From: an uncultured Lachnospiraceae bacterium
GTDB taxonomy: Bacteria; Bacillota; Clostridia; Lachnospirales; Lachnospiraceae
Assembly (NCBI GenBank): GCA_900314255.1
Contig: OMUP01000137.1
Span: 36,371 to 100,370, forward strand
DNA: 64,000 nt
Direction: 5' to 3'
Under the pieces are notes generated by a model, which worked only from the letters and a program-made list of their open reading frames with translations, was not told the DNA's origin and ran no database searches. The translations under genes were made by a program, and so were the position numbers. Positions 1 to 64,000 of this stretch are shown in pieces (positions within the stretch are counted from its first letter, which is position 1; each line of letters opens with the position of its first letter).

Positions 1-374
1 CTGCCGTTGCGGACTATTACATGGAGGATATGCGGCATCTTGAGACAGAGCGGCTCATCGTCGCCATGCTGGATAACCGCTGCCGGCTGATTTCCGATAC
101 AGTTCTTACGATCGGAACGGTCAACGCATCACTCATTTCAGTGCGCGAAGTTCTGATGAGCGCTGTCCGCTGCGGCGCGGTCAGTTTTGTCGTTCTGCAC
201 AATCATCCCAGCGGAGATCCGGCGCCGAGTTCCCGTGACATATCGGTTACCAGGAGACTAAAAGAAGCTGGTGACGTCATCGGAATTCCGCTGACCGATC
301 ATATTATCATCGGTGACAACCGCTATTACAGCTTTGTCGAGAGCGGTTGTCTTTCAACTGCAAAGAAAGAGTGA
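1..374 (+). CDS. radC: RadC/JAB-domain protein, 5' partial
   Basis: C-terminal part of a RadC-family protein; the frame is open from base 3 and the start lies outside the window. The visible end of the JAB metalloprotease-like domain has the metal-site motif HNHPSGDPAPSSRD (about residues 66-79 counting from the Met at 21) and the family ending DHIIIGDNRYYSF. The family was once tied to DNA repair, but its cellular role is unresolved. It sits directly upstream of the mre cluster, the usual place for radC in Firmicutes. The stop is 7 bases before the proposed TTG start of the MreB-like gene, so the two are probably cotranscribed. Confidence 0.93.
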   Translation, partial: AVADYYMEDMRHLETERLIVAMLDNRCRLISDTVLTIGTVNASLISVREVLMSAVRCGAVSFVVLHNHPSGDPAPSSRDISVTRRLKEAGDVIGIPLTDHIIIGDNRYYSFVESGCLSTAKKE

Positions 375-381
375 ATTTGTT

Positions 382-1395
382 TTGGCATCTCGAATTTACG
401 GCCTTGATATAGGGACAGATTATTTCCGGATGTGTTCGATGAACCGGATACTGGATGAACGCTGCTGCATTGCGCTGGAGAATAAGAGCGATGTGCGCGC
501 AGCCGGAGACGAAGCATATGATATGGCGGAAAAGGCTCCGGCCAGTATCCGGGTCTCCTTTCCGGTGAAGGAAGGCGTCATCGCGGGGCTTGCCGATATG
601 CAGCTTCTGACGGCGCAGATGTACCGGAAGTTAAATGACGGAAAGCGCGTGAACGGGGCGGATTTCTGCATTGCAGTCCCGACGGACATCAGCGGCGTGC
701 AGCGCCGTGCTTTTACCGATGTGATATACCGTGCAGGGCTCAGAGAACACAGCGTCAGCATTGTCGACATGCCCATTGCCTGCGCCGTCGGTGCCGGCAT
801 TCATATTTTCTCGGGAACACCCTCGATGATCGTCAACATCGGCGGATCGCGGACCGGCATTGCTGTCATTGCAGAAGGCGGTATCGCGGCGTATTCGGCC
901 GTGCCGGTCGGAGGCGATCTGTTCGACGAGAAAATCATACAGACTGTGCGCCGTGGCTATAATCTGCTGATCGGCCACAAGACTGCAGAAAACCTCAAGA
1001 AGCAGATCGGAAGTGCTCTGCCGGGAAGTCCGCAGGTCAGTGTCTCTGCATTCGGGCGCAATGTTCTTTCCGGGCTGCCATCCCGCAGCACGATCACGGC
1101 TGATGTCATATGTGAGGCTTACGCGTCGGATCTGAAGCAGATCGGCGCAGCGATCCTGTCAACTCTGGAGAAAACGCCTTCTGTCACAGCCGGTCAGATC
1201 CGGGAGAACGGATTTTATCTGACAGGCGGAACGGCCCTGATGCGCAATATCCGGCCGTTTCTCACCAAAGAGACGGGAATTCCCTGTGCGGTTGCACCCA
1301 GCCCGTCAGAGGCTGCCATACGCGGCATCATTGCCATCGCATCAGACCGGCAGCTGGCCGGAATTGCCCGCAGACCGGAAAATGAACTGTTCTGA
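382..1395 (+). CDS. mreB: MreB/Mbl-family actin-like protein, degenerate ATP site
   Basis: Actin-like protein of the MreB family, 337 aa from a TTG start at 382. I chose this start because it follows an AAAGAAAGAG ribosome site and places YGLDIGT near the N-terminus as in the family; an upstream ATG at 313 would overlap radC deeply. Family landmarks are PVGGDLFDEKI, the EKTP helix and LTGGTALMRN. Two active-site motifs deviate: phosphate-2, usually DIGGGTT, reads NIGGSRT, and the usual EEP-MAAAIGAG reads VDMP-IACAVGAG, so the catalytic-glutamate position is Met. It leads mreCD-PBP2-rodA, so a role in organising lateral wall synthesis is expected, but ATP hydrolysis may be lost. Confidence 0.88.
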   Translation: MASRIYGLDIGTDYFRMCSMNRILDERCCIALENKSDVRAAGDEAYDMAEKAPASIRVSFPVKEGVIAGLADMQLLTAQMYRKLNDGKRVNGADFCIAVPTDISGVQRRAFTDVIYRAGLREHSVSIVDMPIACAVGAGIHIFSGTPSMIVNIGGSRTGIAVIAEGGIAAYSAVPVGGDLFDEKIIQTVRRGYNLLIGHKTAENLKKQIGSALPGSPQVSVSAFGRNVLSGLPSRSTITADVICEAYASDLKQIGAAILSTLEKTPSVTAGQIRENGFYLTGGTALMRNIRPFLTKETGIPCAVAPSPSEAAIRGIIAIASDRQLAGIARRPENELF

Positions 1396-1422
1396 CGCGG
1401 CATTCGGATATTGAGGATAAAT

Positions 1423-2283
1423 ATGAAACAGCGACTGAAAGCATTCTTTACACCGGTCCGGATTTTTGCACTCACATTGTTTGCATGCATCATCCTGGCT
1501 CTGATTTCATTTTTCAGCAGCACGGTTTCGACGGTTCTGCGGACCGGACTTGACACGATCATTGTTCCGATGCAGAAAGGCATCAACAGTCTCGGCGGCG
1601 TCATCTACGATCATTCCGTGAATATGGCGACACGGGCGGAACTGGAAGCTCAGGTTGAAGATCTCACCAGCCAGATCGAAGATCTTCAGGCCGAGAATCA
1701 GCTGCTGCAGCAGGACGCTTATGAACTGTCACGGCTGCGCAGTCTGTATGCACTGGACGAGCAATATGCGTCCTGGCCGAAGACGGCAGCGAGAGTTATC
1801 GGCAGCGGATCGGACAACTGGGATATGGAATTTACAATCGACAAGGGATCTGACGATGGAATGCGGGTCGACATGAACGTCATTTCCGGAAACGGCCTTG
1901 TCGGCATTATCACCGAAGTATATCCGAACCGGTCTGTCGTGCGCTCCATCATCGAGGATAATTCCTATGTATCGGGGATGCTTTCCAGCAGCGGTGAAAT
2001 CTGTTCTGTGCAGGGCGATATAACGCTGATGGAGAGCGGAAAAATCCGCGTCACGGACTTCAGTGCGGATACGGACGTCAAGGCAGGAGATGAGATTGTC
2101 ACATCCAACATTTCCGACAAATACCTGCAGGGGATTCTGATCGGCACGGTGAGTGAAATATCGGTTGATGACAGTCAGATCACGAAATCCGGCACCATCA
2201 CACCTGCCGCCGACTTTGAAAATCTTCAGGAAGTTCTGGTCATCACGACGACCAAGGCCGATCTGACAGGGGATAACTCATGA
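1423..2283 (+). CDS. mreC: Rod shape-determining protein MreC
   Basis: MreC, 286 aa from ATG 1423, preceded by GAGGATAA; an in-frame TTG at 1411 is less well placed. A short cytoplasmic N-terminus is followed by one membrane helix (about residues 12-35), a coiled coil (about 65-105) and the extracytoplasmic beta-barrel MreC domain with the typical DKGSDDGMRVDMNVI and GLVGIITEV segments. MreC links cytoplasmic MreB filaments to MreD, RodA and PBP2 in the elongation complex. The stop codon overlaps the mreD start by four bases (ATGA), indicating translational coupling. Confidence 0.95.
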   Translation: MKQRLKAFFTPVRIFALTLFACIILALISFFSSTVSTVLRTGLDTIIVPMQKGINSLGGVIYDHSVNMATRAELEAQVEDLTSQIEDLQAENQLLQQDAYELSRLRSLYALDEQYASWPKTAARVIGSGSDNWDMEFTIDKGSDDGMRVDMNVISGNGLVGIITEVYPNRSVVRSIIEDNSYVSGMLSSSGEICSVQGDITLMESGKIRVTDFSADTDVKAGDEIVTSNISDKYLQGILIGTVSEISVDDSQITKSGTITPAADFENLQEVLVITTTKADLTGDNS

Positions 2284-2810
2284 AATACAGACTGTACCAG
2301 ATTGCGCTGATATTTGTGTTTTTCCTTGCGGAAACCGTTCTGGTGCCGCTCATCCGGGTGAGCGGAAACGGACCGGAGCTGCTTTTGCTGCTTCCGGTGT
2401 TCTTTGGATTTTTCGGCGGGCCGGTGGACGGCATTTTCGCGGGACTTCTGGCCGGGATCCTGGCAGATGTGTATGGCGGTACACTGCTGGGAACCAGCGC
2501 TTTTCTGTTTGTATGCTTCGGCTTCCTGAGCGGAAAGCTTCTGGAGAATGTCGAGCAGGAAGAATTTTTCTTTCCGATGATGCTGACTTTTGTGTCAGCG
2601 TTTCTGTATGAATGCGCAATGTGGTTCATCCTCTTTGTGCTGCACAATCGAATCGATGCGGAATTTTTCTTTACCCGCAAGATTCTGCCAATCAGCCTGT
2701 ACACACTTGTGGCAGGCATTGCCCTGTATTTTCCGGTCCGCGCATTTGACCGGAAGATGAGGGAGGCGTACGGAACAGGAGAAAAGAGAAATGCAAAGAA
2801 TCTTTCATGA
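2280..2810 (+). CDS. mreD: Rod shape-determining protein MreD
   Basis: Small integral membrane protein, 176 aa, with about five hydrophobic segments. The GPVDGIFAGLLAGILADVYG segment matches the conserved part of MreD (glycine-rich helix with a central Asp). It is a membrane partner of MreC in the elongation machinery. It overlaps mreC by 4 bp and the following PBP gene by 20 bp, so the three are clearly one transcription unit. Length and hydrophobic profile are ordinary for the family. Confidence 0.92.
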   Translation: MKYRLYQIALIFVFFLAETVLVPLIRVSGNGPELLLLLPVFFGFFGGPVDGIFAGLLAGILADVYGGTLLGTSAFLFVCFGFLSGKLLENVEQEEFFFPMMLTFVSAFLYECAMWFILFVLHNRIDAEFFFTRKILPISLYTLVAGIALYFPVRAFDRKMREAYGTGEKRNAKNLS

Positions 2811-5661
2811 AATTGCTGTCACAATCCGCAATATTTTCCGTCAGCGCCTTTTTCCGGTGCTTCTGGTCCTGGTCATCCTTTTCGGCGTGCTCTCAAAGCG
2901 CGTCTTTGCCCTGCAGATACTGAGCACGGACCAGTATACCAGCGGCCTTTCCAGCTCCATTGAAAAGACAATGTCGACCCAGGCTACCCGCGGCCGTATT
3001 TTTGACCGCAACGGTGTTCTGCTGGCCTACGACGATCTTTCTTATGCCGTCGTCATCTCGGATTCCGGATACTACTCGACGACGGAGGAGAAGAATGCAA
3101 AAATCAACAGCGGTATCGACAAAGCACTTTCCATCATCGAAAAAAACGGAGATTCATACCGCCAGGATTTTGATATGACCTACAACGAAGATACCGGCGA
3201 GTTCGAGTTTCTCGATTCCGGACGCACCCAGCTGGCGTTCCTGCGCGACGTATACGGCCTGTCTTCGATCAGTGAACTCACGACCGGGCAGCAGAACGCG
3301 ACGCCGGAAGACGTCATCACATATCTCTGTGACAAATTCGGAGTAGACCGCAGCGCACAGCCGCCGGAATACATGCTCGAGCTTTTCTATCTTCGGATCC
3401 AGATGAATGCAAATTCGTACAGCCGCTACACGACATTTACCATCGCGACAGATATCAGCGACGAGACGATGGCAGCGATCCGCGAGAATGCGGACGATCT
3501 TGCCGGCATTGTGATTGATACCCGGACAGTGCGCCGCTACAACGATGCTCAGTACTTCTCGTCGATCATCGGCTATACTGGGACGATTTCCTCATCACAG
3601 CTCGAAGAACTGAACGCGGCCGGCGGATCGTACGACAGCAGCGAAACGGTCGGAAAGACCGGGATCGAGGCAGCGATGGAGACGGAGCTGGCCGGCACGA
3701 AGGGGACAAGAGACGTCTATGTGGACCGGTACGGCCGGATCACGGAGATTCAGAGCGAAAACGATTCCACAGCGGGCCATGATGTCTATCTGACCATCGA
3801 TGCCAATTATCAGAAGGCGCTCTACGATTTCCTCGAAGAAGAACTTGTCCGTCTGATCAAGTCAAAACTCATCACATCCGGTGAGCAGCAGATCTATTCG
3901 GAGGACACAGGCATTCTTTCCGATTACATGATCCGCATGAGCGATGTGGGATATGCCTGCATCGACAACGGTCTGGTGTCCCTGTCCGGCATTGAGTCTG
4001 AGCAGACGCAGACGGAAGCGGCCGTGCATCAGACATATCAGGCACGCCGCCAGACGGTCAATGACTGGATCCAGGAACAACTGAGCGGAAGCGGAACGCC
4101 GTACAGCGATCTTTCAGACGAGTACCGGAATTACATCTGGCATATCTTTGAGATGCTCGAGGCAAATGGCATCATCAGCACCGATAAAATTGACACAACA
4201 GATGAGATTTACACGACCTTCACGGACGGCGGTGTCATCACATTCCGGGATTTTCTGGAGCACGCCGTCGCACAGAACTGGGTTTCCATGGATTCTCTGA
4301 CGGACAGTTCCTATCTGAGTCTGGAAGATGCATTCTCTCTTCTGACGGATTACATTACGAATGAGCTGTCTTCAGACCGGAATTTCACGGAAATGGTGTA
4401 CAAGTATCTCTTTGAAGACGGATCACTCACAGCCAGACAGATGTTCATGCTTCTGTACGAACAAGGATATCTGCAGGACACAGACGGGTACTACTCCCAG
4501 CTGGCCAATGGCACCATTGCCCCGATTGATTATTTTGAGACGGCGCTTGACAAGCGGATTATCACACCAGGTGAGATCGGCCTGATCGTGTGTTCAGGCT
4601 CAGCGACAGTCGTTGACCCGAACAGCGGACAAGTGCTGGCCATGGTGTCCTATCCGGGATATGACAATAACCGCATGAGCGGTACGATCGACAGCAGTTA
4701 CTACACGCAGATCAACCTGAACAATTCAAGACCGATGTACAACTGGGCGACACAGTCCCAGACAGCACCCGGCTCATGCTTTAAGATCGTCACGGCAGTC
4801 AGTGCGCTGCTCAACGGAATTGTGACGCCGGACACGGAAATCTACTGCTCCGGTCTGTTCACCGAGGTTACGCCGAACCCGCACTGCTGGATTTATCCGG
4901 GCGAGCACGGCGCTGAGACTCTGTACGAGGCAATCCGCGATTCGTGCAACGTCTACTTCAACACACTTGGCTATGAGCTCGCAAAGAGTCAGGACGGCAC
5001 ATATAACTCAACGTATGCGACCAATATCCTGAAGTCTTATGCAGAAGCGCTTGGTCTGGCTTCAGAAACCGGCATTGAGATCGCGGAATCTGAGCCTCAG
5101 CCATCTACTACCAACGCCATTGCGTCCGCAATCGGACAGGGCACTGCCCGGTTCAGCTGTCTGAATCTTGCCCGCTACGCGGCGACGATCGCGAACCGAG
5201 GAACAAATTACAAGTCTTCTCTTATCTACAAGATCACAGAATACGGAGGCGATACGATCAGTGCGTTCACTCCGGAGGTGACCTCGACATTTACCATGGA
5301 TCCGTCTTACTGGGATGAGATTTTCAAGGGCATGCGGCTGGTGAGCAGTATGTATCAGCCTCTGACAAATCTGTACGACCAGATTGCTATCGCCGGCAAA
5401 ACGGGTACGGCACAGGATGACCTGACGAAGCCGTCGCATGCGAACTACATTTCATTCGCACCTTACACGGATCCTGAGATCGCGCTGGCCGTAAATATTC
5501 CGTATGGTTACGGTTCTATCAATGCGACGGCTGTAGCGGCGGATTTCTACCGGTATTATTACAGTCTGAACACGGAAGACGAGATACTCTCGAATCCGGC
5601 ACTGAATGAATCAGCTGCCGAACAACAGCTCGTAACAAGCACAACGATGCTGTCTGAGTGA
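2791..5661 (+). CDS. mrdA: Penicillin-binding protein 2-type transpeptidase, oversized
   Basis: Class B PBP, 956 aa. A short cytoplasmic tail and one membrane helix (about residues 15-40) lead into the dimerisation domain (TRGRIFDRNGVLLAYDD near 70) and a transpeptidase domain with all three catalytic motifs: S662-C-F-K665, S718-C-N720 and K870-T-G. It crosslinks peptidoglycan during elongation, acting with RodA encoded two genes downstream. E. coli PBP2 has 633 residues; most of the extra length lies between the dimerisation part and the SxxK motif (roughly residues 330-620), a region of Ser/Thr/Asp-rich helices unlike the catalytic core. The start overlaps mreD and has an AGGAG site 9 bases upstream. 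Confidence 0.93.
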   Translation: MQRIFHEIAVTIRNIFRQRLFPVLLVLVILFGVLSKRVFALQILSTDQYTSGLSSSIEKTMSTQATRGRIFDRNGVLLAYDDLSYAVVISDSGYYSTTEEKNAKINSGIDKALSIIEKNGDSYRQDFDMTYNEDTGEFEFLDSGRTQLAFLRDVYGLSSISELTTGQQNATPEDVITYLCDKFGVDRSAQPPEYMLELFYLRIQMNANSYSRYTTFTIATDISDETMAAIRENADDLAGIVIDTRTVRRYNDAQYFSSIIGYTGTISSSQLEELNAAGGSYDSSETVGKTGIEAAMETELAGTKGTRDVYVDRYGRITEIQSENDSTAGHDVYLTIDANYQKALYDFLEEELVRLIKSKLITSGEQQIYSEDTGILSDYMIRMSDVGYACIDNGLVSLSGIESEQTQTEAAVHQTYQARRQTVNDWIQEQLSGSGTPYSDLSDEYRNYIWHIFEMLEANGIISTDKIDTTDEIYTTFTDGGVITFRDFLEHAVAQNWVSMDSLTDSSYLSLEDAFSLLTDYITNELSSDRNFTEMVYKYLFEDGSLTARQMFMLLYEQGYLQDTDGYYSQLANGTIAPIDYFETALDKRIITPGEIGLIVCSGSATVVDPNSGQVLAMVSYPGYDNNRMSGTIDSSYYTQINLNNSRPMYNWATQSQTAPGSCFKIVTAVSALLNGIVTPDTEIYCSGLFTEVTPNPHCWIYPGEHGAETLYEAIRDSCNVYFNTLGYELAKSQDGTYNSTYATNILKSYAEALGLASETGIEIAESEPQPSTTNAIASAIGQGTARFSCLNLARYAATIANRGTNYKSSLIYKITEYGGDTISAFTPEVTSTFTMDPSYWDEIFKGMRLVSSMYQPLTNLYDQIAIAGKTGTAQDDLTKPSHANYISFAPYTDPEIALAVNIPYGYGSINATAVAADFYRYYYSLNTEDEILSNPALNESAAEQQLVTSTTMLSE

Positions 5662-5686
5662 CAGGCGGGAAAGGAGGAGACCGGAC

Positions 5687-6514
5687 ATGACACAAAGAAT
5701 TGCGATTCTTTCAGGTAAAGGAGGCACTGGCAAGTCGCTTCTCACCTGCGGAATCGGGGAAGCGCTGGCCCGAGAAGGGAAAACGGTGCTTCTGGTCGAC
5801 GGAAGTCAGGGTCTGCGCAGCCTGGAACTGTTTCTTGGAATGACGGAGGGAATTCTGTATTCATGTCCGGATCTGGCAGCGGGCAGCTGCTCTCCGGAGG
5901 ACGTACTGATTGAAGACGATGTCCACCCGGGGCTCTGGCTTCTTCCGGCGGCGCAGAATCTGGCTTCGGACCAGGATCTTGCAGAAAATTACGAGAAAGC
6001 ACTGCAGATGATACAGGAAGGCGGTACGGATATTCCGGAATTTGATTTTATCCTGACTGACTGCGGCGGCAGTCTTGAATCGCAGCTTGCGCTGGCCTCA
6101 CTTTCCGAGCGGCCGGTGCTGGCTGTCACGCCGGATCCGGCCGGCCTCAGGGCGGCGGACAAACTTCGGAAGCTGACCAGCAAGGAGCCGGAGATGATTC
6201 TGAACCGCTTTGACAGCCGAGATCTGGCACAGCAGATCCTTCCGCCGCTGTCGGAGATACAGGAGATGCTGCCGCTTAAAATTCTGGGCGTATTCGAGGA
6301 AAATGACGGACTGCGCCGGGCTGTACTTACGGGCTCGGACATTCTGCAGGAGATGCCGGAATTTACAAATACAGCGCGCCGCATACTGGGACAGGATGCT
6401 GCACTGCCGCTTCTGCCAGGGAATTCCGGCAGGACGGCTGACGCGATTCCTCCGGAGGTTTCTGGCAGACGCAGAACATTCTGGAACCGGCTGTTTCGCA
6501 AAGGACAGAAATAA
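5687..6514 (+). CDS. minD: MinD/ParA-family ATPase without MinC or MinE neighbours
   Basis: MinD-like protein, 275 aa. The deviant Walker A motif GKGGTGKS is at residues 10-17 with the signature Lys11; QGLRSLEL at 41-48 matches the MinD segment IGLRNLDL; the C-terminus TFWNRLFRKGQK looks like the amphipathic MinD membrane-targeting helix. In E. coli MinD the first segment reads D38-F-D40; here it reads D38-G-S40, so the catalytic Asp40 is Ser, and the usual CDSPAG reads TDCGGS. Clostridial clusters of this type generally carry minC-minD-minE between PBP2 and rodA; here minD stands alone, with a start 25 bp after the PBP stop and a stop adjoining rodA. A membrane-binding scaffold rather than an oscillating inhibitor is possible (inference). 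Confidence 0.85.
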   Translation: MTQRIAILSGKGGTGKSLLTCGIGEALAREGKTVLLVDGSQGLRSLELFLGMTEGILYSCPDLAAGSCSPEDVLIEDDVHPGLWLLPAAQNLASDQDLAENYEKALQMIQEGGTDIPEFDFILTDCGGSLESQLALASLSERPVLAVTPDPAGLRAADKLRKLTSKEPEMILNRFDSRDLAQQILPPLSEIQEMLPLKILGVFEENDGLRRAVLTGSDILQEMPEFTNTARRILGQDAALPLLPGNSGRTADAIPPEVSGRRRTFWNRLFRKGQK

Positions 6515-7705
6515 ATGTTTAAAAAATATGAACTTCGCTATTACAATTTCCGCCTGCTGCTGCTGGTTCTCGCTACATCCGTGTACGGTGTGATTCTCAT
6601 CAACTCGGCAGACGGCAGCTATACCCTGCGGCAGATTCTGGGTATTATCATCGGAAGCGCGGTCCTGATTCTTGCGTCTTTCTTTGACTATCACCGGCTG
6701 CTGAAGCTGTACTGGATTCTGTATCTGGTGCTGACGGCCCTGCTGGTTCTGACGCTTCTGTTCGGACGTGTTTCTCACGGCGCAAAGCGATGGCTTGTAT
6801 TCGGACCGTTTTCACTGCAGGCTTCGGAGATCGGGAAAGTTATTCTGATTCTTTTTACGGTCAGGATGCTGTCCATTTACCGTGAAAAAATCAACAGCTG
6901 GAGTTTTCTGTTTCTTCTCTGGCTGATTCTTCTCGTTCCGCTGGCCCTGACGCTGCGGGAGCCTGACCTTTCGCAGACGATCCTCACTGCCATGGTTCTG
7001 TTTACGGTGATTTTCACATCAGGAGTCAGTTACAAAAAGATGGGACTGTTTTTCCTGATTGTGATTCCGCTCGCAGCGGGGCTGCTGTTTTATATTCAGA
7101 GGCCGGACCAGAAACTGCTGGCTGATTACCAGAGAACCCGTATCATGGCCTATATTGACCCGGAAAATTATGACGACAATGTCTATCAGCAGAAATATTC
7201 CGAGACAGCCATTGCAACGGGCGGGTTGACCGGGAAAGGATTGAATAATGAGGATCCTTCCTCACTTCTCAATGCCGGCTATATTCCGGAGGCACATACG
7301 GATTTCATCTTTGCAGCAGCAGGAGAGGAGCTTGGATTTGTCGGCAGCATGTCGATCATTCTTCTGCTGGCAGCCATCACGGCTGAATGTCTGTATGTCG
7401 GCTACAGGGCCCGGGACATGTCCGGAAGGCTGATCTGCACAGGAGTTGCCTGCTATATAGGGTATCAGTCCTTCATCAATATCGGTGTCGTCACCGGGAT
7501 TCTGCCGAATACGGGCCTTACGCTGCCTTTCTTCAGCTACGGAATGAGTTCCATTGTAACGTTGTTTCTGGCAGTCGGGATCGTTCTCAACGTCAGTCTT
7601 CAGAGAAATATGGAGAAAGATGATGAGATAAATATTGAACATTTCCGGGGCTTCTCTTATTATCATCGGAGAGAGGACACAAACAGGCGAGGAGGTTTAG
7701 CATGA
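6515..7705 (+). CDS. rodA: Peptidoglycan glycosyltransferase RodA (SEDS family)
   Basis: Polytopic SEDS protein, 396 aa, about ten membrane helices. Family signatures are ALTLREPDLSQTI, ATGGLTGKGL, the extracellular PEAHTDFIFAAAGEELGF and GILPNTGLTLPFFSYGMSS. RodA polymerises lipid II glycan strands and partners the PBP2 encoded two genes upstream. The start codon directly follows the minD-like stop, and the end overlaps mgsA by four bases. The C-terminal tail is short, basic and cytoplasmic. FtsW is the alternative, but the operon context favours RodA. Confidence 0.92.
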   Translation: MFKKYELRYYNFRLLLLVLATSVYGVILINSADGSYTLRQILGIIIGSAVLILASFFDYHRLLKLYWILYLVLTALLVLTLLFGRVSHGAKRWLVFGPFSLQASEIGKVILILFTVRMLSIYREKINSWSFLFLLWLILLVPLALTLREPDLSQTILTAMVLFTVIFTSGVSYKKMGLFFLIVIPLAAGLLFYIQRPDQKLLADYQRTRIMAYIDPENYDDNVYQQKYSETAIATGGLTGKGLNNEDPSSLLNAGYIPEAHTDFIFAAAGEELGFVGSMSIILLLAAITAECLYVGYRARDMSGRLICTGVACYIGYQSFINIGVVTGILPNTGLTLPFFSYGMSSIVTLFLAVGIVLNVSLQRNMEKDDEINIEHFRGFSYYHRREDTNRRGGLA

Positions 7706-8097
7706 AAATTGCACTGATCGCACATGATTCAAAAAAAGAACTCATGCAGAATTTCTGCATTGCATATCGGGATATTCTTGCAAAAAATGAACTTTTTGCG
7801 ACCGGCACGACCGGACGGCTCATTGAAAATGCCACAGGACTGCGGGTCTACAAATATCTGGCCGGATATCTGGGCGGGACAGAACAGATCTGCGCGCAGA
7901 TCGAGGACAATACCTTTGACCTCGTGATTTTTCTGCGGGAAGCAAACAATCCGCACATCAACGATGTCGATCCCGGACACATCTGCAAGCTCTGCGATAT
8001 CTACAATATTCCGCTTGCGACAAATGCGGCAACGGCCGAACTTCTGATCAAGGCCATGGACAGAGGCGATCTGGACTGGCGCGAGATGTATCAGTGA
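7702..8097 (+). CDS. mgsA: Methylglyoxal synthase family protein, altered active site
   Basis: 131 aa, full length for methylglyoxal synthase, which converts dihydroxyacetone phosphate to methylglyoxal plus phosphate. IALIAHD at 3-9, ATGTTG at 33-38 and IPLATNAATAE at 103-113 are clear, and the His pair (H8, H85) is present. However, the family motif GPLGGDQQ reads GYLGGTEQ, so the catalytic base (E. coli Asp71) is T60, and the Asp of FFxDPL (E. coli Asp91) is E80. Either it is an adapted subfamily or it has another function. The start overlaps the rodA stop (ATGA); mgsA at the end of this cluster is usual in Clostridia. Confidence 0.85.
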   Translation: MKIALIAHDSKKELMQNFCIAYRDILAKNELFATGTTGRLIENATGLRVYKYLAGYLGGTEQICAQIEDNTFDLVIFLREANNPHINDVDPGHICKLCDIYNIPLATNAATAELLIKAMDRGDLDWREMYQ

Positions 8098-8124
8098 CGG
8101 GGCAGACAGGAGATATAAGCAGCG

Positions 8125-9531
8125 GTGGCAGAAAAACAGAAGACCAAAAAGAACATCCTGCGAATCGGCCAGCGGCCTAAAATCGCCGTCGGCATCTTTC
8201 TGATCATTGTCTTTTATCTGATCTGCTTTACAGTCATGTACCTGACCAGAAAACACGTGCAGGTCTATGAAGTGAACACCGGTTCAGTGGCATATACGTC
8301 CACTTTCACCGGTATCGCCGTGCGGGAAGAAATGGTTGTCAATTCGAATTACAGCGGTACCTTCAACATCTACCAGCACGAGGGCAACCGGGTCAAAGCC
8401 GGTGATATTGTCTGCACGGTAGATGAGAGCGGCAAGGTGGCCGAGGCACTGTCCCAGTACACGTCCAGCGCCGGAGAGCAGCTTAACAGCGACGATATCC
8501 GCGCCATGATCACGTCGATCAATGCATACAAGACCAACTTCAGCAGCGAGGGACTCTCGGGGCTTTCTTCCCTGAAAAGCAACCTGAATTCCGTTATTCT
8601 GGGTGCCGTCACATCTGAAATTGAGGCCAATCTGGACAGCATACTGGCTTCCAGCGGACAGGCCGGTTCTTTTCAGTCACTGACAGCAGATCAGGCAGGG
8701 TACGTGGTGTACGAGACAGACGGCTGCGAATCACTGGACGATTCCAACTTCACGGCGGAAAGCTTCGATCAGTCCAGCTATGCCGAACAGAGAACGGAAA
8801 ACAATGAGAGTATTTCAGCCGGCGACCCGGCGTACAAACTTATTACCAGCGAGAACTGGTACATACTCATTCAGCTGTCTAACAGTCAGATAAGTGCAAA
8901 CGGGCTGCAGAACAAGACATCCGTGACCGTTGACTTTCTGGAAGACAACATCTCGACCACAGCCAACTTTCAGATCATCACAAAGGATGGTCTGAACTAT
9001 GGCAAAATCACGCTGAACAAATACGTGGTACGCTACTGTACGGATCGTTTTATCAACATCCGCCTTGTGACCACAAGACCGGACGGTCTGAAAATCCCTG
9101 TCTCAGCCGTGGTTCAGCAGAGTTACTACGCAATTCCTTCCGAATATGTGACACAGGGAGGCCCTGACGGCAGCAGCGGTTTCATCGCCGAGACGACAGA
9201 CAGCACCGGCGGCACTGTGCAGACATTCGTCAGCCCGAATATCCTGAGCGATCCGAAGGATTCCAGCACGGTGTATGTGAGCCGTGACGAACTGACTGAA
9301 GGAATCAGTCTTCTGGCGCCGGACTCGGATTCGCGGTATGTCATAGGTCCCACCGGTACTGTAAATGGTGTATACTGTATCAATACAGGGTACACTGTCT
9401 TTGTGCCGATCTACATAATTGATTCATCGGACGAGTATGTCATTGCCAGCACGACATACGGAGGCTTATCCAACTACGACCGCATTGTCCTGACTGCAAA
9501 AGACTTCTCGGAAAATGAGCTCATTTATTGA
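8125..9531 (+). CDS. HlyD-like single-span membrane protein
   Basis: 468 aa from a GTG start with an AGGAG site 12 bases upstream. One N-terminal membrane helix (about residues 20-45) is followed by an extracytoplasmic part with a biotinyl-lipoyl/HlyD-like element (EGNRVKAGDIVCTVDESGK, about 90-110), a helical section with Ser-rich stretches and a second beta-rich half. It resembles periplasmic-adaptor-like proteins found in Gram-positive bacteria between mgsA and ylmE/sepF. No transporter gene lies beside it. The setting between elongation genes and sepF suggests a wall- or division-related role, which is inference only. Confidence 0.7.
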   Translation: MAEKQKTKKNILRIGQRPKIAVGIFLIIVFYLICFTVMYLTRKHVQVYEVNTGSVAYTSTFTGIAVREEMVVNSNYSGTFNIYQHEGNRVKAGDIVCTVDESGKVAEALSQYTSSAGEQLNSDDIRAMITSINAYKTNFSSEGLSGLSSLKSNLNSVILGAVTSEIEANLDSILASSGQAGSFQSLTADQAGYVVYETDGCESLDDSNFTAESFDQSSYAEQRTENNESISAGDPAYKLITSENWYILIQLSNSQISANGLQNKTSVTVDFLEDNISTTANFQIITKDGLNYGKITLNKYVVRYCTDRFINIRLVTTRPDGLKIPVSAVVQQSYYAIPSEYVTQGGPDGSSGFIAETTDSTGGTVQTFVSPNILSDPKDSSTVYVSRDELTEGISLLAPDSDSRYVIGPTGTVNGVYCINTGYTVFVPIYIIDSSDEYVIASTTYGGLSNYDRIVLTAKDFSENELIY

Positions 9532-9557
9532 AAGATTTTTTGAAAGAAGGGATTATT

Positions 9558-10265
9558 GTGAACGAAACAGATGTTATCCGAAACAGAGATGCAGTTCTTG
9601 AAGAAATTGCTGCAGCCTGTGAACGCAGCGGCCGGGACCCGAAAGAAGTCACTCTGATTGCGGTCAGCAAGACCAAGCCGGAAGAGATGATTCAGAAACT
9701 CTATGACGGCGGCACCAGGGATTTCGGTGAGAATTATGTTCAGGAGCTGGATGCAAAAATCAATGATCTTCCAAAAGACATCCGCTGGCACATGATCGGA
9801 CATCTACAGCGGAATAAGGTGAAATATGTTGTCGGCCGGACTGCCATGATTCATTCTGTCGACTCGCTTCGTCTGGCAGAAGAAATCAGCAAGGAATCTG
9901 CAAAAAAGAATGTTACATCCCGTGTTCTCATCGAAGTAAATGTGGCAGAAGAAGAGAATAAGTTCGGCTTTAAGCTTGATGAAGTGATTCCCTTTTTAAA
10001 AGAGGCAGCATCTCTTCCGAATATCCGGTTCTGCGGCCTCATGACGAGTGCGCCGTATACGGAAAATCCGGAAGAAAACCGGAAGTATTTTCGGGCTCTG
10101 AAAAAACTTGAGATTGACATTAACCGCTCTGGCATAGATAATATACAAATGGATGTTCTTTCCATGGGTATGACCAATGACTACCGCATAGCTGTAGAGG
10201 AAGGCGCCACATGCGTCAGGGTCGGTACGGCCATTTTCGGCGCGAGAGATTATTCTAAAAAATAA
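9558..10265 (+). CDS. YggS/YlmE-family pyridoxal phosphate homeostasis protein
   Basis: 235 aa from GTG 9558, which has GAAGG 8 bases upstream; a TTG at 9528 would overlap the previous gene. It is the fold-type III PLP-binding barrel: VTLIAVSKTKP contains the PLP lysine (about residue 37), followed by DFGENYVQEL, WHMIGHLQRNK and SMGMTNDYRIAVEEGAT, all hallmark segments. The family buffers PLP and influences amino and keto acid pools; no catalysis is established. It is next to sepF, as ylmE is next to ylmF/sepF in Bacillus. Confidence 0.95.
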   Translation: MNETDVIRNRDAVLEEIAAACERSGRDPKEVTLIAVSKTKPEEMIQKLYDGGTRDFGENYVQELDAKINDLPKDIRWHMIGHLQRNKVKYVVGRTAMIHSVDSLRLAEEISKESAKKNVTSRVLIEVNVAEEENKFGFKLDEVIPFLKEAASLPNIRFCGLMTSAPYTENPEENRKYFRALKKLEIDINRSGIDNIQMDVLSMGMTNDYRIAVEEGATCVRVGTAIFGARDYSKK

Positions 10266-10282
10266 AATGGAGACTCTTTCAA

Positions 10283-10819
10283 ATGAGTATTTTTAGTAAA
10301 TTCGCAGACATTTTCAGAGAACCGGATGATGACTTTGATGACGATTACGACGATGATTACGGATATGATGACGAAGATGGCTCTGCTGTAAAGAGCAGAC
10401 GGGCATCCAGATCCGGCAGTTCTGACGACGCAGCTTCTGATGAAAACGGCCGTCCGGTGCTGCGGCAGAAGAACAACAAAAAAATCGTTCCGTACCGCTC
10501 ACAGGGAAAGGGAACCATGGAAGTTGTTGTTCTTAAGCCGGAAGGAATGGAAGATGTCAATGTCGTGACGGATACCCTTCTTCAGGGCAGAGCCGTCATT
10601 ATCAATCTGGAAGGCCAGCGGATTGAAATTGCGCAGAGAATCATCGACTATACGTCTGGTTCCTGCTACGCCATCAGCGGCAATCTCCGTCGGATCACAA
10701 GCTATATCTTCCTTGTCACACCTCCGAACATCGAGATTTCCGGCGATGTGACAGAGCTCGCAAATTCCGGCGATATCGATCTGAATTCATACAGAAACGG
10801 ATCGACCGTGCGCTTCTGA
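10283..10819 (+). CDS. sepF: Cell division protein SepF
   Basis: 178 aa. An N-terminal amphipathic helix (MSIFSKFADIF) likely binds membrane, followed by an acidic Asp-rich linker (about residues 12-60) and the conserved SepF domain (EVVVLKPEGMEDVNVVTD, then GRAVIINLEG and SGSCYAISGNLRRI). SepF anchors and bundles FtsZ at the septum in Gram-positive bacteria. It is 17 bp downstream of the PLP protein gene, so one operon. The Asp stretch is strikingly dense but of common SepF linker type. Confidence 0.94.
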   Translation: MSIFSKFADIFREPDDDFDDDYDDDYGYDDEDGSAVKSRRASRSGSSDDAASDENGRPVLRQKNNKKIVPYRSQGKGTMEVVVLKPEGMEDVNVVTDTLLQGRAVIINLEGQRIEIAQRIIDYTSGSCYAISGNLRRITSYIFLVTPPNIEISGDVTELANSGDIDLNSYRNGSTVRF

Positions 10820-10902
10820 GTCGGGTTTGACGAACAATTTTCGGGATTCTGCTGTTCTTTTTCTGTATAAAGATGCAGCTTCACATTTATTAAAGCGTAC
10901 TC

Positions 10903-10954
10903 AGCCATCTGTATCAGAACCTTTGCAAGAAGGCAGGCAGATGGCTTGTTTTTG
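10903..10954 (+). terminator. Intrinsic terminator after sepF
   Basis: Arms AGCCATCTG (10903-10911) and CAGATGGCT (10938-10946), a 26-base loop, then TGTTTTTGT. The long loop is unusual, but the 9-bp stem is perfect. It separates the sepF operon from aroB; the rest of the 10820-10978 gap shows no gene. Confidence 0.75.
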
Positions 10955-10978
10955 TATATGGCAGATAAGAGGTCATTC

Positions 10979-12064
10979 ATGAAAAGACTCATCGTGACAG
11001 ACGGAGAAAAACCGATTTATCCGATTGTGATCGGAAGAGATTTTAAAACCCTGGCGGACGAACTTGCGGTGCAGAAACTCGCCGGACGAAAGGTCTGTGT
11101 CGTTTCCGAATCCACAGTCGGGCCGCTGTATGCTGACGAAGTCTGCACAGAGCTGTCCAAAACCGGAGCCAGTGTGTACCGCTTTATATTCAAGGCAGGA
11201 GAGGAAAACAAAAATCTCGGTGTCGTCCAGGATCTCTATGAATTCCTGATCAAAAATCATTTTGACCGCAAGGACATGCTTGCTGCACTGGGCGGCGGCG
11301 TGGTCGGCGACCTGACCGGATTCGCCGCGGCGACATATCTTCGCGGCATCCGCTTCATTCAGATCCCTACATCGCTCCTGGCGCAGACCGATTCGTCTGT
11401 CGGCGGCAAGACCGGTGTGGATTTCCGTTCTTATAAGAACATGGTGGGAGCCTTTTATCAGCCTGTACTTGTATATATGAACATGTCAGTCCTCTCCAGT
11501 CTTTCAAAGAGACAGTTTGCCTCCGGAATGGGAGAAATTATCAAGCATGGAATCATACGCGACCGGGACTATTTTGCCTGGCTCGCAGATCACGTGGAGG
11601 AAATCAAATCTCTTGACCCCGACACGCTCGAACAGATGATTTATGTCAGCTGCCAGATCAAGAAAGAGGTTGTGGAGCATGATCAGAAGGAGAAGGGTGA
11701 GCGCGCGATTCTGAATTTCGGACACACACTGGGCCATTCCATTGAAAAGCTCTGCGGCTTCACGCTGTACCACGGCGAATGCGTCGTGCTCGGAATGATC
11801 TGCGCCCTGCGGATCTCTCTTGTGCGCGGCCTGATTTCCCGCGCAGAATATGATTCCTGCATAAGTCTCTTTGATGCATTTGGATTTCCGCTCACGGTAA
11901 GCGGTATCTCGGCAGATGATGTAATCCGTGTATCCAAATCTGACAAAAAGATGGACAGAGGCGTTATTCAGTTTATTCTGATTCATCCTTTCGGGCATGC
12001 TGTCATTGATCGCACCGTGACCGACGAAGAGATGCGGGAAGCACTGAAAGAGGTGCTCCGGTGA
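10979..12064 (+). CDS. aroB: 3-dehydroquinate synthase
   Basis: 361 aa from ATG 10979, with AAGAGG seven bases upstream; an in-frame upstream ATG at 10946 overlaps the terminator. Cyclises DAHP to 3-dehydroquinate, the second shikimate-pathway step, using NAD and a metal ion. GGGVVGDLTGF (NAD site), QIPTSLLAQTDSSVGGKTG, GMGEIIKHG and the metal-binding NFGHTLGHSIE are all present. Overlaps lspA by four bases. No other shikimate genes are in the window, so it is an isolated member placed in an lspA-rluD operon. Confidence 0.96.
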   Translation: MKRLIVTDGEKPIYPIVIGRDFKTLADELAVQKLAGRKVCVVSESTVGPLYADEVCTELSKTGASVYRFIFKAGEENKNLGVVQDLYEFLIKNHFDRKDMLAALGGGVVGDLTGFAAATYLRGIRFIQIPTSLLAQTDSSVGGKTGVDFRSYKNMVGAFYQPVLVYMNMSVLSSLSKRQFASGMGEIIKHGIIRDRDYFAWLADHVEEIKSLDPDTLEQMIYVSCQIKKEVVEHDQKEKGERAILNFGHTLGHSIEKLCGFTLYHGECVVLGMICALRISLVRGLISRAEYDSCISLFDAFGFPLTVSGISADDVIRVSKSDKKMDRGVIQFILIHPFGHAVIDRTVTDEEMREALKEVLR

Positions 12065-12606
12065 ACAAGACAAGCCTTGCAAAAAAACTTCTCTGGATGA
12101 TCATACCTTCCGCACTGCTTATTCTGCTGGATCAGTTCACAAAGATTGAGGCGGCTGCCCGGCTGGCCGGCAAGAGCCCATTTGTCATCATTCCGGGAGC
12201 ACTTGAGTTTTACTATATCGAAAACACCGGAGCGGCCTGGGGCATGATGGCCGGCGCCCGCACATTCTTCATCATTCTGACAGTTATCGTGATCGCCGCT
12301 GTTGTGTATGTTGTGATGCGGATTCCAGACCTTTCCCGGTACAAGATGCTTATGACCTCGGCAGTTTTTCTGATTGCCGGTGCCGTCGGCAACCTGATCG
12401 ACCGTGTGATTCTTCACTACGTGAGGGATTTCATATACTTCAGTCTGATCGATTTTCCGGTTTTCAATGTCGCCGATATGTGTGTCACAGCCTGCGTCAT
12501 CGCTCTGATCATCGGCATCTGCTTCATTTACCGCAATGACGACTTCGCATTTTTAAGACTGCATCAAAACAAGCAGCGCAAGGCGGAAGACGGAGACAGG
12601 TCATGA
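12061..12606 (+). CDS. lspA: Lipoprotein signal peptidase (signal peptidase II)
   Basis: 181 aa, four membrane helices, GTG start overlapping the aroB stop (GTGA). The catalytic aspartates are visible in GNLIDRV and FNVADMC, and the ENTGAAWGM segment is typical. It cleaves signal peptides of prolipoproteins at the membrane; a likely client, the TRAP-transporter binding lipoprotein, is encoded at 22-23 kb. A hydrophilic C-terminal tail of about 20 residues follows the last helix. Four-base overlap with rluD. Confidence 0.95.
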   Translation: MNKTSLAKKLLWMIIPSALLILLDQFTKIEAAARLAGKSPFVIIPGALEFYYIENTGAAWGMMAGARTFFIILTVIVIAAVVYVVMRIPDLSRYKMLMTSAVFLIAGAVGNLIDRVILHYVRDFIYFSLIDFPVFNVADMCVTACVIALIIGICFIYRNDDFAFLRLHQNKQRKAEDGDRS

Positions 12607-13550
12607 GCGGACAAAACGGAAAACGAAGTCTTACTGTGGACGCAGAAGACGCTGGAGCGCGGCTGGACAAGTATCTTGCTGATGAAATTCCCGAGTATTC
12701 CCGCACATTTTTTCAAAAACTGATCAAAGATGAAAATGTTCTGCTGAACGGGCGTGCGCCGCGTCCCAAAGACATGGTAAATGCCGGCGACACGATTGAA
12801 CTTGAGATTCCGGAAGCTGTGGAACCAGAGATTGTTCCACAGGACATTCCGCTTGATATTCTGTATGAAGACAGTGATATCATTGTTGTCAACAAGCCGA
12901 AGAACATGGTCGTGCATCCTGCTCCGGGGCATCCTGACGGGACACTTGTGAATGCACTGCTGTATCACTGCCGTGGCAACCTGTCCGGCATCAATGGCGT
13001 CGCGCGGCCGGGAATCGTCCATCGGATCGACAAGGACACAACCGGCGTTCTCGTGGCGGCAAAGACAGATGAAGCGCATCGTTTTCTTGCGGAGCAGCTG
13101 GCTGTTCATTCCATTACCAGAGTTTACGAAGCAATAGTATACAATTCATTTTCATCAGATTCTGGTACGGTCGACAGACCTCTGGGAAGAGATCCGAAGG
13201 ACCGGAAAAAATTTGCTGTCGTTGCCGGCGGAAGGCGGGCTGTGACGCATTATCAGGTGATCCATAATCTGGGAAACTACGCACATATCGCATGCCGCCT
13301 TGAAACAGGCCGCACGCATCAGATCCGTGTACACATGGCATACATCGGACATCCCCTGCTTGGTGATCCGCTGTACGGACCGTCAAAATGCCCTTTTCAT
13401 CTGGAAGGACAGTGTCTGCACGCGCGGACACTTGGTTTTATTCACCCCAGAACGAAGCAGTATATGGAATTTGAGGCGCCGCTTCCGGCATATTTTCAGA
13501 AGCTGCTCAAGACTCTCGGTGAAAACAATGAAGTGAAAACAATGGAGTAA
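12603..13550 (+). CDS. rluD: RluD-family 23S rRNA pseudouridine synthase
   Basis: 315 aa. N-terminal S4 domain (RLDKYLADEIPEYSR, VLLNGRAPRPKDMVNAGD) then the RluA-type catalytic domain with HRIDKDTTGVLVAAK (catalytic Asp in RIDKDTTG) and GRTHQIRVHMAYIGHPLLGD. Converts uridines of large-subunit rRNA to pseudouridine. The aroB-lspA-rluD coupling is common in Firmicutes for lspA-rluD. The exact uridine targets cannot be told from sequence. Confidence 0.93.
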   Translation: MSGQNGKRSLTVDAEDAGARLDKYLADEIPEYSRTFFQKLIKDENVLLNGRAPRPKDMVNAGDTIELEIPEAVEPEIVPQDIPLDILYEDSDIIVVNKPKNMVVHPAPGHPDGTLVNALLYHCRGNLSGINGVARPGIVHRIDKDTTGVLVAAKTDEAHRFLAEQLAVHSITRVYEAIVYNSFSSDSGTVDRPLGRDPKDRKKFAVVAGGRRAVTHYQVIHNLGNYAHIACRLETGRTHQIRVHMAYIGHPLLGDPLYGPSKCPFHLEGQCLHARTLGFIHPRTKQYMEFEAPLPAYFQKLLKTLGENNEVKTME

Positions 13551-13563
13551 AATCCATATTCAT

Positions 13564-13592
13564 TTGAATTTTACAGGTGTTCTGGTTATAAT
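13564..13592 (+). promoter_or_regulatory. Sigma-A-type promoter for the cytidylate kinase-like gene
   Basis: TTGAAT (13564-13569), 17-base spacer, perfect TATAAT (13587-13592), about 65 bases before the start codon at 13657. It sits just after the rluD stop, so this gene has its own promoter. Confidence 0.75.
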
Positions 13593-13656
13593 AGACTTAC
13601 AAAAGACGTGAGGCTTTTGCCGGTAAGCCGCTGCAGCTAAGCAGGAGGAATTGAAT

Positions 13657-14304
13657 ATGGACAGTCGTACAGTTATCACGATAGGACGAGAGTTCGGTAG
13701 CGGAGGCCATGAGGTTGGCACAAAGCTCGCGGAGAAGCTTGGAATCAAGTGCTATGACAAGGAACTCCTTGAAGAGGCAGCCAAAGCCAGCGGGATGGCG
13801 CAGGAGCTTTTCCAGGCGCACGATGAAAAGCCGACGAACAGCTTTCTGTATTCACTTGTGATGGATACCTATTCGCTGGGGTATACCAACACGTATAATG
13901 AGATGCCGATCAATCACAAGATCTTTCTTGCTCAGTTTGATGCGATCAAGAAGCTGGCAGAGAAAGAGTCCTGTGTTATTGTCGGACGGTGCGCAGATTA
14001 CGCACTGGAAGATGATCCATTTGCAGTCAGTGTCTGGATCGGAGCCAGCCTTGACAAGCGCGTTGCCCGAATCCGGAGACTGTATGATCTGAGCGAAGAA
14101 AAGGCGGCTGATCTGATTCAGAAGACAGACCGCAAGAGGTCCAACTACTATAATTATTACTCCAGCAAGAAGTGGGGAGAAGCAAAGAGTTATGATCTGT
14201 GCATCGACAGCGGCGAAATCGGTATCGATGGCTCGGTTGAACTGATCCTGAAATTCATTGAACTCAAAGAAAAGCTCCTCGCCTCCGGCGGTGCTGCAAT
14301 CTGA
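13657..14304 (+). CDS. Cytidylate kinase-like family protein
   Basis: 215 aa from ATG 13657 (AGGAGG eight bases upstream; a TTG at 13651 is too close to it). Belongs to the cytidylate-kinase-like family of short P-loop proteins: GREFGSGGHEVG near the N-terminus is the P-loop, CVIVGRCADYAL and YDLCIDSG are family landmarks. Members resemble CMP kinase but their substrate is not established. It has its own promoter and a strong terminator. A paralogue with the same motif order lies at 23230-23841. Confidence 0.85.
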   Translation: MDSRTVITIGREFGSGGHEVGTKLAEKLGIKCYDKELLEEAAKASGMAQELFQAHDEKPTNSFLYSLVMDTYSLGYTNTYNEMPINHKIFLAQFDAIKKLAEKESCVIVGRCADYALEDDPFAVSVWIGASLDKRVARIRRLYDLSEEKAADLIQKTDRKRSNYYNYYSSKKWGEAKSYDLCIDSGEIGIDGSVELILKFIELKEKLLASGGAAI

Positions 14305-14313
14305 ATTTATCTG

Positions 14314-14348
14314 GCGGCTGTGTTCAGACACAGCCGCTTGTTTTTTTT
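14314..14348 (+). terminator. Strong intrinsic terminator
   Basis: GCGGCTGTG (14314-14322) pairs perfectly with CACAGCCGC (14329-14337), six-base loop, then TTG and eight T. Ends the cytidylate kinase-like transcript. Confidence 0.95.
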
Positions 14349-14402
14349 ACAATTAAGTACTATCAAAAGAGACTTTTTGTAAGTCAGAGACATAAAAACA
14401 CC

Positions 14403-14441
14403 GGCACAGCACTTGAAATATGAAGCTGTGCCATTTATAAC
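14403..14441 (+). promoter_or_regulatory. Promoter with overlapping palindrome
   Basis: TTGAAA (14413-14418), 17-base spacer, TATAAC (14436-14441) form a good sigma-A promoter. An inverted repeat GGCACAGC (14403-14410)/GCTGTGCC (14425-14432) brackets the -35 box and part of the spacer, where a repressor would block RNA polymerase. Expected start of transcription is near 14448. The operator role is inferred; no regulator gene adjoins. Confidence 0.6.
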
Positions 14442-14447
14442 GCATAA

Positions 14448-14536
14448 ATACACAGCAAATGTGTATGAATATTCTATATTTCTGCTTATTGCAAAGGTGC
14501 ACATAAAAGACAGGTTATGTGCGCCTTTATTTTTTG
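14448..14536 (+). promoter_or_regulatory. Structured leader ending in an intrinsic terminator
   Basis: The expected transcript begins with a hairpin ATACACA/TGTGTAT (14448-14454, 14460-14466; five-base loop) and ends with a 14-bp stem (14493-14506 with 14515-14528, one T-G wobble, eight-base loop) followed by ATTTTTTG. The terminator stops just before the ribosome site of the hydrolase gene at 14560, the geometry of transcription attenuation. No known riboswitch class was recognised, and no mutually exclusive antiterminator is obvious. Confidence 0.6.
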
Positions 14537-14559
14537 CAGAAGGAGAGGAAAAGCAGACT

Positions 14560-15294
14560 ATGAAGATCAATCCGAAATATCTGTCATTTTATTATCAGAA
14601 CATGACCGAGATCCCCGATATTCGCCTGGATCCGGCAAAAACTGCGCTTCTGATCATCGATATGCAGAACGAATTTGTGCTTCGCGATTTCGGCGAAGCG
14701 GCGCGCTTTAAAGCTGAGGGCGACTGGGAACGCTGGATTCCGTTTCATGATCGCCTGGACAACGTGACAATTCCAGCATGCCGTAAGCTGCTCGACTATT
14801 TCCGTAAAACAGGTATGTATGTAACCTACGGGCGGATCGCAAGCCTGCGGGAAGACGGCGCAGACCGCAGCATGGTTCAGAAGTCAGAAGGCTGGAACGG
14901 AATGCTCCTTCCTGTAAATTCGAAAAATGCTGCCATCATTGATGAATTAAAGCCAGAGAAGGATGAAATCGTCGTGAACAAAACAACCGACAGCGTTCTG
15001 GCTGGTACCAACTATGCCCGTCTGCTCCGCAACATGGGCGTTGACACTGTGGTTGTATGCGGCATTGTCACGGATCAGTGCGTAGCCGGAACTGTCCGGG
15101 AGCTGGCTGACAATGACTTCCATGTAATCACAGTGGAAGACGGCTGTGCCGCTGCAGATCAGGAACTTCACGACGCAGAGCTGAAAATCATGAATATCAT
15201 CTACTGTAATGTTCTTTCATCGGATGAAACGATTGAAGTCCTGGAACAGAATCGTCAGCGCGTGGCAAAAGAGAAAGCGGATGCTGCGCGATAA
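14560..15294 (+). CDS. Isochorismatase-family cysteine hydrolase
   Basis: 244 aa from ATG 14560, with AGGAGAGGAA just upstream; the open frame extends further upstream through the leader but without a ribosome site. Rossmann-like cysteine hydrolase with the triad Asp34 (LLIIDMQNEF), Lys141 (VVNKTTDS) and Cys174 (GIVTDQCVAGTV). Such enzymes cleave amide or vinyl-ether bonds (nicotinamide, N-carbamoyl compounds, isochorismate); the substrate here is unknown. The gene is followed 45 bp later by an amino-acid-permease-family gene, so the permease may import the substrate. Expression is probably controlled by the leader terminator before it. Confidence 0.85.
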   Translation: MKINPKYLSFYYQNMTEIPDIRLDPAKTALLIIDMQNEFVLRDFGEAARFKAEGDWERWIPFHDRLDNVTIPACRKLLDYFRKTGMYVTYGRIASLREDGADRSMVQKSEGWNGMLLPVNSKNAAIIDELKPEKDEIVVNKTTDSVLAGTNYARLLRNMGVDTVVVCGIVTDQCVAGTVRELADNDFHVITVEDGCAAADQELHDAELKIMNIIYCNVLSSDETIEVLEQNRQRVAKEKADAAR

Positions 15295-15339
15295 ATTCAG
15301 GAGATAGTCACGGAATAAGGGGAAGGAGAGGAGAAAAGT

Positions 15340-16722
15340 ATGGAAAGTGGTACAAGACTGAAGAAAACTCTGAGCATGCCACAGCTAATCGCTCTGGCTG
15401 CGGGCGGAATGATTGCCGCCTGGATGGTGGAAATCCAGTACTGGTTTGAGCTGACCGGTACTGGCTGCCTGATTGCCCTCCTGCTGTGCGGTATTCTGGT
15501 ACTTCCGCTGTGCTTTGTGTACACGGAGATGACCACCATGCTGCCGTTTGCCGGAGGCGAGAATGTCTGGGTATCCAACGCATTCGGCTGGAACGCCGGC
15601 TGGATCATCTGCTGGTTTGTACTCCTGCTGTATGTCATGGCCATGCCGACTGTTTCTTATGGCATTGCCAGTATGATGGGATATCTGTTTCCGGTGACCA
15701 ATCTCGAGGTAAAAACCCTTGCCGCCGCGATCCTTGTCGTCTGGTTCTTTCTGACGAATTTCGAACTCAAGTTCATTGCAAAATTACAGAATATCCTTTT
15801 CTGGTCTACGCTTATCGTATCACTGGCTGCGTCCTGCATTTTCATTGCAAGCGGATCCTGGAGTCTCTCGAACTTCACCGGTAATCTGCTGCCAAATGGC
15901 GGTTCCGGTATGGCAGCTGCCATTGCACTGCTCATCATGAAGTTCATTGGCTTCGACCTGATTCCGCAGATGTCGGAGGAGATTGCCTTTCCGAAGAAAA
16001 AGCTCTGGCTTGCCTTTATCGGGTCGCTTGGCTTCACGGTTCTTATCTATGGTATGGCTATTGTGGGTGTCGGCGGCATTATCACGCAGGACTGGGTTCT
16101 GCAGACAGACATCGTGGATCCTCGTGTGGCGGACATGATTGACATGCACTGGCTGGGAATTATTATTGTCTTGATGGGCATTGGAACCTGCCTCACGACC
16201 CTTTCCGGTTTCTGGATGGCAGCCTCCCGGACCTTGTTCGGCGCGGCAAAGCAGAATCAGTTCTCTTCACGACTTGCTCTGCTGAACAAGCATGGTCAGC
16301 CGGTTATCGCCAACATTATTGTCGGTATTCTGTCTATCTATTTTACCGTATTTGCACCGGACGCGTGGGTGAACTATATTTACACGATTTACGGCCTTAC
16401 GGCTGGTATTGTATACCTTTCAGTATGCCTGTCCTTCCTGCGGCTCCGCAGAACACATCCGGAGTGGGAGAGACCTTACCGGCTGCGCGCTGGCTGGTTT
16501 TTCGGCCTTGTAGGCGTTGCCTTCTGCATCTATGTAATCATTGTATCTCTGACATCCATGGATGCCTCTGCCTGGGCTGCAATGGGCATTTATATCGCAG
16601 TAGGCGTTCCGTTCTTCATCTATGCACGGGTAATGCAGAAAAAAGATCCAGAGAACTGGAAGCAGATCATTACCAGCCCGGACAATCCGGATTTTGATAC
16701 TCAAAATGTATCGGCCGGCTGA
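15340..16722 (+). CDS. APC-superfamily amino acid/amine permease
   Basis: 460 aa, about twelve membrane helices. The APC fold is suggested by the helix-1 glycine stretch (ALAAGGMIAAWMVEI), MLPFAGGENVWVS in helix 3 and FIGFDLIPQMSEEIAFPKK between helices 6 and 7. The Gly-rich helix-1 motif is altered relative to GxG-type amino acid transporters, so the substrate may be an amine or related compound. Same operon as the cysteine hydrolase (45-bp gap with GGAAGGAGAGG ribosome site) and ended by a strong terminator. Confidence 0.85.
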   Translation: MESGTRLKKTLSMPQLIALAAGGMIAAWMVEIQYWFELTGTGCLIALLLCGILVLPLCFVYTEMTTMLPFAGGENVWVSNAFGWNAGWIICWFVLLLYVMAMPTVSYGIASMMGYLFPVTNLEVKTLAAAILVVWFFLTNFELKFIAKLQNILFWSTLIVSLAASCIFIASGSWSLSNFTGNLLPNGGSGMAAAIALLIMKFIGFDLIPQMSEEIAFPKKKLWLAFIGSLGFTVLIYGMAIVGVGGIITQDWVLQTDIVDPRVADMIDMHWLGIIIVLMGIGTCLTTLSGFWMAASRTLFGAAKQNQFSSRLALLNKHGQPVIANIIVGILSIYFTVFAPDAWVNYIYTIYGLTAGIVYLSVCLSFLRLRRTHPEWERPYRLRAGWFFGLVGVAFCIYVIIVSLTSMDASAWAAMGIYIAVGVPFFIYARVMQKKDPENWKQIITSPDNPDFDTQNVSAG

Positions 16723-16747
16723 TCTAAACGAATACTACCAACCTGAA

Positions 16748-16787
16748 AACCGGTCCTGGCTCACGAATGAGTCAGGATCGGTTTTTT
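16748..16787 (+). terminator. Terminator between permease and recombinase genes
   Basis: A 16-bp stem (16748-16763 with 16768-16783, wobble pairs only) on a CGAA tetraloop, preceded by AAAA and followed by TTTT on the + strand, so it can serve both convergent genes. The minus-strand stop of the recombinase gene (16786) falls in its T tract. Confidence 0.9.
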
Positions 16788-17862
16788 AGTTATCACTGCT
16801 GTCAGAACTCCTGCGCAGATGCACTTTATTTCGCGCATTCCGCCGGTTTTCCTCCGCCTGGTCCGCATAGTGGCGGCGTGTGGTGTTGACGTCTTTATGG
16901 CCCAGTACATCGGCCACAAGGTATATATCATGCGTTTCCTGATACAGATTGGTGCCATAGGTAGAACGGAGCTTGTGAGGAGTAATGTGTTTGACTGTCG
17001 TTACTGTCTGAGCATACTTTTTCACCATATATTCAATGGAGCGGACCCCCAGACGCGTTCCTTTCTGAGAAAGAAACAGGGCATCCTTGTCAGGTTCCGC
17101 TGCTTTCAAGGCCTTTCGCTGGTCGAGATAGGGCAGGAGTGCATCCCGCACCTCGTCTCCAAAGTACACAAAGCTTTCAGCGCCGCCCTTGCGGATGATC
17201 CGGATACGGTCATTGTCCAGATCGACATCCTTCACATCCAGCCCTGCGCACTCTGATACACGGATGCCGGTTCCGAGCATCAGCGTAAGAAGCGCCAGAT
17301 CGCGGCTCTTCAGTTTATTGTGAAAGACGAGCTGCTGCTTTGTCAGATGGTCACCGGACTCTACATTGTCCAGAAATTCGGCGACTTCATTCGGATCCAT
17401 CCGAATAATTGCCTTGTCATGGATTTTCGGAACCTGGACTTTGACAGCCGGATTGGACGTAATTTTGTCCATGCGGTAAAGATAGGCGAACAGAGCACGG
17501 ATTGAACAAAGCTTCCGCTTCAGTGCGCGGTCACCGTTAGAGACCAGCTCAGCCTGATCGTTGCGATAGACACGTTCATGGCGCAGAAAACTTTCAATCT
17601 GCTGGGCTGTAACGGAACCAAACTGTTCCAGTGTCACGTCCTTCATGTCCATGCCATTCATCGCCGGAAGTTCTGTCACCAGATACCGGAAGAAATTCCG
17701 GATGTCCCAGGCGTATGCAAGCTGTGTGCGCGGCTGCCGTGAGAATTCGATGGCATTGAAATACTCAGATACAAAAGGCGGGAGTTCTTTCAGAATTTCC
17801 GTGATCTTTTCAGCATAGACAACCTGATTTTGTTCGGTATATGTATTTGATTTATTCGGCAT
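16786..17862 (-). CDS. Tyrosine recombinase/integrase
   Basis: 358 aa from ATG 17862 (GAGG eight bases upstream); a TTG at 17904 lacks a ribosome site. N-terminal SAM-like core-binding domain (about residues 20-135) and catalytic domain with all active residues: Arg in GTGIRVSE, HKLRSTYG (His-x-x-Arg), the LGHKDVNTT His and the HYADQ Tyr. It could be a housekeeping XerC/D-type recombinase or a relic integrase. No phage genes, direct repeats or tRNA are next to it, and base composition matches neighbours, which favours a resident enzyme. Confidence 0.88.
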   Translation of the reverse strand: MPNKSNTYTEQNQVVYAEKITEILKELPPFVSEYFNAIEFSRQPRTQLAYAWDIRNFFRYLVTELPAMNGMDMKDVTLEQFGSVTAQQIESFLRHERVYRNDQAELVSNGDRALKRKLCSIRALFAYLYRMDKITSNPAVKVQVPKIHDKAIIRMDPNEVAEFLDNVESGDHLTKQQLVFHNKLKSRDLALLTLMLGTGIRVSECAGLDVKDVDLDNDRIRIIRKGGAESFVYFGDEVRDALLPYLDQRKALKAAEPDKDALFLSQKGTRLGVRSIEYMVKKYAQTVTTVKHITPHKLRSTYGTNLYQETHDIYLVADVLGHKDVNTTRRHYADQAEENRRNARNKVHLRRSSDSSDN

Positions 17863-18026
17863 TTTAAGTACCTCAGAAACTGCGTCCACAGACTCGGAAG
17901 GCAAAGAGAAGCATGCATTTATTTATTCGCTAAACGCAAGTTTAACGAAATGATAGTGGCTTTTTTAGTATACAAGTCTTTCTGGCTCTTTTCAAGCTCT
18001 GTGCGCATTATCGGCCATTTCGGCCA

Positions 18027-19247
18027 TTATCGGCGTTTGTCCGAACCTGAATCCGTACGTACAAGCCGGCCGCCGCTCGGGGCTGCTTCTTCTATCTGAA
18101 TTCTTGCGGTTTTTGCGTACCGGCGCAGCTTTTCCTTCTCGCCTTCTTCGCAGATGGAAATATTTGTACCTTTTTGTCCGTTTCGACCGGTGCGTCCGGC
18201 ACGATTCACAAAGGAGCGGATATCCTCCGGAAGTCTGTACTGAATGACAGCCGCGACGCCTCCGAGATTCATTCCGCGGCCCAGCGCATCGGTTGTTATC
18301 ATAATATTGGTCTGGCCCTCGTCAAACCGCCGTTTCTGATTTCGGATTTCGTTTTTATCAGACCTGCCATCTATATATGATACTCTGTATCCGCGGCGGT
18401 TAAGCTTCATATAAATCTGTCGGATTTCATAACCGTTTGATGTAAACAAAAGGATTTTATCGTCTTTCTTGAAGGTATTGATTATCTGACGTGCAGTCTC
18501 AAATCGCAGCCGAAGGGTTGTGAATACCGCGATATTGCGCACGGTATCCGGAATATGCATGGAAGAATCTCTGAATTCTGTATACGAATGCTTCAGCATG
18601 GCATCAAACAGGAACTCCGCACGCCGGTTCAATGTGGCTGAAAAACCAAGGAACTGTGTATCTCTCCAAAGCTTTGATGCGATATATATGCAGTCATCCC
18701 TGAATGAATGACTGGCAAGTTCATCTGCTTCATCCAGCACAAGAACCTGTGTCATATCCGGAAATGCCTGCTTTAATCCTAGATTCTGTACATGAAGCTT
18801 TTTTTCATTGATATATTTTCGGATAACTCCTGGTGTTCCGACAATGAAATTCGGGTGCTTTTTGCGAAGTTCTTCAAGCTGTCGGTTCCGGTTGCCTTCT
18901 GTCAGAAGTGACATCACTGAAAAGTCAAATCGCGGACCGGCTTTCTTAAGATCCTGAATCTCCCGGACAATCTGATGAACAAGTTCAGAGGATGGAACGA
19001 GAATGATGCCAAAGAGCCCGCTCATCGTCAGCGGATTATAGCGAACAGCAATAGGAAGCAGATAGGAAAGCGTTTTCCCGGAACCTGTCTCCGCCATGCC
19101 AAGAAAACTCTTTCCGGCTGCGATAAGGGGGTAAGAATTGGTTTGAATGGAAGTAGGGGTATTAATACTCTTCTCTTTCAGATAGGCCGTCAAATCGGCC
19201 GGAACACCAAGATCTGAAAAGGAAGGATTCTGATATGACTGTTTCAT
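18027..19247 (-). CDS. DEAD-box RNA helicase
   Basis: 406 aa. Two RecA-like domains with Q motif (FSDLGVPADL... INTPTSIQTNSYPLI), motif I AETGSGKT, motif II LDEAD, motif III SATLN, and C-terminal motifs ITTDALGRGMNL and NRAGRTGRNGQ. Unwinds RNA with ATP, for example in ribosome assembly or mRNA decay. Motif VI is HRAGRTGR in most family members; here the first residue is Asn. A short basic tail (VRTDSGSDKRR) ends the protein. Own promoter at 19351-19379 and a roughly 95-base 5' leader containing a perfect hairpin CCGTAAT/ATTACGG. Confidence 0.92.
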   Translation of the reverse strand: MKQSYQNPSFSDLGVPADLTAYLKEKSINTPTSIQTNSYPLIAAGKSFLGMAETGSGKTLSYLLPIAVRYNPLTMSGLFGIILVPSSELVHQIVREIQDLKKAGPRFDFSVMSLLTEGNRNRQLEELRKKHPNFIVGTPGVIRKYINEKKLHVQNLGLKQAFPDMTQVLVLDEADELASHSFRDDCIYIASKLWRDTQFLGFSATLNRRAEFLFDAMLKHSYTEFRDSSMHIPDTVRNIAVFTTLRLRFETARQIINTFKKDDKILLFTSNGYEIRQIYMKLNRRGYRVSYIDGRSDKNEIRNQKRRFDEGQTNIMITTDALGRGMNLGGVAAVIQYRLPEDIRSFVNRAGRTGRNGQKGTNISICEEGEKEKLRRYAKTARIQIEEAAPSGGRLVRTDSGSDKRR

Positions 19248-19350
19248 CGGGTAACCTCACGGATAGAATTAAACCAGACCCGTAATGAAAATTACGGAAG
19301 GCAGGTCCGGCTTAATCCTTGAGTTTTACCGGCTTTGTCTGCCTTTGGTT

Positions 19351-19379
19351 CTTATAAAAGACTATCACAAATCTGTCAG
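19351..19379 (-). promoter_or_regulatory. Promoter of the DEAD-box gene
   Basis: On the minus strand CTGACA (19379-19374), 17-base spacer, TATAAG (19356-19351). The leader to the start codon at 19247 is about 95 bases and contains a 7-bp hairpin on a four-base loop (about 19285-19302), which could slow translation. Confidence 0.65.
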
Positions 19380-19424
19380 GTTTTCTATCCGGATGTCAGA
19401 CCGGTGTGTGCCGCATACCAGTCA

Positions 19425-19814
19425 TCAGCGCGCAGCCGAATCCGCATCTGCCCAGTAATAAATCACCAGCCTGCTGCCTGCTTTGATGGTATTGTCTGTG
19501 AGACCGTTCATTTTTTTCACGCTCTTTATATAGTCTCTGCGGTTTTCACAGGAAGAATCGTAATACCGACCGGCAATATCCCAGAGCGTGTCATGGTTTT
19601 CAATGGTTATGCTTGTATAGTATTTCGTTTTAGGCTCACCAGATGCCGATTTTGCGGATACATCGGAAGTACGGATCATAACCAGTACCATGATCGTGGC
19701 AGCTGCCATCAGAACAAAAAGCCGCGCTCTTCTCCTCTGACTGTTCTTTCTGCGTGCGGCAGCGTTGTGGCGTTTTCCTGTGTGATGAATGTCATGTCTC
19801 GCTGTATATGTCAT
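19425..19814 (-). CDS. LysM-domain membrane protein, SOS-controlled (YneA-like)
   Basis: 129 aa: basic cytoplasmic N-terminus (about 1-30), one membrane helix (about 31-48), and one extracytoplasmic LysM domain (about 68-120; ENHDTLWDIAGRYYDSS ... KMNGLTDNTIKAGSRLVI). This architecture is that of YneA, the Bacillus SOS-induced cell-division suppressor. LexA-type boxes in its promoter support the same role, although protein identity to YneA is not assessable here. The ribosome site is GAGGGGG. The gene stands alone between the helicase and the TRAP transporter genes, rather than beside lexA as in Bacillus. Confidence 0.8.
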   Translation of the reverse strand: MTYTARHDIHHTGKRHNAAARRKNSQRRRARLFVLMAAATIMVLVMIRTSDVSAKSASGEPKTKYYTSITIENHDTLWDIAGRYYDSSCENRRDYIKSVKKMNGLTDNTIKAGSRLVIYYWADADSAAR

Positions 19815-19835
19815 TGTACGCCCCCTCGTTCGAAA

Positions 19836-19909
19836 CGAACAAATGTTCTTATATGGCCATTATAGCATGCGAACATTTGTTTGCAAGCAGAGAATCGAAA
19901 ATATGTTCG
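19836..19909 (-). promoter_or_regulatory. SOS promoter with three LexA-box-like sites
   Basis: Minus-strand -10 TATAAT (19864-19859) with TTGCAA about 16 bases upstream. Box 1 CGAACAAATGTTCT (19836-19849) lies just downstream of the -10; box 2 CGAACATTTGTTTG (19870-19883) covers the spacer and touches the -35; box 3 CGAAAATATGTTCG (19896-19909) sits in the centre of a 14-bp perfect inverted repeat (about 19888-19919). Boxes 1 and 2 match the Gram-positive consensus GAAC-N4-GTTC/T. Confidence 0.8.
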
Positions 19910-19956
19910 ATTCTCTGCTGCCAGGAACGGTGACGTTCAGTTGAACCGACACAATC

Positions 19957-19993
19957 AAAAAAACCGGAATCGGATATATACATCCGACTCCGG
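19957..19993 (-). terminator. Terminator after the TRAP transporter genes
   Basis: A 12-bp stem (19964-19975 with 19982-19993, one G-T wobble), six-base loop, followed on the minus strand by seven T (19963-19957). Confidence 0.9.
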
Positions 19994-20018
19994 AAACATT
20001 TGCCATTTAAATGTTTGT

Positions 20019-22010
20019 TCAGGCAGCTGCTGCCTTTGGCGTTCTACTCATGCGGTACTGTATGAAGACCGATCCGAATACGAGAACCAGACCGATGATA
20101 TCGGTCACTGTTTCCGGTGCGATCAGCATCAGGCCGCCGATGGCAAAAACAATACGGAGAATGACAGGCACCTTTATAAACAGATACCCCTCAAAAGCCG
20201 CGCCGAGGGCAAAGAGGCCGATGAGTGTTGTACAGGTCACGACGATCACGTCCAGAGGCGTTGAATTGACCAGAATCAGCGCCGGGTTATAACAGATCAC
20301 ATAAGGAACGATAAAGGCCGCTATCGCCAGCTGAGAGGCTCTGAAAGCTGTCTTCATCGGATTTGCCTTTGCTATTGCAGCACCTGCATAGGCAGCCAGT
20401 GCGACAGGCGGCGTAATGTCGGCCACAATTCCGAAATAGAAGACAAAGTAATGGGCGGCGATGGCAGGTACACCCATGCGGATCAGGATCGGCGCACAGG
20501 TTGCCGCCATGATGCAGTATGTTGCCGTAGTCGGTACGCCCATGCCAAGGACTATGCAGCAGAGCATCGTGAGAACCAGTGCGATGATGAGATGTGTACC
20601 GGCCACTTTGATAATACCGTTGATAAGCTCATTGGCAAGACCGGTCATCGTGATGGATCCGGAGATGATGCCGGCGACACCGCAGGCAGCTGCCACAGTG
20701 ATCGTGCCCTTTCCTCCTGCTTCCAGTGCATCAAAGAATTTTTTCGGAGTGATTCTGTTTTCCTTGTTAAACAGGCTCACGACAATCGAAAGCACAATGG
20801 AGTAAGCTGCTGCCCTCTGCATGGTCATATAGTTTCCCGAAACCCAGATGACAAGCATGACGAGCGGAAGCAGCAGATAAAGCTTGCGGACAAGATCGCC
20901 GATGTGCGGAAGCTGGTCTTTCGGCAGACCCGCGAGGCCTTCCTTCTTTGCTTCCATGTGAACAGAAATGAAAATTCCGCTGAAATACAGAAGTGCCGGT
21001 ATAATTGCCGCCACCAGAATCTGCGAATACGGAACGCCCAGGAAATCAGCCATCAGAAATGCCGCGGCGCCCATGATCGGCGGCATGATCTGGCCGCCGG
21101 TCGAAGCGGCTGCCTCTACAGCACCGGCGAATTCCGGCTTGAATCCGGTTTTCTTCATCATCGGAATCGTGACAGAACCTGTCGTCACGGTATTGCCCAC
21201 CGATGAACCGGAAACCATGCCGCACAGCGCGGAGGAAATTACAGACACCTTTGCCGGTCCGCCTGAATATTTGCCGGCCACGCAGTTTGCGAGAGAAATG
21301 AAAAACTGCGAAATTCCGGTCCGCTCAAGGAAAGCTCCGAACAGAATGAAAATTACAATATACCTTGAGCAGACATTGACAGGCGTCGAGAAAATGCCTT
21401 CCTTCGTGTAGAAAATGTTGCGGACAAAATACCGGACGCGCCCGTAAAAAGACGGATTGGTCAGTCCGAAACACAGCGCATACACGACAAAGAACAGCGC
21501 GACAATCAGAATCGGCAGTCCCACACACCGTCTTGTCACTTCCAGCAGGATAACGATGCCGACGATGCCGATCACAATCTGATACGGCTCAAATCTTGTT
21601 CCCTGCTGAATAATGGACTGCGCATTGAATGTGAAGTAAAAGTACGAAAACATGCCCGCAATCATCATCAGAATATCATACCAGGGCATATAATTTTCGC
21701 GGGTCTCGCCTTTTTTGGCCGGATAGACCAGAAAGCCCATCAGAATGATCAGGCCGAGAAACGATGTCAGACGGATTTCCTCAAGAAATGTAGCAAACAG
21801 CGTCACCCAGATGCACCAGATGGAAAATGCGATCACAATGCAGCGCACGACAACAGCAGGCACGCCGGTCCAAATCCGGGTATTTGATTCCCGGTCATAC
21901 TTTTTCATCACGGCATCAACCGTAGCAGCGGCCTGTCCTGCATCGCCTCCGCTCTCCCGTGCGGAATCCGTCAGGGGTCTTCCCGTATTATGCATGTCTT
22001 TTTCTTTCAT
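20019..22010 (-). CDS. TRAP transporter fused permease (DctQM-type, TAXI system)
   Basis: 663 aa, very hydrophobic. Small (DctQ-like) and large (DctM-like) membrane subunits are joined in one chain, as in TAXI-type TRAP systems; signature regions are MVSGSSVGNTVTTGSVTIPMM, the nearby GGQIMPPIMGAAAFLMADF, and a second-repeat VPTTATYCIMAA with GIVADITPPVALAAYAG. Takes up an organic acid or similar solute using an ion gradient, with the binding protein encoded immediately upstream (15-bp gap). Substrate unknown. Followed by a strong terminator. Confidence 0.92.
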   Translation of the reverse strand: MKEKDMHNTGRPLTDSARESGGDAGQAAATVDAVMKKYDRESNTRIWTGVPAVVVRCIVIAFSIWCIWVTLFATFLEEIRLTSFLGLIILMGFLVYPAKKGETRENYMPWYDILMMIAGMFSYFYFTFNAQSIIQQGTRFEPYQIVIGIVGIVILLEVTRRCVGLPILIVALFFVVYALCFGLTNPSFYGRVRYFVRNIFYTKEGIFSTPVNVCSRYIVIFILFGAFLERTGISQFFISLANCVAGKYSGGPAKVSVISSALCGMVSGSSVGNTVTTGSVTIPMMKKTGFKPEFAGAVEAAASTGGQIMPPIMGAAAFLMADFLGVPYSQILVAAIIPALLYFSGIFISVHMEAKKEGLAGLPKDQLPHIGDLVRKLYLLLPLVMLVIWVSGNYMTMQRAAAYSIVLSIVVSLFNKENRITPKKFFDALEAGGKGTITVAAACGVAGIISGSITMTGLANELINGIIKVAGTHLIIALVLTMLCCIVLGMGVPTTATYCIMAATCAPILIRMGVPAIAAHYFVFYFGIVADITPPVALAAYAGAAIAKANPMKTAFRASQLAIAAFIVPYVICYNPALILVNSTPLDVIVVTCTTLIGLFALGAAFEGYLFIKVPVILRIVFAIGGLMLIAPETVTDIIGLVLVFGSVFIQYRMSRTPKAAAA

Positions 22011-22025
22011 CCCTCTTCTGCCCCC

Positions 22026-23006
22026 TTACAGTGTATCTTCCGACGGGTCCAGTGTTTCAACATCAATTCCGTGTTCTTTGTAGTATTTTGCCGCCCCGGC
22101 GTGGAACGGAGCCGCTTGAACACTGGATGCATTTTCCACGGAGAGTTCTGCGCCCTTGGCATTTTCTGCTGAAATTTCATCGATATGGTCAAAAATGGCG
22201 GCAGTCATGTCGTAGACCAGATCATCCGGAAGGCTGGCTGAAACGATAATGGTTGCCTCGACAGAAATTGTGTTGATATCTTCGGTTTGCCCCGGATACG
22301 TACCCGCTTCAATGGTCTGCGTGGAATAATACGGATGCTCTGACAGCAGCTTTTCCTGCAGAGAACCGTCAATCGGGATAAAGGAAACGCCATTGGTCGT
22401 CGCCAGCTCGGTAATGGCCGGTGTCGGTGCTCCGGCCACAATAAATGCGGCATCGATCATTCCGTCTTTCAGCGCCTCCTTGCTGGCGTCAAAGGACTGA
22501 TACTGCGGCCGGATATCATCAAGCGTAAGTCCTGCTGCCTCCAGTACATCCAGCGCATTGAAGTACACGCCGGAACCGGCTTCTCCGATTGAGACCCGTT
22601 TTCCCCGCAGATCTTCGACGGTCCGGATTTCCGGATCCATTGAGAAAAGCTGAACGGTTTCGTTGTACAGTGCCCCGAGGACCCGGAAATCATGCGTTGG
22701 GCCGTCGCTTTCAAAGGATTTGGTGCCGTTCCATGCATAGGCACATACATCCGACTGCGTGAAGCCCAGCTGAAAATCGCCATCCTGTATTGACTGAATA
22801 TTGACTTTGGAACCGCCGGAGCTGACCGCTGTCACCCGGGCATCTGAATAGTTGGTGATGTACTGTGCGAGAACACCGCCATAGGCATAATACGTCCCGG
22901 CAGTTCCGCCTGTTCCGAACATCATTCTTGTCTGACCGCATCCGGATAAAACCAAGGACACAGCAAGAAGCAATGTGCTGAGTATGGATATCCCTTTTCT
23001 TTTCAC
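22026..23006 (-). CDS. TAXI-family TRAP solute-binding lipoprotein
   Basis: 326 aa from GTG 23006, chosen because AAGGAGG lies seven bases upstream; the frame is open further upstream without a ribosome site. Signal peptide with lipobox LSGC (about residues 17-20) means lipid anchoring after LspA processing. The mature part begins with the TAXI segment MMFGTGGTAGTYYAYGGVLA and contains SVGEAGSGVYFNALDVLEAAGL and DAAFIVAGAPTPAI. Delivers solute to the fused permease encoded next. AT-rich DNA upstream (23007-23229) holds divergent control regions. Confidence 0.92.
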   Translation of the reverse strand: MKRKGISILSTLLLAVSLVLSGCGQTRMMFGTGGTAGTYYAYGGVLAQYITNYSDARVTAVSSGGSKVNIQSIQDGDFQLGFTQSDVCAYAWNGTKSFESDGPTHDFRVLGALYNETVQLFSMDPEIRTVEDLRGKRVSIGEAGSGVYFNALDVLEAAGLTLDDIRPQYQSFDASKEALKDGMIDAAFIVAGAPTPAITELATTNGVSFIPIDGSLQEKLLSEHPYYSTQTIEAGTYPGQTEDINTISVEATIIVSASLPDDLVYDMTAAIFDHIDEISAENAKGAELSVENASSVQAAPFHAGAAKYYKEHGIDVETLDPSEDTL

Positions 23007-23229
23007 GGCAGATCCTCCTTCGTAGTTCAGATTTGTATGTAAGAAAAATCTTCGAAAAATTTTACAAGACTTTAACACATACATTCTTCTGAATTTTAAC
23101 AGAAGTGAACTGATAAATACAGTCTCGTATTCCTTTCGTTATTTTGTTAAAGTAATGACTGTAAAGGGAAAATTTTACCTTGAATATTTTCCGCGGAAAC
23201 CGGAAAGTTTTATACAGGGAGGGAAAACA

Positions 23230-23841
23230 ATGAATCATCAGTCGGGGCTCCCGGTCATCACGATCAGCCGGCAGTACGGAGCCGGCGGCCGGACCGTCGC
23301 CAGAGGGCTTTCTGCGCGTTTTGACATTCCGTGGTATGACCGGGATTTTGTTGCGGAAACAGCCGCAAAATCCGGGTATTCTGAGGACGATATCCGAAAA
23401 GAGGGCGAGCGTCTCTCAGCCGGCGGACGCTTTCTGAACTCTGTGCTGAATACTTCTGCCGCCTATTCCAGCTCGCACGACGGGATTTTTCTTGCGCAGA
23501 AACAGGTCATCATGGATTTATCGGCATCTCCGTGTATTATTGTAGGAAGATGCGCTGATTTTATTCTGCGTGAGGCGAAAGTTCCGTGCTTCTCACTGTT
23601 TCTGTATGCGGATCTGCCTTTCCGCCTGAAGCGCGCGCAGCAGCTGAAAGAAAACGGCGATATGGACCTGAAGAAATATGTCGAAAAGATCGACAGACAG
23701 CGGGATACTTATTATCGGAACTACACCCACCATTCCATGGGAGACTTTGCGCTCTACGATCTGTGCCTGAATTCCGGAAGAATTCCGATAGACGAAAATA
23801 TTGATCTCATTGCACAGATGATCGAAGCACTGTCCCGGTAA
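23230..23841 (+). CDS. Cytidylate kinase-like family protein (second copy)
   Basis: 203 aa from ATG 23230, with GGGAGGG seven bases upstream; earlier in-frame codons run through AT-rich, promoter-like DNA. P-loop SRQYGAGGRTVARGL, then CIIVGRCADFIL, YYRNYTHHSMGDFALYDLCL: the same motif order as the protein at 13657-14304, so the two are paralogues. Nucleotide or small-molecule kinase by fold; substrate unproven. It precedes lexA by 89 bp but has a different likely control, since the LexA box lies after its stop. Confidence 0.85.
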   Translation: MNHQSGLPVITISRQYGAGGRTVARGLSARFDIPWYDRDFVAETAAKSGYSEDDIRKEGERLSAGGRFLNSVLNTSAAYSSSHDGIFLAQKQVIMDLSASPCIIVGRCADFILREAKVPCFSLFLYADLPFRLKRAQQLKENGDMDLKKYVEKIDRQRDTYYRNYTHHSMGDFALYDLCLNSGRIPIDENIDLIAQMIEALSR

Positions 23842-23847
23842 TTCAGT

Positions 23848-23897
23848 CGAATATTTGTTCGGTTTTTATTGCTTTCCGGCAGTGAAGATGGTATGCT
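23848..23897 (+). promoter_or_regulatory. LexA box and probable lexA promoter
   Basis: CGAATATTTGTTCG (23848-23861) resembles the LexA consensus, one base off in the first half. TTGCTT (23869-23874), 17 bases, TATGCT (23892-23897) is a candidate promoter just downstream; a second TATAAA at 23903 has no good -35. Fits autoregulation of lexA. Confidence 0.65.
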
Positions 23898-23930
23898 GAC
23901 ACTATAAAACATTTCTGATCGGAGTGTCAT

Positions 23931-24548
23931 ATGCCGGAAAAACTGAGTGCGAAACAAGAGGAAATTCTGGAATTCATCAAACAGGAAATTCTGGAAAAAG
24001 GATATCCGCCGTCTGTACGCGATATCTGTCAGGCTGTGGGCCTGAAATCCACTTCTTCCGTGCATGCACATCTGGAAAAGCTTGAAGAATACGGGTATAT
24101 CCGCCGCGATCCGGCCAAATCCAGAACGATCGAGATTCTGGATGATACCTTCGGCGCACAGCGCAAAGAGATGGTCAATGTTCCGGAAGTCGGAACTGTC
24201 GCTGCCGGAATGCCGCTCCTTGCCGATCAGAATATCACGGACTACATTCCGATCCCCGCTGAAATGCTCCCCAACGCCGAAACTTTTATTCTGAAGGTAC
24301 GAGGCGAAAGTATGATCAATGCCGGCATTTTAAACGGTGATCGTCTGATCGTGGAGCGGCAGAATACGGCCGGCAACGGTGAAATAGTCGTAGCTCTCAT
24401 CGATGATTCCGCAACGGTCAAGCGCTTTTACAAAGAAAAAGGACATGTCCGCCTCCAGCCTGAAAATGACGCGATGGATCCCATTATTGTTCCGGACTGC
24501 AGGATCCTTGGCAAAGTAGTCGGCCTTTTCCGGACAGATATCCGGTAA
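23931..24548 (+). CDS. lexA: LexA repressor
   Basis: 205 aa. N-terminal winged helix (about 1-70; [21 protein letters not shown] is the recognition region) and C-terminal S24 peptidase-like domain with the self-cleavage bond Ala92-Gly93 (TVAAGMP), catalytic Ser127 (RGESM) and Lys164 (ATVKRF). Represses SOS genes until RecA-stimulated autocleavage. In this window the visible target besides itself is the LysM gene at 19425-19814. The start has GATCGGAG upstream and gives the standard family N-terminus. Confidence 0.97.
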
Positions 24549-24564
24549 TATTTTCAATCGATCA

Positions 24565-24597
24565 AAAAAGCCGCTGGAATAACACCCGCGGCTTTTT
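24565..24597. terminator. Bidirectional terminator between lexA and rsfS
   Basis: AAAAAGCCGC (24565-24574) pairs with GCGGCTTTTT (24588-24597), 13-base loop, giving a T tract in both directions. Confidence 0.88.
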
Positions 24598-24654
24598 CAA
24601 TATTCAATAGTCTCTGTTTCAGTTCAGACGGCAGCATCTGGATTTGCAAGGTTT

Positions 24655-25002
24655 TTACAGTTCCTTCGGATCGATGACTTTTCCGTCTTCCCAGATCCGC
24701 TCCAGATCATAGAAGAGCCTGTCTTGCCTGTCGAAAACATGAATGATTACATCCTGATAATCAAGCAGGATCCATTTTCCGGCGGCATATCCTTCTACTC
24801 TCGGATCTTCGGCGCCGGCACGCCCCAGAATTTCTTCCACATTGTCTGCCAGAGCGTGTACCTGGTGAATATTGTCTCCGTCTGCGATGATGAAATAATC
24901 CGCGATCGTCGAGATTCTGCGGATATCAAGGACGCGGATGTCTTCAGCTTTTTTGTCCTCCAGTGCTTTTACGGCAAGTCTGGCCAGTTCACTTGATGTC
25001 AT
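24655..25002 (-). CDS. rsfS: Ribosomal silencing factor RsfS
   Basis: 115 aa, the whole Iojap/RsfS domain: VLDIRRISTIADYFIIADGDNIHQVHALADNVEE and GKWILLDYQDVIIHVFDRQDRLFYDLERIW. Binds ribosomal protein L14 and prevents subunit joining during starvation. Four-base overlap with yqeK upstream, in the standard Firmicute order yhbY-nadD-yqeK-rsfS. It is the last gene of this minus-strand operon. Confidence 0.95.
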   Translation of the reverse strand: MTSSELARLAVKALEDKKAEDIRVLDIRRISTIADYFIIADGDNIHQVHALADNVEEILGRAGAEDPRVEGYAAGKWILLDYQDVIIHVFDRQDRLFYDLERIWEDGKVIDPKEL

Positions 25003-25607
25003 GATTTCTGTTCCTTTCCGTTCGGATCAAAAAGATCGGCATAATAGCGGTATGTCTGTTCCGTCATCGGATCGATCATTTTGCCTTTTTCCTTAAGATA
25101 GGCAAGTGTATCCGCCGTCACTGTGAAAATTGCCCGCTGAATGTCGACAAATGCTTCTTCTCGTACTTTCGGAAGATCAGATGCCTGATTTCTTCTGGGC
25201 TCGATATAGTCTGCGAGAAAGATGATTTCTTCCAGTCTCGTCATATTCGGTTTTCCGGTCGTGTGAAATGCAATAGCACTGCAGATTTCCGGGTCTTCAA
25301 TTCCGTACAGGCGTTTTGCATACTCGGCTCCGAGTTTTGCATGAAGAAGATAAGGACTTTTCCTCTCATACGGGGTAATTACAAGACCATACACTTCACA
25401 TTCGGTTATCTTGCTGCTGTCCGGAACACATTTTGCACAATCGTGGAGAAGACCGGCAACATAGGCCCTCTGTACATCCACGCCGTATCGCATGGCCAGA
25501 CACGCAGCTGTGTCGGCGACACCGAGTGTGTGGCGGTACCGGTTCTTGTCGGCAGCCAGTGCTTTTTTTACTTTTTTCCGCAGCCCTTCAATATATTCGT
25601 TATCCAA
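24999..25607 (-). CDS. yqeK: YqeK-type HD-domain diadenosine tetraphosphatase
   Basis: 202 aa from a TTG start overlapping the nadD end. HD-domain hydrolase: HTLGVADTAACLAMRYG, VAGLLHDCAKCVPD (the HD pair), and AIAFHTTG. The YqeK family hydrolyses diadenosine tetraphosphate symmetrically to two ADP. Rather acidic C-terminus. Coupled between nadD and rsfS. The start is set by the reading frame beginning and an AGAAGG site about ten bases upstream; no ATG is better placed. Confidence 0.9.
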   Translation of the reverse strand: MDNEYIEGLRKKVKKALAADKNRYRHTLGVADTAACLAMRYGVDVQRAYVAGLLHDCAKCVPDSSKITECEVYGLVITPYERKSPYLLHAKLGAEYAKRLYGIEDPEICSAIAFHTTGKPNMTRLEEIIFLADYIEPRRNQASDLPKVREEAFVDIQRAIFTVTADTLAYLKEKGKMIDPMTEQTYRYYADLFDPNGKEQKS

Positions 25608-26226
25608 GATAAAGTCCCTTCTCTCTGATATACGAAAGCGTTTCCGGAGGAATCAGGTCTGTTACATCCTTTCCCTCCCGGATATCCTGCCGGATTTCCG
25701 TTGAACTGTGTTCAAACGGCCGGATCTTCAGCGGCCGGATATCGGCCTCGTAGAGTTTCTGAAGCATTTCCCGATGCCGGGCGGCTTCCTTTCGCAGAGC
25801 TTCGCCGCGCTCAGCCGCCAGAATAATACAGTTCCTCAGGAACCAGCCGCAGTCTTTCCAAGTCTCCATATAGGCGAGCGAATCCGCACCGACTATAAAG
25901 TACAGCTCATCGGCAAATGGAAGCAGATCCCGGATTGTGTCGCAAGTGTATGTATATCCTCCGCGGTCGACGTCGATCGTACTCAGCTTCATGTACGGAA
26001 ACGGGCCGATGGCCTTGCTGACCATCTCGCAGCGTATGTCAGCCGGAAGAAGTTCGGATGCACTTTTATAATAGGTATCCGATGTCGGACACAGAAGAAT
26101 TTCCGGAATGCAGTACTGCTCGTGGGCAGCCTGCGCCATTTCCAGATGTCCGAAATGAATCGGATTAAAGGAACCGCCCAGAACGCCAAGACGTCTGACG
26201 GATTCCTGATCCTGTCCCCCGCTCAT
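25600..26226 (-). CDS. nadD: Nicotinate-nucleotide adenylyltransferase
   Basis: 208 aa. Nucleotidyltransferase with LGGSFNPIHFGHLEMAQ (the GxFxPxHxGH motif, about residues 16-32) and the C-terminal STEIRQDIREG (ISSTxIR motif). Makes deamido-NAD from nicotinate mononucleotide and ATP. Overlaps yhbY by four bases (ATGA) and yqeK by eight. Ordinary length. Confidence 0.95.
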   Translation of the reverse strand: MSGGQDQESVRRLGVLGGSFNPIHFGHLEMAQAAHEQYCIPEILLCPTSDTYYKSASELLPADIRCEMVSKAIGPFPYMKLSTIDVDRGGYTYTCDTIRDLLPFADELYFIVGADSLAYMETWKDCGWFLRNCIILAAERGEALRKEAARHREMLQKLYEADIRPLKIRPFEHSSTEIRQDIREGKDVTDLIPPETLSYIREKGLYLG

Positions 26227-26516
26227 GGAAGCTGGATCTTGCTCCTGGTCGGATCCGGATTTTCCTTGTAGAGAACGATCTTTTTCCCGATGATCTGCAC
26301 CACCTGAGAGTGTGTGCGCTTTGATATGGTATCAGCAAGCTCCTTCGGATCATCCGCACAGTTCTGAAGGACTGATATTTTGATCAGCTCTCTGGCTTTT
26401 AACGCATCGGCGATCGCCTGTGTGAATTCCGGCGTTATGCTGGATTTTCCGATCTGATAGATAGGATCCATTGTCATGGCAAGGCTTTTAAGGTAGGCTC
26501 TCTGTCTGCTGTTCAT
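26223..26516 (-). CDS. yhbY: YhbY-family RNA-binding protein
   Basis: 97 aa from ATG 26516 (GAGGAG about nine bases upstream; TTG 26522 is less likely). Single CRM domain: MTMDPIYQIGKSSITPEF and the KRTHSQVVQIIGKKIVLYK strand region. Associates with pre-50S ribosomal particles. Gene order after obgE matches other Firmicutes. Confidence 0.93.
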   Translation of the reverse strand: MNSRQRAYLKSLAMTMDPIYQIGKSSITPEFTQAIADALKARELIKISVLQNCADDPKELADTISKRTHSQVVQIIGKKIVLYKENPDPTRSKIQLP

Positions 26517-26532
26517 CTGCAAAACTCCTCAA

Positions 26533-27852
26533 TTATTCATAGTAATCAAAAGCAAGAGCGTTCTCGTCGCCGTCGGATCCGACTCTTACCGTGTCGCCGT
26601 CCTGAATTCCAAGTGCTTTAAGTTCGTCGAGAATTCCGGTCTCTTTCAGATATTTCTGGAAGAACTGGAAGCCCTTCTCTGCCTCAAGGTTCGTGTATCC
26701 CAGCATCCGGTCAATCCTCGGACCAAACACCAGGAATGTGTGCGGATCTTCATTTGACACTGTTACTGTGTAGCTTTCCTTCGGATCATCAAAGAGCATA
26801 TCCGGCTCAACCTGGCTTTCAAAACGTACCGGCTTTGGCGCTGCCGTGTCAAGCAGATGCTTTACATAAAAGAGCAGTTCCTTTACTCCCTGGCCGCTGA
26901 CAGCAGAAATCGCGAATACCTTTACCGTGTCGGATTCAAATTCGCGGCGGATTTTTGCGACCGGATCCTCTTCTCCGTCCGCCACGGTTACAGCATCTAT
27001 CTTATTGCAGGCAATAACCTGCGGTTTCTTCAGCAGTTTCGTGTCATACTTTGCAAGTTCTGAATTAATCGTCCGGATGTCCTCTGCCGGATCCCGACCG
27101 TCGGAACCGGCCACATCAACCATGTGAATCAGAACACGGCAGCGCTCGATGTGGCGCAGAAACTCATGTCCAAGTCCGACTCCTTCGGATGCTCCTTCAA
27201 TCAGACCTGGTATATCCGCGATCACAAAGCCGCCGGCTCCCTGCGGAAGATCCACAACCCCCAGATTGGGCTGAAGCGTGGTAAACGGGTAATTGGCAAT
27301 CTTCGGATCCGCATTGGTCACGCGGGCAAGCAGCGTAGACTTTCCAGCATTCGGGAAACCGACAAGTCCCACGTCTGCGATGCACTTGAGTTCGAGACGC
27401 ACCCAGAGACCTCTTGCTTCCTGTCCCGGCTGGGCATACTGCGGTGCCTGCATCGTCGGTGTCGCGTAGTTCATGTTGCCTTTCCCGCCCCGGCCGCCGT
27501 GCAGGAGAACCAGACGGTCCTGACCGGCAGACATATCCGCGATAACGCGTTCTCCGGCGTCATCATAAATGACGGTGCCTTCCGGAACTTTAATGATCAA
27601 ATCTTTTCCGGATTTCCCGGTACAGCGCTTTGCGCCGCCTTCCTGCCCGGATTCAGCCACATACTTGGAGTTAACACGGAAATCACTCAGGGTGTTCATG
27701 CCTTTGTCGACGACAAAGATGACATCGCCGCCTTTTCCGCCATTCCCGCCGTCCGGACCGCCGGCCGGAACAAATTTTTCCCTGCGGAAACTGATATGTC
27801 CGTTCCCGCCCTTTCCGGATTTGATATAAATTCTTGCTCTGTCGGCGAACAT
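26533..27852 (-). CDS. obgE: GTPase Obg
   Basis: 439 aa from ATG 27852, preceded by AGGAGGTG; the longer open frame upstream runs through a terminator. Three domains: glycine-rich OBG fold (1-158; GKGGNGHISFRREKFVPAGGP), GTPase (GFPNAGKSTL, DIPGLIEGA, NKID; about 159-335), and the C-terminal OCT domain typical of Gram-positive Obg. Needed for 50S maturation and stress signalling. Follows rpmA as is usual, separated by an attenuating terminator. Confidence 0.97.
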   Translation of the reverse strand: MFADRARIYIKSGKGGNGHISFRREKFVPAGGPDGGNGGKGGDVIFVVDKGMNTLSDFRVNSKYVAESGQEGGAKRCTGKSGKDLIIKVPEGTVIYDDAGERVIADMSAGQDRLVLLHGGRGGKGNMNYATPTMQAPQYAQPGQEARGLWVRLELKCIADVGLVGFPNAGKSTLLARVTNADPKIANYPFTTLQPNLGVVDLPQGAGGFVIADIPGLIEGASEGVGLGHEFLRHIERCRVLIHMVDVAGSDGRDPAEDIRTINSELAKYDTKLLKKPQVIACNKIDAVTVADGEEDPVAKIRREFESDTVKVFAISAVSGQGVKELLFYVKHLLDTAAPKPVRFESQVEPDMLFDDPKESYTVTVSNEDPHTFLVFGPRIDRMLGYTNLEAEKGFQFFQKYLKETGILDELKALGIQDGDTVRVGSDGDENALAFDYYE

Positions 27853-27870
27853 GTTACCACCTCCTGAATA

Positions 27871-27908
27871 AAAAACTCCGGCCTTTCGATACATCGAAGG
27901 TCCGGAGT
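27871..27908 (-). terminator. Terminator between rpmA and obgE
   Basis: On the minus strand ACTCCGG...CTTCGAT pairs with ATCGAAA...CCGGAGT, with a small internal mismatch and a four-base loop, followed by TTTTT. It probably lets only part of the ribosomal-protein transcription continue into obgE. Confidence 0.85.
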
Positions 27909-27938
27909 CCTGTGAATCAGTCTTTTCTGAATTTCCGA

Positions 27939-28229
27939 TCAGTCGTTCTGAGCGGCCGGGTATACAGAAACCTGCTTCTTGTCTCTGCCCTTGCGCTCGA
28001 AACGCACGGTACCGTCAACCAGTGCGAACAGCGTGTCATCGCCGCCGCGGCCTACGTTAACGCCCGGAAGGATCTTCGTTCCGCGCTGTCTGTAAAGGAT
28101 GTTGCCGGCAAGAACAAACTGTCCGTCTGCTCTCTTTGCGCCCAGTCTCTTGGACTCGGAATCTCTGCCGTTCTTGGTAGAACCAACGCCCTTTTTATGC
28201 GCGAATAACTGAAGGTTTAAAAATAACAT
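27939..28229 (-). CDS. rpmA: Ribosomal protein L27 with cleavable N-terminus
   Basis: 96 aa. After an N-terminal extension MLFLNLQLF the conserved L27 start [19 protein letters not shown] follows. In Firmicutes this extension is removed by the protease Prp after Phe9, exposing the Ala that reaches the peptidyl-transferase centre. prp is the next gene upstream (two-base gap), consistent with that maturation. Part of the rplU-prp-rpmA operon. Confidence 0.97.
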
Positions 28230-28231
28230 CT

Positions 28232-28561
28232 CTATACCTCCTCGTAAACCAGTGAAATGTTGTCGGGATGCGCTTCAGCCAGATCATAGATGCTGGACTC
28301 AAAGCTCTCAAGCGCTACCCGGCTCTCCCTGCTGGGAGACTCTGCCGTCAGATTGAATACAACCTCCGGCTTTTCCTCATCCACGGTGTTTTCACAGGCA
28401 TCGTCCGTGAATTCACAGATCATGCCGATCGTATGAGAAACCAGCGTGGACACTGCTGCACAGAGAACATCGTTGCCCTCCAGTCGGAAGTCTACGTGTC
28501 CCTCAACAGAAAATCCCGTAATATCGCCCTTTGCGTTCTTACGGATTGTCACCTGCGTCAT
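28232..28561 (-). CDS. prp: L27-processing cysteine protease Prp
   Basis: 109 aa. Contains the catalytic pair His22 (VEGHVDF) and Cys34 (NDVLCAAVS), in the same positions as in Staphylococcus Prp. It cleaves the L27 extension. Lies between rplU and rpmA, the standard Firmicute arrangement (ysxB in Bacillus). Confidence 0.95.
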
Positions 28562-28573
28562 GTTTAAACCTTC

Positions 28574-28882
28574 TCAGGCGTTGATCTTTTCGATCTTGAC
28601 AGCGGTGTAGGCCTGTCTGTGGCCGTTCTTCTTTGCATAGCCGGTCTTCGGCTTGTAATGGTAAACGATGACCTTCTTGCCGCGTCCTTCTTCGACAACA
28701 CTGCCGGTAACGGTAGCGCCAGCAACGGTAGGATTTCCTACCTTTGCGTCCTCGCCGGAAACGAAAAGAACCTGGTCAAACGTAACAGAATCACCGGCGT
28801 TCTTACCAAGCTTTTCAACTCTGACGATATCGCCTTCGGAAACTGTGTACTGCTTACCACCTGTTGCAATAACTGCGTACAT
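28574..28882 (-). CDS. rplU: Ribosomal protein L21
   Basis: 102 aa: [20 protein letters not shown] at the start, [21 protein letters not shown] near the end. 23S rRNA-binding large-subunit protein. First gene of the rplU-prp-rpmA operon, with a dedicated promoter and an L21-type leader upstream (ribosome site AGGAGGTG). Confidence 0.98.
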
Positions 28883-28960
28883 AATGGCACCTCCTGATAA
28901 ATACTCGCCGGCTTCGGGGGCTTTTCAGCACTTTACCCACACCGAGCGGCACACAGAAAA
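28883..28960 (-). ncRNA. Probable L21 leader RNA
   Basis: The transcribed stretch from about 28957 to the rplU start contains GTAAAGTGCTGAAAAGCC, CCCGAAGCCGGCGAGT and the AGGAGGTG ribosome site, resembling the L21 leader found upstream of rplU in Firmicutes. Such leaders let L21 regulate its own operon. Identification rests on recalled similarity, not an alignment. Confidence 0.55.
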
Positions 28961-28961
28961 T

Positions 28962-28991
28962 ATAATATACTAACCCCGCAAGCCCTGTCAA
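28962..28991 (-). promoter_or_regulatory. Promoter of the rplU operon
   Basis: Minus-strand consensus -35 TTGACA (28991-28986) with TATATT at 16 bases or TATTAT at 18 bases spacing (28969-28962). AT-rich start region; strong promoter as expected for ribosomal proteins. Confidence 0.8.
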
Positions 28992-29020
28992 GATATTTAA
29001 ATAAAAAATAGAAACTTATC

Positions 29021-29542
29021 TTACAGAAAAAACAAAAAGCCGAAGGCGAGCCCTATTCCCCATCCGGCCAAAAGATCCTTCGGGAAGTGTACACCTGCCA
29101 GAAGTCTCGTGACAGAAATCAGAAATGCCAGGACAAAGAGAATGATCCCTGTATGGATCGAAACAAAGCATCCGGCAGATGCAATCACGACTGCACTGGC
29201 CGAGTGGCGGCTCGGAAACGATTCGCCTCTTTTGTCCTTTTCAACCAGGGATTTAACCGGATAGACACAGTACGGTCTATCGAAATCAAATCTTTTCCTT
29301 AATAATGTGACAGTAAGAAAAAGCGCCGCCGGAATCAGAAGTTCCTTGAAAAGCAAAGTGCGCCGTTCAAAAAAGAAGCAGTGCAGAATTATACAGGCAT
29401 AGAAAGCTGCCACCAGCACAGGAAGCCCTTTATAGGCAGCCTTCAGAATCTTCCGCGCTGCGGTATGTTTTTGAAACCACGCAAAAACTTTCGGATAGAT
29501 GGATTCATAATACCGGCTTTTCTGCAAATGCTTCATAGACAT
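29021..29542 (-). CDS. PAP2-family phosphatase
   Basis: 173 aa integral membrane protein. The three acid-phosphatase motifs are present: RKRFDFDRP, SFPSRHSAS and VTRLLAGVHFPKDLLAG, with five or so membrane helices. Likely dephosphorylates lipid phosphates such as undecaprenyl pyrophosphate or phosphatidylglycerol phosphate; which one is not clear. Start overlaps the end of the RNase G gene by 38 bases, so it is translated as part of that operon. Confidence 0.9.
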   Translation of the reverse strand: MSMKHLQKSRYYESIYPKVFAWFQKHTAARKILKAAYKGLPVLVAAFYACIILHCFFFERRTLLFKELLIPAALFLTVTLLRKRFDFDRPYCVYPVKSLVEKDKRGESFPSRHSASAVVIASAGCFVSIHTGIILFVLAFLISVTRLLAGVHFPKDLLAGWGIGLAFGFLFFL

Positions 29543-30716
29543 TTCTGCCTTCTTTTTTTCTTGTGATTTCTACCAGACCAAGCCGGGTCATGTCCAGAAC
29601 CTGCACTGGTACCGGGTCATCCTTCACCGCCTGTCGAAGATTTTTAAGAAGAAGCTTGTTATTTTCTTCAGATTTCATATTAATGAAATCCACAAGAATC
29701 ATACCACTCAGATTGCGCATTCTGAGCTGTCTGGCAACCTCTTCTGCTGCTTCCAGATTGACTGAGAGCTTCTTTTTCTCCGAAAAAGCCGGCCCGCTGC
29801 TGCTCGAGGCTGCTGCGTTGACATCGATCGCAGTCAGCGCCTCTGTCCGGTCAATATACAGATTTGCGCCGCTTTTCATATGAACAATCCGGGCCAGCGC
29901 TCTGTCGCGGTTCGTCTTCAAAGAATACAGCTTATAAAGCGGATACGAAGGGTCGTCGTACAGTTTAACGTCCACCTGTCCTTCCGCAAAGAAGCATTTA
30001 AGAGTTTCATAAATTTCCGGAAGATCCGTTGTCACCTCCGGCACTGTATCCGAATGCAGCTGGCAGATTTCACTTATCAGTTCACCGGGTCCTTCTCCTA
30101 CTTTTGTACAGGGACCAGCCGTCCTGGCACTTTGCAGAATACGGGTCATCGCACGCATGAGCCTTTCGGCCTCTGACAGCACGGCACCTGGTGCGGCGCC
30201 GGCCGTACTGGTTCGCACTATAAATCCAAAATCCGGAAGCGACGGATCTCTGGCGGCATTTGCCAGGAGAGCCGCAAGAGATGCTTTTAAATCCGGATCC
30301 TGCTGAGCCGTTTTCAGCTTCTTTGAGAAATGAACAGCCCCGTCTCCCACCACAAGAACCAGGAAATAGCCGGTCAGCGACAGCTCCGAGGTAAGAAGGG
30401 CTTCTTTCGGAGCGATGGCCGGACGTTTTACCTGCACGACAATCCGGTCGCCTCCTTTCGGAGTGTGCGTCTGTCCCGGATACTCCGGCCAGAAGGCATA
30501 GCGGTTGTCTTTCAGTGAATAATAGCCGCGCTCGCCTTTTTGAAACTCGATAAAACAGCAGTCAAGCTGCGGGACAATCCGCTCGATGCGTCCCACGTAA
30601 AAACACCCGGCCGGGCTGTCCGGATCCGGAGCATTGATCCGGACACAGTGCCCGTCCAGGAAATATGCGCTGACAAGTCTTCCGTCCAGTTTTGTGATAA
30701 CTGCTTTGGCTTTCAC
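29505..30716 (-). CDS. rng: RNase E/G-family ribonuclease
   Basis: 403 aa, GTG start. N-terminal S1 domain (GCFYVGRIERIVPQLDCCFIEF, about 37-115) and the catalytic DNase I-like region with TAIDVNAA (catalytic Asp and Asn) and MILVDFINMK (catalytic Asp kept; the following family Asp is Asn). The chain ends soon after the core and lacks the Cys-rich zinc-link CPxCxG of E. coli RNase E/G (489 aa for RNase G), so quaternary structure may differ. Processes rRNA and decays mRNA. Position upstream of rplU is typical. Confidence 0.9.
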   Translation of the reverse strand: MKAKAVITKLDGRLVSAYFLDGHCVRINAPDPDSPAGCFYVGRIERIVPQLDCCFIEFQKGERGYYSLKDNRYAFWPEYPGQTHTPKGGDRIVVQVKRPAIAPKEALLTSELSLTGYFLVLVVGDGAVHFSKKLKTAQQDPDLKASLAALLANAARDPSLPDFGFIVRTSTAGAAPGAVLSEAERLMRAMTRILQSARTAGPCTKVGEGPGELISEICQLHSDTVPEVTTDLPEIYETLKCFFAEGQVDVKLYDDPSYPLYKLYSLKTNRDRALARIVHMKSGANLYIDRTEALTAIDVNAAASSSSGPAFSEKKKLSVNLEAAEEVARQLRMRNLSGMILVDFINMKSEENNKLLLKNLRQAVKDDPVPVQVLDMTRLGLVEITRKKEGRNVYEAFAEKPVL

Positions 30717-30724
30717 GTCTATTA

Positions 30725-31699
30725 TCAGATCTCCAGAAGAGTACGGTAAAAACAGGTCCTGTGACCCGTGTGACAGGCGCCGCCGATCTGTTTGACTTTC
30801 AGCAGCAGGGTGTCGGCGTCGCAGTCGACATACATCCGCTTGACATACTGAAGATGGCCGCTGGTAAGTCCCTTCGTCCAGAGCTCCTGCCGGCTGCGGC
30901 TGAAATACGTCGCCAGCCCGGTTTCGCAGGTCTTTCGGAAAGATTCTTCGTTCATATAAGCCATCATCAGAACTTCGCCTGTTCTGTCGTCCTGAACGAT
31001 GCAGGGGATCAGGCCGTTTGCGTCGAGTTTGAACTCCGTAAACGGCATCGCCGGATCCAGCGTGTGAACCGCGATCCCGGCTCCTTTCAGCTGCCGTTTC
31101 ATCTGCCAGAATGTCTCATCCGTCTCCGTGAGAAACTGGCCGGAAATTCCGAGCGCATTGCGTTTCTGCAGGATCTCGACAGCCTTCGCGTGATCCATTC
31201 TGTCGGCAAGTATAAGATAGTCCAGTCCGCCCGGCGCCATGTCCGGGATATCCGGAGAGATGACAAATGCAATCCGGTTCGCCGCCGCTTCACCGAGCGC
31301 GTCATTTCCGCCTGGGATGTGGTTCAAGGCGACCCGGCCGCTCCCATATCTGCGGCAGAGTTCTTCCATCAGATCGACATTGCTGATTCTCTCCTCATCG
31401 AGGATCACGACAGTTGCGCCGGCCTCAAAATAATGGTCGGCATCTTTCCGGCACAGGATATTGCCGCCGACCCATACCGGAATGTCAACAGACCGGCAGA
31501 TACCGCCGATGTCCCGCAGCGCCGCTTCCTGAGATTCCTTGTCGTAAGAATAGTCAAATATGAGAAGCGCATCGGCACCCCGGCGCTCCTGCAAGTCGGC
31601 CGCTTCCGGAATATCCCCTTCATATTTTTCCGTCAGATCCATGTCGCGGTAGGCGGCACCATCTTTTAAATATAAAACCGGTACAAGAATACGGTTCAT
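30725..31699 (-). CDS. hisI: HisA/HisF-like domain fused to phosphoribosyl-AMP cyclohydrolase
   Basis: 324 aa. Residues 1 to about 210 form a degenerate HisA/HisF-type barrel ([30 protein letters not shown]); residues about 220-324 are His[26 protein letters not shown], the metal motif DCDADTLLL and [12 protein letters not shown]. HisI opens the adenine ring of phosphoribosyl-AMP, third step of histidine synthesis. The chain ends right after HisI, so the usual HisE (phosphoribosyl-ATP pyrophosphatase) part of HisIE fusions is missing and is not elsewhere in the window. Last his gene of this operon. Confidence 0.9.
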
Positions 31700-31702
31700 C
31701 TC

Positions 31703-32431
31703 TCACTCCTGTTTCCGCTCGAATCTTCGCACCGCTTCCGCCAGATTGATTTTCTTCTCATAAATAGCTTTGCCGATGATCACGCCGCTGATGCCTGCCG
31801 CTTCCAGATTTTCGAGGTCTTTCATGCAGGAAACACCGCCGGAGGCGATGACGTCAAGGCCGGTTTTCTCTGTGAGAAGTTTTGTCGCTTCGATATTCGG
31901 CCCTGAAAGCATGCCGTCTCTTGAAATATCTGTGTATATTATCGTGCGGATGCCGATATCCTTCATCTGCAGCGCCAGATCGAGACTGCTTACATTCGAT
32001 GTGCGCTCCCATGCATCGGTCGCCACCCATCCGTCTTTGGCGTCGATCCCGACGACAATCCGGGCGGCCCCGAATGTTTCAATTGCCTTGCGGACAAAGC
32101 CGGGATCTTCGACCGCTTTCGTGCCGATAATAACCCGGGAGACACCCTGATCAAGGACTTCTTCGATATCCTGAAGGGTCCTTATCCCGCCGCCAAGTTC
32201 AACCGGAATGCTGACGGTCTTTACGATTTCCCGCACAGCATCGGCATTATAGGAATGACCTTTTCTGGCGCCGTCCAGATCGACGTTGTGAATATAGGAG
32301 GCACCTGCCTTTTCAAAAGCAGAGGCTGCCTGCCAAGGGTGCTCATAGTATTCGGTCACCTCGTCGAAATCGCCTTTGCGCAGACGGACACAGTGTCCGT
32401 CTTTCATGTCGATCGCAGGGTATAGTTTCAT
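31703..32431 (-). CDS. hisA: ProFAR isomerase HisA
   Basis: 242 aa from ATG 32431, overlapping the hisB stop by one base (TGATG). Beta-alpha barrel with catalytic Asp in YPAIDMKDGHCVRL and the second Asp in IIYTDISRDGML. Isomerises phosphoribosyl-formimino AICAR-P. GGIRTLQDIEEVL and ASGGVSCMKDLE are the phosphate-binding segments. Next to the hisI fusion gene (three-base gap). Confidence 0.96.
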   Translation of the reverse strand: MKLYPAIDMKDGHCVRLRKGDFDEVTEYYEHPWQAASAFEKAGASYIHNVDLDGARKGHSYNADAVREIVKTVSIPVELGGGIRTLQDIEEVLDQGVSRVIIGTKAVEDPGFVRKAIETFGAARIVVGIDAKDGWVATDAWERTSNVSSLDLALQMKDIGIRTIIYTDISRDGMLSGPNIEATKLLTEKTGLDVIASGGVSCMKDLENLEAAGISGVIIGKAIYEKKINLAEAVRRFERKQE

Positions 32432-33027
32432 CACAGGCTTCCTTTCGTGGAAAGAACATCTTTGATCCGAGGATCCTTGGAAACAGCCATATCGAGTGCT
32501 CTGGCAAATGCTTTGTACATCCCCTCGATGATATGGTGGTCATTCTCGCCCGCCAGTTCCTTAAGATGCAGATTCATGCCGGCACTGTAGCTTACCGCAT
32601 AGAAAAACTCATGGACCATCTGTGTATCATAGGTGCCGACGCGCTCCGTGTGAAATGATGCGTCAAATCCGAGAACCGGCCGTCCGGAAAGATCAACGGC
32701 ACACAGAATAAGCGCCTCATCCATCGGCAGGATGCTCTCGCCGAAACGGCGGATTCCCTTTTTGTCTCCGACAGCCTCTGCGATGGCAGTTCCCAGTACA
32801 ATTCCGACATCCTCAATGGTGTGGTGACAGTCGACATCCAGATCCCCGGTGCAGGAAAGGGTCAGATCAAAAAAGCCGTGCTTTGCGAAGGACCGGAGCA
32901 TGTGATCCAGAAAACCAACGCCTGTAGAGACGTCACTTTTTCCTTCGCCGTCAAGATTCAGTGTACAGGTGATATCGGTCTCGGCCGTTTTGCGCGCCAC
33001 ATGCGCAATTCTCTTCTTTTCACTCAT
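32431..33027 (-). CDS. hisB: Imidazoleglycerol-phosphate dehydratase
   Basis: 198 aa monofunctional HisB: GVGFLDHMLRSFAKHGFFDL, DCHHTIEDVGIVLG and the C-terminal GENDHHIIEGMYKAFARAL hold the metal-binding histidines. Removes water from imidazoleglycerol phosphate. No histidinol-phosphatase part is fused, as expected for Firmicutes; the phosphatase is not in the window. Five bases after hisD. Confidence 0.96.
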   Translation of the reverse strand: MSEKKRIAHVARKTAETDITCTLNLDGEGKSDVSTGVGFLDHMLRSFAKHGFFDLTLSCTGDLDVDCHHTIEDVGIVLGTAIAEAVGDKKGIRRFGESILPMDEALILCAVDLSGRPVLGFDASFHTERVGTYDTQMVHEFFYAVSYSAGMNLHLKELAGENDHHIIEGMYKAFARALDMAVSKDPRIKDVLSTKGSL

Positions 33028-33032
33028 GACGT

Positions 33033-34340
33033 TTACTTCCTTCCGTCTTCGTTTTCAAAACGGACTCTGACAGCATTGGCATGAGCTGTAAGTCCCTCAG
33101 CCTCGGCGAAGGTTTCGATATCCTTGTGCATTTTCTGCAGGGCTTCACGTGAGCAGGAAATAATGCTGGACTTCTTCAGGAAATCTTCTACAGACAGGGC
33201 CGAGAAGAATCTCGCGGTTCCGTTGGTCGGGAGTACGTGATTCGGGCCGGCCATGTAATCGCCGAGCGGCTCGGAGCTGTTCTCGCCGAGGAAGATTGCG
33301 CCTGCATTGCGGACTTTGGTCATCGTATCCCACGGATCGGCGGTCACAATTTCAAGGTGCTCGGACGCGATCTCATTTACCATGCGGATGGCGGCGTCCA
33401 TGTCGGGCGCAATGAGAATGCAGCCGTAGTTGTCAAGAGAAGCGCGGATGATGTCGGCTCTGGAGAGTGTCTTGAGATACTCTTCGATTTCCGCAGATAC
33501 ATCCTGCGCGAGTTTCTCGGAAGTTGTCACGAGGATGGCGCTTGCAAGCTGGTCGTGCTCGGCCTGTGAAAGAAGGTCAGCTGCCACATAGTGTGCATTC
33601 GCTGTCTCATCGGCCAGGACCTGAACCTCTGACGGTCCGGCCACAGAATCGATGCCGACATACCCGAAGACCGCCTTTTTGGCGAGCGCAACGAAGATAT
33701 TGCCGGGGCCGGTGATCTTGTCGACCTTTGGGATGGACTCAGTGCCGAACGCCATGGCTGCGATGGCCTGGGCGCCGCCAGCCTTGTAGATCGTGTCCAC
33801 GCCTGCTTCGTGTGCAGCGACAAGCGTTGTCGGATATACTTTTCCTTCCGCGCTGCACGGAGTGCACATGATAATTTCATCGACACCGGCCACACGCGCC
33901 GGAATGACGTTCATCAGAACGGATGACGGATAAGCTGCCTTGCCGCCCGGAACATAGACACCGGCCCTGTGAAGCGGTGTCACGCGCTGTCCGAGAATCA
34001 TCCCGTCCGGTCTTGTGATGAACCAGGATTTCTGAAGCTCATTCTCATGGAAGGCGCGGATGTTGACGATCGCCTTGCGGATGACGTCAAGAAGCGCCGG
34101 ATCGACCAGTTTGTAGGCTTCCTCGATTTCCTTGTCCGTCACACGGATGTTGTCCGGATTCAGATCAGCCTTGTCGAATTTCTTTGTGTACGCAAAGAGA
34201 GCTGCATCGCCGTTATTTTTTACATCATCGAGAATCTCGTGCACGGTGCTTTCGTATTTTCCGTAGCTGCTGGGATTTCTCTTTTTCAGCAGTTCCTGAA
34301 TGCCTGTTTTTGTCTCCTCGGTAAGTTTTAAAATCCTCAT
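33033..34340 (-). CDS. hisD: Histidinol dehydrogenase
   Basis: 435 aa from ATG 34340 (AAGGAG seven bases upstream; a GTG directly before it is also open). Signature motifs: [21 protein letters not shown], the zinc region [29 protein letters not shown] and a C-terminal [14 protein letters not shown]. Oxidises histidinol to histidine in two NAD-dependent steps. Full length. Placed between hisG and hisB as in many Clostridia. Confidence 0.97.
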
Positions 34341-34352
34341 CACGATTCTCCT

Positions 34353-35003
34353 TTATGCATTCTGACTTTCCTGATACTGACGGATATCCCGGATAAGATT
34401 CATGATCCGTTCATTTTCCATCTTCATGGATACCTGATTTACAACAATCCGGGCGGAAAGCGGAACAATTTCCTCCAGGACTTCAAGACCGTTTTCCTTT
34501 AAGGTCGTTCCTGTCTCGACAATATCGACGATCACTTCGGCAAGACCTACGATCGGCGCCAGTTCGACGGAGCCGTTGAGCTTGATGATTTCGACGGTCT
34601 GGTGCTTCTTGTTGTAAAAATAGTCCTTGGCAATGTTCGGATATTTGCTCGCCACGCGGATCAGCTCATGATGCTGCAGTTTTTCGGCGGCCTGCTTCGG
34701 CCCGGCGACACACATGCGGCAACGGCCGATTCCGAGATCATACACTTCGTAAAGTGCCCGTTTCTCCTCCAGCAGCGTGTCCTTTCCGACGATTCCGATG
34801 TCGGCAGCGCCGTACTCGACATACGTCGGAACATCCGACGGCTTCGCGAGGAAAAAGCGCACATGCTGTTCTTCGTTCGTGAAAATGAGTCTGCGGGTGT
34901 CAGGATCCTTCATCTCATCACAGGTTATGCCCACATGCTCCAGAATATCCATGGCACTCTTTGCCAGGCGCCCCTTTGCCAGGGCAAATGTCAGATACCG
35001 CAT
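34353..35003 (-). CDS. hisG: ATP phosphoribosyltransferase, short form
   Basis: 216 aa, short HisG without the C-terminal regulatory domain: [35 protein letters not shown] and the phosphate-binding [16 protein letters not shown]. First enzyme of histidine synthesis. Short HisG needs HisZ for activity and feedback control; hisZ is directly upstream, the two genes abutting with no gap. Confidence 0.96.
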
Positions 35004-36242
35004 TCAGGCTTCCCCCTTCTGAATTTCATCCACGCGGAGCCGCTGCTCCTTTCCGTTCTCACACAGGAAGATCCATTCGTACTGGCCTTCCTCCGCCACT
35101 TTGAGATAATCCTCAAGCTGCGTGCCGCTTTTTCTCCTCATCATGCAGACGCGGATTCCTTCCGCTCTTCTGTGAGCCGAGGAAAACAGCGCTGCCTGAA
35201 AATCGTCTCTGCCATAGACAAGAAGGATGCCGTTGCGCTCGAGTGGAACGCCGATTTTCTGGCGCTGAAGCGCAGAAAGAAGCCGGTCCACATTGACGGA
35301 AAATCCGATCGAGGCGCGGTCGGATCCGAACTGTCCCATCAGGCGGTCATACCGCCCGCCGTTTATAACCGGCTCTCCCGTGCCGAACGTGAAGGCGTGC
35401 AGGATGATGCCGGTGTAATATGCGTGTGAGCTGAGATCGCCCAGATCAAAGGAAACGTGATCCGCATATCCGTTGGCCGAGAGTACAGCATACAGATCCT
35501 TCAGGCGCTTGACCGCAGCCAGGCACTCCGGAATGTATGTCATCTTCTCTGCGCGGTCCAGCACGTCAGCGCTCCCGAACAAGGTCGGCAGGGCAATCAG
35601 CGCATCTGTGATCATGTCTCCGATGTCGTGGGAATGCAGCATCTCCTCGACGCCGAACAGATTCTTCTCGTCGATGAGTGACTTGAGTTCCTCCTCGTCA
35701 TCGCCCGAAATTCCGGCTTCCGAAAGAAGTCCTCTGAAGAACTGAACATTGCCCAGCTCCACCTGAAACTCATTCAGGCCGACAGCCTTCATACAGTCAA
35801 TCGTCATCATAACGATCTCGGCATCCGCGTCGATCGAATCATCTCCGATCAGCTCCGCGCCGGCCATTGTGTTTTCCTTCAGGCGTCCCTGGTAATATTT
35901 GCTGTCGTTGACAAATGTATTCTCAACGTAACACAGTTTCACAGCTGTGCTGCATTCATCATAGTATTTGCTGGCAGACCGGGCGATCGACGGTGTCATA
36001 TCCGGACGCAGGCACAGCGTGTGTCCGTACCGGTCAAAAAACTTGAACAGCTCCGTGCTCGGAACCGATCCCTTTTCCTTTGAGAACACATCGAAAAACT
36101 CGAATGTAGGCGTCTGAATGTCGGAATACCCGTAAAGATTCAGAACATCATGAAGCTTCGTCTCAATCTGCTCTTTTTCTGCGCATTCCTTTCCGTATAT
36201 GTCACGGACACCCTCCGGTGTGTGCAGAAGATCTTTCTTCAT
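35004..36242 (-). CDS. hisZ: ATP phosphoribosyltransferase regulatory subunit HisZ
   Basis: 412 aa histidyl-tRNA-synthetase-like protein: HTPEGVRDIYGKEC, LRPDMTPSIARSASKYY, QGRLKENTMAGAELIG and GGRYDRLMGQFG. It forms the octameric HisG-HisZ enzyme. It lacks a tRNA anticodon-binding domain of the usual kind; instead the last 90 residues are a short regulatory tail. First gene of the his operon, with the repeat-bearing promoter region 36243-36328 upstream. Confidence 0.93.
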   Translation of the reverse strand: MKKDLLHTPEGVRDIYGKECAEKEQIETKLHDVLNLYGYSDIQTPTFEFFDVFSKEKGSVPSTELFKFFDRYGHTLCLRPDMTPSIARSASKYYDECSTAVKLCYVENTFVNDSKYYQGRLKENTMAGAELIGDDSIDADAEIVMMTIDCMKAVGLNEFQVELGNVQFFRGLLSEAGISGDDEEELKSLIDEKNLFGVEEMLHSHDIGDMITDALIALPTLFGSADVLDRAEKMTYIPECLAAVKRLKDLYAVLSANGYADHVSFDLGDLSSHAYYTGIILHAFTFGTGEPVINGGRYDRLMGQFGSDRASIGFSVNVDRLLSALQRQKIGVPLERNGILLVYGRDDFQAALFSSAHRRAEGIRVCMMRRKSGTQLEDYLKVAEEGQYEWIFLCENGKEQRLRVDEIQKGEA

Positions 36243-36277
36243 ACTGTTATCCTCGATTACTTTATCATGCTAATGTG

Positions 36278-36313
36278 CTACCATAGTGATACGCACCTGT
36301 GCATACTACCATA
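36278..36313 (-). promoter_or_regulatory. Possible operator upstream of hisZ
   Basis: Two copies of CTACCATA in the same orientation (36278-36285 and 36306-36313) flank an inverted repeat of the form ATACGCAC-CT-GTGCATAC (about 36289-36306). Lies in the short gap between recU and hisZ, where a regulator of the his operon could bind. No T-box or attenuator is apparent. Confidence 0.35.
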
Positions 36314-36328
36314 AAGCCGGCGGCGCCG

Positions 36329-36865
36329 TCAACTATCCCGACGTGACAGATCCGTCTGCAGTGCCTGCAGATACGGAACAGGAACGGACCCGTAAAGAGG
36401 AATGAGAAAATCCCGGTCCAGCTCATCAATGGTGAAACTTTTCCGTCCGCCGTCTTTGCCGCGGTTCCAGAATCTGATTATATCAGAAAAAGGAACGTAA
36501 TACAGTTCATCCCGTGCTGTGAAATACAGGAGAATGAAAGCAATACCCTGCTGCTGCTCGAAGGCGCTCATGAATTCGACCTGATGCTCATGAATGTTGT
36601 GCAGCGGAAACGTCTCCGTGAGGGATTCCTTCGCATCAAAACAGACTGGAATTCCCTGCACGACGCCTATGTAGTCAACTGTACTTTTCTGATCAAAATA
36701 TGCCAGCGTGATATGCCGCGTCTGCTTGTCAATCTGAAGCGGCTTGATGGGCGTCGGGATTTTCTGGATGAGTGCCAGGTTCTGCCTTGCGTACCGCTCA
36801 TTCGTGACGTTGATCAGGTCTTCCAGGGTAGATCCCCTCAGTCCTCTGGAATTCCAGGTACCCAC
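36329..36865 (-). CDS. recU: Holliday junction resolvase RecU
   Basis: 178 aa, GTG start with AGGAG eight bases upstream. RecU landmarks: SRGLRGSTLEDLINVTNERY, KIPTPIKPLQIDK, the nuclease core STVDYIGVVQGIPVCFDAKES and HNIHEHQVEFM. Cuts four-way junctions in recombination, with RuvAB in Firmicutes. Start overlaps the end of the upstream pseudouridine synthase gene by 28 bases. Confidence 0.95.
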   Translation of the reverse strand: MGTWNSRGLRGSTLEDLINVTNERYARQNLALIQKIPTPIKPLQIDKQTRHITLAYFDQKSTVDYIGVVQGIPVCFDAKESLTETFPLHNIHEHQVEFMSAFEQQQGIAFILLYFTARDELYYVPFSDIIRFWNRGKDGGRKSFTIDELDRDFLIPLYGSVPVPYLQALQTDLSRRDS

Positions 36866-37845
36866 AGTTTCTCTCCTTTCAGGACCCGCTTCAGATCTTC
36901 CGGCAGCGGCGCACTGATGGTGAGAGGCTGCCCGTCAAGTCCGGCCAGCTCCAGCTGGTAAGCGTGCAGAAACTGACGCTTCAGACCATACAGGCGCGCC
37001 AGTTTGTTATTCCACGCCGCATCGCCGTATTTCGGATCACCGGCGAGCGGATGGCCGGCACCGGAAAGCTGCACGCGGATCTGATGGCTTTTCCCGGTTA
37101 AAAGATGCACCTTCAGAAGGGCTGCCTCATGACTGCCGGCCAGAGCAGATATCCCGAGCTGCACTTCAAGTGCCGATGCAGGTTTGTTTTTCTCTGTGTA
37201 AAGGTGAGCCACGTTGGATTCGCGGTCTTTCCGATACCATCCTGTGAGCACTTCTTCACCTGCGCAGCCTGGGATGTTTCCCTTGACGAGTGCCAGATAG
37301 TATTTTTTCATGCTGCGCTCCCGGAACTGCTCCGCCAGGTACTGCTGACCGCGGATTGTTTTTCCGAATGCGACGACGCCGGATGTATTGCGGTCGAGCC
37401 GGTTTGCAGGTCCGACCCTGAATATGCCGCTCGTGTCACTTTTTTTCTGCCGGAAAAGATAATCGCTCACCTGCGCCGTCATGCAGGCACTCGTTTTACT
37501 GTCAGGCTGAATCAGAAGACCAGCCGGTTTGCTGACAAAGAGCAGATCATCATCTTCGTATAGCACATCAGGATCTGCCGCGTGATGAGACGGCTTACTG
37601 GATCCGCCTGAGATTTCTCTGCTTCCGGCCGCAAATTTCCGGTAGGTATCATCCGAAAACCAGATACGGATCGTGTCGCCATTTTGGAGAATCTGCGCCC
37701 CGTCTGCCTTCTTGTCATTCACCGTGATGTTCTTCTTGCGCAGCATCCGGTACAAAAACGACGATCCGGCTTCCGGAAGCAGTTTCAGCAGAACTTTGTT
37801 CAGGCGCTGTCCGCTTGTCTCATCCGTAATTCTGAATTCTTTCAT
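36838..37845 (-). CDS. RluA-family pseudouridine synthase
   Basis: 335 aa with S4-like N-terminal domain (QRLNKVLLKLLPEAGSSFLYRML, KNITVNDKKADG) and RluA catalytic domain: ANRLDRNTSGVVAFGK (catalytic Asp in RLDRNTSG), SHQIRVQLSGAGHPLAGD. It modifies rRNA or tRNA uridines; RluC-like by length, but the target is not assignable. Second of three pseudouridine synthase genes in this window. Seven bases after the small membrane protein gene upstream. Confidence 0.92.
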   Translation of the reverse strand: MKEFRITDETSGQRLNKVLLKLLPEAGSSFLYRMLRKKNITVNDKKADGAQILQNGDTIRIWFSDDTYRKFAAGSREISGGSSKPSHHAADPDVLYEDDDLLFVSKPAGLLIQPDSKTSACMTAQVSDYLFRQKKSDTSGIFRVGPANRLDRNTSGVVAFGKTIRGQQYLAEQFRERSMKKYYLALVKGNIPGCAGEEVLTGWYRKDRESNVAHLYTEKNKPASALEVQLGISALAGSHEAALLKVHLLTGKSHQIRVQLSGAGHPLAGDPKYGDAAWNNKLARLYGLKRQFLHAYQLELAGLDGQPLTISAPLPEDLKRVLKGEKLWVPGIPED

Positions 37846-37851
37846 GGCCTC

Positions 37852-38433
37852 TCACAGACACATCGCGCAGAGAGAGTTCTTAATCTTTCCGACGCGGTCC
37901 GCTCTTAGCTCTTTCCCGCTCTTCTCCAGGCTCTGCTGAAGAAAAGCGATGCGTTTCATAAACTTATCCCTGTCATTATACACATTGACGTTGATGAAGA
38001 TTGAGTCGCCGTGAAGGAAGTTGTTGACCTGGGCTGTCAGGAAATCCAGATCGGTATCCTTCTGTGTCTCGTAGATGCACAGGGCGGAATCGGAAATCAC
38101 GACAGCCTCGGTGCCGACAGGCTTTTTACTCGTGCCAATGACCAGATCGTACAGCCGGATCAGATCCGGTGCCGTTTTGTCAGTCTGGCGGATCACTCCG
38201 GCGTCTGACGGCTTCTTGGACGCCAGCATGATCAGATTGACTCCGAAACGGGCTGCCGGAAGAACCAGCACGATGGCCGCAACGGTAAGAACATTCTGAT
38301 TGCTTCCCCATATCAGAATCCCGATGACAAGCAGCGCTGCGATGACCGCCGCAAACAGAACTACATAGATCCAGGCGCGCTTCTGCTTCTCCTGCAGGTA
38401 TCCGCTTTCGCCCTTGTTACATTTCATCTTCAT
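37852..38433 (-). CDS. Membrane protein of unknown function
   Basis: 193 aa from ATG 38433 (AAAGGA eight bases upstream), overlapping the rsuA-like gene by 17 bases. A charged N-terminus, two membrane helices (about residues 18-60), then a soluble C-terminal domain with VGTEAVVISDSALCIYETQKDTDLDFL and HGDSIFINVNVYNDRDKFMKRIAFL. I do not recognise the family. It lies between RNA-modification genes, but nothing in it suggests RNA binding. Confidence 0.75.
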   Translation of the reverse strand: MKMKCNKGESGYLQEKQKRAWIYVVLFAAVIAALLVIGILIWGSNQNVLTVAAIVLVLPAARFGVNLIMLASKKPSDAGVIRQTDKTAPDLIRLYDLVIGTSKKPVGTEAVVISDSALCIYETQKDTDLDFLTAQVNNFLHGDSIFINVNVYNDRDKFMKRIAFLQQSLEKSGKELRADRVGKIKNSLCAMCL

Positions 38434-39184
38434 CCGGTTGATCCTTTCCTCGTGTCTGTGTGCAGTCTCTGAGAGCCTGAATTTCTTCTTCCGTGAGTTT
38501 TCGCGCCTCGCCCTCCGGCAGACCTTCAAGAGTAAGCGGTCCGAAAGTTACACGCGTGAGTGTGCGCACCGGACAGCCGACAGCCTCGAACATCTTCTTG
38601 ACCTGATGGAATTTTCCTTCGTGAATCGTGACGGATGCTTCGGAGGTTCCGGAATCCGCATCGGTTTCAAGAATTTCAAGAACAGCCGGAGCAAATTCAA
38701 GATCCGTGCCCGCTGTTATCCCTTCGGCAAATGCCCTGACAGCCGTCTTTTCCAGGATTCCGTCCACCGTGGCGATATAGCGCTTGTCGACGTGCCAGGC
38801 GGGTGACAGAAGTCTGTGGGAGAGCTGACCGTCATTTGTCATGAGAATAAGGCCGGTCGTGTCAAGATCAAGCCGGCCGGCCGGAAAGAGATCACGCCGG
38901 TGGCCGGGCGGCAGAAGATCGACGACGGTCGTGCGGCGCTTGTCCTCGGTCGCAGAGAGAACTCCTGCCGGTTTGTTCACGACGTAATACTGGAAATTTT
39001 CATACGGGAGATTCTGTCCGTCAAGCGCAACTACGCAGGCGGACGGATCGGCCATGAAGGACGCATCGCGGACGACCTCTCCGTTCACAGTTACCTTTTT
39101 CCCCCGGATCATGCGGCCGGCCTGCTTTCGGGACAGACCGGTCATGTCTGAAATCCAGCGGTCAAGACGGATCGTTTCGCTCAC
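38417..39184 (-). CDS. rsuA: RsuA-family 16S rRNA pseudouridine synthase
   Basis: 255 aa from GTG 39184, whose GTGA overlaps the preceding stop and which has GGAGG five bases upstream (an ATG at 39196 does not). S4 domain (DMTGLSRKQAGRMIRGKKVTVNG) then the RsuA/RluB catalytic domain: NKPAGVLSATEDKRRTTVV, PAGRLDLDTTGLILMTND (catalytic Asp in GRLDLDTTG) and HEGKFHQVKKMF. RsuA modifies 16S U516; RluB/E relatives act on 23S rRNA. Coupled to the methyltransferase gene upstream. Confidence 0.92.
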   Translation of the reverse strand: MSETIRLDRWISDMTGLSRKQAGRMIRGKKVTVNGEVVRDASFMADPSACVVALDGQNLPYENFQYYVVNKPAGVLSATEDKRRTTVVDLLPPGHRRDLFPAGRLDLDTTGLILMTNDGQLSHRLLSPAWHVDKRYIATVDGILEKTAVRAFAEGITAGTDLEFAPAVLEILETDADSGTSEASVTIHEGKFHQVKKMFEAVGCPVRTLTRVTFGPLTLEGLPEGEARKLTEEEIQALRDCTQTRGKDQPDEDEM

Positions 39185-40566
39185 TGCAGCCTCCATCCCG
39201 GGAGATACCGGTTCTTCATCTGGCAGCGGTTCTTGCGCCCCCAGCCGAGCGGCCAGCCTTCGAGCGTGACAAGCACAGTGCCGTCCTTCGCTTCATCCTC
39301 AGACACGGCGATTGTCTCGCCTTTGAGATAGCGGATAACGCGCTCATCGTCCCGTTTCAGCCGCAGTGAATTGGAAAATCCGTCCCGCGGCAGAGCCATC
39401 GCGAGCGCTTCCGATGGTTCAAAGCGGCTCTTTTTATTTCCTTTTTTGTACTCCCCCAGCAGCAGACCATTTCGAAGCACCCTGAGTCCGTGTGTATTAA
39501 TCTGCTTTTCCGGAAGCAGAAACGCTCTTCCGTCCCGGATGGTAATCCGCTCCGCCGGAATATCGGTCTTCACTCCGGAGAGAAACTCTGTCAGTTCGTC
39601 CGGAAGTTTTTCCGGCCGGCACACAGGCGGTACACATCCTGTAAAAGGCGCATCGGAACTTTTTTTCATGAGCGCGATGAAGTGGCCTTCGCCGCCCATG
39701 ACATGCGGAAAAATCCGGATACAGCGTTCCAGATGAAGTGCCGCATCGGAGTCATTGTGCACAAATCCGTGACGGAAGCCTTCATAATCTCCCGCCGGCA
39801 TCAGTGAAAATTCCGGGCGGCTGGCAAGAAGATACCGGATGGTTCCTTCATCCTCAAGTTCATTGAAAGTACAGGTAGAATACAGCAGCCAGCCGCCGGG
39901 CCTCACCATGTCAGCGGCATTCAGCACGATGCTTTTCTGAAGATCGGCAAATTCTGCCGGCCGGTCAGCTGACCAGGCTTTTATCAGCTTGTCGTCCTTC
40001 CGGAACATTCCTTCGCCTGAGCATGGCGCATCAACCAGCACCGCGTCAAAAAATGTCCCGGTGTTCTGTTTCAGCTTGTCCAGCGATTCTGACAAAACGA
40101 CGGTATTGCCGATACCGAAACCCTCGATATTGCGCAGCAGCGCGCGGGACCGGCTCGGGGAGATGTCATTTGAGACAAGGACGCCTTTTCCGCACAGCCT
40201 GGTCCCCAGCTCGGTCGACTTGCCGCCAGGAGCTGCACAGGTATCAAGAACCGCATCGCCCGGGTGTACCGGGAGAAGAGCCGCCGGCGTCATCGCGCTC
40301 GGTTCCTGCAGATAATACAGTCCTGCCAGATAATCCGGATCCTTCGCCGGCCGCACATTGACGCCGTCGTAGTAAAATCCGTCGTCAATCCAGGGCACCG
40401 GTTCCAGCGGAAACGGCGCGATGCGCCGGAACTCTTCCGGGGAGATCTTGCGCGTGTTGACGCGAAGCCCGTATTTTCTCGGTGCGTCAAAAGAAGCCAG
40501 GTACGAGTCATACTCGCTGCCCAGCATCTGTTTCATGGTTTGACAGTACTCAAGTGGTAGATTCAT
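39181..40566 (-). CDS. rsmF: RsmF/RsmB-type rRNA cytosine-C5 methyltransferase
   Basis: 461 aa. SAM-dependent NOL1/NOP2/Sun methyltransferase: DTCAAPGGKSTELGTRL, DAPCSGEGMFRKD (catalytic Cys of motif IV) and LLYSTCTF (motif VI Cys). The C-terminal 150 residues form a PUA-like part found in RsmF/YebU proteins. Methylates C5 of cytidines in 16S rRNA. First gene of this run; 40567-40698 upstream holds only the terminator of the coiled-coil gene. Confidence 0.92.
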   Translation of the reverse strand: MNLPLEYCQTMKQMLGSEYDSYLASFDAPRKYGLRVNTRKISPEEFRRIAPFPLEPVPWIDDGFYYDGVNVRPAKDPDYLAGLYYLQEPSAMTPAALLPVHPGDAVLDTCAAPGGKSTELGTRLCGKGVLVSNDISPSRSRALLRNIEGFGIGNTVVLSESLDKLKQNTGTFFDAVLVDAPCSGEGMFRKDDKLIKAWSADRPAEFADLQKSIVLNAADMVRPGGWLLYSTCTFNELEDEGTIRYLLASRPEFSLMPAGDYEGFRHGFVHNDSDAALHLERCIRIFPHVMGGEGHFIALMKKSSDAPFTGCVPPVCRPEKLPDELTEFLSGVKTDIPAERITIRDGRAFLLPEKQINTHGLRVLRNGLLLGEYKKGNKKSRFEPSEALAMALPRDGFSNSLRLKRDDERVIRYLKGETIAVSEDEAKDGTVLVTLEGWPLGWGRKNRCQMKNRYLPGWRLQ

Positions 40567-40630
40567 AGGATATGGTTTCCGACAAAAAAGTAAAGGCAGG
40601 GCATCCTCCGCTCTGCAGCAGGATTTTCAC

Positions 40631-40669
40631 AAAAAGGCAAAAGGAAAGAGTTGCCCCTTTCCCTTTGCC
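40631..40669 (-). terminator. Terminator after the coiled-coil gene
   Basis: Minus-strand stem GGCAAAGGGAAAG (40669-40657) with CTTTCCTTTTGCC (40648-40636), one wobble, eight-base loop, then TTTTT. Ends the 40.7-47.9 kb operon. Confidence 0.88.
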
Positions 40670-40698
40670 CCTCTCACATATTCAGCCGGTCAGCTTCC

Positions 40699-41340
40699 TT
40701 ACTGGCCGTCATCTTCGACATTGCCGCTCACAAGCGTATCGTCATCCGACTGCTGAGCAGCAGCTGCTTCACTGCCGCCTTCTGGTGCAGCTGTATCTGT
40801 GCCATTGGCACCCGCCAGTTCATTACGGTTATTGATAACCACGTTCAGTTCATTCTGAAGTCCGTTCATCAGCTCCTGATAGCGGTCATTGTTCTGACGG
40901 ATCGCATGCTCGATGATATTCTGCAGACGGGAAAGCATGTCATCCGTGTAATGAATGGCACTGGAGCGGATCTGAACCGCCTCATTGTTGGCGTCCTCAA
41001 GAGCTTTCTGTGCTCTTGCGTTCGAATTGTTGAGGTACTGATCGGCCTTGTCAACGGCGTTCTGCATGATATTGGTCTCGTCGACAAGCTGCTGTGCCTG
41101 CTGTGCCGCAGCGTTGATGATCTGCTCACCCTGCTGCTTTGCATCGTTGATGATCGAATCCTTGTTCTGCAGAATCCGCTGGTACTTTTTGATTTCTTCC
41201 GGCGTTCTGGCCCGCAGTTCATTCAGATAGTCATCCAGCTGATCTTTTTCGCAAATGATCTTGTTGCTGGAGAACGGCGCTGTCTTGCAGGTGTCAAGGT
41301 ACGCTTCCATATCACTGATGATCTGTTCAATTCTGCTCAT
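40699..41340 (-). CDS. Coiled-coil protein of unknown function
   Basis: 213 aa. Almost all helical: residues about 50-175 make a long coiled coil rich in Ala, Gln and Asn (DAKQQGEQIINAAAQQAQQL), followed by a low-complexity acidic tail (about 178-213). No membrane segment. Similar proteins follow coaD in Lachnospiraceae and are sometimes labelled ATPase subunit- or DivIVA-like; I see no catalytic motif to support either. Last gene of its operon. Confidence 0.75.
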   Translation of the reverse strand: MSRIEQIISDMEAYLDTCKTAPFSSNKIICEKDQLDDYLNELRARTPEEIKKYQRILQNKDSIINDAKQQGEQIINAAAQQAQQLVDETNIMQNAVDKADQYLNNSNARAQKALEDANNEAVQIRSSAIHYTDDMLSRLQNIIEHAIRQNNDRYQELMNGLQNELNVVINNRNELAGANGTDTAAPEGGSEAAAAQQSDDDTLVSGNVEDDGQ

Positions 41341-41382
41341 AACTGTATTGATAACCTCCGGAAGGATTAGGCTTGCTCTGGC

Positions 41383-41868
41383 TTAATGTTTGATGCCATA
41401 CTTTTCATAAATCTTCGGAACGACACTGGGCGGCACAAGCTGACTGATATCGCCGTGATTCTGAGCGACCTCTTTGACGGTACTGGAGCTCAGATAAGCG
41501 TACCGCAGACTGGTGCAGAGGAAAAATGTCTCAATTCCGGGACAGATGACCCGGTTGGTCTGCGCCATCGCCAGTTCCGATTCAAAGTCCGTGACAGCTC
41601 TCAGTCCCCGGATGATCAGCGTCACAGAATTCTGCTTCGCAAAATCAACCAGAAGTCCCGAAAAGCTCATGACCTCTACGTTCGGGAGATCTCTGGTCAC
41701 GTCTTTTAACATACTAACACGTTCAGAAACTGAAAACAATGGACTTTTTGCCCCGTTGTTCAGCACCGCCACAATCAGATGATCGACGATTGCAGCCGAC
41801 CGGCGGATGACATCAAGATGGCCCATCGTGACAGGGTCAAAACTGCCGGGATAAATCGCTGAGGTCAT
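41383..41868 (-). CDS. coaD: Phosphopantetheine adenylyltransferase
   Basis: 161 aa. Nucleotidyltransferase with [16 protein letters not shown] (TxGH region), [20 protein letters not shown] and the C-terminal [16 protein letters not shown]. Fourth step of coenzyme A synthesis: 4'-phosphopantetheine plus ATP to dephospho-CoA. Overlaps rsmD by four bases (ATGA), the common rsmD-coaD pairing. Confidence 0.97.
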
Positions 41869-42428
41869 GCTTCCGCTCCTCTTTTCTTAAGGAATATATG
41901 CTGATTGGTCTTGTAAGACTTGATCCGGACAATCTCAAAGCCGAGATCCTCCGCATAGGAAAGCTCCTCATCCAGGTTCTCTTCCACGATGATGAGCGTG
42001 TCCTCATCGATGATGTCCGACACCGAAAGCTGGGCCAGTACATCTTCCTCCAGATTTCTGCCATACGGCGGGTCGATGTACACGATGTCAAATTTTCCAA
42101 GCCCCGCAAGCTTTCTCACGGCCGTAACACAGTCGGTTTCCATCACGCGGGAGTTGTCCGTGAACTTTGTGAATTTCAGATTATCCCGGATCACGCCGCA
42201 GGCTCTGCGCGAATTGTCGACAAAGACAGCTTCCTTTGCGTGCCTTGAAAGCGCCTCGATGCCGATCGCACCTGTTCCTGCGAACAGATCCAGAAAGCGG
42301 CTGCCCGGCACTTCCAGCTGAATGATGTTAAAAAGTGTTTCCTTAATCCGGTCCAGCGTCGGGCGCGTATCCTCGCCCTCCAGAGATTTAAGCGGCATGC
42401 TTCTTGCCGTACCAGCGATCACTCTCAT
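41865..42428 (-). CDS. rsmD: 16S rRNA m2G966 methyltransferase
   Basis: 187 aa from ATG 42428, which overlaps the plsY stop (ATGA) and gives the standard N-terminus [18 protein letters not shown]. The SAM site [23 protein letters not shown] is followed by the catalytic [11 protein letters not shown] (motif IV). Methylates G966 of 16S rRNA. The open frame extends upstream into plsY, but the family start is clear. Confidence 0.95.
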
Positions 42429-43099
42429 TTGTTTTCCTCTTTGTGTTTGTTTTTCGGATCTTTGATCTTGCGCTCCGATCCGCTCCTCAGTCTCTGAATA
42501 TTTCCTCTGTGCTGGTATACAGAAAGCGCCGCCAGCACGACGGGAATAATCACCGCTTCCGCAAGATTTCCTCCCTGCGCAGGCACGGCGCCGATCAGTG
42601 CACAAATCAGAAATTCAACCGCAAATCCGCACGTCAGAAACATCGAAGCCAGAGATACATAGCGGGAACTGTACATCACACATATAAATGTCAGAAATCC
42701 CAGAAGGATCAGGATGGCGAAATATGGTCTGATCAGCGCCAGAGAAATGATGACGCCCGTCGTTGACGCAATTCCCTTGCCGCCCTTGAAGTGCAGATAA
42801 AACGGATAATCGTGTCCGAGCACCGCACCCAGCCCGCTGTACATGCAGATGACAACGGCCGGCAGCACCGCACCGAACAGCGCCCGGCAGATCAGGAAGG
42901 AAACGACAACCTTGCCCATGTCAAATATATAGGTGAGATAGCCGATCTTCTTTCCCATCACACGGATCACATTCGTAGTTCCCGCGTTGCCGCTTCCCAC
43001 CGTGCGGATATCAACGCCGCGCGCGCGGCAGAGCCAGTATCCGCTTTGAATCACGGAGCCGAACAAATATCCGATGATCACACAGATAATTCTCTCCAT
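42425..43099 (-). CDS. plsY: Acyl-phosphate:glycerol-3-phosphate acyltransferase
   Basis: 224 aa from ATG 43099, overlapping the der stop by one base (TGATG). About five membrane helices with three PlsY motifs: RTVGSGNAGTTNVIRVMGK, HDYPFYLHFKGGKGIASTTG and SLASM region. Makes lysophosphatidate from acyl-phosphate, first step of phospholipid synthesis. C-terminal tail is very basic ([20 protein letters not shown]). Confidence 0.95.
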   Translation of the reverse strand: MERIICVIIGYLFGSVIQSGYWLCRARGVDIRTVGSGNAGTTNVIRVMGKKIGYLTYIFDMGKVVVSFLICRALFGAVLPAVVICMYSGLGAVLGHDYPFYLHFKGGKGIASTTGVIISLALIRPYFAILILLGFLTFICVMYSSRYVSLASMFLTCGFAVEFLICALIGAVPAQGGNLAEAVIIPVVLAALSVYQHRGNIQRLRSGSERKIKDPKNKHKEENK

Positions 43100-44427
43100 C
43101 ACTGCTCTCCTGACTTTTCGCGGTTGATAAAGTGAATCGCGGTGCCGCGGAATCCGAAGGCTTCCCGCAGCCGGTTTTCGATATACCGGGTATAGGAAAA
43201 GTGCGTGAGAGATTTGTCGTTGACGAACATGACAAATGTCGGCGGCTCGATCGAAACCTGTGTCATGTAGAAGATCCGCAGACGGCGTCCTTTGTCAGAC
43301 GGCGGCTGCTTCATCGCGAGCGCGTCGGCGAGCACCTGGTTCAGAGCTCCGGTCGGAACACGCATCGTCTGATTCTCCCGCACGATGTCAATCATCTCAA
43401 ACAGCTTCTGTGTGCGCTGCCCGGTCTTGGCCGAGATAAAAACGATCTCGGCATACGGCATGAATGAAAGGGTGCTGCGGATCCGGTCCGCATATTCATA
43501 GACCGAATGCCCGTCCTTGTCGGCAATGGCGTCCCATTTGTTCACGGCGATGATGATGCCTTTGCCCCGCTCGTGGGCGATGCCGCCGATCTTCGCGTCC
43601 TGTTCGGTGATCCCCTGTGTCGCGTCAATCACTAGAATGCAGATGTCAGCGCGCTCTACGGCCGATACCGCGCGTATGATCGAATAGCGTTCGATGTCTC
43701 CGGTGATCTTGTTCTTGCGGCGCAGGCCCGCCGTATCGATGAAAACATACTCAGAGCCGTTATATGTCACCGGTGTATCCACAGCATCGCGCGTCGTGCC
43801 GGCGATGTCCGATACGATGAGACGATTCTCGCCGAGCAGCCGGTTGATAAGAGATGATTTTCCGACATTTGGCTTGCCGATCACCGCAATGCGCGGCCGG
43901 TCATCTTCTTCCTGAACCGGCGGCTGCTCCGGCATCTTCTCGAATACGGCATCGAGAAGATCGCCTATGCCAAGCTTGGCCGACGCAGAAATCGGAATCG
44001 GATCGCCCAGCCCCAGATTGTAGAATTCGTAAACGTCCGCCATCTGCTTTTCGAAATTCTCGACCTTGTTGACAGCCAGAACCACCGGCTTGCGGCTGCG
44101 GCGCAGCATATCCGTCACTTTCAGATCCGCGTCGACAAGACCGTCTCTGGCATCCGTGAGAAAAATAATGACGTCCGCCGTCTCGATAGCGATCTCAGCC
44201 TGCTCCCGCATCTGCTTTAAAATGACATCCGAGGACTCCGGCTCGATGCCGCCGGTGTCGATGAGTGTAAATGAGTGATCCAGCCATTCAACATCGGCAT
44301 AGATCCGGTCACGGGTCACGCCCGGCGTGTCTTCGACGATCGAAATCTTCGATCCGGCCATACTGTTGAACAAAGTGGACTTGCCGACATTCGGTCTGCC
44401 CACAATGGCTACGATTGGTTTTGACAT
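43099..44427 (-). CDS. der: GTPase Der (EngA)
   Basis: 442 aa. Two tandem GTPase domains, GRPNVGKST (residues 10-18) and GKPNVGKSS (about 182), each with its G2-G4 motifs (NKVE, NKWD), and a KH-like C-terminal domain ending SYTRYIENRLREAFGFRGT. Required for 50S assembly. Gene order ung-der-plsY. Ordinary length for the family. Confidence 0.97.
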   Translation of the reverse strand: MSKPIVAIVGRPNVGKSTLFNSMAGSKISIVEDTPGVTRDRIYADVEWLDHSFTLIDTGGIEPESSDVILKQMREQAEIAIETADVIIFLTDARDGLVDADLKVTDMLRRSRKPVVLAVNKVENFEKQMADVYEFYNLGLGDPIPISASAKLGIGDLLDAVFEKMPEQPPVQEEDDRPRIAVIGKPNVGKSSLINRLLGENRLIVSDIAGTTRDAVDTPVTYNGSEYVFIDTAGLRRKNKITGDIERYSIIRAVSAVERADICILVIDATQGITEQDAKIGGIAHERGKGIIIAVNKWDAIADKDGHSVYEYADRIRSTLSFMPYAEIVFISAKTGQRTQKLFEMIDIVRENQTMRVPTGALNQVLADALAMKQPPSDKGRRLRIFYMTQVSIEPPTFVMFVNDKSLTHFSYTRYIENRLREAFGFRGTAIHFINREKSGEQ

Positions 44428-44444
44428 GAAGTCTCCTTTGAAAA

Positions 44445-45122
44445 TCAGATATTTTCGATCTGCCAGTCTATCGGCGCCATGCCGTTTTCCTTCAGGAATT
44501 CATTGGCCTTTGAGAAATGCCGGCAGCCGAAAAATCCTTTGTAAGCTGACAAAGGACTCGGGTGCGCCGCCGTGAGAATCAGATGCTTCGGATTGTTCAG
44601 CATGGCAGCTTTTCTTCTGGCAGGTCCTCCCCAAAGCATGAAAACGATCGGGCGGTCCTGTTCGTTCAGGATCCGGATGGCTGCATCCGTAAATTCCTCC
44701 CAGCCGATACCGCGGTGGGAATTCGGCTCATGCGCGCGCACCGTCAGGACAGTGTTCAGGAGCATAACCCCCTGATCCGCCCATTTTTTCAGATACCCGT
44801 TGTTCGGAATGTAACAGCCCAGATCGTCGTGCAGCTCCCGGTAGATATTGACAAGCGAGGGCGGTATCTCCACGCCTGGATTGACCGAAAAGCACAGGCC
44901 GGTTGCCTGGCCGGGGTTAAAGTACGGATCCTGCCCGAGAATCACAACACGGACGCTTTTCAGAGGCGTAAAATGAAATGCATTGAAAATGTCATCCGCC
45001 GGCGGATAAATGGGGTGTCCGCTCCGGTACTCTTCCAGTACTTTTTGAAAGAGTTTTTTGTAATATGGCTTTGAAAACTCCGGTGTCAGAGGCTTCAGCC
45101 AGTCATTTGTGATTGGCGGCAT
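44445..45122 (-). CDS. ung: Uracil-DNA glycosylase, family 1
   Basis: 225 aa. Contains VVILGQDPYFNPGQATGLCFSV (catalytic Asp in GQDPY; the usual HG after Y is FN here), and HPSPLSAYKGFFGCRHFSKAN. Removes uracil from DNA. The YF change is next to, not at, the catalytic Asp. Between hisF and der with 17-21 bp gaps. Confidence 0.95.
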   Translation of the reverse strand: MPPITNDWLKPLTPEFSKPYYKKLFQKVLEEYRSGHPIYPPADDIFNAFHFTPLKSVRVVILGQDPYFNPGQATGLCFSVNPGVEIPPSLVNIYRELHDDLGCYIPNNGYLKKWADQGVMLLNTVLTVRAHEPNSHRGIGWEEFTDAAIRILNEQDRPIVFMLWGGPARRKAAMLNNPKHLILTAAHPSPLSAYKGFFGCRHFSKANEFLKENGMAPIDWQIENI

Positions 45123-45143
45123 ATCGTATCATCTCTTTTCCTG

Positions 45144-45917
45144 TCAGTCTTCCGCCGGAATACGGACCGGAATGCCGTTTTCCCGCAGGTATTTTTTCAG
45201 ATCGCCGATATCAAGCTCCTTGTAGTGAAACAAAGAGGCAGCCAGCGCTGCGTCCGCGTGGCCTTCGGTGAAGGCGGTCAGAAAATCTTCTTTTTTCCCG
45301 GCGCCGCCTGATGCGATGACCGGGATGTGGACAGCGTCTGCGACCGCACGGGTGAGCGCAAGGTCATATCCCTGTTTCCGGCCGTCACAGTCCATGCTGG
45401 TGAGAAGAATTTCTCCCGCCCCCAGCTTCTCTGCTTTCATGGCCCACTCGACGGCGTCCATGTTCATATCAATGCGCCCGCCGTTGCGGTAAATAGTCCA
45501 GCCCTCTGCATTGTCACGCTTTTTGGCGTCGATGGCAACAACCACACACTGTGCGCCGAATTTCAGAGCGGCTTCCGATATCAGGTTCGGATTCAGGATA
45601 GCGGCGCTGTTGATCGAAATCTTGTCAGCGCCCTCTCTGAGCAGTGCTCTGAAATCATCCACCGTGCGGATTCCGCCGCCGACGGTGAACGGAATAAATA
45701 CCTTCTCGGCCACCTTGCGCACCAGATCGACCGTCGTCTCCCGGCGGTCTGACGTAGCCGTTATATCCAGGAATACAAGCTCATCCGCTCCGCTCTTGTC
45801 ATACATTCCGGCGACTTCGACAGGGTCTCCTGCGTCACGCAGATTGACAAAGCTTGTGCCCTTGACTACCCGTCCGTTCTTGCAGTCCAGGCAGGGAATA
45901 ATCCGTTTCGTCAGCAT
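45144..45917 (-). CDS. hisF: Imidazole glycerol phosphate synthase, cyclase subunit
   Basis: 257 aa. HisF barrel with the catalytic aspartates in [15 protein letters not shown] and [11 protein letters not shown], and GGIRTVDDF / [12 protein letters not shown] phosphate sites. With HisH makes imidazole glycerol phosphate and AICAR. Start overlaps hisH by one base (TAATG). Unlinked to the his operon at 30.7-36.2 kb. Confidence 0.97.
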
Positions 45918-46522
45918 TATCTCACCTCCAGGAAATTCTTGAGGACTTTCAGTCCGATCCGGCTGCTCTTCTCCGGGTGAAACTGCGTTCCGAAGCAGTT
46001 GCCCAGTTCAACCGAAGCATCGAATGGATGAATATAATCACAGGTCGCCGTGACAATTGAAGGATCATCAGCCTTCAGGTAATAGGAGTGAACAAAATAC
46101 ATATACGGATTCTGCCCGATTCCGCGGAGAATCCGTGCGCCTTCCCGGATCCGTATGCTGTTCCAGCCCATGTGCGGAATTTTTTCCGTGTCGGAGCGGA
46201 AACGGTAAAACCGGCCCTTGAGAATTCCAAGTCCCGGAGCCTCCGGAGATTCCTCGCTTCCCTCAAACAGCAGCTGCATGCCGACACAGATTCCCAGAAA
46301 CGGCTTCCCGCCCCGGATTGTCTCGCGGATGACCTCTGTCAGGTCATAATCCTGCAGATGCTGCATGCAGTCTCCGAACGCGCCCACGCCCGGCAGAATG
46401 ACATGATCGGCACGGCGGATCTGTTCCTTGTCCCTCGTGACAACCGGACTGTCTCCCAGTGCGATGAGCGCCTTCTCGACGCTTTTGATATTCCCCGCAT
46501 CGTAATCGATGATTGCTACCAA
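45917..46522 (-). CDS. hisH: Imidazole glycerol phosphate synthase, glutaminase subunit
   Basis: 201 aa. Class I glutamine amidotransferase: [16 protein letters not shown] at the start, [16 protein letters not shown] (catalytic Cys), [10 protein letters not shown] (His and Glu). Supplies ammonia to HisF. Forms a two-gene unit with hisF separated from the main his operon. Confidence 0.97.
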
Positions 46523-46552
46523 ATCAGCCTCCCTGCCCAGCGGGCAAAACCT

Positions 46553-47923
46553 TCAGACAAACGCTCCCGTGCATCCGTCCTCAAACAGATCTCCCACAAG
46601 TACCGGCCGGATCGTTCCGGTGAGTTCTGCAGGATTGGTCTGCTGCCCGCACGGTATATATATTTTTATATAATTTCCGGTGAGTCCCGTAAAGTACTTT
46701 TTGCCGTTCACTTCCTCCGTCTGCTCGATCAGGACATTTTTTGTCTCATTTTTGAAAGACAGACGGTAGCTGTGCGCAAGTTCCTTTGCCTGCGCGATGA
46801 GCCGGCCCGATCTCTCGTGCTTGACATTCTGCGCAATCTGACCTTCCATGCGGTCTGCCACTGTGCCTTCGCGTCTGGAATATTTGAAGACATGGCACTC
46901 GTAAAACCGAATATCCCTGACAAATGCAAGAGTCTCCTGAAATTCTTCCTCCGTCTCCTGCGGAAATCCGACGATGATGTCCGTCGTGACCGCCGGACGG
47001 TCAAACGTTTCCCGGAGCAGCTTCACACTGGCGGCAAATTCTTCCGTCGTGTAATGCCGGTTCATCCTATGCAGGACCGCGTCAGATCCGCTCTGCAGCG
47101 AAAGGTGAAAATGCGGACAGAAAGCCGGCACGGCTGCGAGCCTTTCTGCAAAATCTTTTGTGATGACTCTCGGTTCCAGAGAACCGAGGCGGATGCGCCT
47201 CACACCAGGAATCTTTCCGGCCTTTTCGATCACTTCGATCAGGCTTCCGCTTCCGCTGTCCATCCCGTACGAAGTCAGGTGAATACCCGTCAGAACAAAC
47301 TCCTGAAATCCTTTTGAGGCCAGTGCGGTGATTTCCTGCAGAATATCTTCTTCTGCCCGGCTGCGGATCCGGCCGCGCAGATACGGAATGATACAGTATG
47401 TGCAGAACTGGTTGCAGCCGTCCTGCATTTTGATATAGGCGCGGGTGTGATCTCTCACTTCCGTGAGCGTCAGATTTTCATATACCGGATCCCGGCTGAT
47501 ATCTTCGACATCCGACACCGCGCGGTGCTCCTCCCCGTGTGTTCCCTCGGCATCACCCGAACGCTGCGGTCTGCTGGCCGTGAACTGCTCAAGAATCGGA
47601 ATCAGATCCTTTTTCCGGTTGTTTCCGAGTACGATGTCGACAGCCGGGTCATCCGCAAGACTTTCGGCCTGTTCCTGCGCATAACAGCCTGAAGCAATCA
47701 CAACTGCATCCGGATACAGTTTTCTGGCCCGGTGCAGCATCTGCCTCGACTTGTGGTCGGCTATATTTGTGACTGCGCAGGTATTGATGATGCATACATC
47801 TGCTTTCTGCCCGCCGGCAAACGGGACGATACTGTACCCGGCCGCCGCGAGCATCTGCTCCATGGATTCGGCCTCATAAGCATTCACCTTGCATCCGAGA
47901 TTATGGATTGCCGCGGTTTTCAA
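46553..47923 (-). CDS. mtaB: tRNA methylthiotransferase MtaB
   Basis: 456 aa, TTG start with a GAGGG ribosome site. N-terminal UPF0004 domain with three cysteines (HNLGCKVNAYE, INTCAVT, ASGCYAQ), radical-SAM motif CNQFCTYCIIPYLRGRIRSR, and a C-terminal TRAM domain. Adds a methylthio group to t6A37 in tRNAs decoding ANN codons. MtaB rather than MiaB by the LGCKVNxYE start. First gene of the 40.7-47.9 kb operon. Confidence 0.95.
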   Translation of the reverse strand: MKTAAIHNLGCKVNAYEAESMEQMLAAAGYSIVPFAGGQKADVCIINTCAVTNIADHKSRQMLHRARKLYPDAVVIASGCYAQEQAESLADDPAVDIVLGNNRKKDLIPILEQFTASRPQRSGDAEGTHGEEHRAVSDVEDISRDPVYENLTLTEVRDHTRAYIKMQDGCNQFCTYCIIPYLRGRIRSRAEEDILQEITALASKGFQEFVLTGIHLTSYGMDSGSGSLIEVIEKAGKIPGVRRIRLGSLEPRVITKDFAERLAAVPAFCPHFHLSLQSGSDAVLHRMNRHYTTEEFAASVKLLRETFDRPAVTTDIIVGFPQETEEEFQETLAFVRDIRFYECHVFKYSRREGTVADRMEGQIAQNVKHERSGRLIAQAKELAHSYRLSFKNETKNVLIEQTEEVNGKKYFTGLTGNYIKIYIPCGQQTNPAELTGTIRPVLVGDLFEDGCTGAFV

Positions 47924-47945
47924 AACGATTTTCCCTCACATTCCG

Positions 47946-47974
47946 TTGACTTATAAAAGCAAAAAAAGTATGAT
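47946..47974 (+). promoter_or_regulatory. Promoter of the HPr-like gene
   Basis: TTGACT (47946-47951), 17-base A-rich spacer, TATGAT (47969-47974). It is one of the best promoters in the window, suggesting high expression. Confidence 0.8.
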
Positions 47975-48011
47975 TAACACAGTAAAGTGCTTCGTGCAGG
48001 AGGTAGAAATT

Positions 48012-48254
48012 ATGAAAACAGTAAAGATTTCTCTCAATTCAATCGACAAGGTAAAGAACTTTGTAAATGACATCTCCAAATTCGATGTGGACTTTGATCT
48101 TGTTTCCGGCAGATATGTAATCGACGCGAAGTCCATCATGGGTATCTTCAGCCTGGATCTCTCCAAGCCGATCGAGCTGAACATTCACGCCGATGAAGCC
48201 GGCGATGTCGAGACGATTCTCAAGGTTCTCAAGAACTATATCGTAGAAGACTGA
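48012..48254 (+). CDS. HPr-like protein lacking the phosphocarrier histidine
   Basis: 80 aa from ATG 48012 with AGGAGG about eight bases upstream. It aligns with HPr: DAKSIMGIFSLDLSKPIEL matches the HPr segment around regulatory Ser46 (here Ser41). The loop that holds His15 in HPr (GIHARPA) reads NSIDKVKNFV, with no His, so it cannot pass phosphate as HPr does; Crh of Bacillus is a comparable case. A regulatory role is possible. Monocistronic with a strong promoter and terminator. Confidence 0.82.
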   Translation: MKTVKISLNSIDKVKNFVNDISKFDVDFDLVSGRYVIDAKSIMGIFSLDLSKPIELNIHADEAGDVETILKVLKNYIVED

Positions 48255-48293
48255 GAGAACTGTTTTCCGCTACATGCAACGATATTCAACACA

Positions 48294-48336
48294 CCCCGGA
48301 TCTCCTCCTGCAGGAAATCCGGGGCTTTATTTTATT
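48294..48336 (+). terminator. Terminator of the HPr-like gene
   Basis: CCCCGGAT (48294-48301) pairs with ATCCGGGG (48317-48324), inner TCCTGCAGGA self-pairing, then CTTTATTTTATT. Also lies at the end of the convergent thiI gene. Confidence 0.88.
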
Positions 48337-49525
48337 CTTCCGGTATCTCGTGCCCGCAGGAAATCACGATTTCCGTATCGACTGCTTTCTGAACCATTTC
48401 TTCGATTCCGTCAAGCTTCTTTTCATCCCGCTCGATCACGTGCAGCAGCGGTTTGGTCACCGGATGCTTTGCCACGAAAATCGTGCAGCAGTCTTCGTAC
48501 GGTTCGATCGAGGTGTCGTAGGTTCCGATTTTTTCGGATATATTGATGATCTCCTGCTTGTCCATGCCGATGAGCGGCCGGTAAACCGGCAGTGTGCACA
48601 CAGCGTTCGTGCACAGCAGACTCGGCATGGTCTGACTGGCCACCTGTCCGATGGACTCGCCCGTGATAAGCCCCAGGCAGTTGTTCTTCTTTGCGAGCTC
48701 CTCGGCGATCCGCATCATATACCGGCGCATGATAATCGTCAGTTCATCATGCGGACACTTCTGATAGATCGCCATCTGGATCTCCGTGAAATTCACGACA
48801 TGCAGGCGGATCGGCCCGGCAAAGGCGGAAACCTCATTTGCCAGATCGACAACTTTCTGCTTTGCGCGCTCGCTGGTGTACGGCGGCGCATGAAAATAGG
48901 TTGCTTCAATCTGCACGCCGCGCTTGCTGATCATGTATCCGGCAACGGGGCTGTCAATGCCGCCGGAGAGCAGAAGCATCGCCTTGCCGGCTGTTCCGAC
49001 CGGCATGCCGCCCGGCCCCGGGATCTCTTTGCAGTAGATATAGATCTTGTTGCGGATTTCAACCTGCAGCAGCACCTGCGGATGATGCACATCTACATGC
49101 GTATTCGGCATTGCGTCCAGAATCCGGCCGCCGAGTTCTGCATTGATCTCCATGGAATCCATCGGATAATTCTTGCGGCCGCGCCGCGCCTGCACCTTGA
49201 ACGAAAATGTTCCGTCCGGATAGCTTTCCTTCAGGAATCGGATGCAGTGATCCGAAAGATCATCAAATCCTTTGTCTTCAATCTCCTCCACCGGGCAGAT
49301 CCACACGATTCCGAATACCTTCTGCAGCGCTGCAATTACTTCTTCGCTGTCAAAACTTTCCGTCGCCGTGGCGTAGATGCGCCCGCTTTCCTTGTGCACT
49401 TTGAATCCGCCGTCGATGCCGTACAGGGCATGGCGGATCTGCCGCACCAGAGCATCCTCGAAAATATAACGATTGTTGCCCTTGATGCCGATCTCGCCGT
49501 ACTTGATGAGAAATGCCGTAATCAT
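48332..49525 (-). CDS. thiI: tRNA 4-thiouridine sulfurtransferase ThiI
   Basis: 397 aa. N-terminal ferredoxin-like and THUMP domains (to about 170), then the PP-loop domain with LLLSGGIDSPVAGYMISKRG and TGESIGQVASQTMPSL. Thiolates U8 of tRNAs and may supply thiamin sulfur. No C-terminal rhodanese domain, as usual in Firmicutes. The cysteine desulfurase gene directly upstream (23-bp gap) is the probable sulfur donor. Confidence 0.96.
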   Translation of the reverse strand: MITAFLIKYGEIGIKGNNRYIFEDALVRQIRHALYGIDGGFKVHKESGRIYATATESFDSEEVIAALQKVFGIVWICPVEEIEDKGFDDLSDHCIRFLKESYPDGTFSFKVQARRGRKNYPMDSMEINAELGGRILDAMPNTHVDVHHPQVLLQVEIRNKIYIYCKEIPGPGGMPVGTAGKAMLLLSGGIDSPVAGYMISKRGVQIEATYFHAPPYTSERAKQKVVDLANEVSAFAGPIRLHVVNFTEIQMAIYQKCPHDELTIIMRRYMMRIAEELAKKNNCLGLITGESIGQVASQTMPSLLCTNAVCTLPVYRPLIGMDKQEIINISEKIGTYDTSIEPYEDCCTIFVAKHPVTKPLLHVIERDEKKLDGIEEMVQKAVDTEIVISCGHEIPEE

Positions 49526-49548
49526 CCTTCGCTGATAATCCTCTCTGA

Positions 49549-50706
49549 TCAGTGTCTTGTGAACAGACGCAGCTGCGGAAGAAGCTCCCGGAGCGTCTGA
49601 ATGCAGTAATCCAGTTCTTCCTGCGTTGTCTCAAAACAGAAACTGAAGCGCAGTGTCGAGTCAAGCAGTGTATCCGGCACGCCGATTGCCTGCAGCGTGG
49701 AACTCAGTCCCGGACGGTTGGAGGAGCATGCCGAACCGGAAGAGACATAGACTCCCTTTTCTTCCAGAGCGTGCAGCAGAACCTCGGCTCTGATACCTTC
49801 AAAAGAAGCGCTCACGATATGCGGCGCGCTGTCCCGCCCCGTCTTACCGTTGATGGTAACGCCGTCAAGGCTCTTCAGATCTGCGACGAACTTCTCCTTC
49901 ATCGCATACATGCGGTTGATCTCTTCATCAAAGCCTTTCCCGTAAGCCAGCTCGGCTGCCAGCCCGAGGCCAGCATATCCCGGGACATTTTCCGTGCCGG
50001 AGCGCATTCCTCCCTGCTGACCGCCGCCGTATATGATCGGCTGAATCTTCGTGCCTTTTGCGATGTACAGGAATCCCGTTCCTTTGGGCGCATGGATCTT
50101 GTGGCCGGATACGCTCAGCGTATTGCACCGGATCTTGTGAACAGGCAGGCGGAACTTTCCGTATGCCTGAATCGCGTCTACGTGATATAAAATGTCCGGA
50201 TTGAATTCTTTGACAATTCTTCCGATTTCTTCGATCGGTTCGACAGCGCCCATTTCATTGTTAACTGCCATGCAGGACACCAGAATCGTCTTGTCGTCAA
50301 GTGCCGCCTTCAGCGCATCAAGATCCACAATTCCATTCTTGTCGACCGGCAGCCAGGTCACTTCGAATCCTCTTTCCTCCAGAGCCCGGAACGGCTCCTT
50401 GACGGATGAGTGTTCGACGCTGCTCACGATAATGTGATTGCCGCGCCGGGAAGCAGCTGTAGCGCCTCCGATAATCGCAGTGTTGTTGGACTCCGTGCCG
50501 CCGGACGTGAACAAAATCTCCTTCGGGCTGCATTTCAGCGTCGCCGCGATCTGTTCGGACGCCCGGCGCATATACTGCTCCGCCTGAAAGCCCTTCAGGT
50601 GTTTGCTGGACGGGTTTCCATAATCTTCCCGCATCAGCTTCACGACCAGGTCGATGACTGGTTCCGAAACGCGGGTGGTCGCAGAATTGTCAAGATATGC
50701 TTCCAT
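49549..50706 (-). CDS. Cysteine desulfurase (NifS/IscS family)
   Basis: 385 aa PLP enzyme: AYLDNSATTRVSEPV at the start, VEHSSVKEP, the PLP lysine in SVSGHKIHAPKGTGFLYIA, and the sulfur-carrying Cys in SGSACSSNRPGLSSTL. Transfers cysteine sulfur as persulfide; pairing with thiI (NifZ-ThiI in Bacillus) suggests service to tRNA thiolation. Preceded by rsmE with a 5-bp gap. Confidence 0.95.
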   Translation of the reverse strand: MEAYLDNSATTRVSEPVIDLVVKLMREDYGNPSSKHLKGFQAEQYMRRASEQIAATLKCSPKEILFTSGGTESNNTAIIGGATAASRRGNHIIVSSVEHSSVKEPFRALEERGFEVTWLPVDKNGIVDLDALKAALDDKTILVSCMAVNNEMGAVEPIEEIGRIVKEFNPDILYHVDAIQAYGKFRLPVHKIRCNTLSVSGHKIHAPKGTGFLYIAKGTKIQPIIYGGGQQGGMRSGTENVPGYAGLGLAAELAYGKGFDEEINRMYAMKEKFVADLKSLDGVTINGKTGRDSAPHIVSASFEGIRAEVLLHALEEKGVYVSSGSACSSNRPGLSSTLQAIGVPDTLLDSTLRFSFCFETTQEELDYCIQTLRELLPQLRLFTRH

Positions 50707-50711
50707 CTGTT

Positions 50712-51491
50712 TTACTTTTCTTCCTTTTCGTCGTCATTCTCGTACAAATATGTCAGAATCGACAGGATCATCATGCCGGCCGTTTCCGTCCGCAGGATCC
50801 TCCGCCCGAGAGTGACGATCTGCGCGCCCTTTTCTCTGGCAAAATCAATCTCTTCCGGTGAAAATCCGCCCTCCGGGCCGATGAAAATGCTGACCGAATC
50901 GCCAGGTTTAAGGCTCTCCATCACTTCTCTTGTCCGGCGCATGCCTTCCGCCGACTCATACGGCAGCAGAAACAGTGTACTGCCAGACGCCTCTGATGCG
51001 GCATCCTCAAAGCGCATCACCGGACTCACTTCCGGAATCCGGCTCCGCTTGCTCTGCTTTGCAGCAGCCTCTGCAATGGCATTCCAGCGCGTCACCTTCG
51101 CGGACGCCTTCTTTTCATCAAGCTTCACCACGCTTCGGCGCATGGCAACCGGCACGATTCTGTCCACGCCCAGCTCAATGCACTTCTGAACGATCAGGTC
51201 CATCTTGTCGCCCTTCGGCAGCCCCTGATACAGGGTCGCGTGAACAGGCAGTTCATTTGTCCGCACGTCCGTCTTTAGAATCCTGCAGACAACCGTCTGC
51301 CCATTGTCTTCATCCTGGATAAAGCCGCTGATCTCACAGAGATAATCGAAATTGTCGCCGGAACTGATCAGAAGCTTTTCGCCCGGGCGCATCCGCAGTA
51401 CGTTGTGGATGTGATTGTAATCCGCGCCGGCAAGAAGGATCTTCCCCTCCGACACGTGAATGTCCTTGTGTTCGGCAAAGAAATGATACAT
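50712..51491 (-). CDS. rsmE: 16S rRNA m3U1498 methyltransferase
   Basis: 259 aa SPOUT-class methyltransferase: N-terminal PUA-like domain (HIHNVLRMRPGEKLLIS), C-terminal knot with SVSIFIGPEGGFSPEEIDFA and LGRRILRTETAGMMILSIL. Methylates U1498 in 16S rRNA. Pairs with prmA upstream (three-base gap) as in most Firmicutes. Confidence 0.96.
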   Translation of the reverse strand: MYHFFAEHKDIHVSEGKILLAGADYNHIHNVLRMRPGEKLLISSGDNFDYLCEISGFIQDEDNGQTVVCRILKTDVRTNELPVHATLYQGLPKGDKMDLIVQKCIELGVDRIVPVAMRRSVVKLDEKKASAKVTRWNAIAEAAAKQSKRSRIPEVSPVMRFEDAASEASGSTLFLLPYESAEGMRRTREVMESLKPGDSVSIFIGPEGGFSPEEIDFAREKGAQIVTLGRRILRTETAGMMILSILTYLYENDDEKEEK

Positions 51492-51494
51492 GCA

Positions 51495-52475
51495 TCACAC
51501 CTTCTTTGCAGTGATACTTACCCATTCGCCGTCATGATACGTCTCAAGCACCTGAAGATGCGGGTTGGCCTCGATCGCATTTCTGACGTCAGTCTCCTTC
51601 GCCTCGATGATGCCGGACGTGAACAGCAGTCCGCCGTCTTTCATGTGCCGGTCAATGACAGCACTCATCGGAATAAGCACATCGTGCAGGATATTTGCGC
51701 ACACAATGTCGTACCGCCCGTAGCCGACGGCATCGGCTGCTTTTTTGTCCGTCACGATGTCTCCAAGCACAATGTCATAGCACTCCGGCGGAAAGTGGTT
51801 GACGTCTGCATTTTCCATGAAGGCAGTGCGGGCGTTCGGATCCAGGTCGGTCCCCACGGCGTGACCTGCGCCGAACAGCAGTGCCGCCAGCGACAGAATA
51901 CCGCTGCCGCAGCCGACATCCAGGATCTGTTCGCCTCCCTTTACAGCTTCCTGAAGCTCCCGGATTACCATACGCGTCGTCTCGTGTGCTCCCGTTCCGA
52001 ATGCCGTTCCCGGATCCATCGAAAGCACCGGACGGCCGGAAAGCTCTTCCGGCACGTCCTCCCACGTAGGCTTGATCACCAGTTTCCCGATGGTAAATGT
52101 ATGCCAGTATTTCTTCCAGTTGTTGATCCAGTCCTTGTCTTCCGTTTCAGACTGCGTGATGGCAGCACTGCCGATGTCAGAGCACAGCTTCAGTTCCTCG
52201 AGAGCCGCCTGAACCTTGCGCAGCATGGCCGGAATGTCATCCTTTTCCGGATCCAGGTAAAAGATAACCTGAGCCCTGTCATCCTCCGGAAGAGGCGGCA
52301 TCAGGCTTTTTCCTTCGTCGTCGCCCGTATCGATGAACATTCCGTGCGCCTCTTCCTTTGTAAGCGGCACATGGTCGCGGATCTCGACTCCTTCGATGCC
52401 GAGGCCGGCGAGGGTGGCGGAGAGAATGTCCTCCGCCTCCGCCTTTGTCTCAATTGTAAAAGATTCCCATTTCAT
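51495..52475 (-). CDS. prmA: Ribosomal protein L11 methyltransferase
   Basis: 326 aa. N-terminal L11-recognition domain, linker, and SAM domain with DPGTAFGTGAHETTRM, ILDVGCGSGILSLAALLFGA and NILHDVLIPM (NPPY-like position). Trimethylates L11. In operon with rsmE. The N-terminal part has a longer acidic insertion (DTGDDEGKSLMPPLPEDD) than E. coli PrmA (293 aa). Confidence 0.95.
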   Translation of the reverse strand: MKWESFTIETKAEAEDILSATLAGLGIEGVEIRDHVPLTKEEAHGMFIDTGDDEGKSLMPPLPEDDRAQVIFYLDPEKDDIPAMLRKVQAALEELKLCSDIGSAAITQSETEDKDWINNWKKYWHTFTIGKLVIKPTWEDVPEELSGRPVLSMDPGTAFGTGAHETTRMVIRELQEAVKGGEQILDVGCGSGILSLAALLFGAGHAVGTDLDPNARTAFMENADVNHFPPECYDIVLGDIVTDKKAADAVGYGRYDIVCANILHDVLIPMSAVIDRHMKDGGLLFTSGIIEAKETDVRNAIEANPHLQVLETYHDGEWVSITAKKV

Positions 52476-52487
52476 AGCAAGGCCCCG

Positions 52488-53879
52488 TCAGGCGTTTTCA
52501 AGGAACGTGCAGTAGCACTTCAGCGCTTCATATATATCCGCTTTGCTCGTCACTTCCATCGGCGCGTGCATGTTCTGCACAGCGACACCGGAGTCAACGA
52601 CAGACATATCATAATCCGCCATGATGTAAGCGATCGTACCGCCGCCGCCGGCATCGACCTTGCCGAGCTCAGCAGTCTGATAGGCTACGCCGCCTTCATC
52701 GAGAATCCGGCGCAGCATGCCGAGGAATTCTGCATTCGCGTCATTGCTGCCCGACTTACCTCTGGCTCCCGTGTACTTGTTGAATACGACGCCTCTGCCG
52801 AAGTAACATGTGTTCTGCTTCTCCATCACGTCCGGATAGTTCGGATCGTACGCGGCCGACACGTCGCTGGAAAGCATATGGGAGTGGCGGAGCGCCCGGC
52901 GCAGTGCAAGCTCTGAATACTGTCCGGCTGCGTTCATCAGCTCGGCGAGCGTGTTCTCAAAGAAGCGGGAATGCATGCCGGTTGCGCCGACCGATCCGAT
53001 CTCTTCCTTGTCGACCAGCAGCGTGCAGCTGGTGCGGCGCGGATTGCGGACACGCAGCTGGGCGATGAGTGACGGGTACGCGCACACCCTGTCATCCTGA
53101 CCATACCCGGCGATCATGGATTTATCGATGCCGTAATCCCTGGCCGGCCCGGCCGGAACGACTTCGATCTCGGCCGACAGGAAATCCTCTTCTTCAATTC
53201 CGTACTTTGTGTGAAGGATCGAAAGAATATTGTCTGCGACAGGGCGCTTGTCCTTTTTGTCGCCGGCTTCTGCCGCCGGGATGCTGCCGGCCAGTACATT
53301 CAGATCCTCGCCGGCAACGACGTCCGAACCGGTCTTCTGCATCTGTTTGGATGCCAGATGAATCAGAAGGTCAGAAATTCCGACAATCGGATCTCCCTCG
53401 TCCTCACCGATGCGGATTCTTACCGTCTGACCGTTCTTGAGCGCCACAACGCCGTGCAGAGCCATCGGCCGTGCGGTCCACTGATACTTCTTGATCCCGC
53501 CGTAATAATGCGTGTTCAGAAATGCGAGGCCCGTGTCCTCATAGAGCGGATCCTGCTTGATATCAAGCCTCGGAGAATCAATGTGCGCCCCGAGAATATT
53601 CAGACCGTTTTCAATCGGCTCGGTGCCGATCTCAAAGAGCGCAATGGATTTGTTCATGTTCACCGCATAGACACGGTCGCCAGGCTTCAGAGTTATTCCC
53701 TGCTCGATGATTCCGTAAAGGTCGCGGTAACCGGCTTCCTTGGCCAGCTCGACAGCCGCAGCGGTGCATTCGCGCTCTGTTTTGTTCTCGGAGATGAACT
53801 TCCGGTACTGCTCGGCAAATGCAAATACCTGAACGTATGTCTCTTTGTCGTACGACTCCCATGCATTCTTTCTTTCCAT
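52488..53879 (-). CDS. M18-family aminopeptidase
   Basis: 463 aa from ATG 53879 (AAAGGAG about eight bases upstream). Metal and catalytic residues: LGAHIDSPRLDIKQ (His and Asp), LLVDKEEIGSVGA (Glu pair) and MHAPMEVTSKADIYEA (C-terminal His). Cytosolic dodecameric zinc enzyme releasing N-terminal amino acids, usually acidic ones. Common in Clostridia (ApeA-like). Independent of prmA by function but only 12 bp upstream of it. Confidence 0.93.
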   Translation of the reverse strand: MERKNAWESYDKETYVQVFAFAEQYRKFISENKTERECTAAAVELAKEAGYRDLYGIIEQGITLKPGDRVYAVNMNKSIALFEIGTEPIENGLNILGAHIDSPRLDIKQDPLYEDTGLAFLNTHYYGGIKKYQWTARPMALHGVVALKNGQTVRIRIGEDEGDPIVGISDLLIHLASKQMQKTGSDVVAGEDLNVLAGSIPAAEAGDKKDKRPVADNILSILHTKYGIEEEDFLSAEIEVVPAGPARDYGIDKSMIAGYGQDDRVCAYPSLIAQLRVRNPRRTSCTLLVDKEEIGSVGATGMHSRFFENTLAELMNAAGQYSELALRRALRHSHMLSSDVSAAYDPNYPDVMEKQNTCYFGRGVVFNKYTGARGKSGSNDANAEFLGMLRRILDEGGVAYQTAELGKVDAGGGGTIAYIMADYDMSVVDSGVAVQNMHAPMEVTSKADIYEALKCYCTFLENA

Positions 53880-53911
53880 TCCGTTTCTCCTTTCAGAACA
53901 TTGTCCGGATG

Positions 53912-54529
53912 TCATATTTCCACATGAATGGCTTCTTCGCTGCCGCCCTTTTCCTGCGCCTGTTCCTCTTCCTGCCGGTCGGCCTCAGCTTCTGCCACTT
54001 GTTTCATTTTTTCAAATTCCTCGGCGCTCACCTGCGGAAGATCCCCGGTCTGTGACAGGCCGAAAGCCCGCAGAAATTCCTCCGTTGTCCCGAACAAAAG
54101 CGGTCTTCCCGGCGCATTCAGTCTGCCGGCCTCTTCGATCAGGCCGTATTCGACAAGCCGGTTCAGCGCGTGGCCGCTTGAAACACCGCGGATCTTTTCG
54201 ATTTCCAGTCTTGTCACAGGCTGCTTGTAAGCGACGATCGCCAGAGTCTCGAGAAGTGCCTGGGACAGTGTGTAGCGTTTCGGCTGACTGGCAACTGCCA
54301 CCAGCTGACGAAAAAACTGCGGTTTTGTGGAGAGCTGATAACTGTCGTCCAGTCTGCGCAGCTGGATTCCTCTTCCGGGCGCCTGATACTCCTGCTGCAT
54401 ATCCCGGAGAAGTCCTTCCATCTTTTCGTCAGATATATCCAGAGCTCCCGCGAGCGTATGGAGCGGGACCGCCGTACCCATCGTGAAAAGAATAGCCTCC
54501 GCCGCTGCTTTGTACTCACTATCCGTCAT
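53912..54529 (-). CDS. scpB: Segregation and condensation protein B
   Basis: 205 aa from ATG 54529 (GGAG six bases upstream; the TTG at 54541 is less likely). Two winged-helix domains: EAILFTMGTAVPLHTLAGALDI and TLSQALLETLAIVAYKQPVTRLEIEKIRGV. Binds ScpA within the SMC condensin complex that compacts chromosomes. The C-terminal tail is Glu/Gln-rich and probably disordered. Overlaps scpA by 11 bases. Confidence 0.95.
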   Translation of the reverse strand: MTDSEYKAAAEAILFTMGTAVPLHTLAGALDISDEKMEGLLRDMQQEYQAPGRGIQLRRLDDSYQLSTKPQFFRQLVAVASQPKRYTLSQALLETLAIVAYKQPVTRLEIEKIRGVSSGHALNRLVEYGLIEEAGRLNAPGRPLLFGTTEEFLRAFGLSQTGDLPQVSAEEFEKMKQVAEAEADRQEEEQAQEKGGSEEAIHVEI

Positions 54530-55301
54530 TTTCTTCTCCAAACTTTGCGTCCTGCGGATCCCGGATTACTTCAATTTCAATCTCTCCGCAGGTTTCCTCC
54601 TGTCTGGCCGTGACATAGCCCCGGCGGATCAGCTCCAGCACCACCAGAAACGTGACAATCAGCTGCTGCCGGCTTTCGTGCTCATCCAGGAGCTCCCGGA
54701 AATTCACATTTTTTCTGCCGTGCAGATGTTTTCTCACCGATGCCGCACCGTCAGCCATGCTGACCTTCTCGCGCACGATCTTTCCGAACTTCGAGCGGAC
54801 CGGATCGATTTTTTCCGTGCGCCGCCGCATCACATCCTCAAAGACTGCATGGAGCTTCTGCAGCGTCAGATCTCCGATCAGATCCTTTACATCGACCGGT
54901 TCCTGATATTCCGCGATCTCACCCGGGACCGGGACTTCCCGGTAGAGCACCTGCCCGGCGCTCTCTTCCCGCTCCTTCAGGTCACCGGCAGCCTCTCTTG
55001 CAATGCGGTACTCGACAAGCCGTCTGACGAGTTCGGCTCTCGGGTCATCCTCTTCTTCCTCCGTCTTTTTCTCCTGCGGAAGGAGCATTCTCGCCTTGAT
55101 ATCCAGCAGCGTGGCCGCCATCACGAGAAATTCACTGATTACATCCAGATCCTCCTCGTCCGCGGCATTTATGTATTCCATATACTGATCTGTAATCATG
55201 GCGATCGGAATGTCATAGATATTCACTTTGTTTTTTTCGATCAGATGCAGAAGCAGGTCCAGCGGCCCGTCAAATGCAGCCAGATGAAAGGTGAGTTCCA
55301 T
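54519..55301 (-). CDS. scpA: Segregation and condensation protein A
   Basis: 260 aa kleisin: N-terminal FDGPLDLLLHLIEKNKVNIYDIPIA is the family signature that binds the SMC neck; the C-terminal winged helix includes VTFLVVLELIRRGYVTARQEE. Bridges the SMC heads with ScpB. Has its own promoter at 55348-55376. Confidence 0.96.
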   Translation of the reverse strand: MELTFHLAAFDGPLDLLLHLIEKNKVNIYDIPIAMITDQYMEYINAADEEDLDVISEFLVMAATLLDIKARMLLPQEKKTEEEEDDPRAELVRRLVEYRIAREAAGDLKEREESAGQVLYREVPVPGEIAEYQEPVDVKDLIGDLTLQKLHAVFEDVMRRRTEKIDPVRSKFGKIVREKVSMADGAASVRKHLHGRKNVNFRELLDEHESRQQLIVTFLVVLELIRRGYVTARQEETCGEIEIEVIRDPQDAKFGEENDG

Positions 55302-55347
55302 TCCGTTCTCCCCGGATGCGCAAAAGGATTTTTAAACAGCATTTTTC

Positions 55348-55376
55348 ATTGTATCGAAATCCCGGTGTATTTGCAA
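55348..55376 (-). promoter_or_regulatory. Promoter of the scpA operon
   Basis: Minus strand TTGCAA (55376-55371), 17-base spacer, TACAAT (55353-55348), about 45 bases before the scpA start. Confidence 0.75.
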
Positions 55377-55423
55377 GGAATCCCCAAAATCAGATGACAG
55401 GGCGGCCTTCTTTCTGCTTTTTT

Positions 55424-55658
55424 AAAAAGGAGGCTCATTTCGGTGAAGAAATGAACCTCCTTTATAAACTCCGGTAAACCCAGGATGCCGCTGCCAACAG
55501 TAGATTCCTAGCCAAAGCCAGGTGGGTTTCCGCAGGACAGACCGCTGTCTTCCACTACAAGGAGGCCTGACATTAGAGAGCCAATATGAGAATCCCTTAT
55601 AAAGATTGTAGGATCCGACATAAAAGGCTGGCGAACACCCCAGGAAATTACTTTTGCT
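55424..55658 (-). ncRNA. ssrS: 6S RNA with intrinsic terminator
   Basis: The minus-strand transcript begins near 55658. Its 5' part has CCTGGGGTGTTCGCCAGC (from about 55644) and its 3' part GGCAGCGGCATCCTGGG (to about 55481); these match the E. coli 6S segments CTGAGATGTTCGCAAGC and CGGCGGCATCTCGGAG in both sequence and position, and pair into the closing stem (nine pairs with wobbles). A terminator follows: AAAGGAGG (55463-55456) with CCTCCTTT (55433-55426) and a T tract. 6S RNA mimics an open promoter and sequesters housekeeping RNA polymerase. Own consensus promoter. Confidence 0.87.
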
Positions 55659-55664
55659 ACGCTC

Positions 55665-55693
55665 ATTATAGACGTTTCGTGCCGGGCTTTCAA
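55665..55693 (-). promoter_or_regulatory. Promoter of 6S RNA
   Basis: Minus-strand TTGAAA (55693-55688), 17-base spacer, TATAAT (55670-55665); starts transcription near 55658. It begins 24 bases after the stop codon of the sigma-like gene. Confidence 0.85.
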
Positions 55694-55716
55694 TAAAAAC
55701 GGCGGAAAAATGCGCT

Positions 55717-56610
55717 TTACAGCGGCCCGATTTTGTGCGGGTGCATCGTCGCCTTCATCTCGATATCCGGGATACTGCTACCGGAAAATTCAATCGCCTG
55801 TGTGATCACCTCCGGAGCAACGTGCATGGCTTTGGCCAGTTCATCCGGCGTCGCCTTCCGTCCGTTTTCTTCGCGGAACTTTCTGGCCGCCTCATTGACA
55901 CGGTTGACTTGATACACGACCTGCCTCGAGACGTCGCTTTCCTCGTTCTGACTCGTGAGCAGCACGCGCATCTGGTCCTGAACCCGGGCTCTCACCTCGT
56001 CCAGCATCCCGTGAAGCACCGCCTGCAGGTCTTCCTTGCTTCCGCGCCGGATCTTGTCCCGCCACTCCGGATTTTTCAGCCACTCCTCCTGTGAGATGTA
56101 ATTAAACAGGATCAAATTTGCCTCCTGAACCAGATCGCCGGAGTCAATGCCATGCCCGACAAATGGCTGCACAAAATCCAGAATCTTCGGGAGACAGGCC
56201 TCCGTGAGCCGGCTCACCGCTGTATCGTCTTTTCCTTCCTCGATTTCCATCAGCATGTACCCGCAGTCCTCATCGGAAACCTCCGGCATTTTCGCCAGTT
56301 CATCCAGATACAGGTCCATGTTCTCATCATCTGTCTTCGGTTCCTGAATATCCGAAGAATTCTTCTCATCCTCCAGAGCTTTCTTCTCTTCCCACGCCGT
56401 ATACGCATTGCTTCCGTTGTAACCGCGGATCTTAATCCCGCCGGCGCGCAGGAAACCGTTGACCATGGTGAGCTGTTCCTCATCAAGACGGATGTCCTGA
56501 AAATATTCTTTTATATCTTCTTCGGTTATAAAACCGCCGTTTACCTTCGCGTATTCCTTCAGATTGTTCAGATCCTCCAGAAATTTAGCCTGACGCGATT
56601 CTTCTGCCAT
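55717..56610 (-). CDS. Sigma-70-like protein without region 4
   Basis: 297 aa from ATG 56610 (AAAGGA upstream). Order resembles RpoD: a region 1.1-like segment (FITEEDIKEYFQDIRLDEEQ, about 26-60), region 1.2 (DENMDLYLDELAKMPEVSDED, about 92-112), region 2.1-2.2 core-binding segment (ACLPKILDFVQPFVGHG then DLVQEANLILF, about 139-170), and region 3-like KFREENGRKATPDELAKAMHV. The -10-recognition helix (region 2.3-2.4, normally aromatic-rich YATWWIRQAI) is replaced by an unrelated charged helix, and region 4 is absent. It might bind core polymerase without recognising promoters. Directly upstream of the 6S RNA gene. Confidence 0.75.
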   Translation of the reverse strand: MAEESRQAKFLEDLNNLKEYAKVNGGFITEEDIKEYFQDIRLDEEQLTMVNGFLRAGGIKIRGYNGSNAYTAWEEKKALEDEKNSSDIQEPKTDDENMDLYLDELAKMPEVSDEDCGYMLMEIEEGKDDTAVSRLTEACLPKILDFVQPFVGHGIDSGDLVQEANLILFNYISQEEWLKNPEWRDKIRRGSKEDLQAVLHGMLDEVRARVQDQMRVLLTSQNEESDVSRQVVYQVNRVNEAARKFREENGRKATPDELAKAMHVAPEVITQAIEFSGSSIPDIEMKATMHPHKIGPL

Positions 56611-56764
56611 TGTGCAATATTCCTTTCCCTCAGGCATGCAGAGCCGGTTTCCTTTATTTGCCGCCTGATGCACACCGTGCTATACTTGAGAAAACAGCGC
56701 GTGCCAGGACGGCACACGATTTTGTTTACATCTTATCATAACAGAAACGAGGTATGAACGTCAC

Positions 56765-57406
56765 ATGAGAATTGCTCTGATCAACGAGAACAGCCAGGCA
56801 GCCAAAAACGGCACCATTTATGCTGCCCTCAAGAAAGTCGCAGATGAAAAGGGATACACGGTCGACAACTACGGCATGTATGCCGCGGACGACGAAGCTC
56901 AGCTCACATATGTCCAGAACGGTATTCTTGCTGCCATCCTGCTGAACTCAAAGGCAGCAGATTTCGTGGTTACCGGATGCGGTACCGGCGAGGGCGCAAT
57001 GCTTGCTCTGAATTCATTCCCGGGTGTTATCTGCGGCCACGTGGAAGATCCGCTGGATGCTTATACATTTGCCCAGATCAACGACGGAAACGCCATCGCG
57101 ATCCCGTTCGCACTGCGCTTCGGCTGGGCCGGCGACCTGAACCTTCAGTACATCTTCGAGAAGCTCTGGTCCGAGCCGTCAGGAAGCGGTTATCCGAAGG
57201 AAAGAGCCGTTCCGGAAAAGCGCAACAAGCAGATTCTTGACACGGTCCGCAAGGCAGCTTTCAAGGAAGACCTGGTTGAAATCCTGAAGAGCCTGGATCC
57301 GGAGCTCGTCAAGGGCGCTGTTGCCGGCAAGAACTTCAAGGATCTGTTCTTCACAAACTGCAAAGACGAGAAGATCGGCGCATATGTAAAGTCGATTCTC
57401 GACTGA
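56765..57406 (+). CDS. RpiB/LacAB-family sugar-phosphate isomerase
   Basis: 213 aa. RpiB-like core: MRIALINENSQAAKNGTIYAAL, FVVTGCGTGEGAMLALNSFPGV (family GTGxG with the catalytic Cys), then CGHVEDPLDAYTFAQINDGNAIAIP. Typical RpiB proteins have about 150 residues; this one has about 60 extra C-terminal residues (VPEKRNKQILDTVRKA...). Isomerises ribose-5-phosphate or a galactose-6-phosphate-like sugar; which is unclear. Divergent from the sigma-like gene; the GAGG site is 11 bases from the start, rather far. Confidence 0.85.
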   Translation: MRIALINENSQAAKNGTIYAALKKVADEKGYTVDNYGMYAADDEAQLTYVQNGILAAILLNSKAADFVVTGCGTGEGAMLALNSFPGVICGHVEDPLDAYTFAQINDGNAIAIPFALRFGWAGDLNLQYIFEKLWSEPSGSGYPKERAVPEKRNKQILDTVRKAAFKEDLVEILKSLDPELVKGAVAGKNFKDLFFTNCKDEKIGAYVKSILD

Positions 57407-57409
57407 TCG

Positions 57410-57448
57410 AAAAAAGCCCGGGAGGTACACGGCCTTCCGGGCTTTTTT
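57410..57448. terminator. Bidirectional terminator
   Basis: AAAAAAGCCCGG-AGG (57410-57425) pairs with GCCTTCCGGGCTTTTTT (57432-57448) around a short loop. It ends the isomerase gene and its T tract holds the stop codon of the convergent GNAT gene. Confidence 0.92.
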
Positions 57449-57896
57449 AAAAGTTTTTGATATCCGTGCTTCCATCCGGATACTTGTAAATATACTCGAT
57501 CATGCCCGGCCCCAGATTCTTTGTGGGTCTGGCCGTGAAGCCGTGTTTCAGGTAGAATTCTTCCATTCCCTTGCGGCACATCAGGTCGAACATCATGCGG
57601 GTGCCCGGGAGCATATTCTCCCGCACATACCGGGTCACCGTGTCAAGAAGCAGACTGCCGATCCGCTGCCCCTGATATTCGGGGACAATAATCAGATCCT
57701 GCACGTAGCTTACCACAGCGCCGTCTCCCACAAGCCGGGCCATTCCGATCGGCCTTTCCCCGTCAAAGACGGTAAAGACTTCCAGACTTCCGGCAAGCGC
57801 CTTCTGGGCCTGCGCCCGCGTGAGGCGGATCCAGCCGACGGATTCCCGCAGCGAAAGATACGTTCCGACATCCCGTATACCTGTGCGGATTTCCAT
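57447..57896 (-). CDS. GNAT-family N-acetyltransferase
   Basis: 149 aa. GNAT fold with the acetyl-CoA-binding loop VPEYQGQRIGSLLLD (about residues 74-88) and strand DLIIV before it; C-terminal EEFYLKHGFTARP is typical. Substrate unknown. Extended -10 promoter upstream (57932-57940), divergent from the pectinesterase gene. Confidence 0.88.
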   Translation of the reverse strand: MEIRTGIRDVGTYLSLRESVGWIRLTRAQAQKALAGSLEVFTVFDGERPIGMARLVGDGAVVSYVQDLIIVPEYQGQRIGSLLLDTVTRYVRENMLPGTRMMFDLMCRKGMEEFYLKHGFTARPTKNLGPGMIEYIYKYPDGSTDIKNF

Positions 57897-57931
57897 AGTC
57901 TGCTCCTTTCCGGCCTGAGAATTTACTGCCT

Positions 57932-57940
57932 ATTATAACA
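57932..57940 (-). promoter_or_regulatory. Extended -10 promoter of the GNAT gene
   Basis: Minus strand TGTTATAAT: TG at 57940-57939 and TATAAT at 57937-57932. No good -35 box; about 35 bases before the start codon. Confidence 0.5.
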
Positions 57941-57981
57941 GTTCACGGCGCAAAAGGCATTAAAAAAAGACAGGAGTAACC

Positions 57982-58944
57982 ATGACAAATGCAGAACTGA
58001 CTGTCGCCAAAGATTCATCCGGCAGCTTCACAAGTATACAGAAAGCTGTCGATGCCCTTCCGGACACCGGCGGCGTAATACGGATTGCGGCCGGCACCTG
58101 GAACGAGCGTGTTGAAATCCGCAAACCGGGTGTCACGATCATTGGCCAGGGAAGCGACCGCACCACAATCAGTGCCGGATACGGCGCGAACATGAAAATG
58201 CCGGACGGCAGCCGCCGCGGGACATTCCGTTCCTACACAATGCTCATTTTCACACATGACTTTCATGCGGAAGGAATCTGTGTGGAGAATACAGCCGGCC
58301 CCGGAAGACTGGCCGGTCAGGCCATCGCTGTGTATGCAGAAGGTGACAGGATTTCGTTCCGGAACTGCCGGATACTCGGCGCGCAGGACACTCTTTTCAC
58401 CGGTCCGCTTCCGCCCGCAGAAATCGAACCGGGAGGCTTCACAGGTCCCACAAAAGAAGCACCTCGTATACCAGGACGTCAGCTCTATGAATCCTGTTTC
58501 ATATCCGGCGAAATTGACTTTATCTTCGGCTCGGCCCGAGCATATTTTTACGACTGTACGCTTCACGCCATCGACAGCGGACGATACCCCGATGCATTTT
58601 ACTGCGCACCATCGACCAATGAAGGGGAGGCGTTCGGCTATGTTTTTGACCGCTGCCGTTTCACCGGCGACTGTCCGAAGGGCAGCGCGTTTCTGGCGCG
58701 TCCGTGGAGAGACTATGCAAAGGCAGTTTTCCTGAACTGCTCGATGGACTCATCCGTCAATCCGCTGGGGGTTGATGACTGGAACAAGCCGCAGACACAC
58801 GAAAGTGCGTTTTTCGCGCAGTACAACTGCACAGGAGAAGGAGCCGGAACAGTTCAGACCCGGGCAGCCTTCATGCATTTCCTGACTGAAAAAGAAGCGG
58901 CCGCCTTCAACAGGGAAGCTGTGCTCGGCACAGATTTCTCCTGA
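57982..58944 (+). CDS. Pectinesterase-family protein, no signal peptide
   Basis: 320 aa. Right-handed beta-helix of carbohydrate esterase family 8: SSGSFTSIQKAVDALPD at the start, then GAQDTLF and GEIDFIFGSARAYF, which hold the two catalytic aspartates, and FLARPWRDYAKAVFLNC (Arg/Trp motif). Removes methyl esters from pectin. It begins MTNAELTVAKD with no signal sequence, so a cytoplasmic enzyme acting on imported oligogalacturonides is likely. No pectate lyase or uronate genes are nearby. Confidence 0.92.
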   Translation: MTNAELTVAKDSSGSFTSIQKAVDALPDTGGVIRIAAGTWNERVEIRKPGVTIIGQGSDRTTISAGYGANMKMPDGSRRGTFRSYTMLIFTHDFHAEGICVENTAGPGRLAGQAIAVYAEGDRISFRNCRILGAQDTLFTGPLPPAEIEPGGFTGPTKEAPRIPGRQLYESCFISGEIDFIFGSARAYFYDCTLHAIDSGRYPDAFYCAPSTNEGEAFGYVFDRCRFTGDCPKGSAFLARPWRDYAKAVFLNCSMDSSVNPLGVDDWNKPQTHESAFFAQYNCTGEGAGTVQTRAAFMHFLTEKEAAAFNREAVLGTDFS

Positions 58945-58960
58945 AAAGGCAGCCGTCTTG

Positions 58961-60565
58961 TCATGATTTCTGCTCTGCTGTTTCTTTGATATCATGTCCG
59001 TCCAGGGCGCTGCCGTCGACGTCAAACCAGAATTCCACGCCATCCTGGTGATTCAAGACACCGCATTGCTTGCCGTACGAATCGCAGATTGCCTTCACGA
59101 TGCTCAGGCCTATGCCGTTGCCGCCGTACTCAAGCGTCCTGGCTTTGTCGATCTTGTAAAATTTCTCCCAGATCCGGTCCGTCTCCTCATCCGGAATCGG
59201 ATTCCCAGTATTGAACACATGAACGCGCCGGTTGGTCCCTTCGTCAGTTTCCCAGACACGGATCTGCTTTCTGCCGGCCGCATAGTGAATGGCGTTCGAG
59301 AGATAATTCGTAATCATCTCGTCAACCTTTGTCTCGTCGGACCAGGCATCAATGCCGCTCTCCGGCCCCTCATAGACAAGCTCAATACCGTCTTTCTGGG
59401 CGGTCAGCCGGTTGGCCGACACACAGTCGTGCAGCAGCTGCGCCAGATCAAAACGCTTCATGACCGGCTTTTCATTGCCAAACTCGATCTGATTGAGGTC
59501 CAGCAGCCGGCGGACCATGATGTTCATCTTTTTTGACTCGTCCAGAATCACGCCGCAGTAATATGCGCTGCTCTCCGGATCATCGGCTATTCCGTCTCTG
59601 AGCCCTTCCGCGTAGCCCTGAATCAGAGCAATCGGTGTTTTCAGATCGTGCGAAACGTTGCTGAGGAACTCCTTGCGCATGTTGTCAATCTCGGTCTTGC
59701 GCTCAATGTCCCGCTGCAGCTGTGTGTTCGCGGATTTCAGCTCGCTGATCGTCTCTTCGAGACTTTCGCTCATGTCATTCATCTTCCGTCCGAGCACGCC
59801 GATCTCACTTCGGTCATGGCCCTCATAGCGGACATCAAAATCCAGCGAACTCATGCGGCTCGCAATCTCTGACAAATGCTTGATCGGCCTCGAAATAAAG
59901 CCGGACAATCCCGACGCAGTCACCAGACCGATCACAAAGATGAGAATGCCTGCAATCTGAATGAACCGGTTGGTCATGACAATCGTATCCCGCACACTCA
60001 AAAGCGGCATGCGCATCAGCAGCGTCGTTCCATTTCCATAGGTACCCCACAGCTCGTAAAAGTTGTCATTGAGTCTGGCATCATACGACTTCTGCAGCGT
60101 GTAGGAATCATTTTTCTCAATGATTGTTACGTTGTTGTTGTCGCCCTCCCCGTCACGCAGCGGAATTCCTCCGAGCACAGTTTCCTGAATCTTCTGCAGC
60201 ATCATTCCGGCATCGCGCGTATTGGAATAGATCACTTCCCAGCTGCTGTCGACAATGACCAGATTGACTGAATACGGAGACACCATCTGGTCCAGCTGCT
60301 TTGTTGTGTCATCCTTTGAGATGGCTCCGCTCATGTAATCGTTCATGACCGAGTTGACTTCGCCGTATGCCGTCACCATGTCTTTTCTTTTCGTGCTCAG
60401 ATAATACGGCTCGACCATAAATGTGTTGAGCAGCAGCAGGGTACAGGTCATTCCCAGTACAATAGCCCCGATCAGAGCCGTGATCCGGAAACGAATCGAA
60501 TGAACCAGACTGACTTTTTCAGAATCCGTTTTTCTGCCGTTATTGTATTTTTGAAACACTTGCAT
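58961..60565 (-). CDS. Sensor histidine kinase
   Basis: 534 aa. Two membrane helices (about residues 27-50 and 200-222) enclose an extracytoplasmic sensor domain (about 51-198) of single-Cache/PAS-like size; then HAMP (SRPIKHLSEIASRMSSLDFDV), a coiled coil, the H box FLSNVSHDLKTPIALIQGYAEG and the ATPase boxes (NYLSNAIHYA, GGNGIGLSIVKAICDSYG). Autophosphorylates and passes phosphate to the response regulator encoded 26 bp upstream. The signal is unknown. Confidence 0.95.
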   Translation of the reverse strand: MQVFQKYNNGRKTDSEKVSLVHSIRFRITALIGAIVLGMTCTLLLLNTFMVEPYYLSTKRKDMVTAYGEVNSVMNDYMSGAISKDDTTKQLDQMVSPYSVNLVIVDSSWEVIYSNTRDAGMMLQKIQETVLGGIPLRDGEGDNNNVTIIEKNDSYTLQKSYDARLNDNFYELWGTYGNGTTLLMRMPLLSVRDTIVMTNRFIQIAGILIFVIGLVTASGLSGFISRPIKHLSEIASRMSSLDFDVRYEGHDRSEIGVLGRKMNDMSESLEETISELKSANTQLQRDIERKTEIDNMRKEFLSNVSHDLKTPIALIQGYAEGLRDGIADDPESSAYYCGVILDESKKMNIMVRRLLDLNQIEFGNEKPVMKRFDLAQLLHDCVSANRLTAQKDGIELVYEGPESGIDAWSDETKVDEMITNYLSNAIHYAAGRKQIRVWETDEGTNRRVHVFNTGNPIPDEETDRIWEKFYKIDKARTLEYGGNGIGLSIVKAICDSYGKQCGVLNHQDGVEFWFDVDGSALDGHDIKETAEQKS

Positions 60566-60591
60566 TCACACCTTTCATCCGGCAGTCCGGA

Positions 60592-61275
60592 TCAGGCCGT
60601 GGGGCTGAATTTGTAGCCCATCCCCCAGATGGTCTGGATATAATCCCCGCACGGTCCGAGCTTGTGCCTGAGTTTCTTTACATGCGTATCAATGGTCCTG
60701 GCATCCCCGTAATAGTCATAGTTCCAGACATTGTTCAGAATCTTTTCGCGGGACAGGGCAACGCCGTTATTTTTCATGAAGTACTCGAGCAGCTCGAATT
60801 CCTTGAAGGACAGCTCTACTTCCTGCCCCTGCACGCTGACGCGGTGTGCCGTCTTGTCCAGCGTAATGCCGCCGATTGTGACAGGCTTGCTGCCTGCCTC
60901 ATCCGGATAGGAGCGGCGCAGAAGTGCGTCGACACGGGCGGTAAGAATTCTTGGCGAAAATGGCTTTGAAATGTACTCGTCGGCTCCGCAGTCAAATCCC
61001 GTAAGTTCATCATCCTCTTCTCCCTTGGCGGTGAGAATGATGACCGGAATATCTGACGTCTGACGAATCTCACGGCAGACGTCATATCCGTTTACCTTCG
61101 GCATCATGACATCAAGAATCAAAAGCGCGATATCCTTGTCCGAATAAAACATATCCAGCGCTTCCTGGCCGTCTCCGGCCTCCAGCACGATATATCCCTT
61201 GCGGGCAAGAAAGTCGTGAACCAGTTTCCGCATACGGCTTTCGTCATCTGCTATCAATACCTTATAAGAATCCAT
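60592..61275 (-). CDS. OmpR/PhoB-family response regulator
   Basis: 227 aa. Receiver domain with the acidic pair ADDES, phospho-acceptor Asp in LLILDVMMPKVNGYDVC and Lys in YISKPFSPR; then a winged-helix DNA-binding domain (SLSREKILNNVWNYDYYGDARTID region and YIQTIWGMGYKF). Transcriptional partner of the histidine kinase, same operon. Confidence 0.96.
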   Translation of the reverse strand: MDSYKVLIADDESRMRKLVHDFLARKGYIVLEAGDGQEALDMFYSDKDIALLILDVMMPKVNGYDVCREIRQTSDIPVIILTAKGEEDDELTGFDCGADEYISKPFSPRILTARVDALLRRSYPDEAGSKPVTIGGITLDKTAHRVSVQGQEVELSFKEFELLEYFMKNNGVALSREKILNNVWNYDYYGDARTIDTHVKKLRHKLGPCGDYIQTIWGMGYKFSPTA

Positions 61276-61304
61276 ATTGCTATTTCCTTTTTTATATGAA
61301 CCTC

Positions 61305-61333
61305 TTGCACGAAGCTCCTATTGATGATATACT
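61305..61333 (+). promoter_or_regulatory. Promoter of the DtxR-family gene
   Basis: TTGCAC (61305-61310), 17-base spacer, TATACT (61328-61333); start codon 52 bases further. Confidence 0.72.
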
Positions 61334-61384
61334 CAGGTACGATAGAACTAACTCTGATTATTCCATCAAACAGGAGGTACTACA

Positions 61385-61774
61385 ATGCGTATCAGCGAAT
61401 CTTCTGAGGATTACCTCGAACGGATCCTGATGTTGAGTGAGAAGCTTCCGGTCGTTCGTTCCGTTGATATAGCCAATGACATGGGTTACAAAAAGTCAAG
61501 TGTGAGCGTGGCCATGAAGAATCTCCGGCAGTCCGGAAAGATCACCGTGACACCGGCCGGCTATATCTATCTTACACCGGAAGGCAAGAAGATTGCCAGT
61601 ATGATCTATGAGCGTCACAAATGTTTCAGCAAATGGCTGAGAGAACTCGGTGTTGACGAGACCACCGCCGCAAATGACGCATGCCATATGGAACACGCAC
61701 TCAGCGAGCAGAGCTTCGCAGCGATCAAAGAATACATCAGCCGCCATCCGGTCGTTTCTTCCGAGGATGCTTAA
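61385..61774 (+). CDS. DtxR/MntR-family metal-dependent regulator
   Basis: 129 aa. Winged-helix domain (SSEDYLERILML, VRSVDIANDMGYKKSSVSVAMKNL) and a dimerisation domain with metal-ligand positions: Glu/His of YERHKCFSKWLRELGVDE and ANDACHMEHALSEQS. No SH3 domain, like MntR. Would repress Mn or Fe uptake genes when metal is bound; no such genes are in the window. The AGGAGG ribosome site sits 5-6 bases from the ATG. Confidence 0.9.
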   Translation: MRISESSEDYLERILMLSEKLPVVRSVDIANDMGYKKSSVSVAMKNLRQSGKITVTPAGYIYLTPEGKKIASMIYERHKCFSKWLRELGVDETTAANDACHMEHALSEQSFAAIKEYISRHPVVSSEDA

Positions 61775-61810
61775 AGGGCAGCAAAGCTGAAAGTACAATT
61801 ATTGTGCGCA

Positions 61811-61855
61811 AACACCACCGCAGCAAATGGTCATCCATCCTGCCGCGGTGGTGTT
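61811..61855 (+). terminator. Terminator-like stem after the DtxR-family gene
   Basis: AACACCACCGC (61811-61821) pairs perfectly with GCGGTGGTGTT (61845-61855) around a 23-base loop, followed by CATTTCTTCC, a weak T tract. Confidence 0.55.
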
Positions 61856-61876
61856 CATTTCTTCCGACACGGTTCT

Positions 61877-62710
61877 TCAGACAGAACCGTCTTTTTTCAA
61901 AATTCTTTGCCCATATGCTTCCTTCAGTCTGTCACTGTCAGGAGGCATCTTCCGCAGTTCCCGGATCAGTCCGGATGCAAGAAGATTAATGCTGCTTTTT
62001 GCCTTTCCGTCCGGATACAGGGACGTACAGCGTTTCTGCAATTCATCCGGAAAAGAATCCCGCGGAATGCAGAAGCTGATCCCCACGCCGATCACAGCCC
62101 AGCTGATATTACCTGTTTCCGCATCCCCCATTGTTTCCGTAAGGATGCCGCCGATTTTTTTCGAACCACAGTACAAGTCATTCACGGGTCGGATCCGGCA
62201 GAAAATTCCGCAGACATCCTGTATCGCCTGACACGCCGCGCAGGCCCCGAAACGCGTGATATCCCGACTGTCGGTAAACGCGTCAAGCTCCTCACGGCGG
62301 ATCACGCTCAGATATATTCCGCCCTCCGGAGACCAGAACCGGTGCCGGCCGTGTCCTGCGCCTTCTGACTGCTGCCGCGCAACCAGCACCGTTCCGTCCG
62401 CTGCGCCCTGCATGGCAAGGACTTTGGCTTCCCGGTTTGTTGAATCCGTTTTCTGCAGGAAAAGAATCCGGTCATCAGTTTCGTCAAGCGCTTCGCGAAG
62501 CCTGCGCTCTGAGAGCACACCGGGGCTGTCAGCCAGCCGGTAGCCCCGGTTGGTGACAGCCTCTATTTCCTCCCCCTCATCGCGAAGAACACGGATTGCT
62601 TTCCAGACAGAAGTCCTGGAAATCCCCAGAGTGCCGGCAATAAACTCTCCTGACAGGAACTTTCCGTCTGTTTGTTCCAGCAGCTTCAGCACACGTTCTT
62701 TTGAATTCAA
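61877..62710 (-). CDS. birA: Biotin ligase/repressor BirA, divergent
   Basis: 277 aa, TTG start. N-terminal winged helix (LSGEFIAGTLGISRTSVWKAI, residues about 18-40) and catalytic domain with DSTNREAK, GAGHGRHRFWSP and NDLYCGSKKIGGILTE (active-site Lys in KKIGG). The usual GRGRxGR loop reads GAGHGRH and the usual WPND/WVND reads RPVND. The chain ends about 40 residues before the usual SH3-like C-terminal domain (E. coli BirA has 321). It should attach biotin to carboxylases and may repress biotin genes. Confidence 0.85.
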   Translation of the reverse strand: MNSKERVLKLLEQTDGKFLSGEFIAGTLGISRTSVWKAIRVLRDEGEEIEAVTNRGYRLADSPGVLSERRLREALDETDDRILFLQKTDSTNREAKVLAMQGAADGTVLVARQQSEGAGHGRHRFWSPEGGIYLSVIRREELDAFTDSRDITRFGACAACQAIQDVCGIFCRIRPVNDLYCGSKKIGGILTETMGDAETGNISWAVIGVGISFCIPRDSFPDELQKRCTSLYPDGKAKSSINLLASGLIRELRKMPPDSDRLKEAYGQRILKKDGSV

Positions 62711-62743
62711 TACACGCTTCTCCCGCCGCGGCTGCTTCCGGAC

Positions 62744-63103
62744 TCAGGCATATTCTTCATCCGCATCCGTCTTCCGGCTCTTGGACCTGGTCGCCTTTTT
62801 CTTCTCTTCTGCCTGTTTCTGAACCTCTGCAATCTTGTCCAGAGCCGTCCGGATATTCGCGGACATTTCCGCTTCTTCCTTCTGTCTCTGTGCAATGGCT
62901 GCCTGCAGATCTTTCTTCACGATCGCTGCCACGGCCGGATCTTCCGCGCTGATAAACTTCTCGAAAGCGTCTGGATACTGAAACGTCTTCTCGACATGAT
63001 CCTTGTCAAATGCGACTGTGACATATCGGTCTTCGACAGTTTCGATCGCCCCATGTCCGAACCTGGCATGTGAAACAGCTGCGCCAATCAGGTCTTCGCC
63101 CAT
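62744..63103 (-). CDS. Small conserved protein with charged coiled-coil tail
   Basis: 119 aa from ATG 63103 (GGAGG five bases upstream). N-terminal 50 residues (ARFGHGAIETVEDRYVTVAF) resemble the small beta-barrel (HxxFGxGxV) found at the C-terminus of UvrD-type helicases and in other proteins; the rest is a Lys/Glu/Ala-rich helix. No catalytic motif. The function is unknown. Extended -10 promoter at 63157-63165. Confidence 0.7.
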   Translation of the reverse strand: MGEDLIGAAVSHARFGHGAIETVEDRYVTVAFDKDHVEKTFQYPDAFEKFISAEDPAVAAIVKKDLQAAIAQRQKEEAEMSANIRTALDKIAEVQKQAEEKKKATRSKSRKTDADEEYA

Positions 63104-63156
63104 AGATACCTCCCTCTTGCAAATATCAACTATTCCGTTCCCTTTAGACACAACTA

Positions 63157-63165
63157 ATTATAGCA
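63157..63165 (-). promoter_or_regulatory. Extended -10 promoter
   Basis: Minus strand TGC-TATAAT (63165-63157), about 55 bases before the ATG at 63103; no clear -35. The stop codon of the truncated phage frame (63160-63158) falls inside it. Confidence 0.55.
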
Positions 63166-63526
63166 GAAAACCGAAACAAACGCACAGAAATGTGGGTTTT
63201 GTTAGATTTCTCATCCTGAAAAATGTTTGAAAACTGACGTGCAAGTTCTTGACGGATGGCATTGAATATTTCTTATTGGTCATCTGCCATAGTGTTTTCC
63301 TTTCTGCGCGATCAAGCGAGAAATATTCACGGCTGGAGAAATTGAACTTGTACTGCCGCACGCTGGAGCCGTCCAGGTATGTCCGCAATATCGGGTTCCC
63401 AATCCCGGTTTCAATCGCATATTCAATCGGAGTATCGCCCAGACTGTTGACCCGGAATGCACCGTCTTTAAGCAGAGGGCAGGCCATGAAATAGTCTGTT
63501 ACGCCTTGAATGATTGAATCTGTCAC
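63158..63526 (-). pseudogene. Truncated phage tail/head-completion gene fused to chromosomal DNA
   Basis: The first ~75 residues (to about base 63302), from a GTG start overlapping the upstream stop (GTGA), match the small phage protein encoded after minor capsid genes in Firmicute phages (start TDSIIQGVTDYFMACPLLKD, then FNFSSREYFSLD). After EYFSLDRAE the family similarity stops. The remaining 47 residues read through AT-rich chromosomal promoter DNA (FLCVCFGFLL ends in the promoter of the 62744-63103 gene). So the phage gene lost its 3' end, and the prophage is broken here. Confidence 0.75.
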
Positions 63527-63915
63527 TTCAATTCCACCCCCGCCGCGCGGGCAATAGCGCCCTTATATGATGCCTTCATGGACTCGAACCATAAACTTTT
63601 AGCCTGCGGATGTCCCGGAGAACCGCCAAGATTGTTATAGTACTGCCTTCGCGCATACGGTGCAGCATAGACAATTTTGCCCGTCCCGATGACTGTCCCC
63701 AGCGTGGCAGACTTAATCATCGCCCCGGTCCGCATTGGCGTCAGCGGGTTCATGTACCGGAGACATTCCGAATCGACAATGCACTGAGCTTTATCGAACT
63801 TGGCACTTTCTTCCGCTCCGAATCCGTCATTCCATCTGAGCTCCGCTGTCACCGAGCCGCTTCCGCTTTTCCTGGTCACAATCACGCCGCGTGGCGTCTG
63901 GATATTAAAGCTCAT
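63523..63915 (-). CDS. Phage minor capsid protein (second of the pair)
   Basis: 130 aa from ATG 63915 (GGAGG six bases upstream); the frame also opens at 63936 but without a ribosome site. Shows MNPLTPMRTGAMIKSATLGT and APYARRQYYNN, segments of the minor capsid family found downstream of phage major head genes in Firmicutes. Four-base coupling with both neighbours. Virion assembly role assumed from the family. Confidence 0.8.
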   Translation of the reverse strand: MSFNIQTPRGVIVTRKSGSGSVTAELRWNDGFGAEESAKFDKAQCIVDSECLRYMNPLTPMRTGAMIKSATLGTVIGTGKIVYAAPYARRQYYNNLGGSPGHPQAKSLWFESMKASYKGAIARAAGVELK

Positions 63916-64000
63916 TCTTTTCCTCCAATCCGCCAATGCTTTACGGCATCACTGCCACGGACGGTGTTATCCGCGAAGTCCGTCACAACGACCAGCTTCT
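63912..64000 (-). CDS. Phage minor capsid protein (first of the pair), 3' end only
   Basis: Only the last 29 codons are in the window: VVVTDFADNTVRGSDAVKHW then IGGKE and TGA, overlapping the next start (ATGA). The DFADNT motif is typical of the small head-tail connector-type minor capsid protein that precedes the second minor capsid gene. 5' end outside the window. Confidence 0.65.
   Translation of the reverse strand, partial: KLVVVTDFADNTVRGSDAVKHWRIGGKE

Follow-up and report, generated by a model that had tools for sequence, protein, structure and literature searches.

The 64,000-nucleotide stretch of Lachnospiraceae DNA analysed here (the window) carries, next to a 6S RNA gene, a gene for a relative of the housekeeping sigma factor sigma-A that has lost the parts with which promoters are read and kept the patch with which sigma factors contact the RNA polymerase beta-prime subunit. 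We call it SIGL, a name coined here for the sigma-70-relative family to which the window protein belongs. Our best explanation, to which we assign a probability of roughly 0.45, is that SIGL is a promoter-blind sigma-A derivative which, docked on the beta-prime clamp helices, would compete with sigma-A or park the core enzyme. The gene and the elements upstream of it are as follows:

55717..56610, minus strand: SIGL gene (ATG at 56610, stop at 55717), encoding a 297-amino-acid sigma-A-derived protein
56116..56136, minus strand: codons for DLVQEAN (residues 159–165), equivalent to the beta-prime coiled-coil contact D403–N409 of sigma-70
56698..56718, minus strand: hairpin upstream of the SIGL start, terminator-like in a terminator scan
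56735..56764, minus strand: possible SIGL promoter, GTGACG-18-TATGAT, with a TG before the second hexamer (9/12 consensus)
56765..57406, plus strand: gene for an RpiB-like sugar isomerase (Pfam match), the divergent neighbour of SIGL, which marks the block

An alternative SIGL frame that begins at a GTG would encode 318 amino acids; the ATG is favoured because AAAGGAA precedes it and because the relative in genome G009 starts at the same place. By-eye comparison finds a stem similar to the upstream hairpin, made of other bases, at the same place in G009 and in a second relative's genome, G005; the candidate promoter is also kept in both, and the same DNA borders the start of the RpiB-like gene. 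The window's genome encodes its RpoD elsewhere, on contig C178. We note that a pectinesterase-like gene (named by eye) lies near the block at 57982–58944, and that such a gene is also near SIGL in G005, G010, G018 and G077.

The sigma-70 homology of the window protein is not due to chance (phmmer E value of 6.9e-11 against B. subtilis SigA), and the sequence-only reading of a 297-amino-acid minus-strand sigma-70 relative beside 6S RNA is borne out. That reading had proposed a search with sigma-70 domain profiles, and in Pfam the window protein scores above the cut-off for region 3 (Sigma70_r3, 29.4 bits against 25.3), just under it for region 1.1 (Sigma70_r1_1, 22.2 against 22.5) and below it for region 2 (Sigma70_r2, 13.7 against 24), where only profile positions 3–35 of 71 match; the SIGL of G077 passes the region 2 cut-off with 25.7 bits. 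Sigma70_r4 does not match the window protein, and the aligned SIGLs show no region 4. The product is made up of regions 1.1, 1.2 and 2.1–2.2, an altered stretch from 2.3 to 3.0, and region 3.1, and is without a sigma finger or region 4. Replacement of the −10-recognition helix and absence of region 4, both read from the sequence beforehand, hold in the Pfam results and the alignment; of the segments said to be kept, 1.1, 1.2 and 2.1–2.2 stand, and region 3 is reduced to 3.1 by the loss of 3.0 and the finger in addition to the replacement of 2.3–2.4. Judged as a functional sigma-70 factor, SIGL falls short both in the residues for −10 recognition and melting and in region 4. It shares with SigA/RpoD (sigma-70 group 1) regions 1.1, 1.2, 2.1, 2.2 and 3.1 in that order, a sigma-like predicted fold and the beta-prime-contact residues, and differs from it in having no recognisable 2.3–2.4, 3.0, finger or region 4, in forming a separate clade, and in that the genome's own RpoD is encoded elsewhere. 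SIGL has a less acidic region 1.1 than RpoD (mean charge −5.5 versus −14.4), which weakens the idea of region 1.1 as a charge plug of the DNA channel as sole mechanism; the overall net charge of the window protein is −25.

SIGL is predicted to have a sigma-like fold, not the fold unrelated to sigma region 2 that would have spoken against the sequence-only reading. Models of the window protein, of middling quality (pLDDT 76, pTM 0.44), and of its type A relative (see below) from Kineothrix alysoides (pLDDT 88, pTM 0.64) are both mostly helical, and for each model all 50 listed Foldseek matches come from sigma factors or from polymerase complexes that contain one. The best match is a SigA chain modelled together with RpoC (E values of 2.1e-8 for the window model and 9.5e-8 for the type A model), and locally an RpoS region 1.2–2 fragment aligns best with the type A model (TM 0.68 by target length). 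Global TM scores of both models to sigma chains are low, about 0.2–0.4, which would fit differently arranged domains. The stretch from sigma 2.3–2.4 to 3.1 is modelled as a single helix of 58 residues in the window protein, where confidence is low mid-way (block mean pLDDT 56), and of 49 residues in the K. alysoides protein.

Residues were compared between 68 SIGLs and 14 RpoDs with E. coli numbering anchored on the DLIQEGN motif (loci L064 and L067 are included among the SIGLs and L144 is left out; L079 is an RpoD). PMC8321222 describes an interaction of the sigma 2.2 residues D403, Q406, E407 and N409 with the beta-prime coiled coil. These are kept in 68, 41, 66 and 60 of the 68 SIGLs, respectively, counts which overstate the number of events because related sequences are not independent; all four (D, Q, E, N) are present in the window protein, and in a first alignment of 29 SIGLs D159, which corresponds to D403, was the sole invariant column. 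Mean retention of the four contact residues is 0.86, a value that 0.03% of random four-position sets attain (mean 0.28; p 0.0003) when drawn from the 85 RpoD-invariant positions of the aligned region 375–510. The positions that we take to read the promoter have a mean retention of 0.05, and the eight of these nine that are RpoD-invariant fall below random sets (p 0.004). Among the residues of this presumed set W433 is kept in 1/68 and W434 in 0/68 SIGLs, so the WW pair occurs in none of the 68, and Y430 and Q437 are kept in 13% and 3%. The net charge of 2.3–2.4 changes from +2.7 in the 14 RpoDs to −4.7 in the 68 SIGLs, none of which keeps the RpoD proline at position 453.

Some details of this pattern argue against a reading as docking. 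Other positions with no stated core contact are also well kept (E482 in 67/68, N461 in 60/68); Q406, whose position is Gly in 26 of the 68 SIGLs, is replaced in all 25 type A copies; and of the seven SIGL copies in congeners with reduced genomes, all of which retain D403, Q406 and E407, six lack N409. Six of the seven (144–189 amino acids) have lost regions 1.1–1.2, which the 274-amino-acid copy of G007 retains. We note that the shrunken proteins (L062, L063, L078, L080, L009 and L011, and not L007) still have region 3.1 and the beta-prime patch.

With its beta-prime patch retained and its promoter-reading parts lost, SIGL nevertheless looks like a protein that would grip core polymerase and yet be unable to start transcription. 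SIGL probably docks on core, and would do so through the interface of sigma region 2.1–2.2 with the beta-prime clamp helices. Once docked it could neither recognise nor melt a promoter, and would occupy the clamp site, presenting an acidic face in place of the basic, aromatic helix that reads the −10 element in sigma-A. It would compete with sigma-A for core, or keep part of the core pool unusable, an anti-sigma-like effect exerted by binding polymerase and not sigma. That the net effect opposes sigma-A is a more tentative step, with chances slightly short of even; we infer such a decoy or anti-sigma-like action, and consider the inference sound.

Neighbouring genes were surveyed at 65 SIGL loci, which fall into types A, B and C. 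The names RpiB-like, ScpA and ScpB used for neighbours are backed by Pfam matches; rhomboid-like, YihY-like, GNAT, insulinase-like, era and recO are presumptive names assigned by eye. In type A (25 loci) a rhomboid-like membrane protein is encoded directly upstream of SIGL in 25/25, with a gap of less than 20 nt or an overlap in 19, and a protein of 130–160 amino acids is encoded downstream in 21/25, with a gap of at most 12 nt or an overlap in all 21; genes for an insulinase-like peptidase, era and recO then follow in many loci. One member of each was searched. The membrane protein draws no match from Pfam at E 0.1, and its one match, to rhombosortase, falls below threshold; the small protein has no convincing match to known families. 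The membrane proteins (L028, L065, L073, L113–L118, L120–L124 and others) end in a Cys-rich HkCAICGrt...FRFCSKCnGNYEYC tail. Type B, the clade of the window, has the order RpiB and/or GNAT, SIGL, 6S, ScpA/ScpB, and type C comprises the remaining loci, with scattered contexts.

The two type A proteins are possible partners of SIGL, and their tight spacing with it, together with the same kept beta-prime-contact residues, could also mean that SIGL is an adaptor which, docked on the clamp helices, tethers another factor, for example the rhomboid-like membrane protein, to core or elongating polymerase. We consider this unlikely: the membrane protein was not seen beside SIGL in the window's clade or in the type C loci read, some of which have flanks of only about 1.5 kb.

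A sigma mimic might also act on an anti-sigma factor, in that SIGL would titrate an anti-sigma-A factor and so free sigma-A. PhyR is a known DNA-blind sigma mimic with such a role, sigma-shaped and unable to start transcription (PMC8103513), and anti-sigma factors can bind sigma region 2, so the kept surface would fit a decoy as well: CsfB uses regions 2.1 or 2.2/2.3 of sporulation sigmas (PMC4383634). CsfB and, as proposed here, SIGL would both act at sigma/core interfaces, but CsfB binds sigma, whereas SIGL is predicted to bind core. PhyR, for its part, combines an ECF-like sigma domain with a receiver and has a core-binding region that appears degenerate (PMC8103513), whereas SIGL derives from sigma-A, has that region among its best-kept parts, and has no receiver domain (none is found by Pfam in the window protein). 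No anti-sigma gene was recognised beside SIGL among neighbours named by eye, and we regard titration of an anti-sigma factor as quite improbable.

Still less probable is that SIGL is the core-binding half of a split sigma factor whose DNA-binding half is another protein. Such a pair, SigO-RsoA, exists in B. subtilis, and RsoA, like SIGL, has region 2 without region 4 (PMC8103513); in the window's genome, moreover, region-4-like matches occur in short frames (of 169 and 134 amino acids, among others). RsoA, though, starts transcription with SigO, whereas SIGL has lost the −10-reading residues expected of a region 2 partner and has regions 1.1 and 3.1. By eye, no region-4 gene was recognised among the recurring neighbours of the 65 loci, and a search of the window's own genome for an orphan region-4 partner gave no clear candidate.

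The 6S RNA gene and the elements beyond it in the block are:

55665..55693, minus strand: 6S RNA promoter, TTGAAA-17-TATAAT (11/12 consensus)
55473..55649, minus strand: 6S RNA gene (RF00013, 67.6 bits against a cut-off of 46.4)
about 55426..55463, minus strand: hairpin with a T-run after 6S, a likely terminator read in the sequence, with a mismatch in its stem
54519..55301, minus strand: scpA (Pfam match), the next gene past 6S
53912–54541, after scpA: scpB (Pfam match)

This RF00013 match is the only one in the genome at E ≤ 0.001, and the same promoter hexamers can be read in G009, G005 and G010. The 6S gene begins 67 nt after the SIGL stop on the same strand, and 23 bases separate that stop from the 6S −35 box; the closeness first read from the sequence is confirmed and the distance of 24 bases given then is not. 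The terminator scan of the window listed no terminator between SIGL and the 6S promoter, so SIGL transcripts may run into 6S; nor did the scan list the hairpin at 55463–55426, whose stem has the mismatch.

Across the family the two genes are seldom together. 6S is near SIGL in 13 type B genomes: in six of these, from three genera (G000, G005, G009, G010, G018 and G077), it follows SIGL on the same strand at a distance of 35–196 nt, and it is inverted, 0.9–1.2 kb away and separated from SIGL by a YihY-like gene, as we presume it to be, in 7/13 clade members. In G217, which was not included in the tree described below, the block has other genes in between and 6S is 2.4 kb from SIGL. Of 133 SIGL carriers 100 could be placed (33 without a listed 6S position were left out); SIGL and 6S are within 3 kb in five of these, all with one block (RpiB-SIGL-6S-ScpA), at least 27 kb apart on the same contig in 14, and on different contigs in 81. 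Draft contigs can hide adjacency in such a count; types A and C show other genes beside SIGL. Most simply, the link arose once, is shared within one clade and is loosening there, and SIGL beside 6S in the window looks like local inheritance and not a rule. The sequence-only view of the protein thus survives in part: a sigma-A relative without promoter recognition and with its beta-prime-binding patch stands, and a general pairing with 6S is rejected, the homologues being scattered.

It is correspondingly very improbable that SIGL is a dedicated partner of 6S RNA, a role that the six same-strand neighbours would favour. Besides the rarity and the inversions of the arrangement, 6S binds the sigma-70 holoenzyme (PMC10406553), whereas SIGL has lost the DNA-contact residues. 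In E. coli the protein Rsd and 6S RNA both act on sigma-70 polymerase, but Rsd binds sigma-70 (PMC5982834), whereas SIGL, itself related to sigma, is predicted to bind core and has 6S as neighbour in one clade only. Other arrangements around 6S were seen in passing. Genome G099 (L233) has two rpoD-like genes, at 2684–3901 and 9529–10662, with 6S at 9316–9494 and the start of the second gene 34 nt past it; in several other Lachnospiraceae genomes 6S is within about 20 kb of rpoD. No tmRNA was found in the window itself, and in three type B genomes tmRNA is 3.6–6.7 kb from SIGL (L077, 775–1132; L063, 3923–4315; L078, 12399–12789).

We estimate with a profile of 29 SIGLs that about 133 of 200 Lachnospiraceae genomes (199 genera, each genome at least 90% complete) carry SIGL. 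The 133 are the sum of 84, 25 and 24 from three profile searches, 84 coming from the first and the others from the remaining 116 genomes; a frame was called SIGL, rows being judged by reading, when its bits were above those of any RpoD row or when it was of about 310 amino acids or fewer with at least 85 bits. A survey of 118 genomes of the class included four Lachnospiraceae, two of them with SIGL, and among the matches listed (lowest E about 1.6e-18) none was recognised in the 114 genomes of other families; odd frames were G327:C82 (87.6 bits) and G250:C15 (71.4 bits). Each of 61 genomes (the window's own and relatives) has an RpoD- or SIGL-like match; in the 24 of them that represent the order's other families, a second match, a weak one (19.6 bits), was confined to G055. 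The type A motif EDLIGEGN is found in at least 581 relatives in named genomes; of the 80 listed most are titled Lachnospiraceae and the rest have broader or related labels. Among the carriers of type A SIGL are two cultured species with named strains, Kineothrix alysoides and Parablautia muri. We note that G093 has tandem RpoD-like genes (C2:379845–381765, frames of 368 and 384 amino acids).

In a tree of the 68 SIGL and 14 RpoD rows the RpoDs form a single clade (100/100), one branch (100/94) sets type A apart and another (96/84) does so for type B, to which the window belongs. SIGL sequences differ strongly from one another (median end branch 0.66), and the family is under purifying selection: dN/dS of the window gene against two congeners is 0.05 and 0.08, with dS of 1.2–1.4, near saturation. 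Together with retention of the beta-prime patch this indicates that selection keeps the protein, seemingly above all its polymerase-gripping patch. That SIGL is merely a decaying, functionless rpoD copy, as its divergence, the copies of down to 144 amino acids and a single in-match stop codon in 14 of 84 SIGL rows could suggest, is rejected on these dN/dS values and on the position of the listed stops, nine of the ten checked falling among the match's four final residues, as natural gene ends would (the tenth is at residue 6, in G025), and the RpoD rows form a clade of their own.

A search of titles and abstract starts in the open-access literature, a scope that excludes subscription journals and preprints, found no description of a SIGL-like family among the papers listed; the family is apparently undescribed. 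Proteins of sigma shape without sigma-factor function are already known, and SIGL would be more than another of these if core docking and a regulatory role hold. We find it rather doubtful, though worth stating, that about two thirds of the sampled Lachnospiraceae genera share a regulator class in which a housekeeping sigma has been made into a promoter-blind core binder that parks or hands over core, in type A with a co-encoded rhomboid-like protein; that such a class is unreported is put forward with the same reserve. For annotation, SIGL-type genes should not be counted as sigma factors. If docking is right, the family would offer a direct test of which sigma surfaces suffice for core binding, and would represent a sigma-based control of core polymerase distinct from anti-sigma factors and 6S RNA; many members of the Lachnospiraceae, a large family of gut bacteria, would then have, beside sigma-A itself, a sigma-A-like protein able to grip polymerase but not to read promoters.
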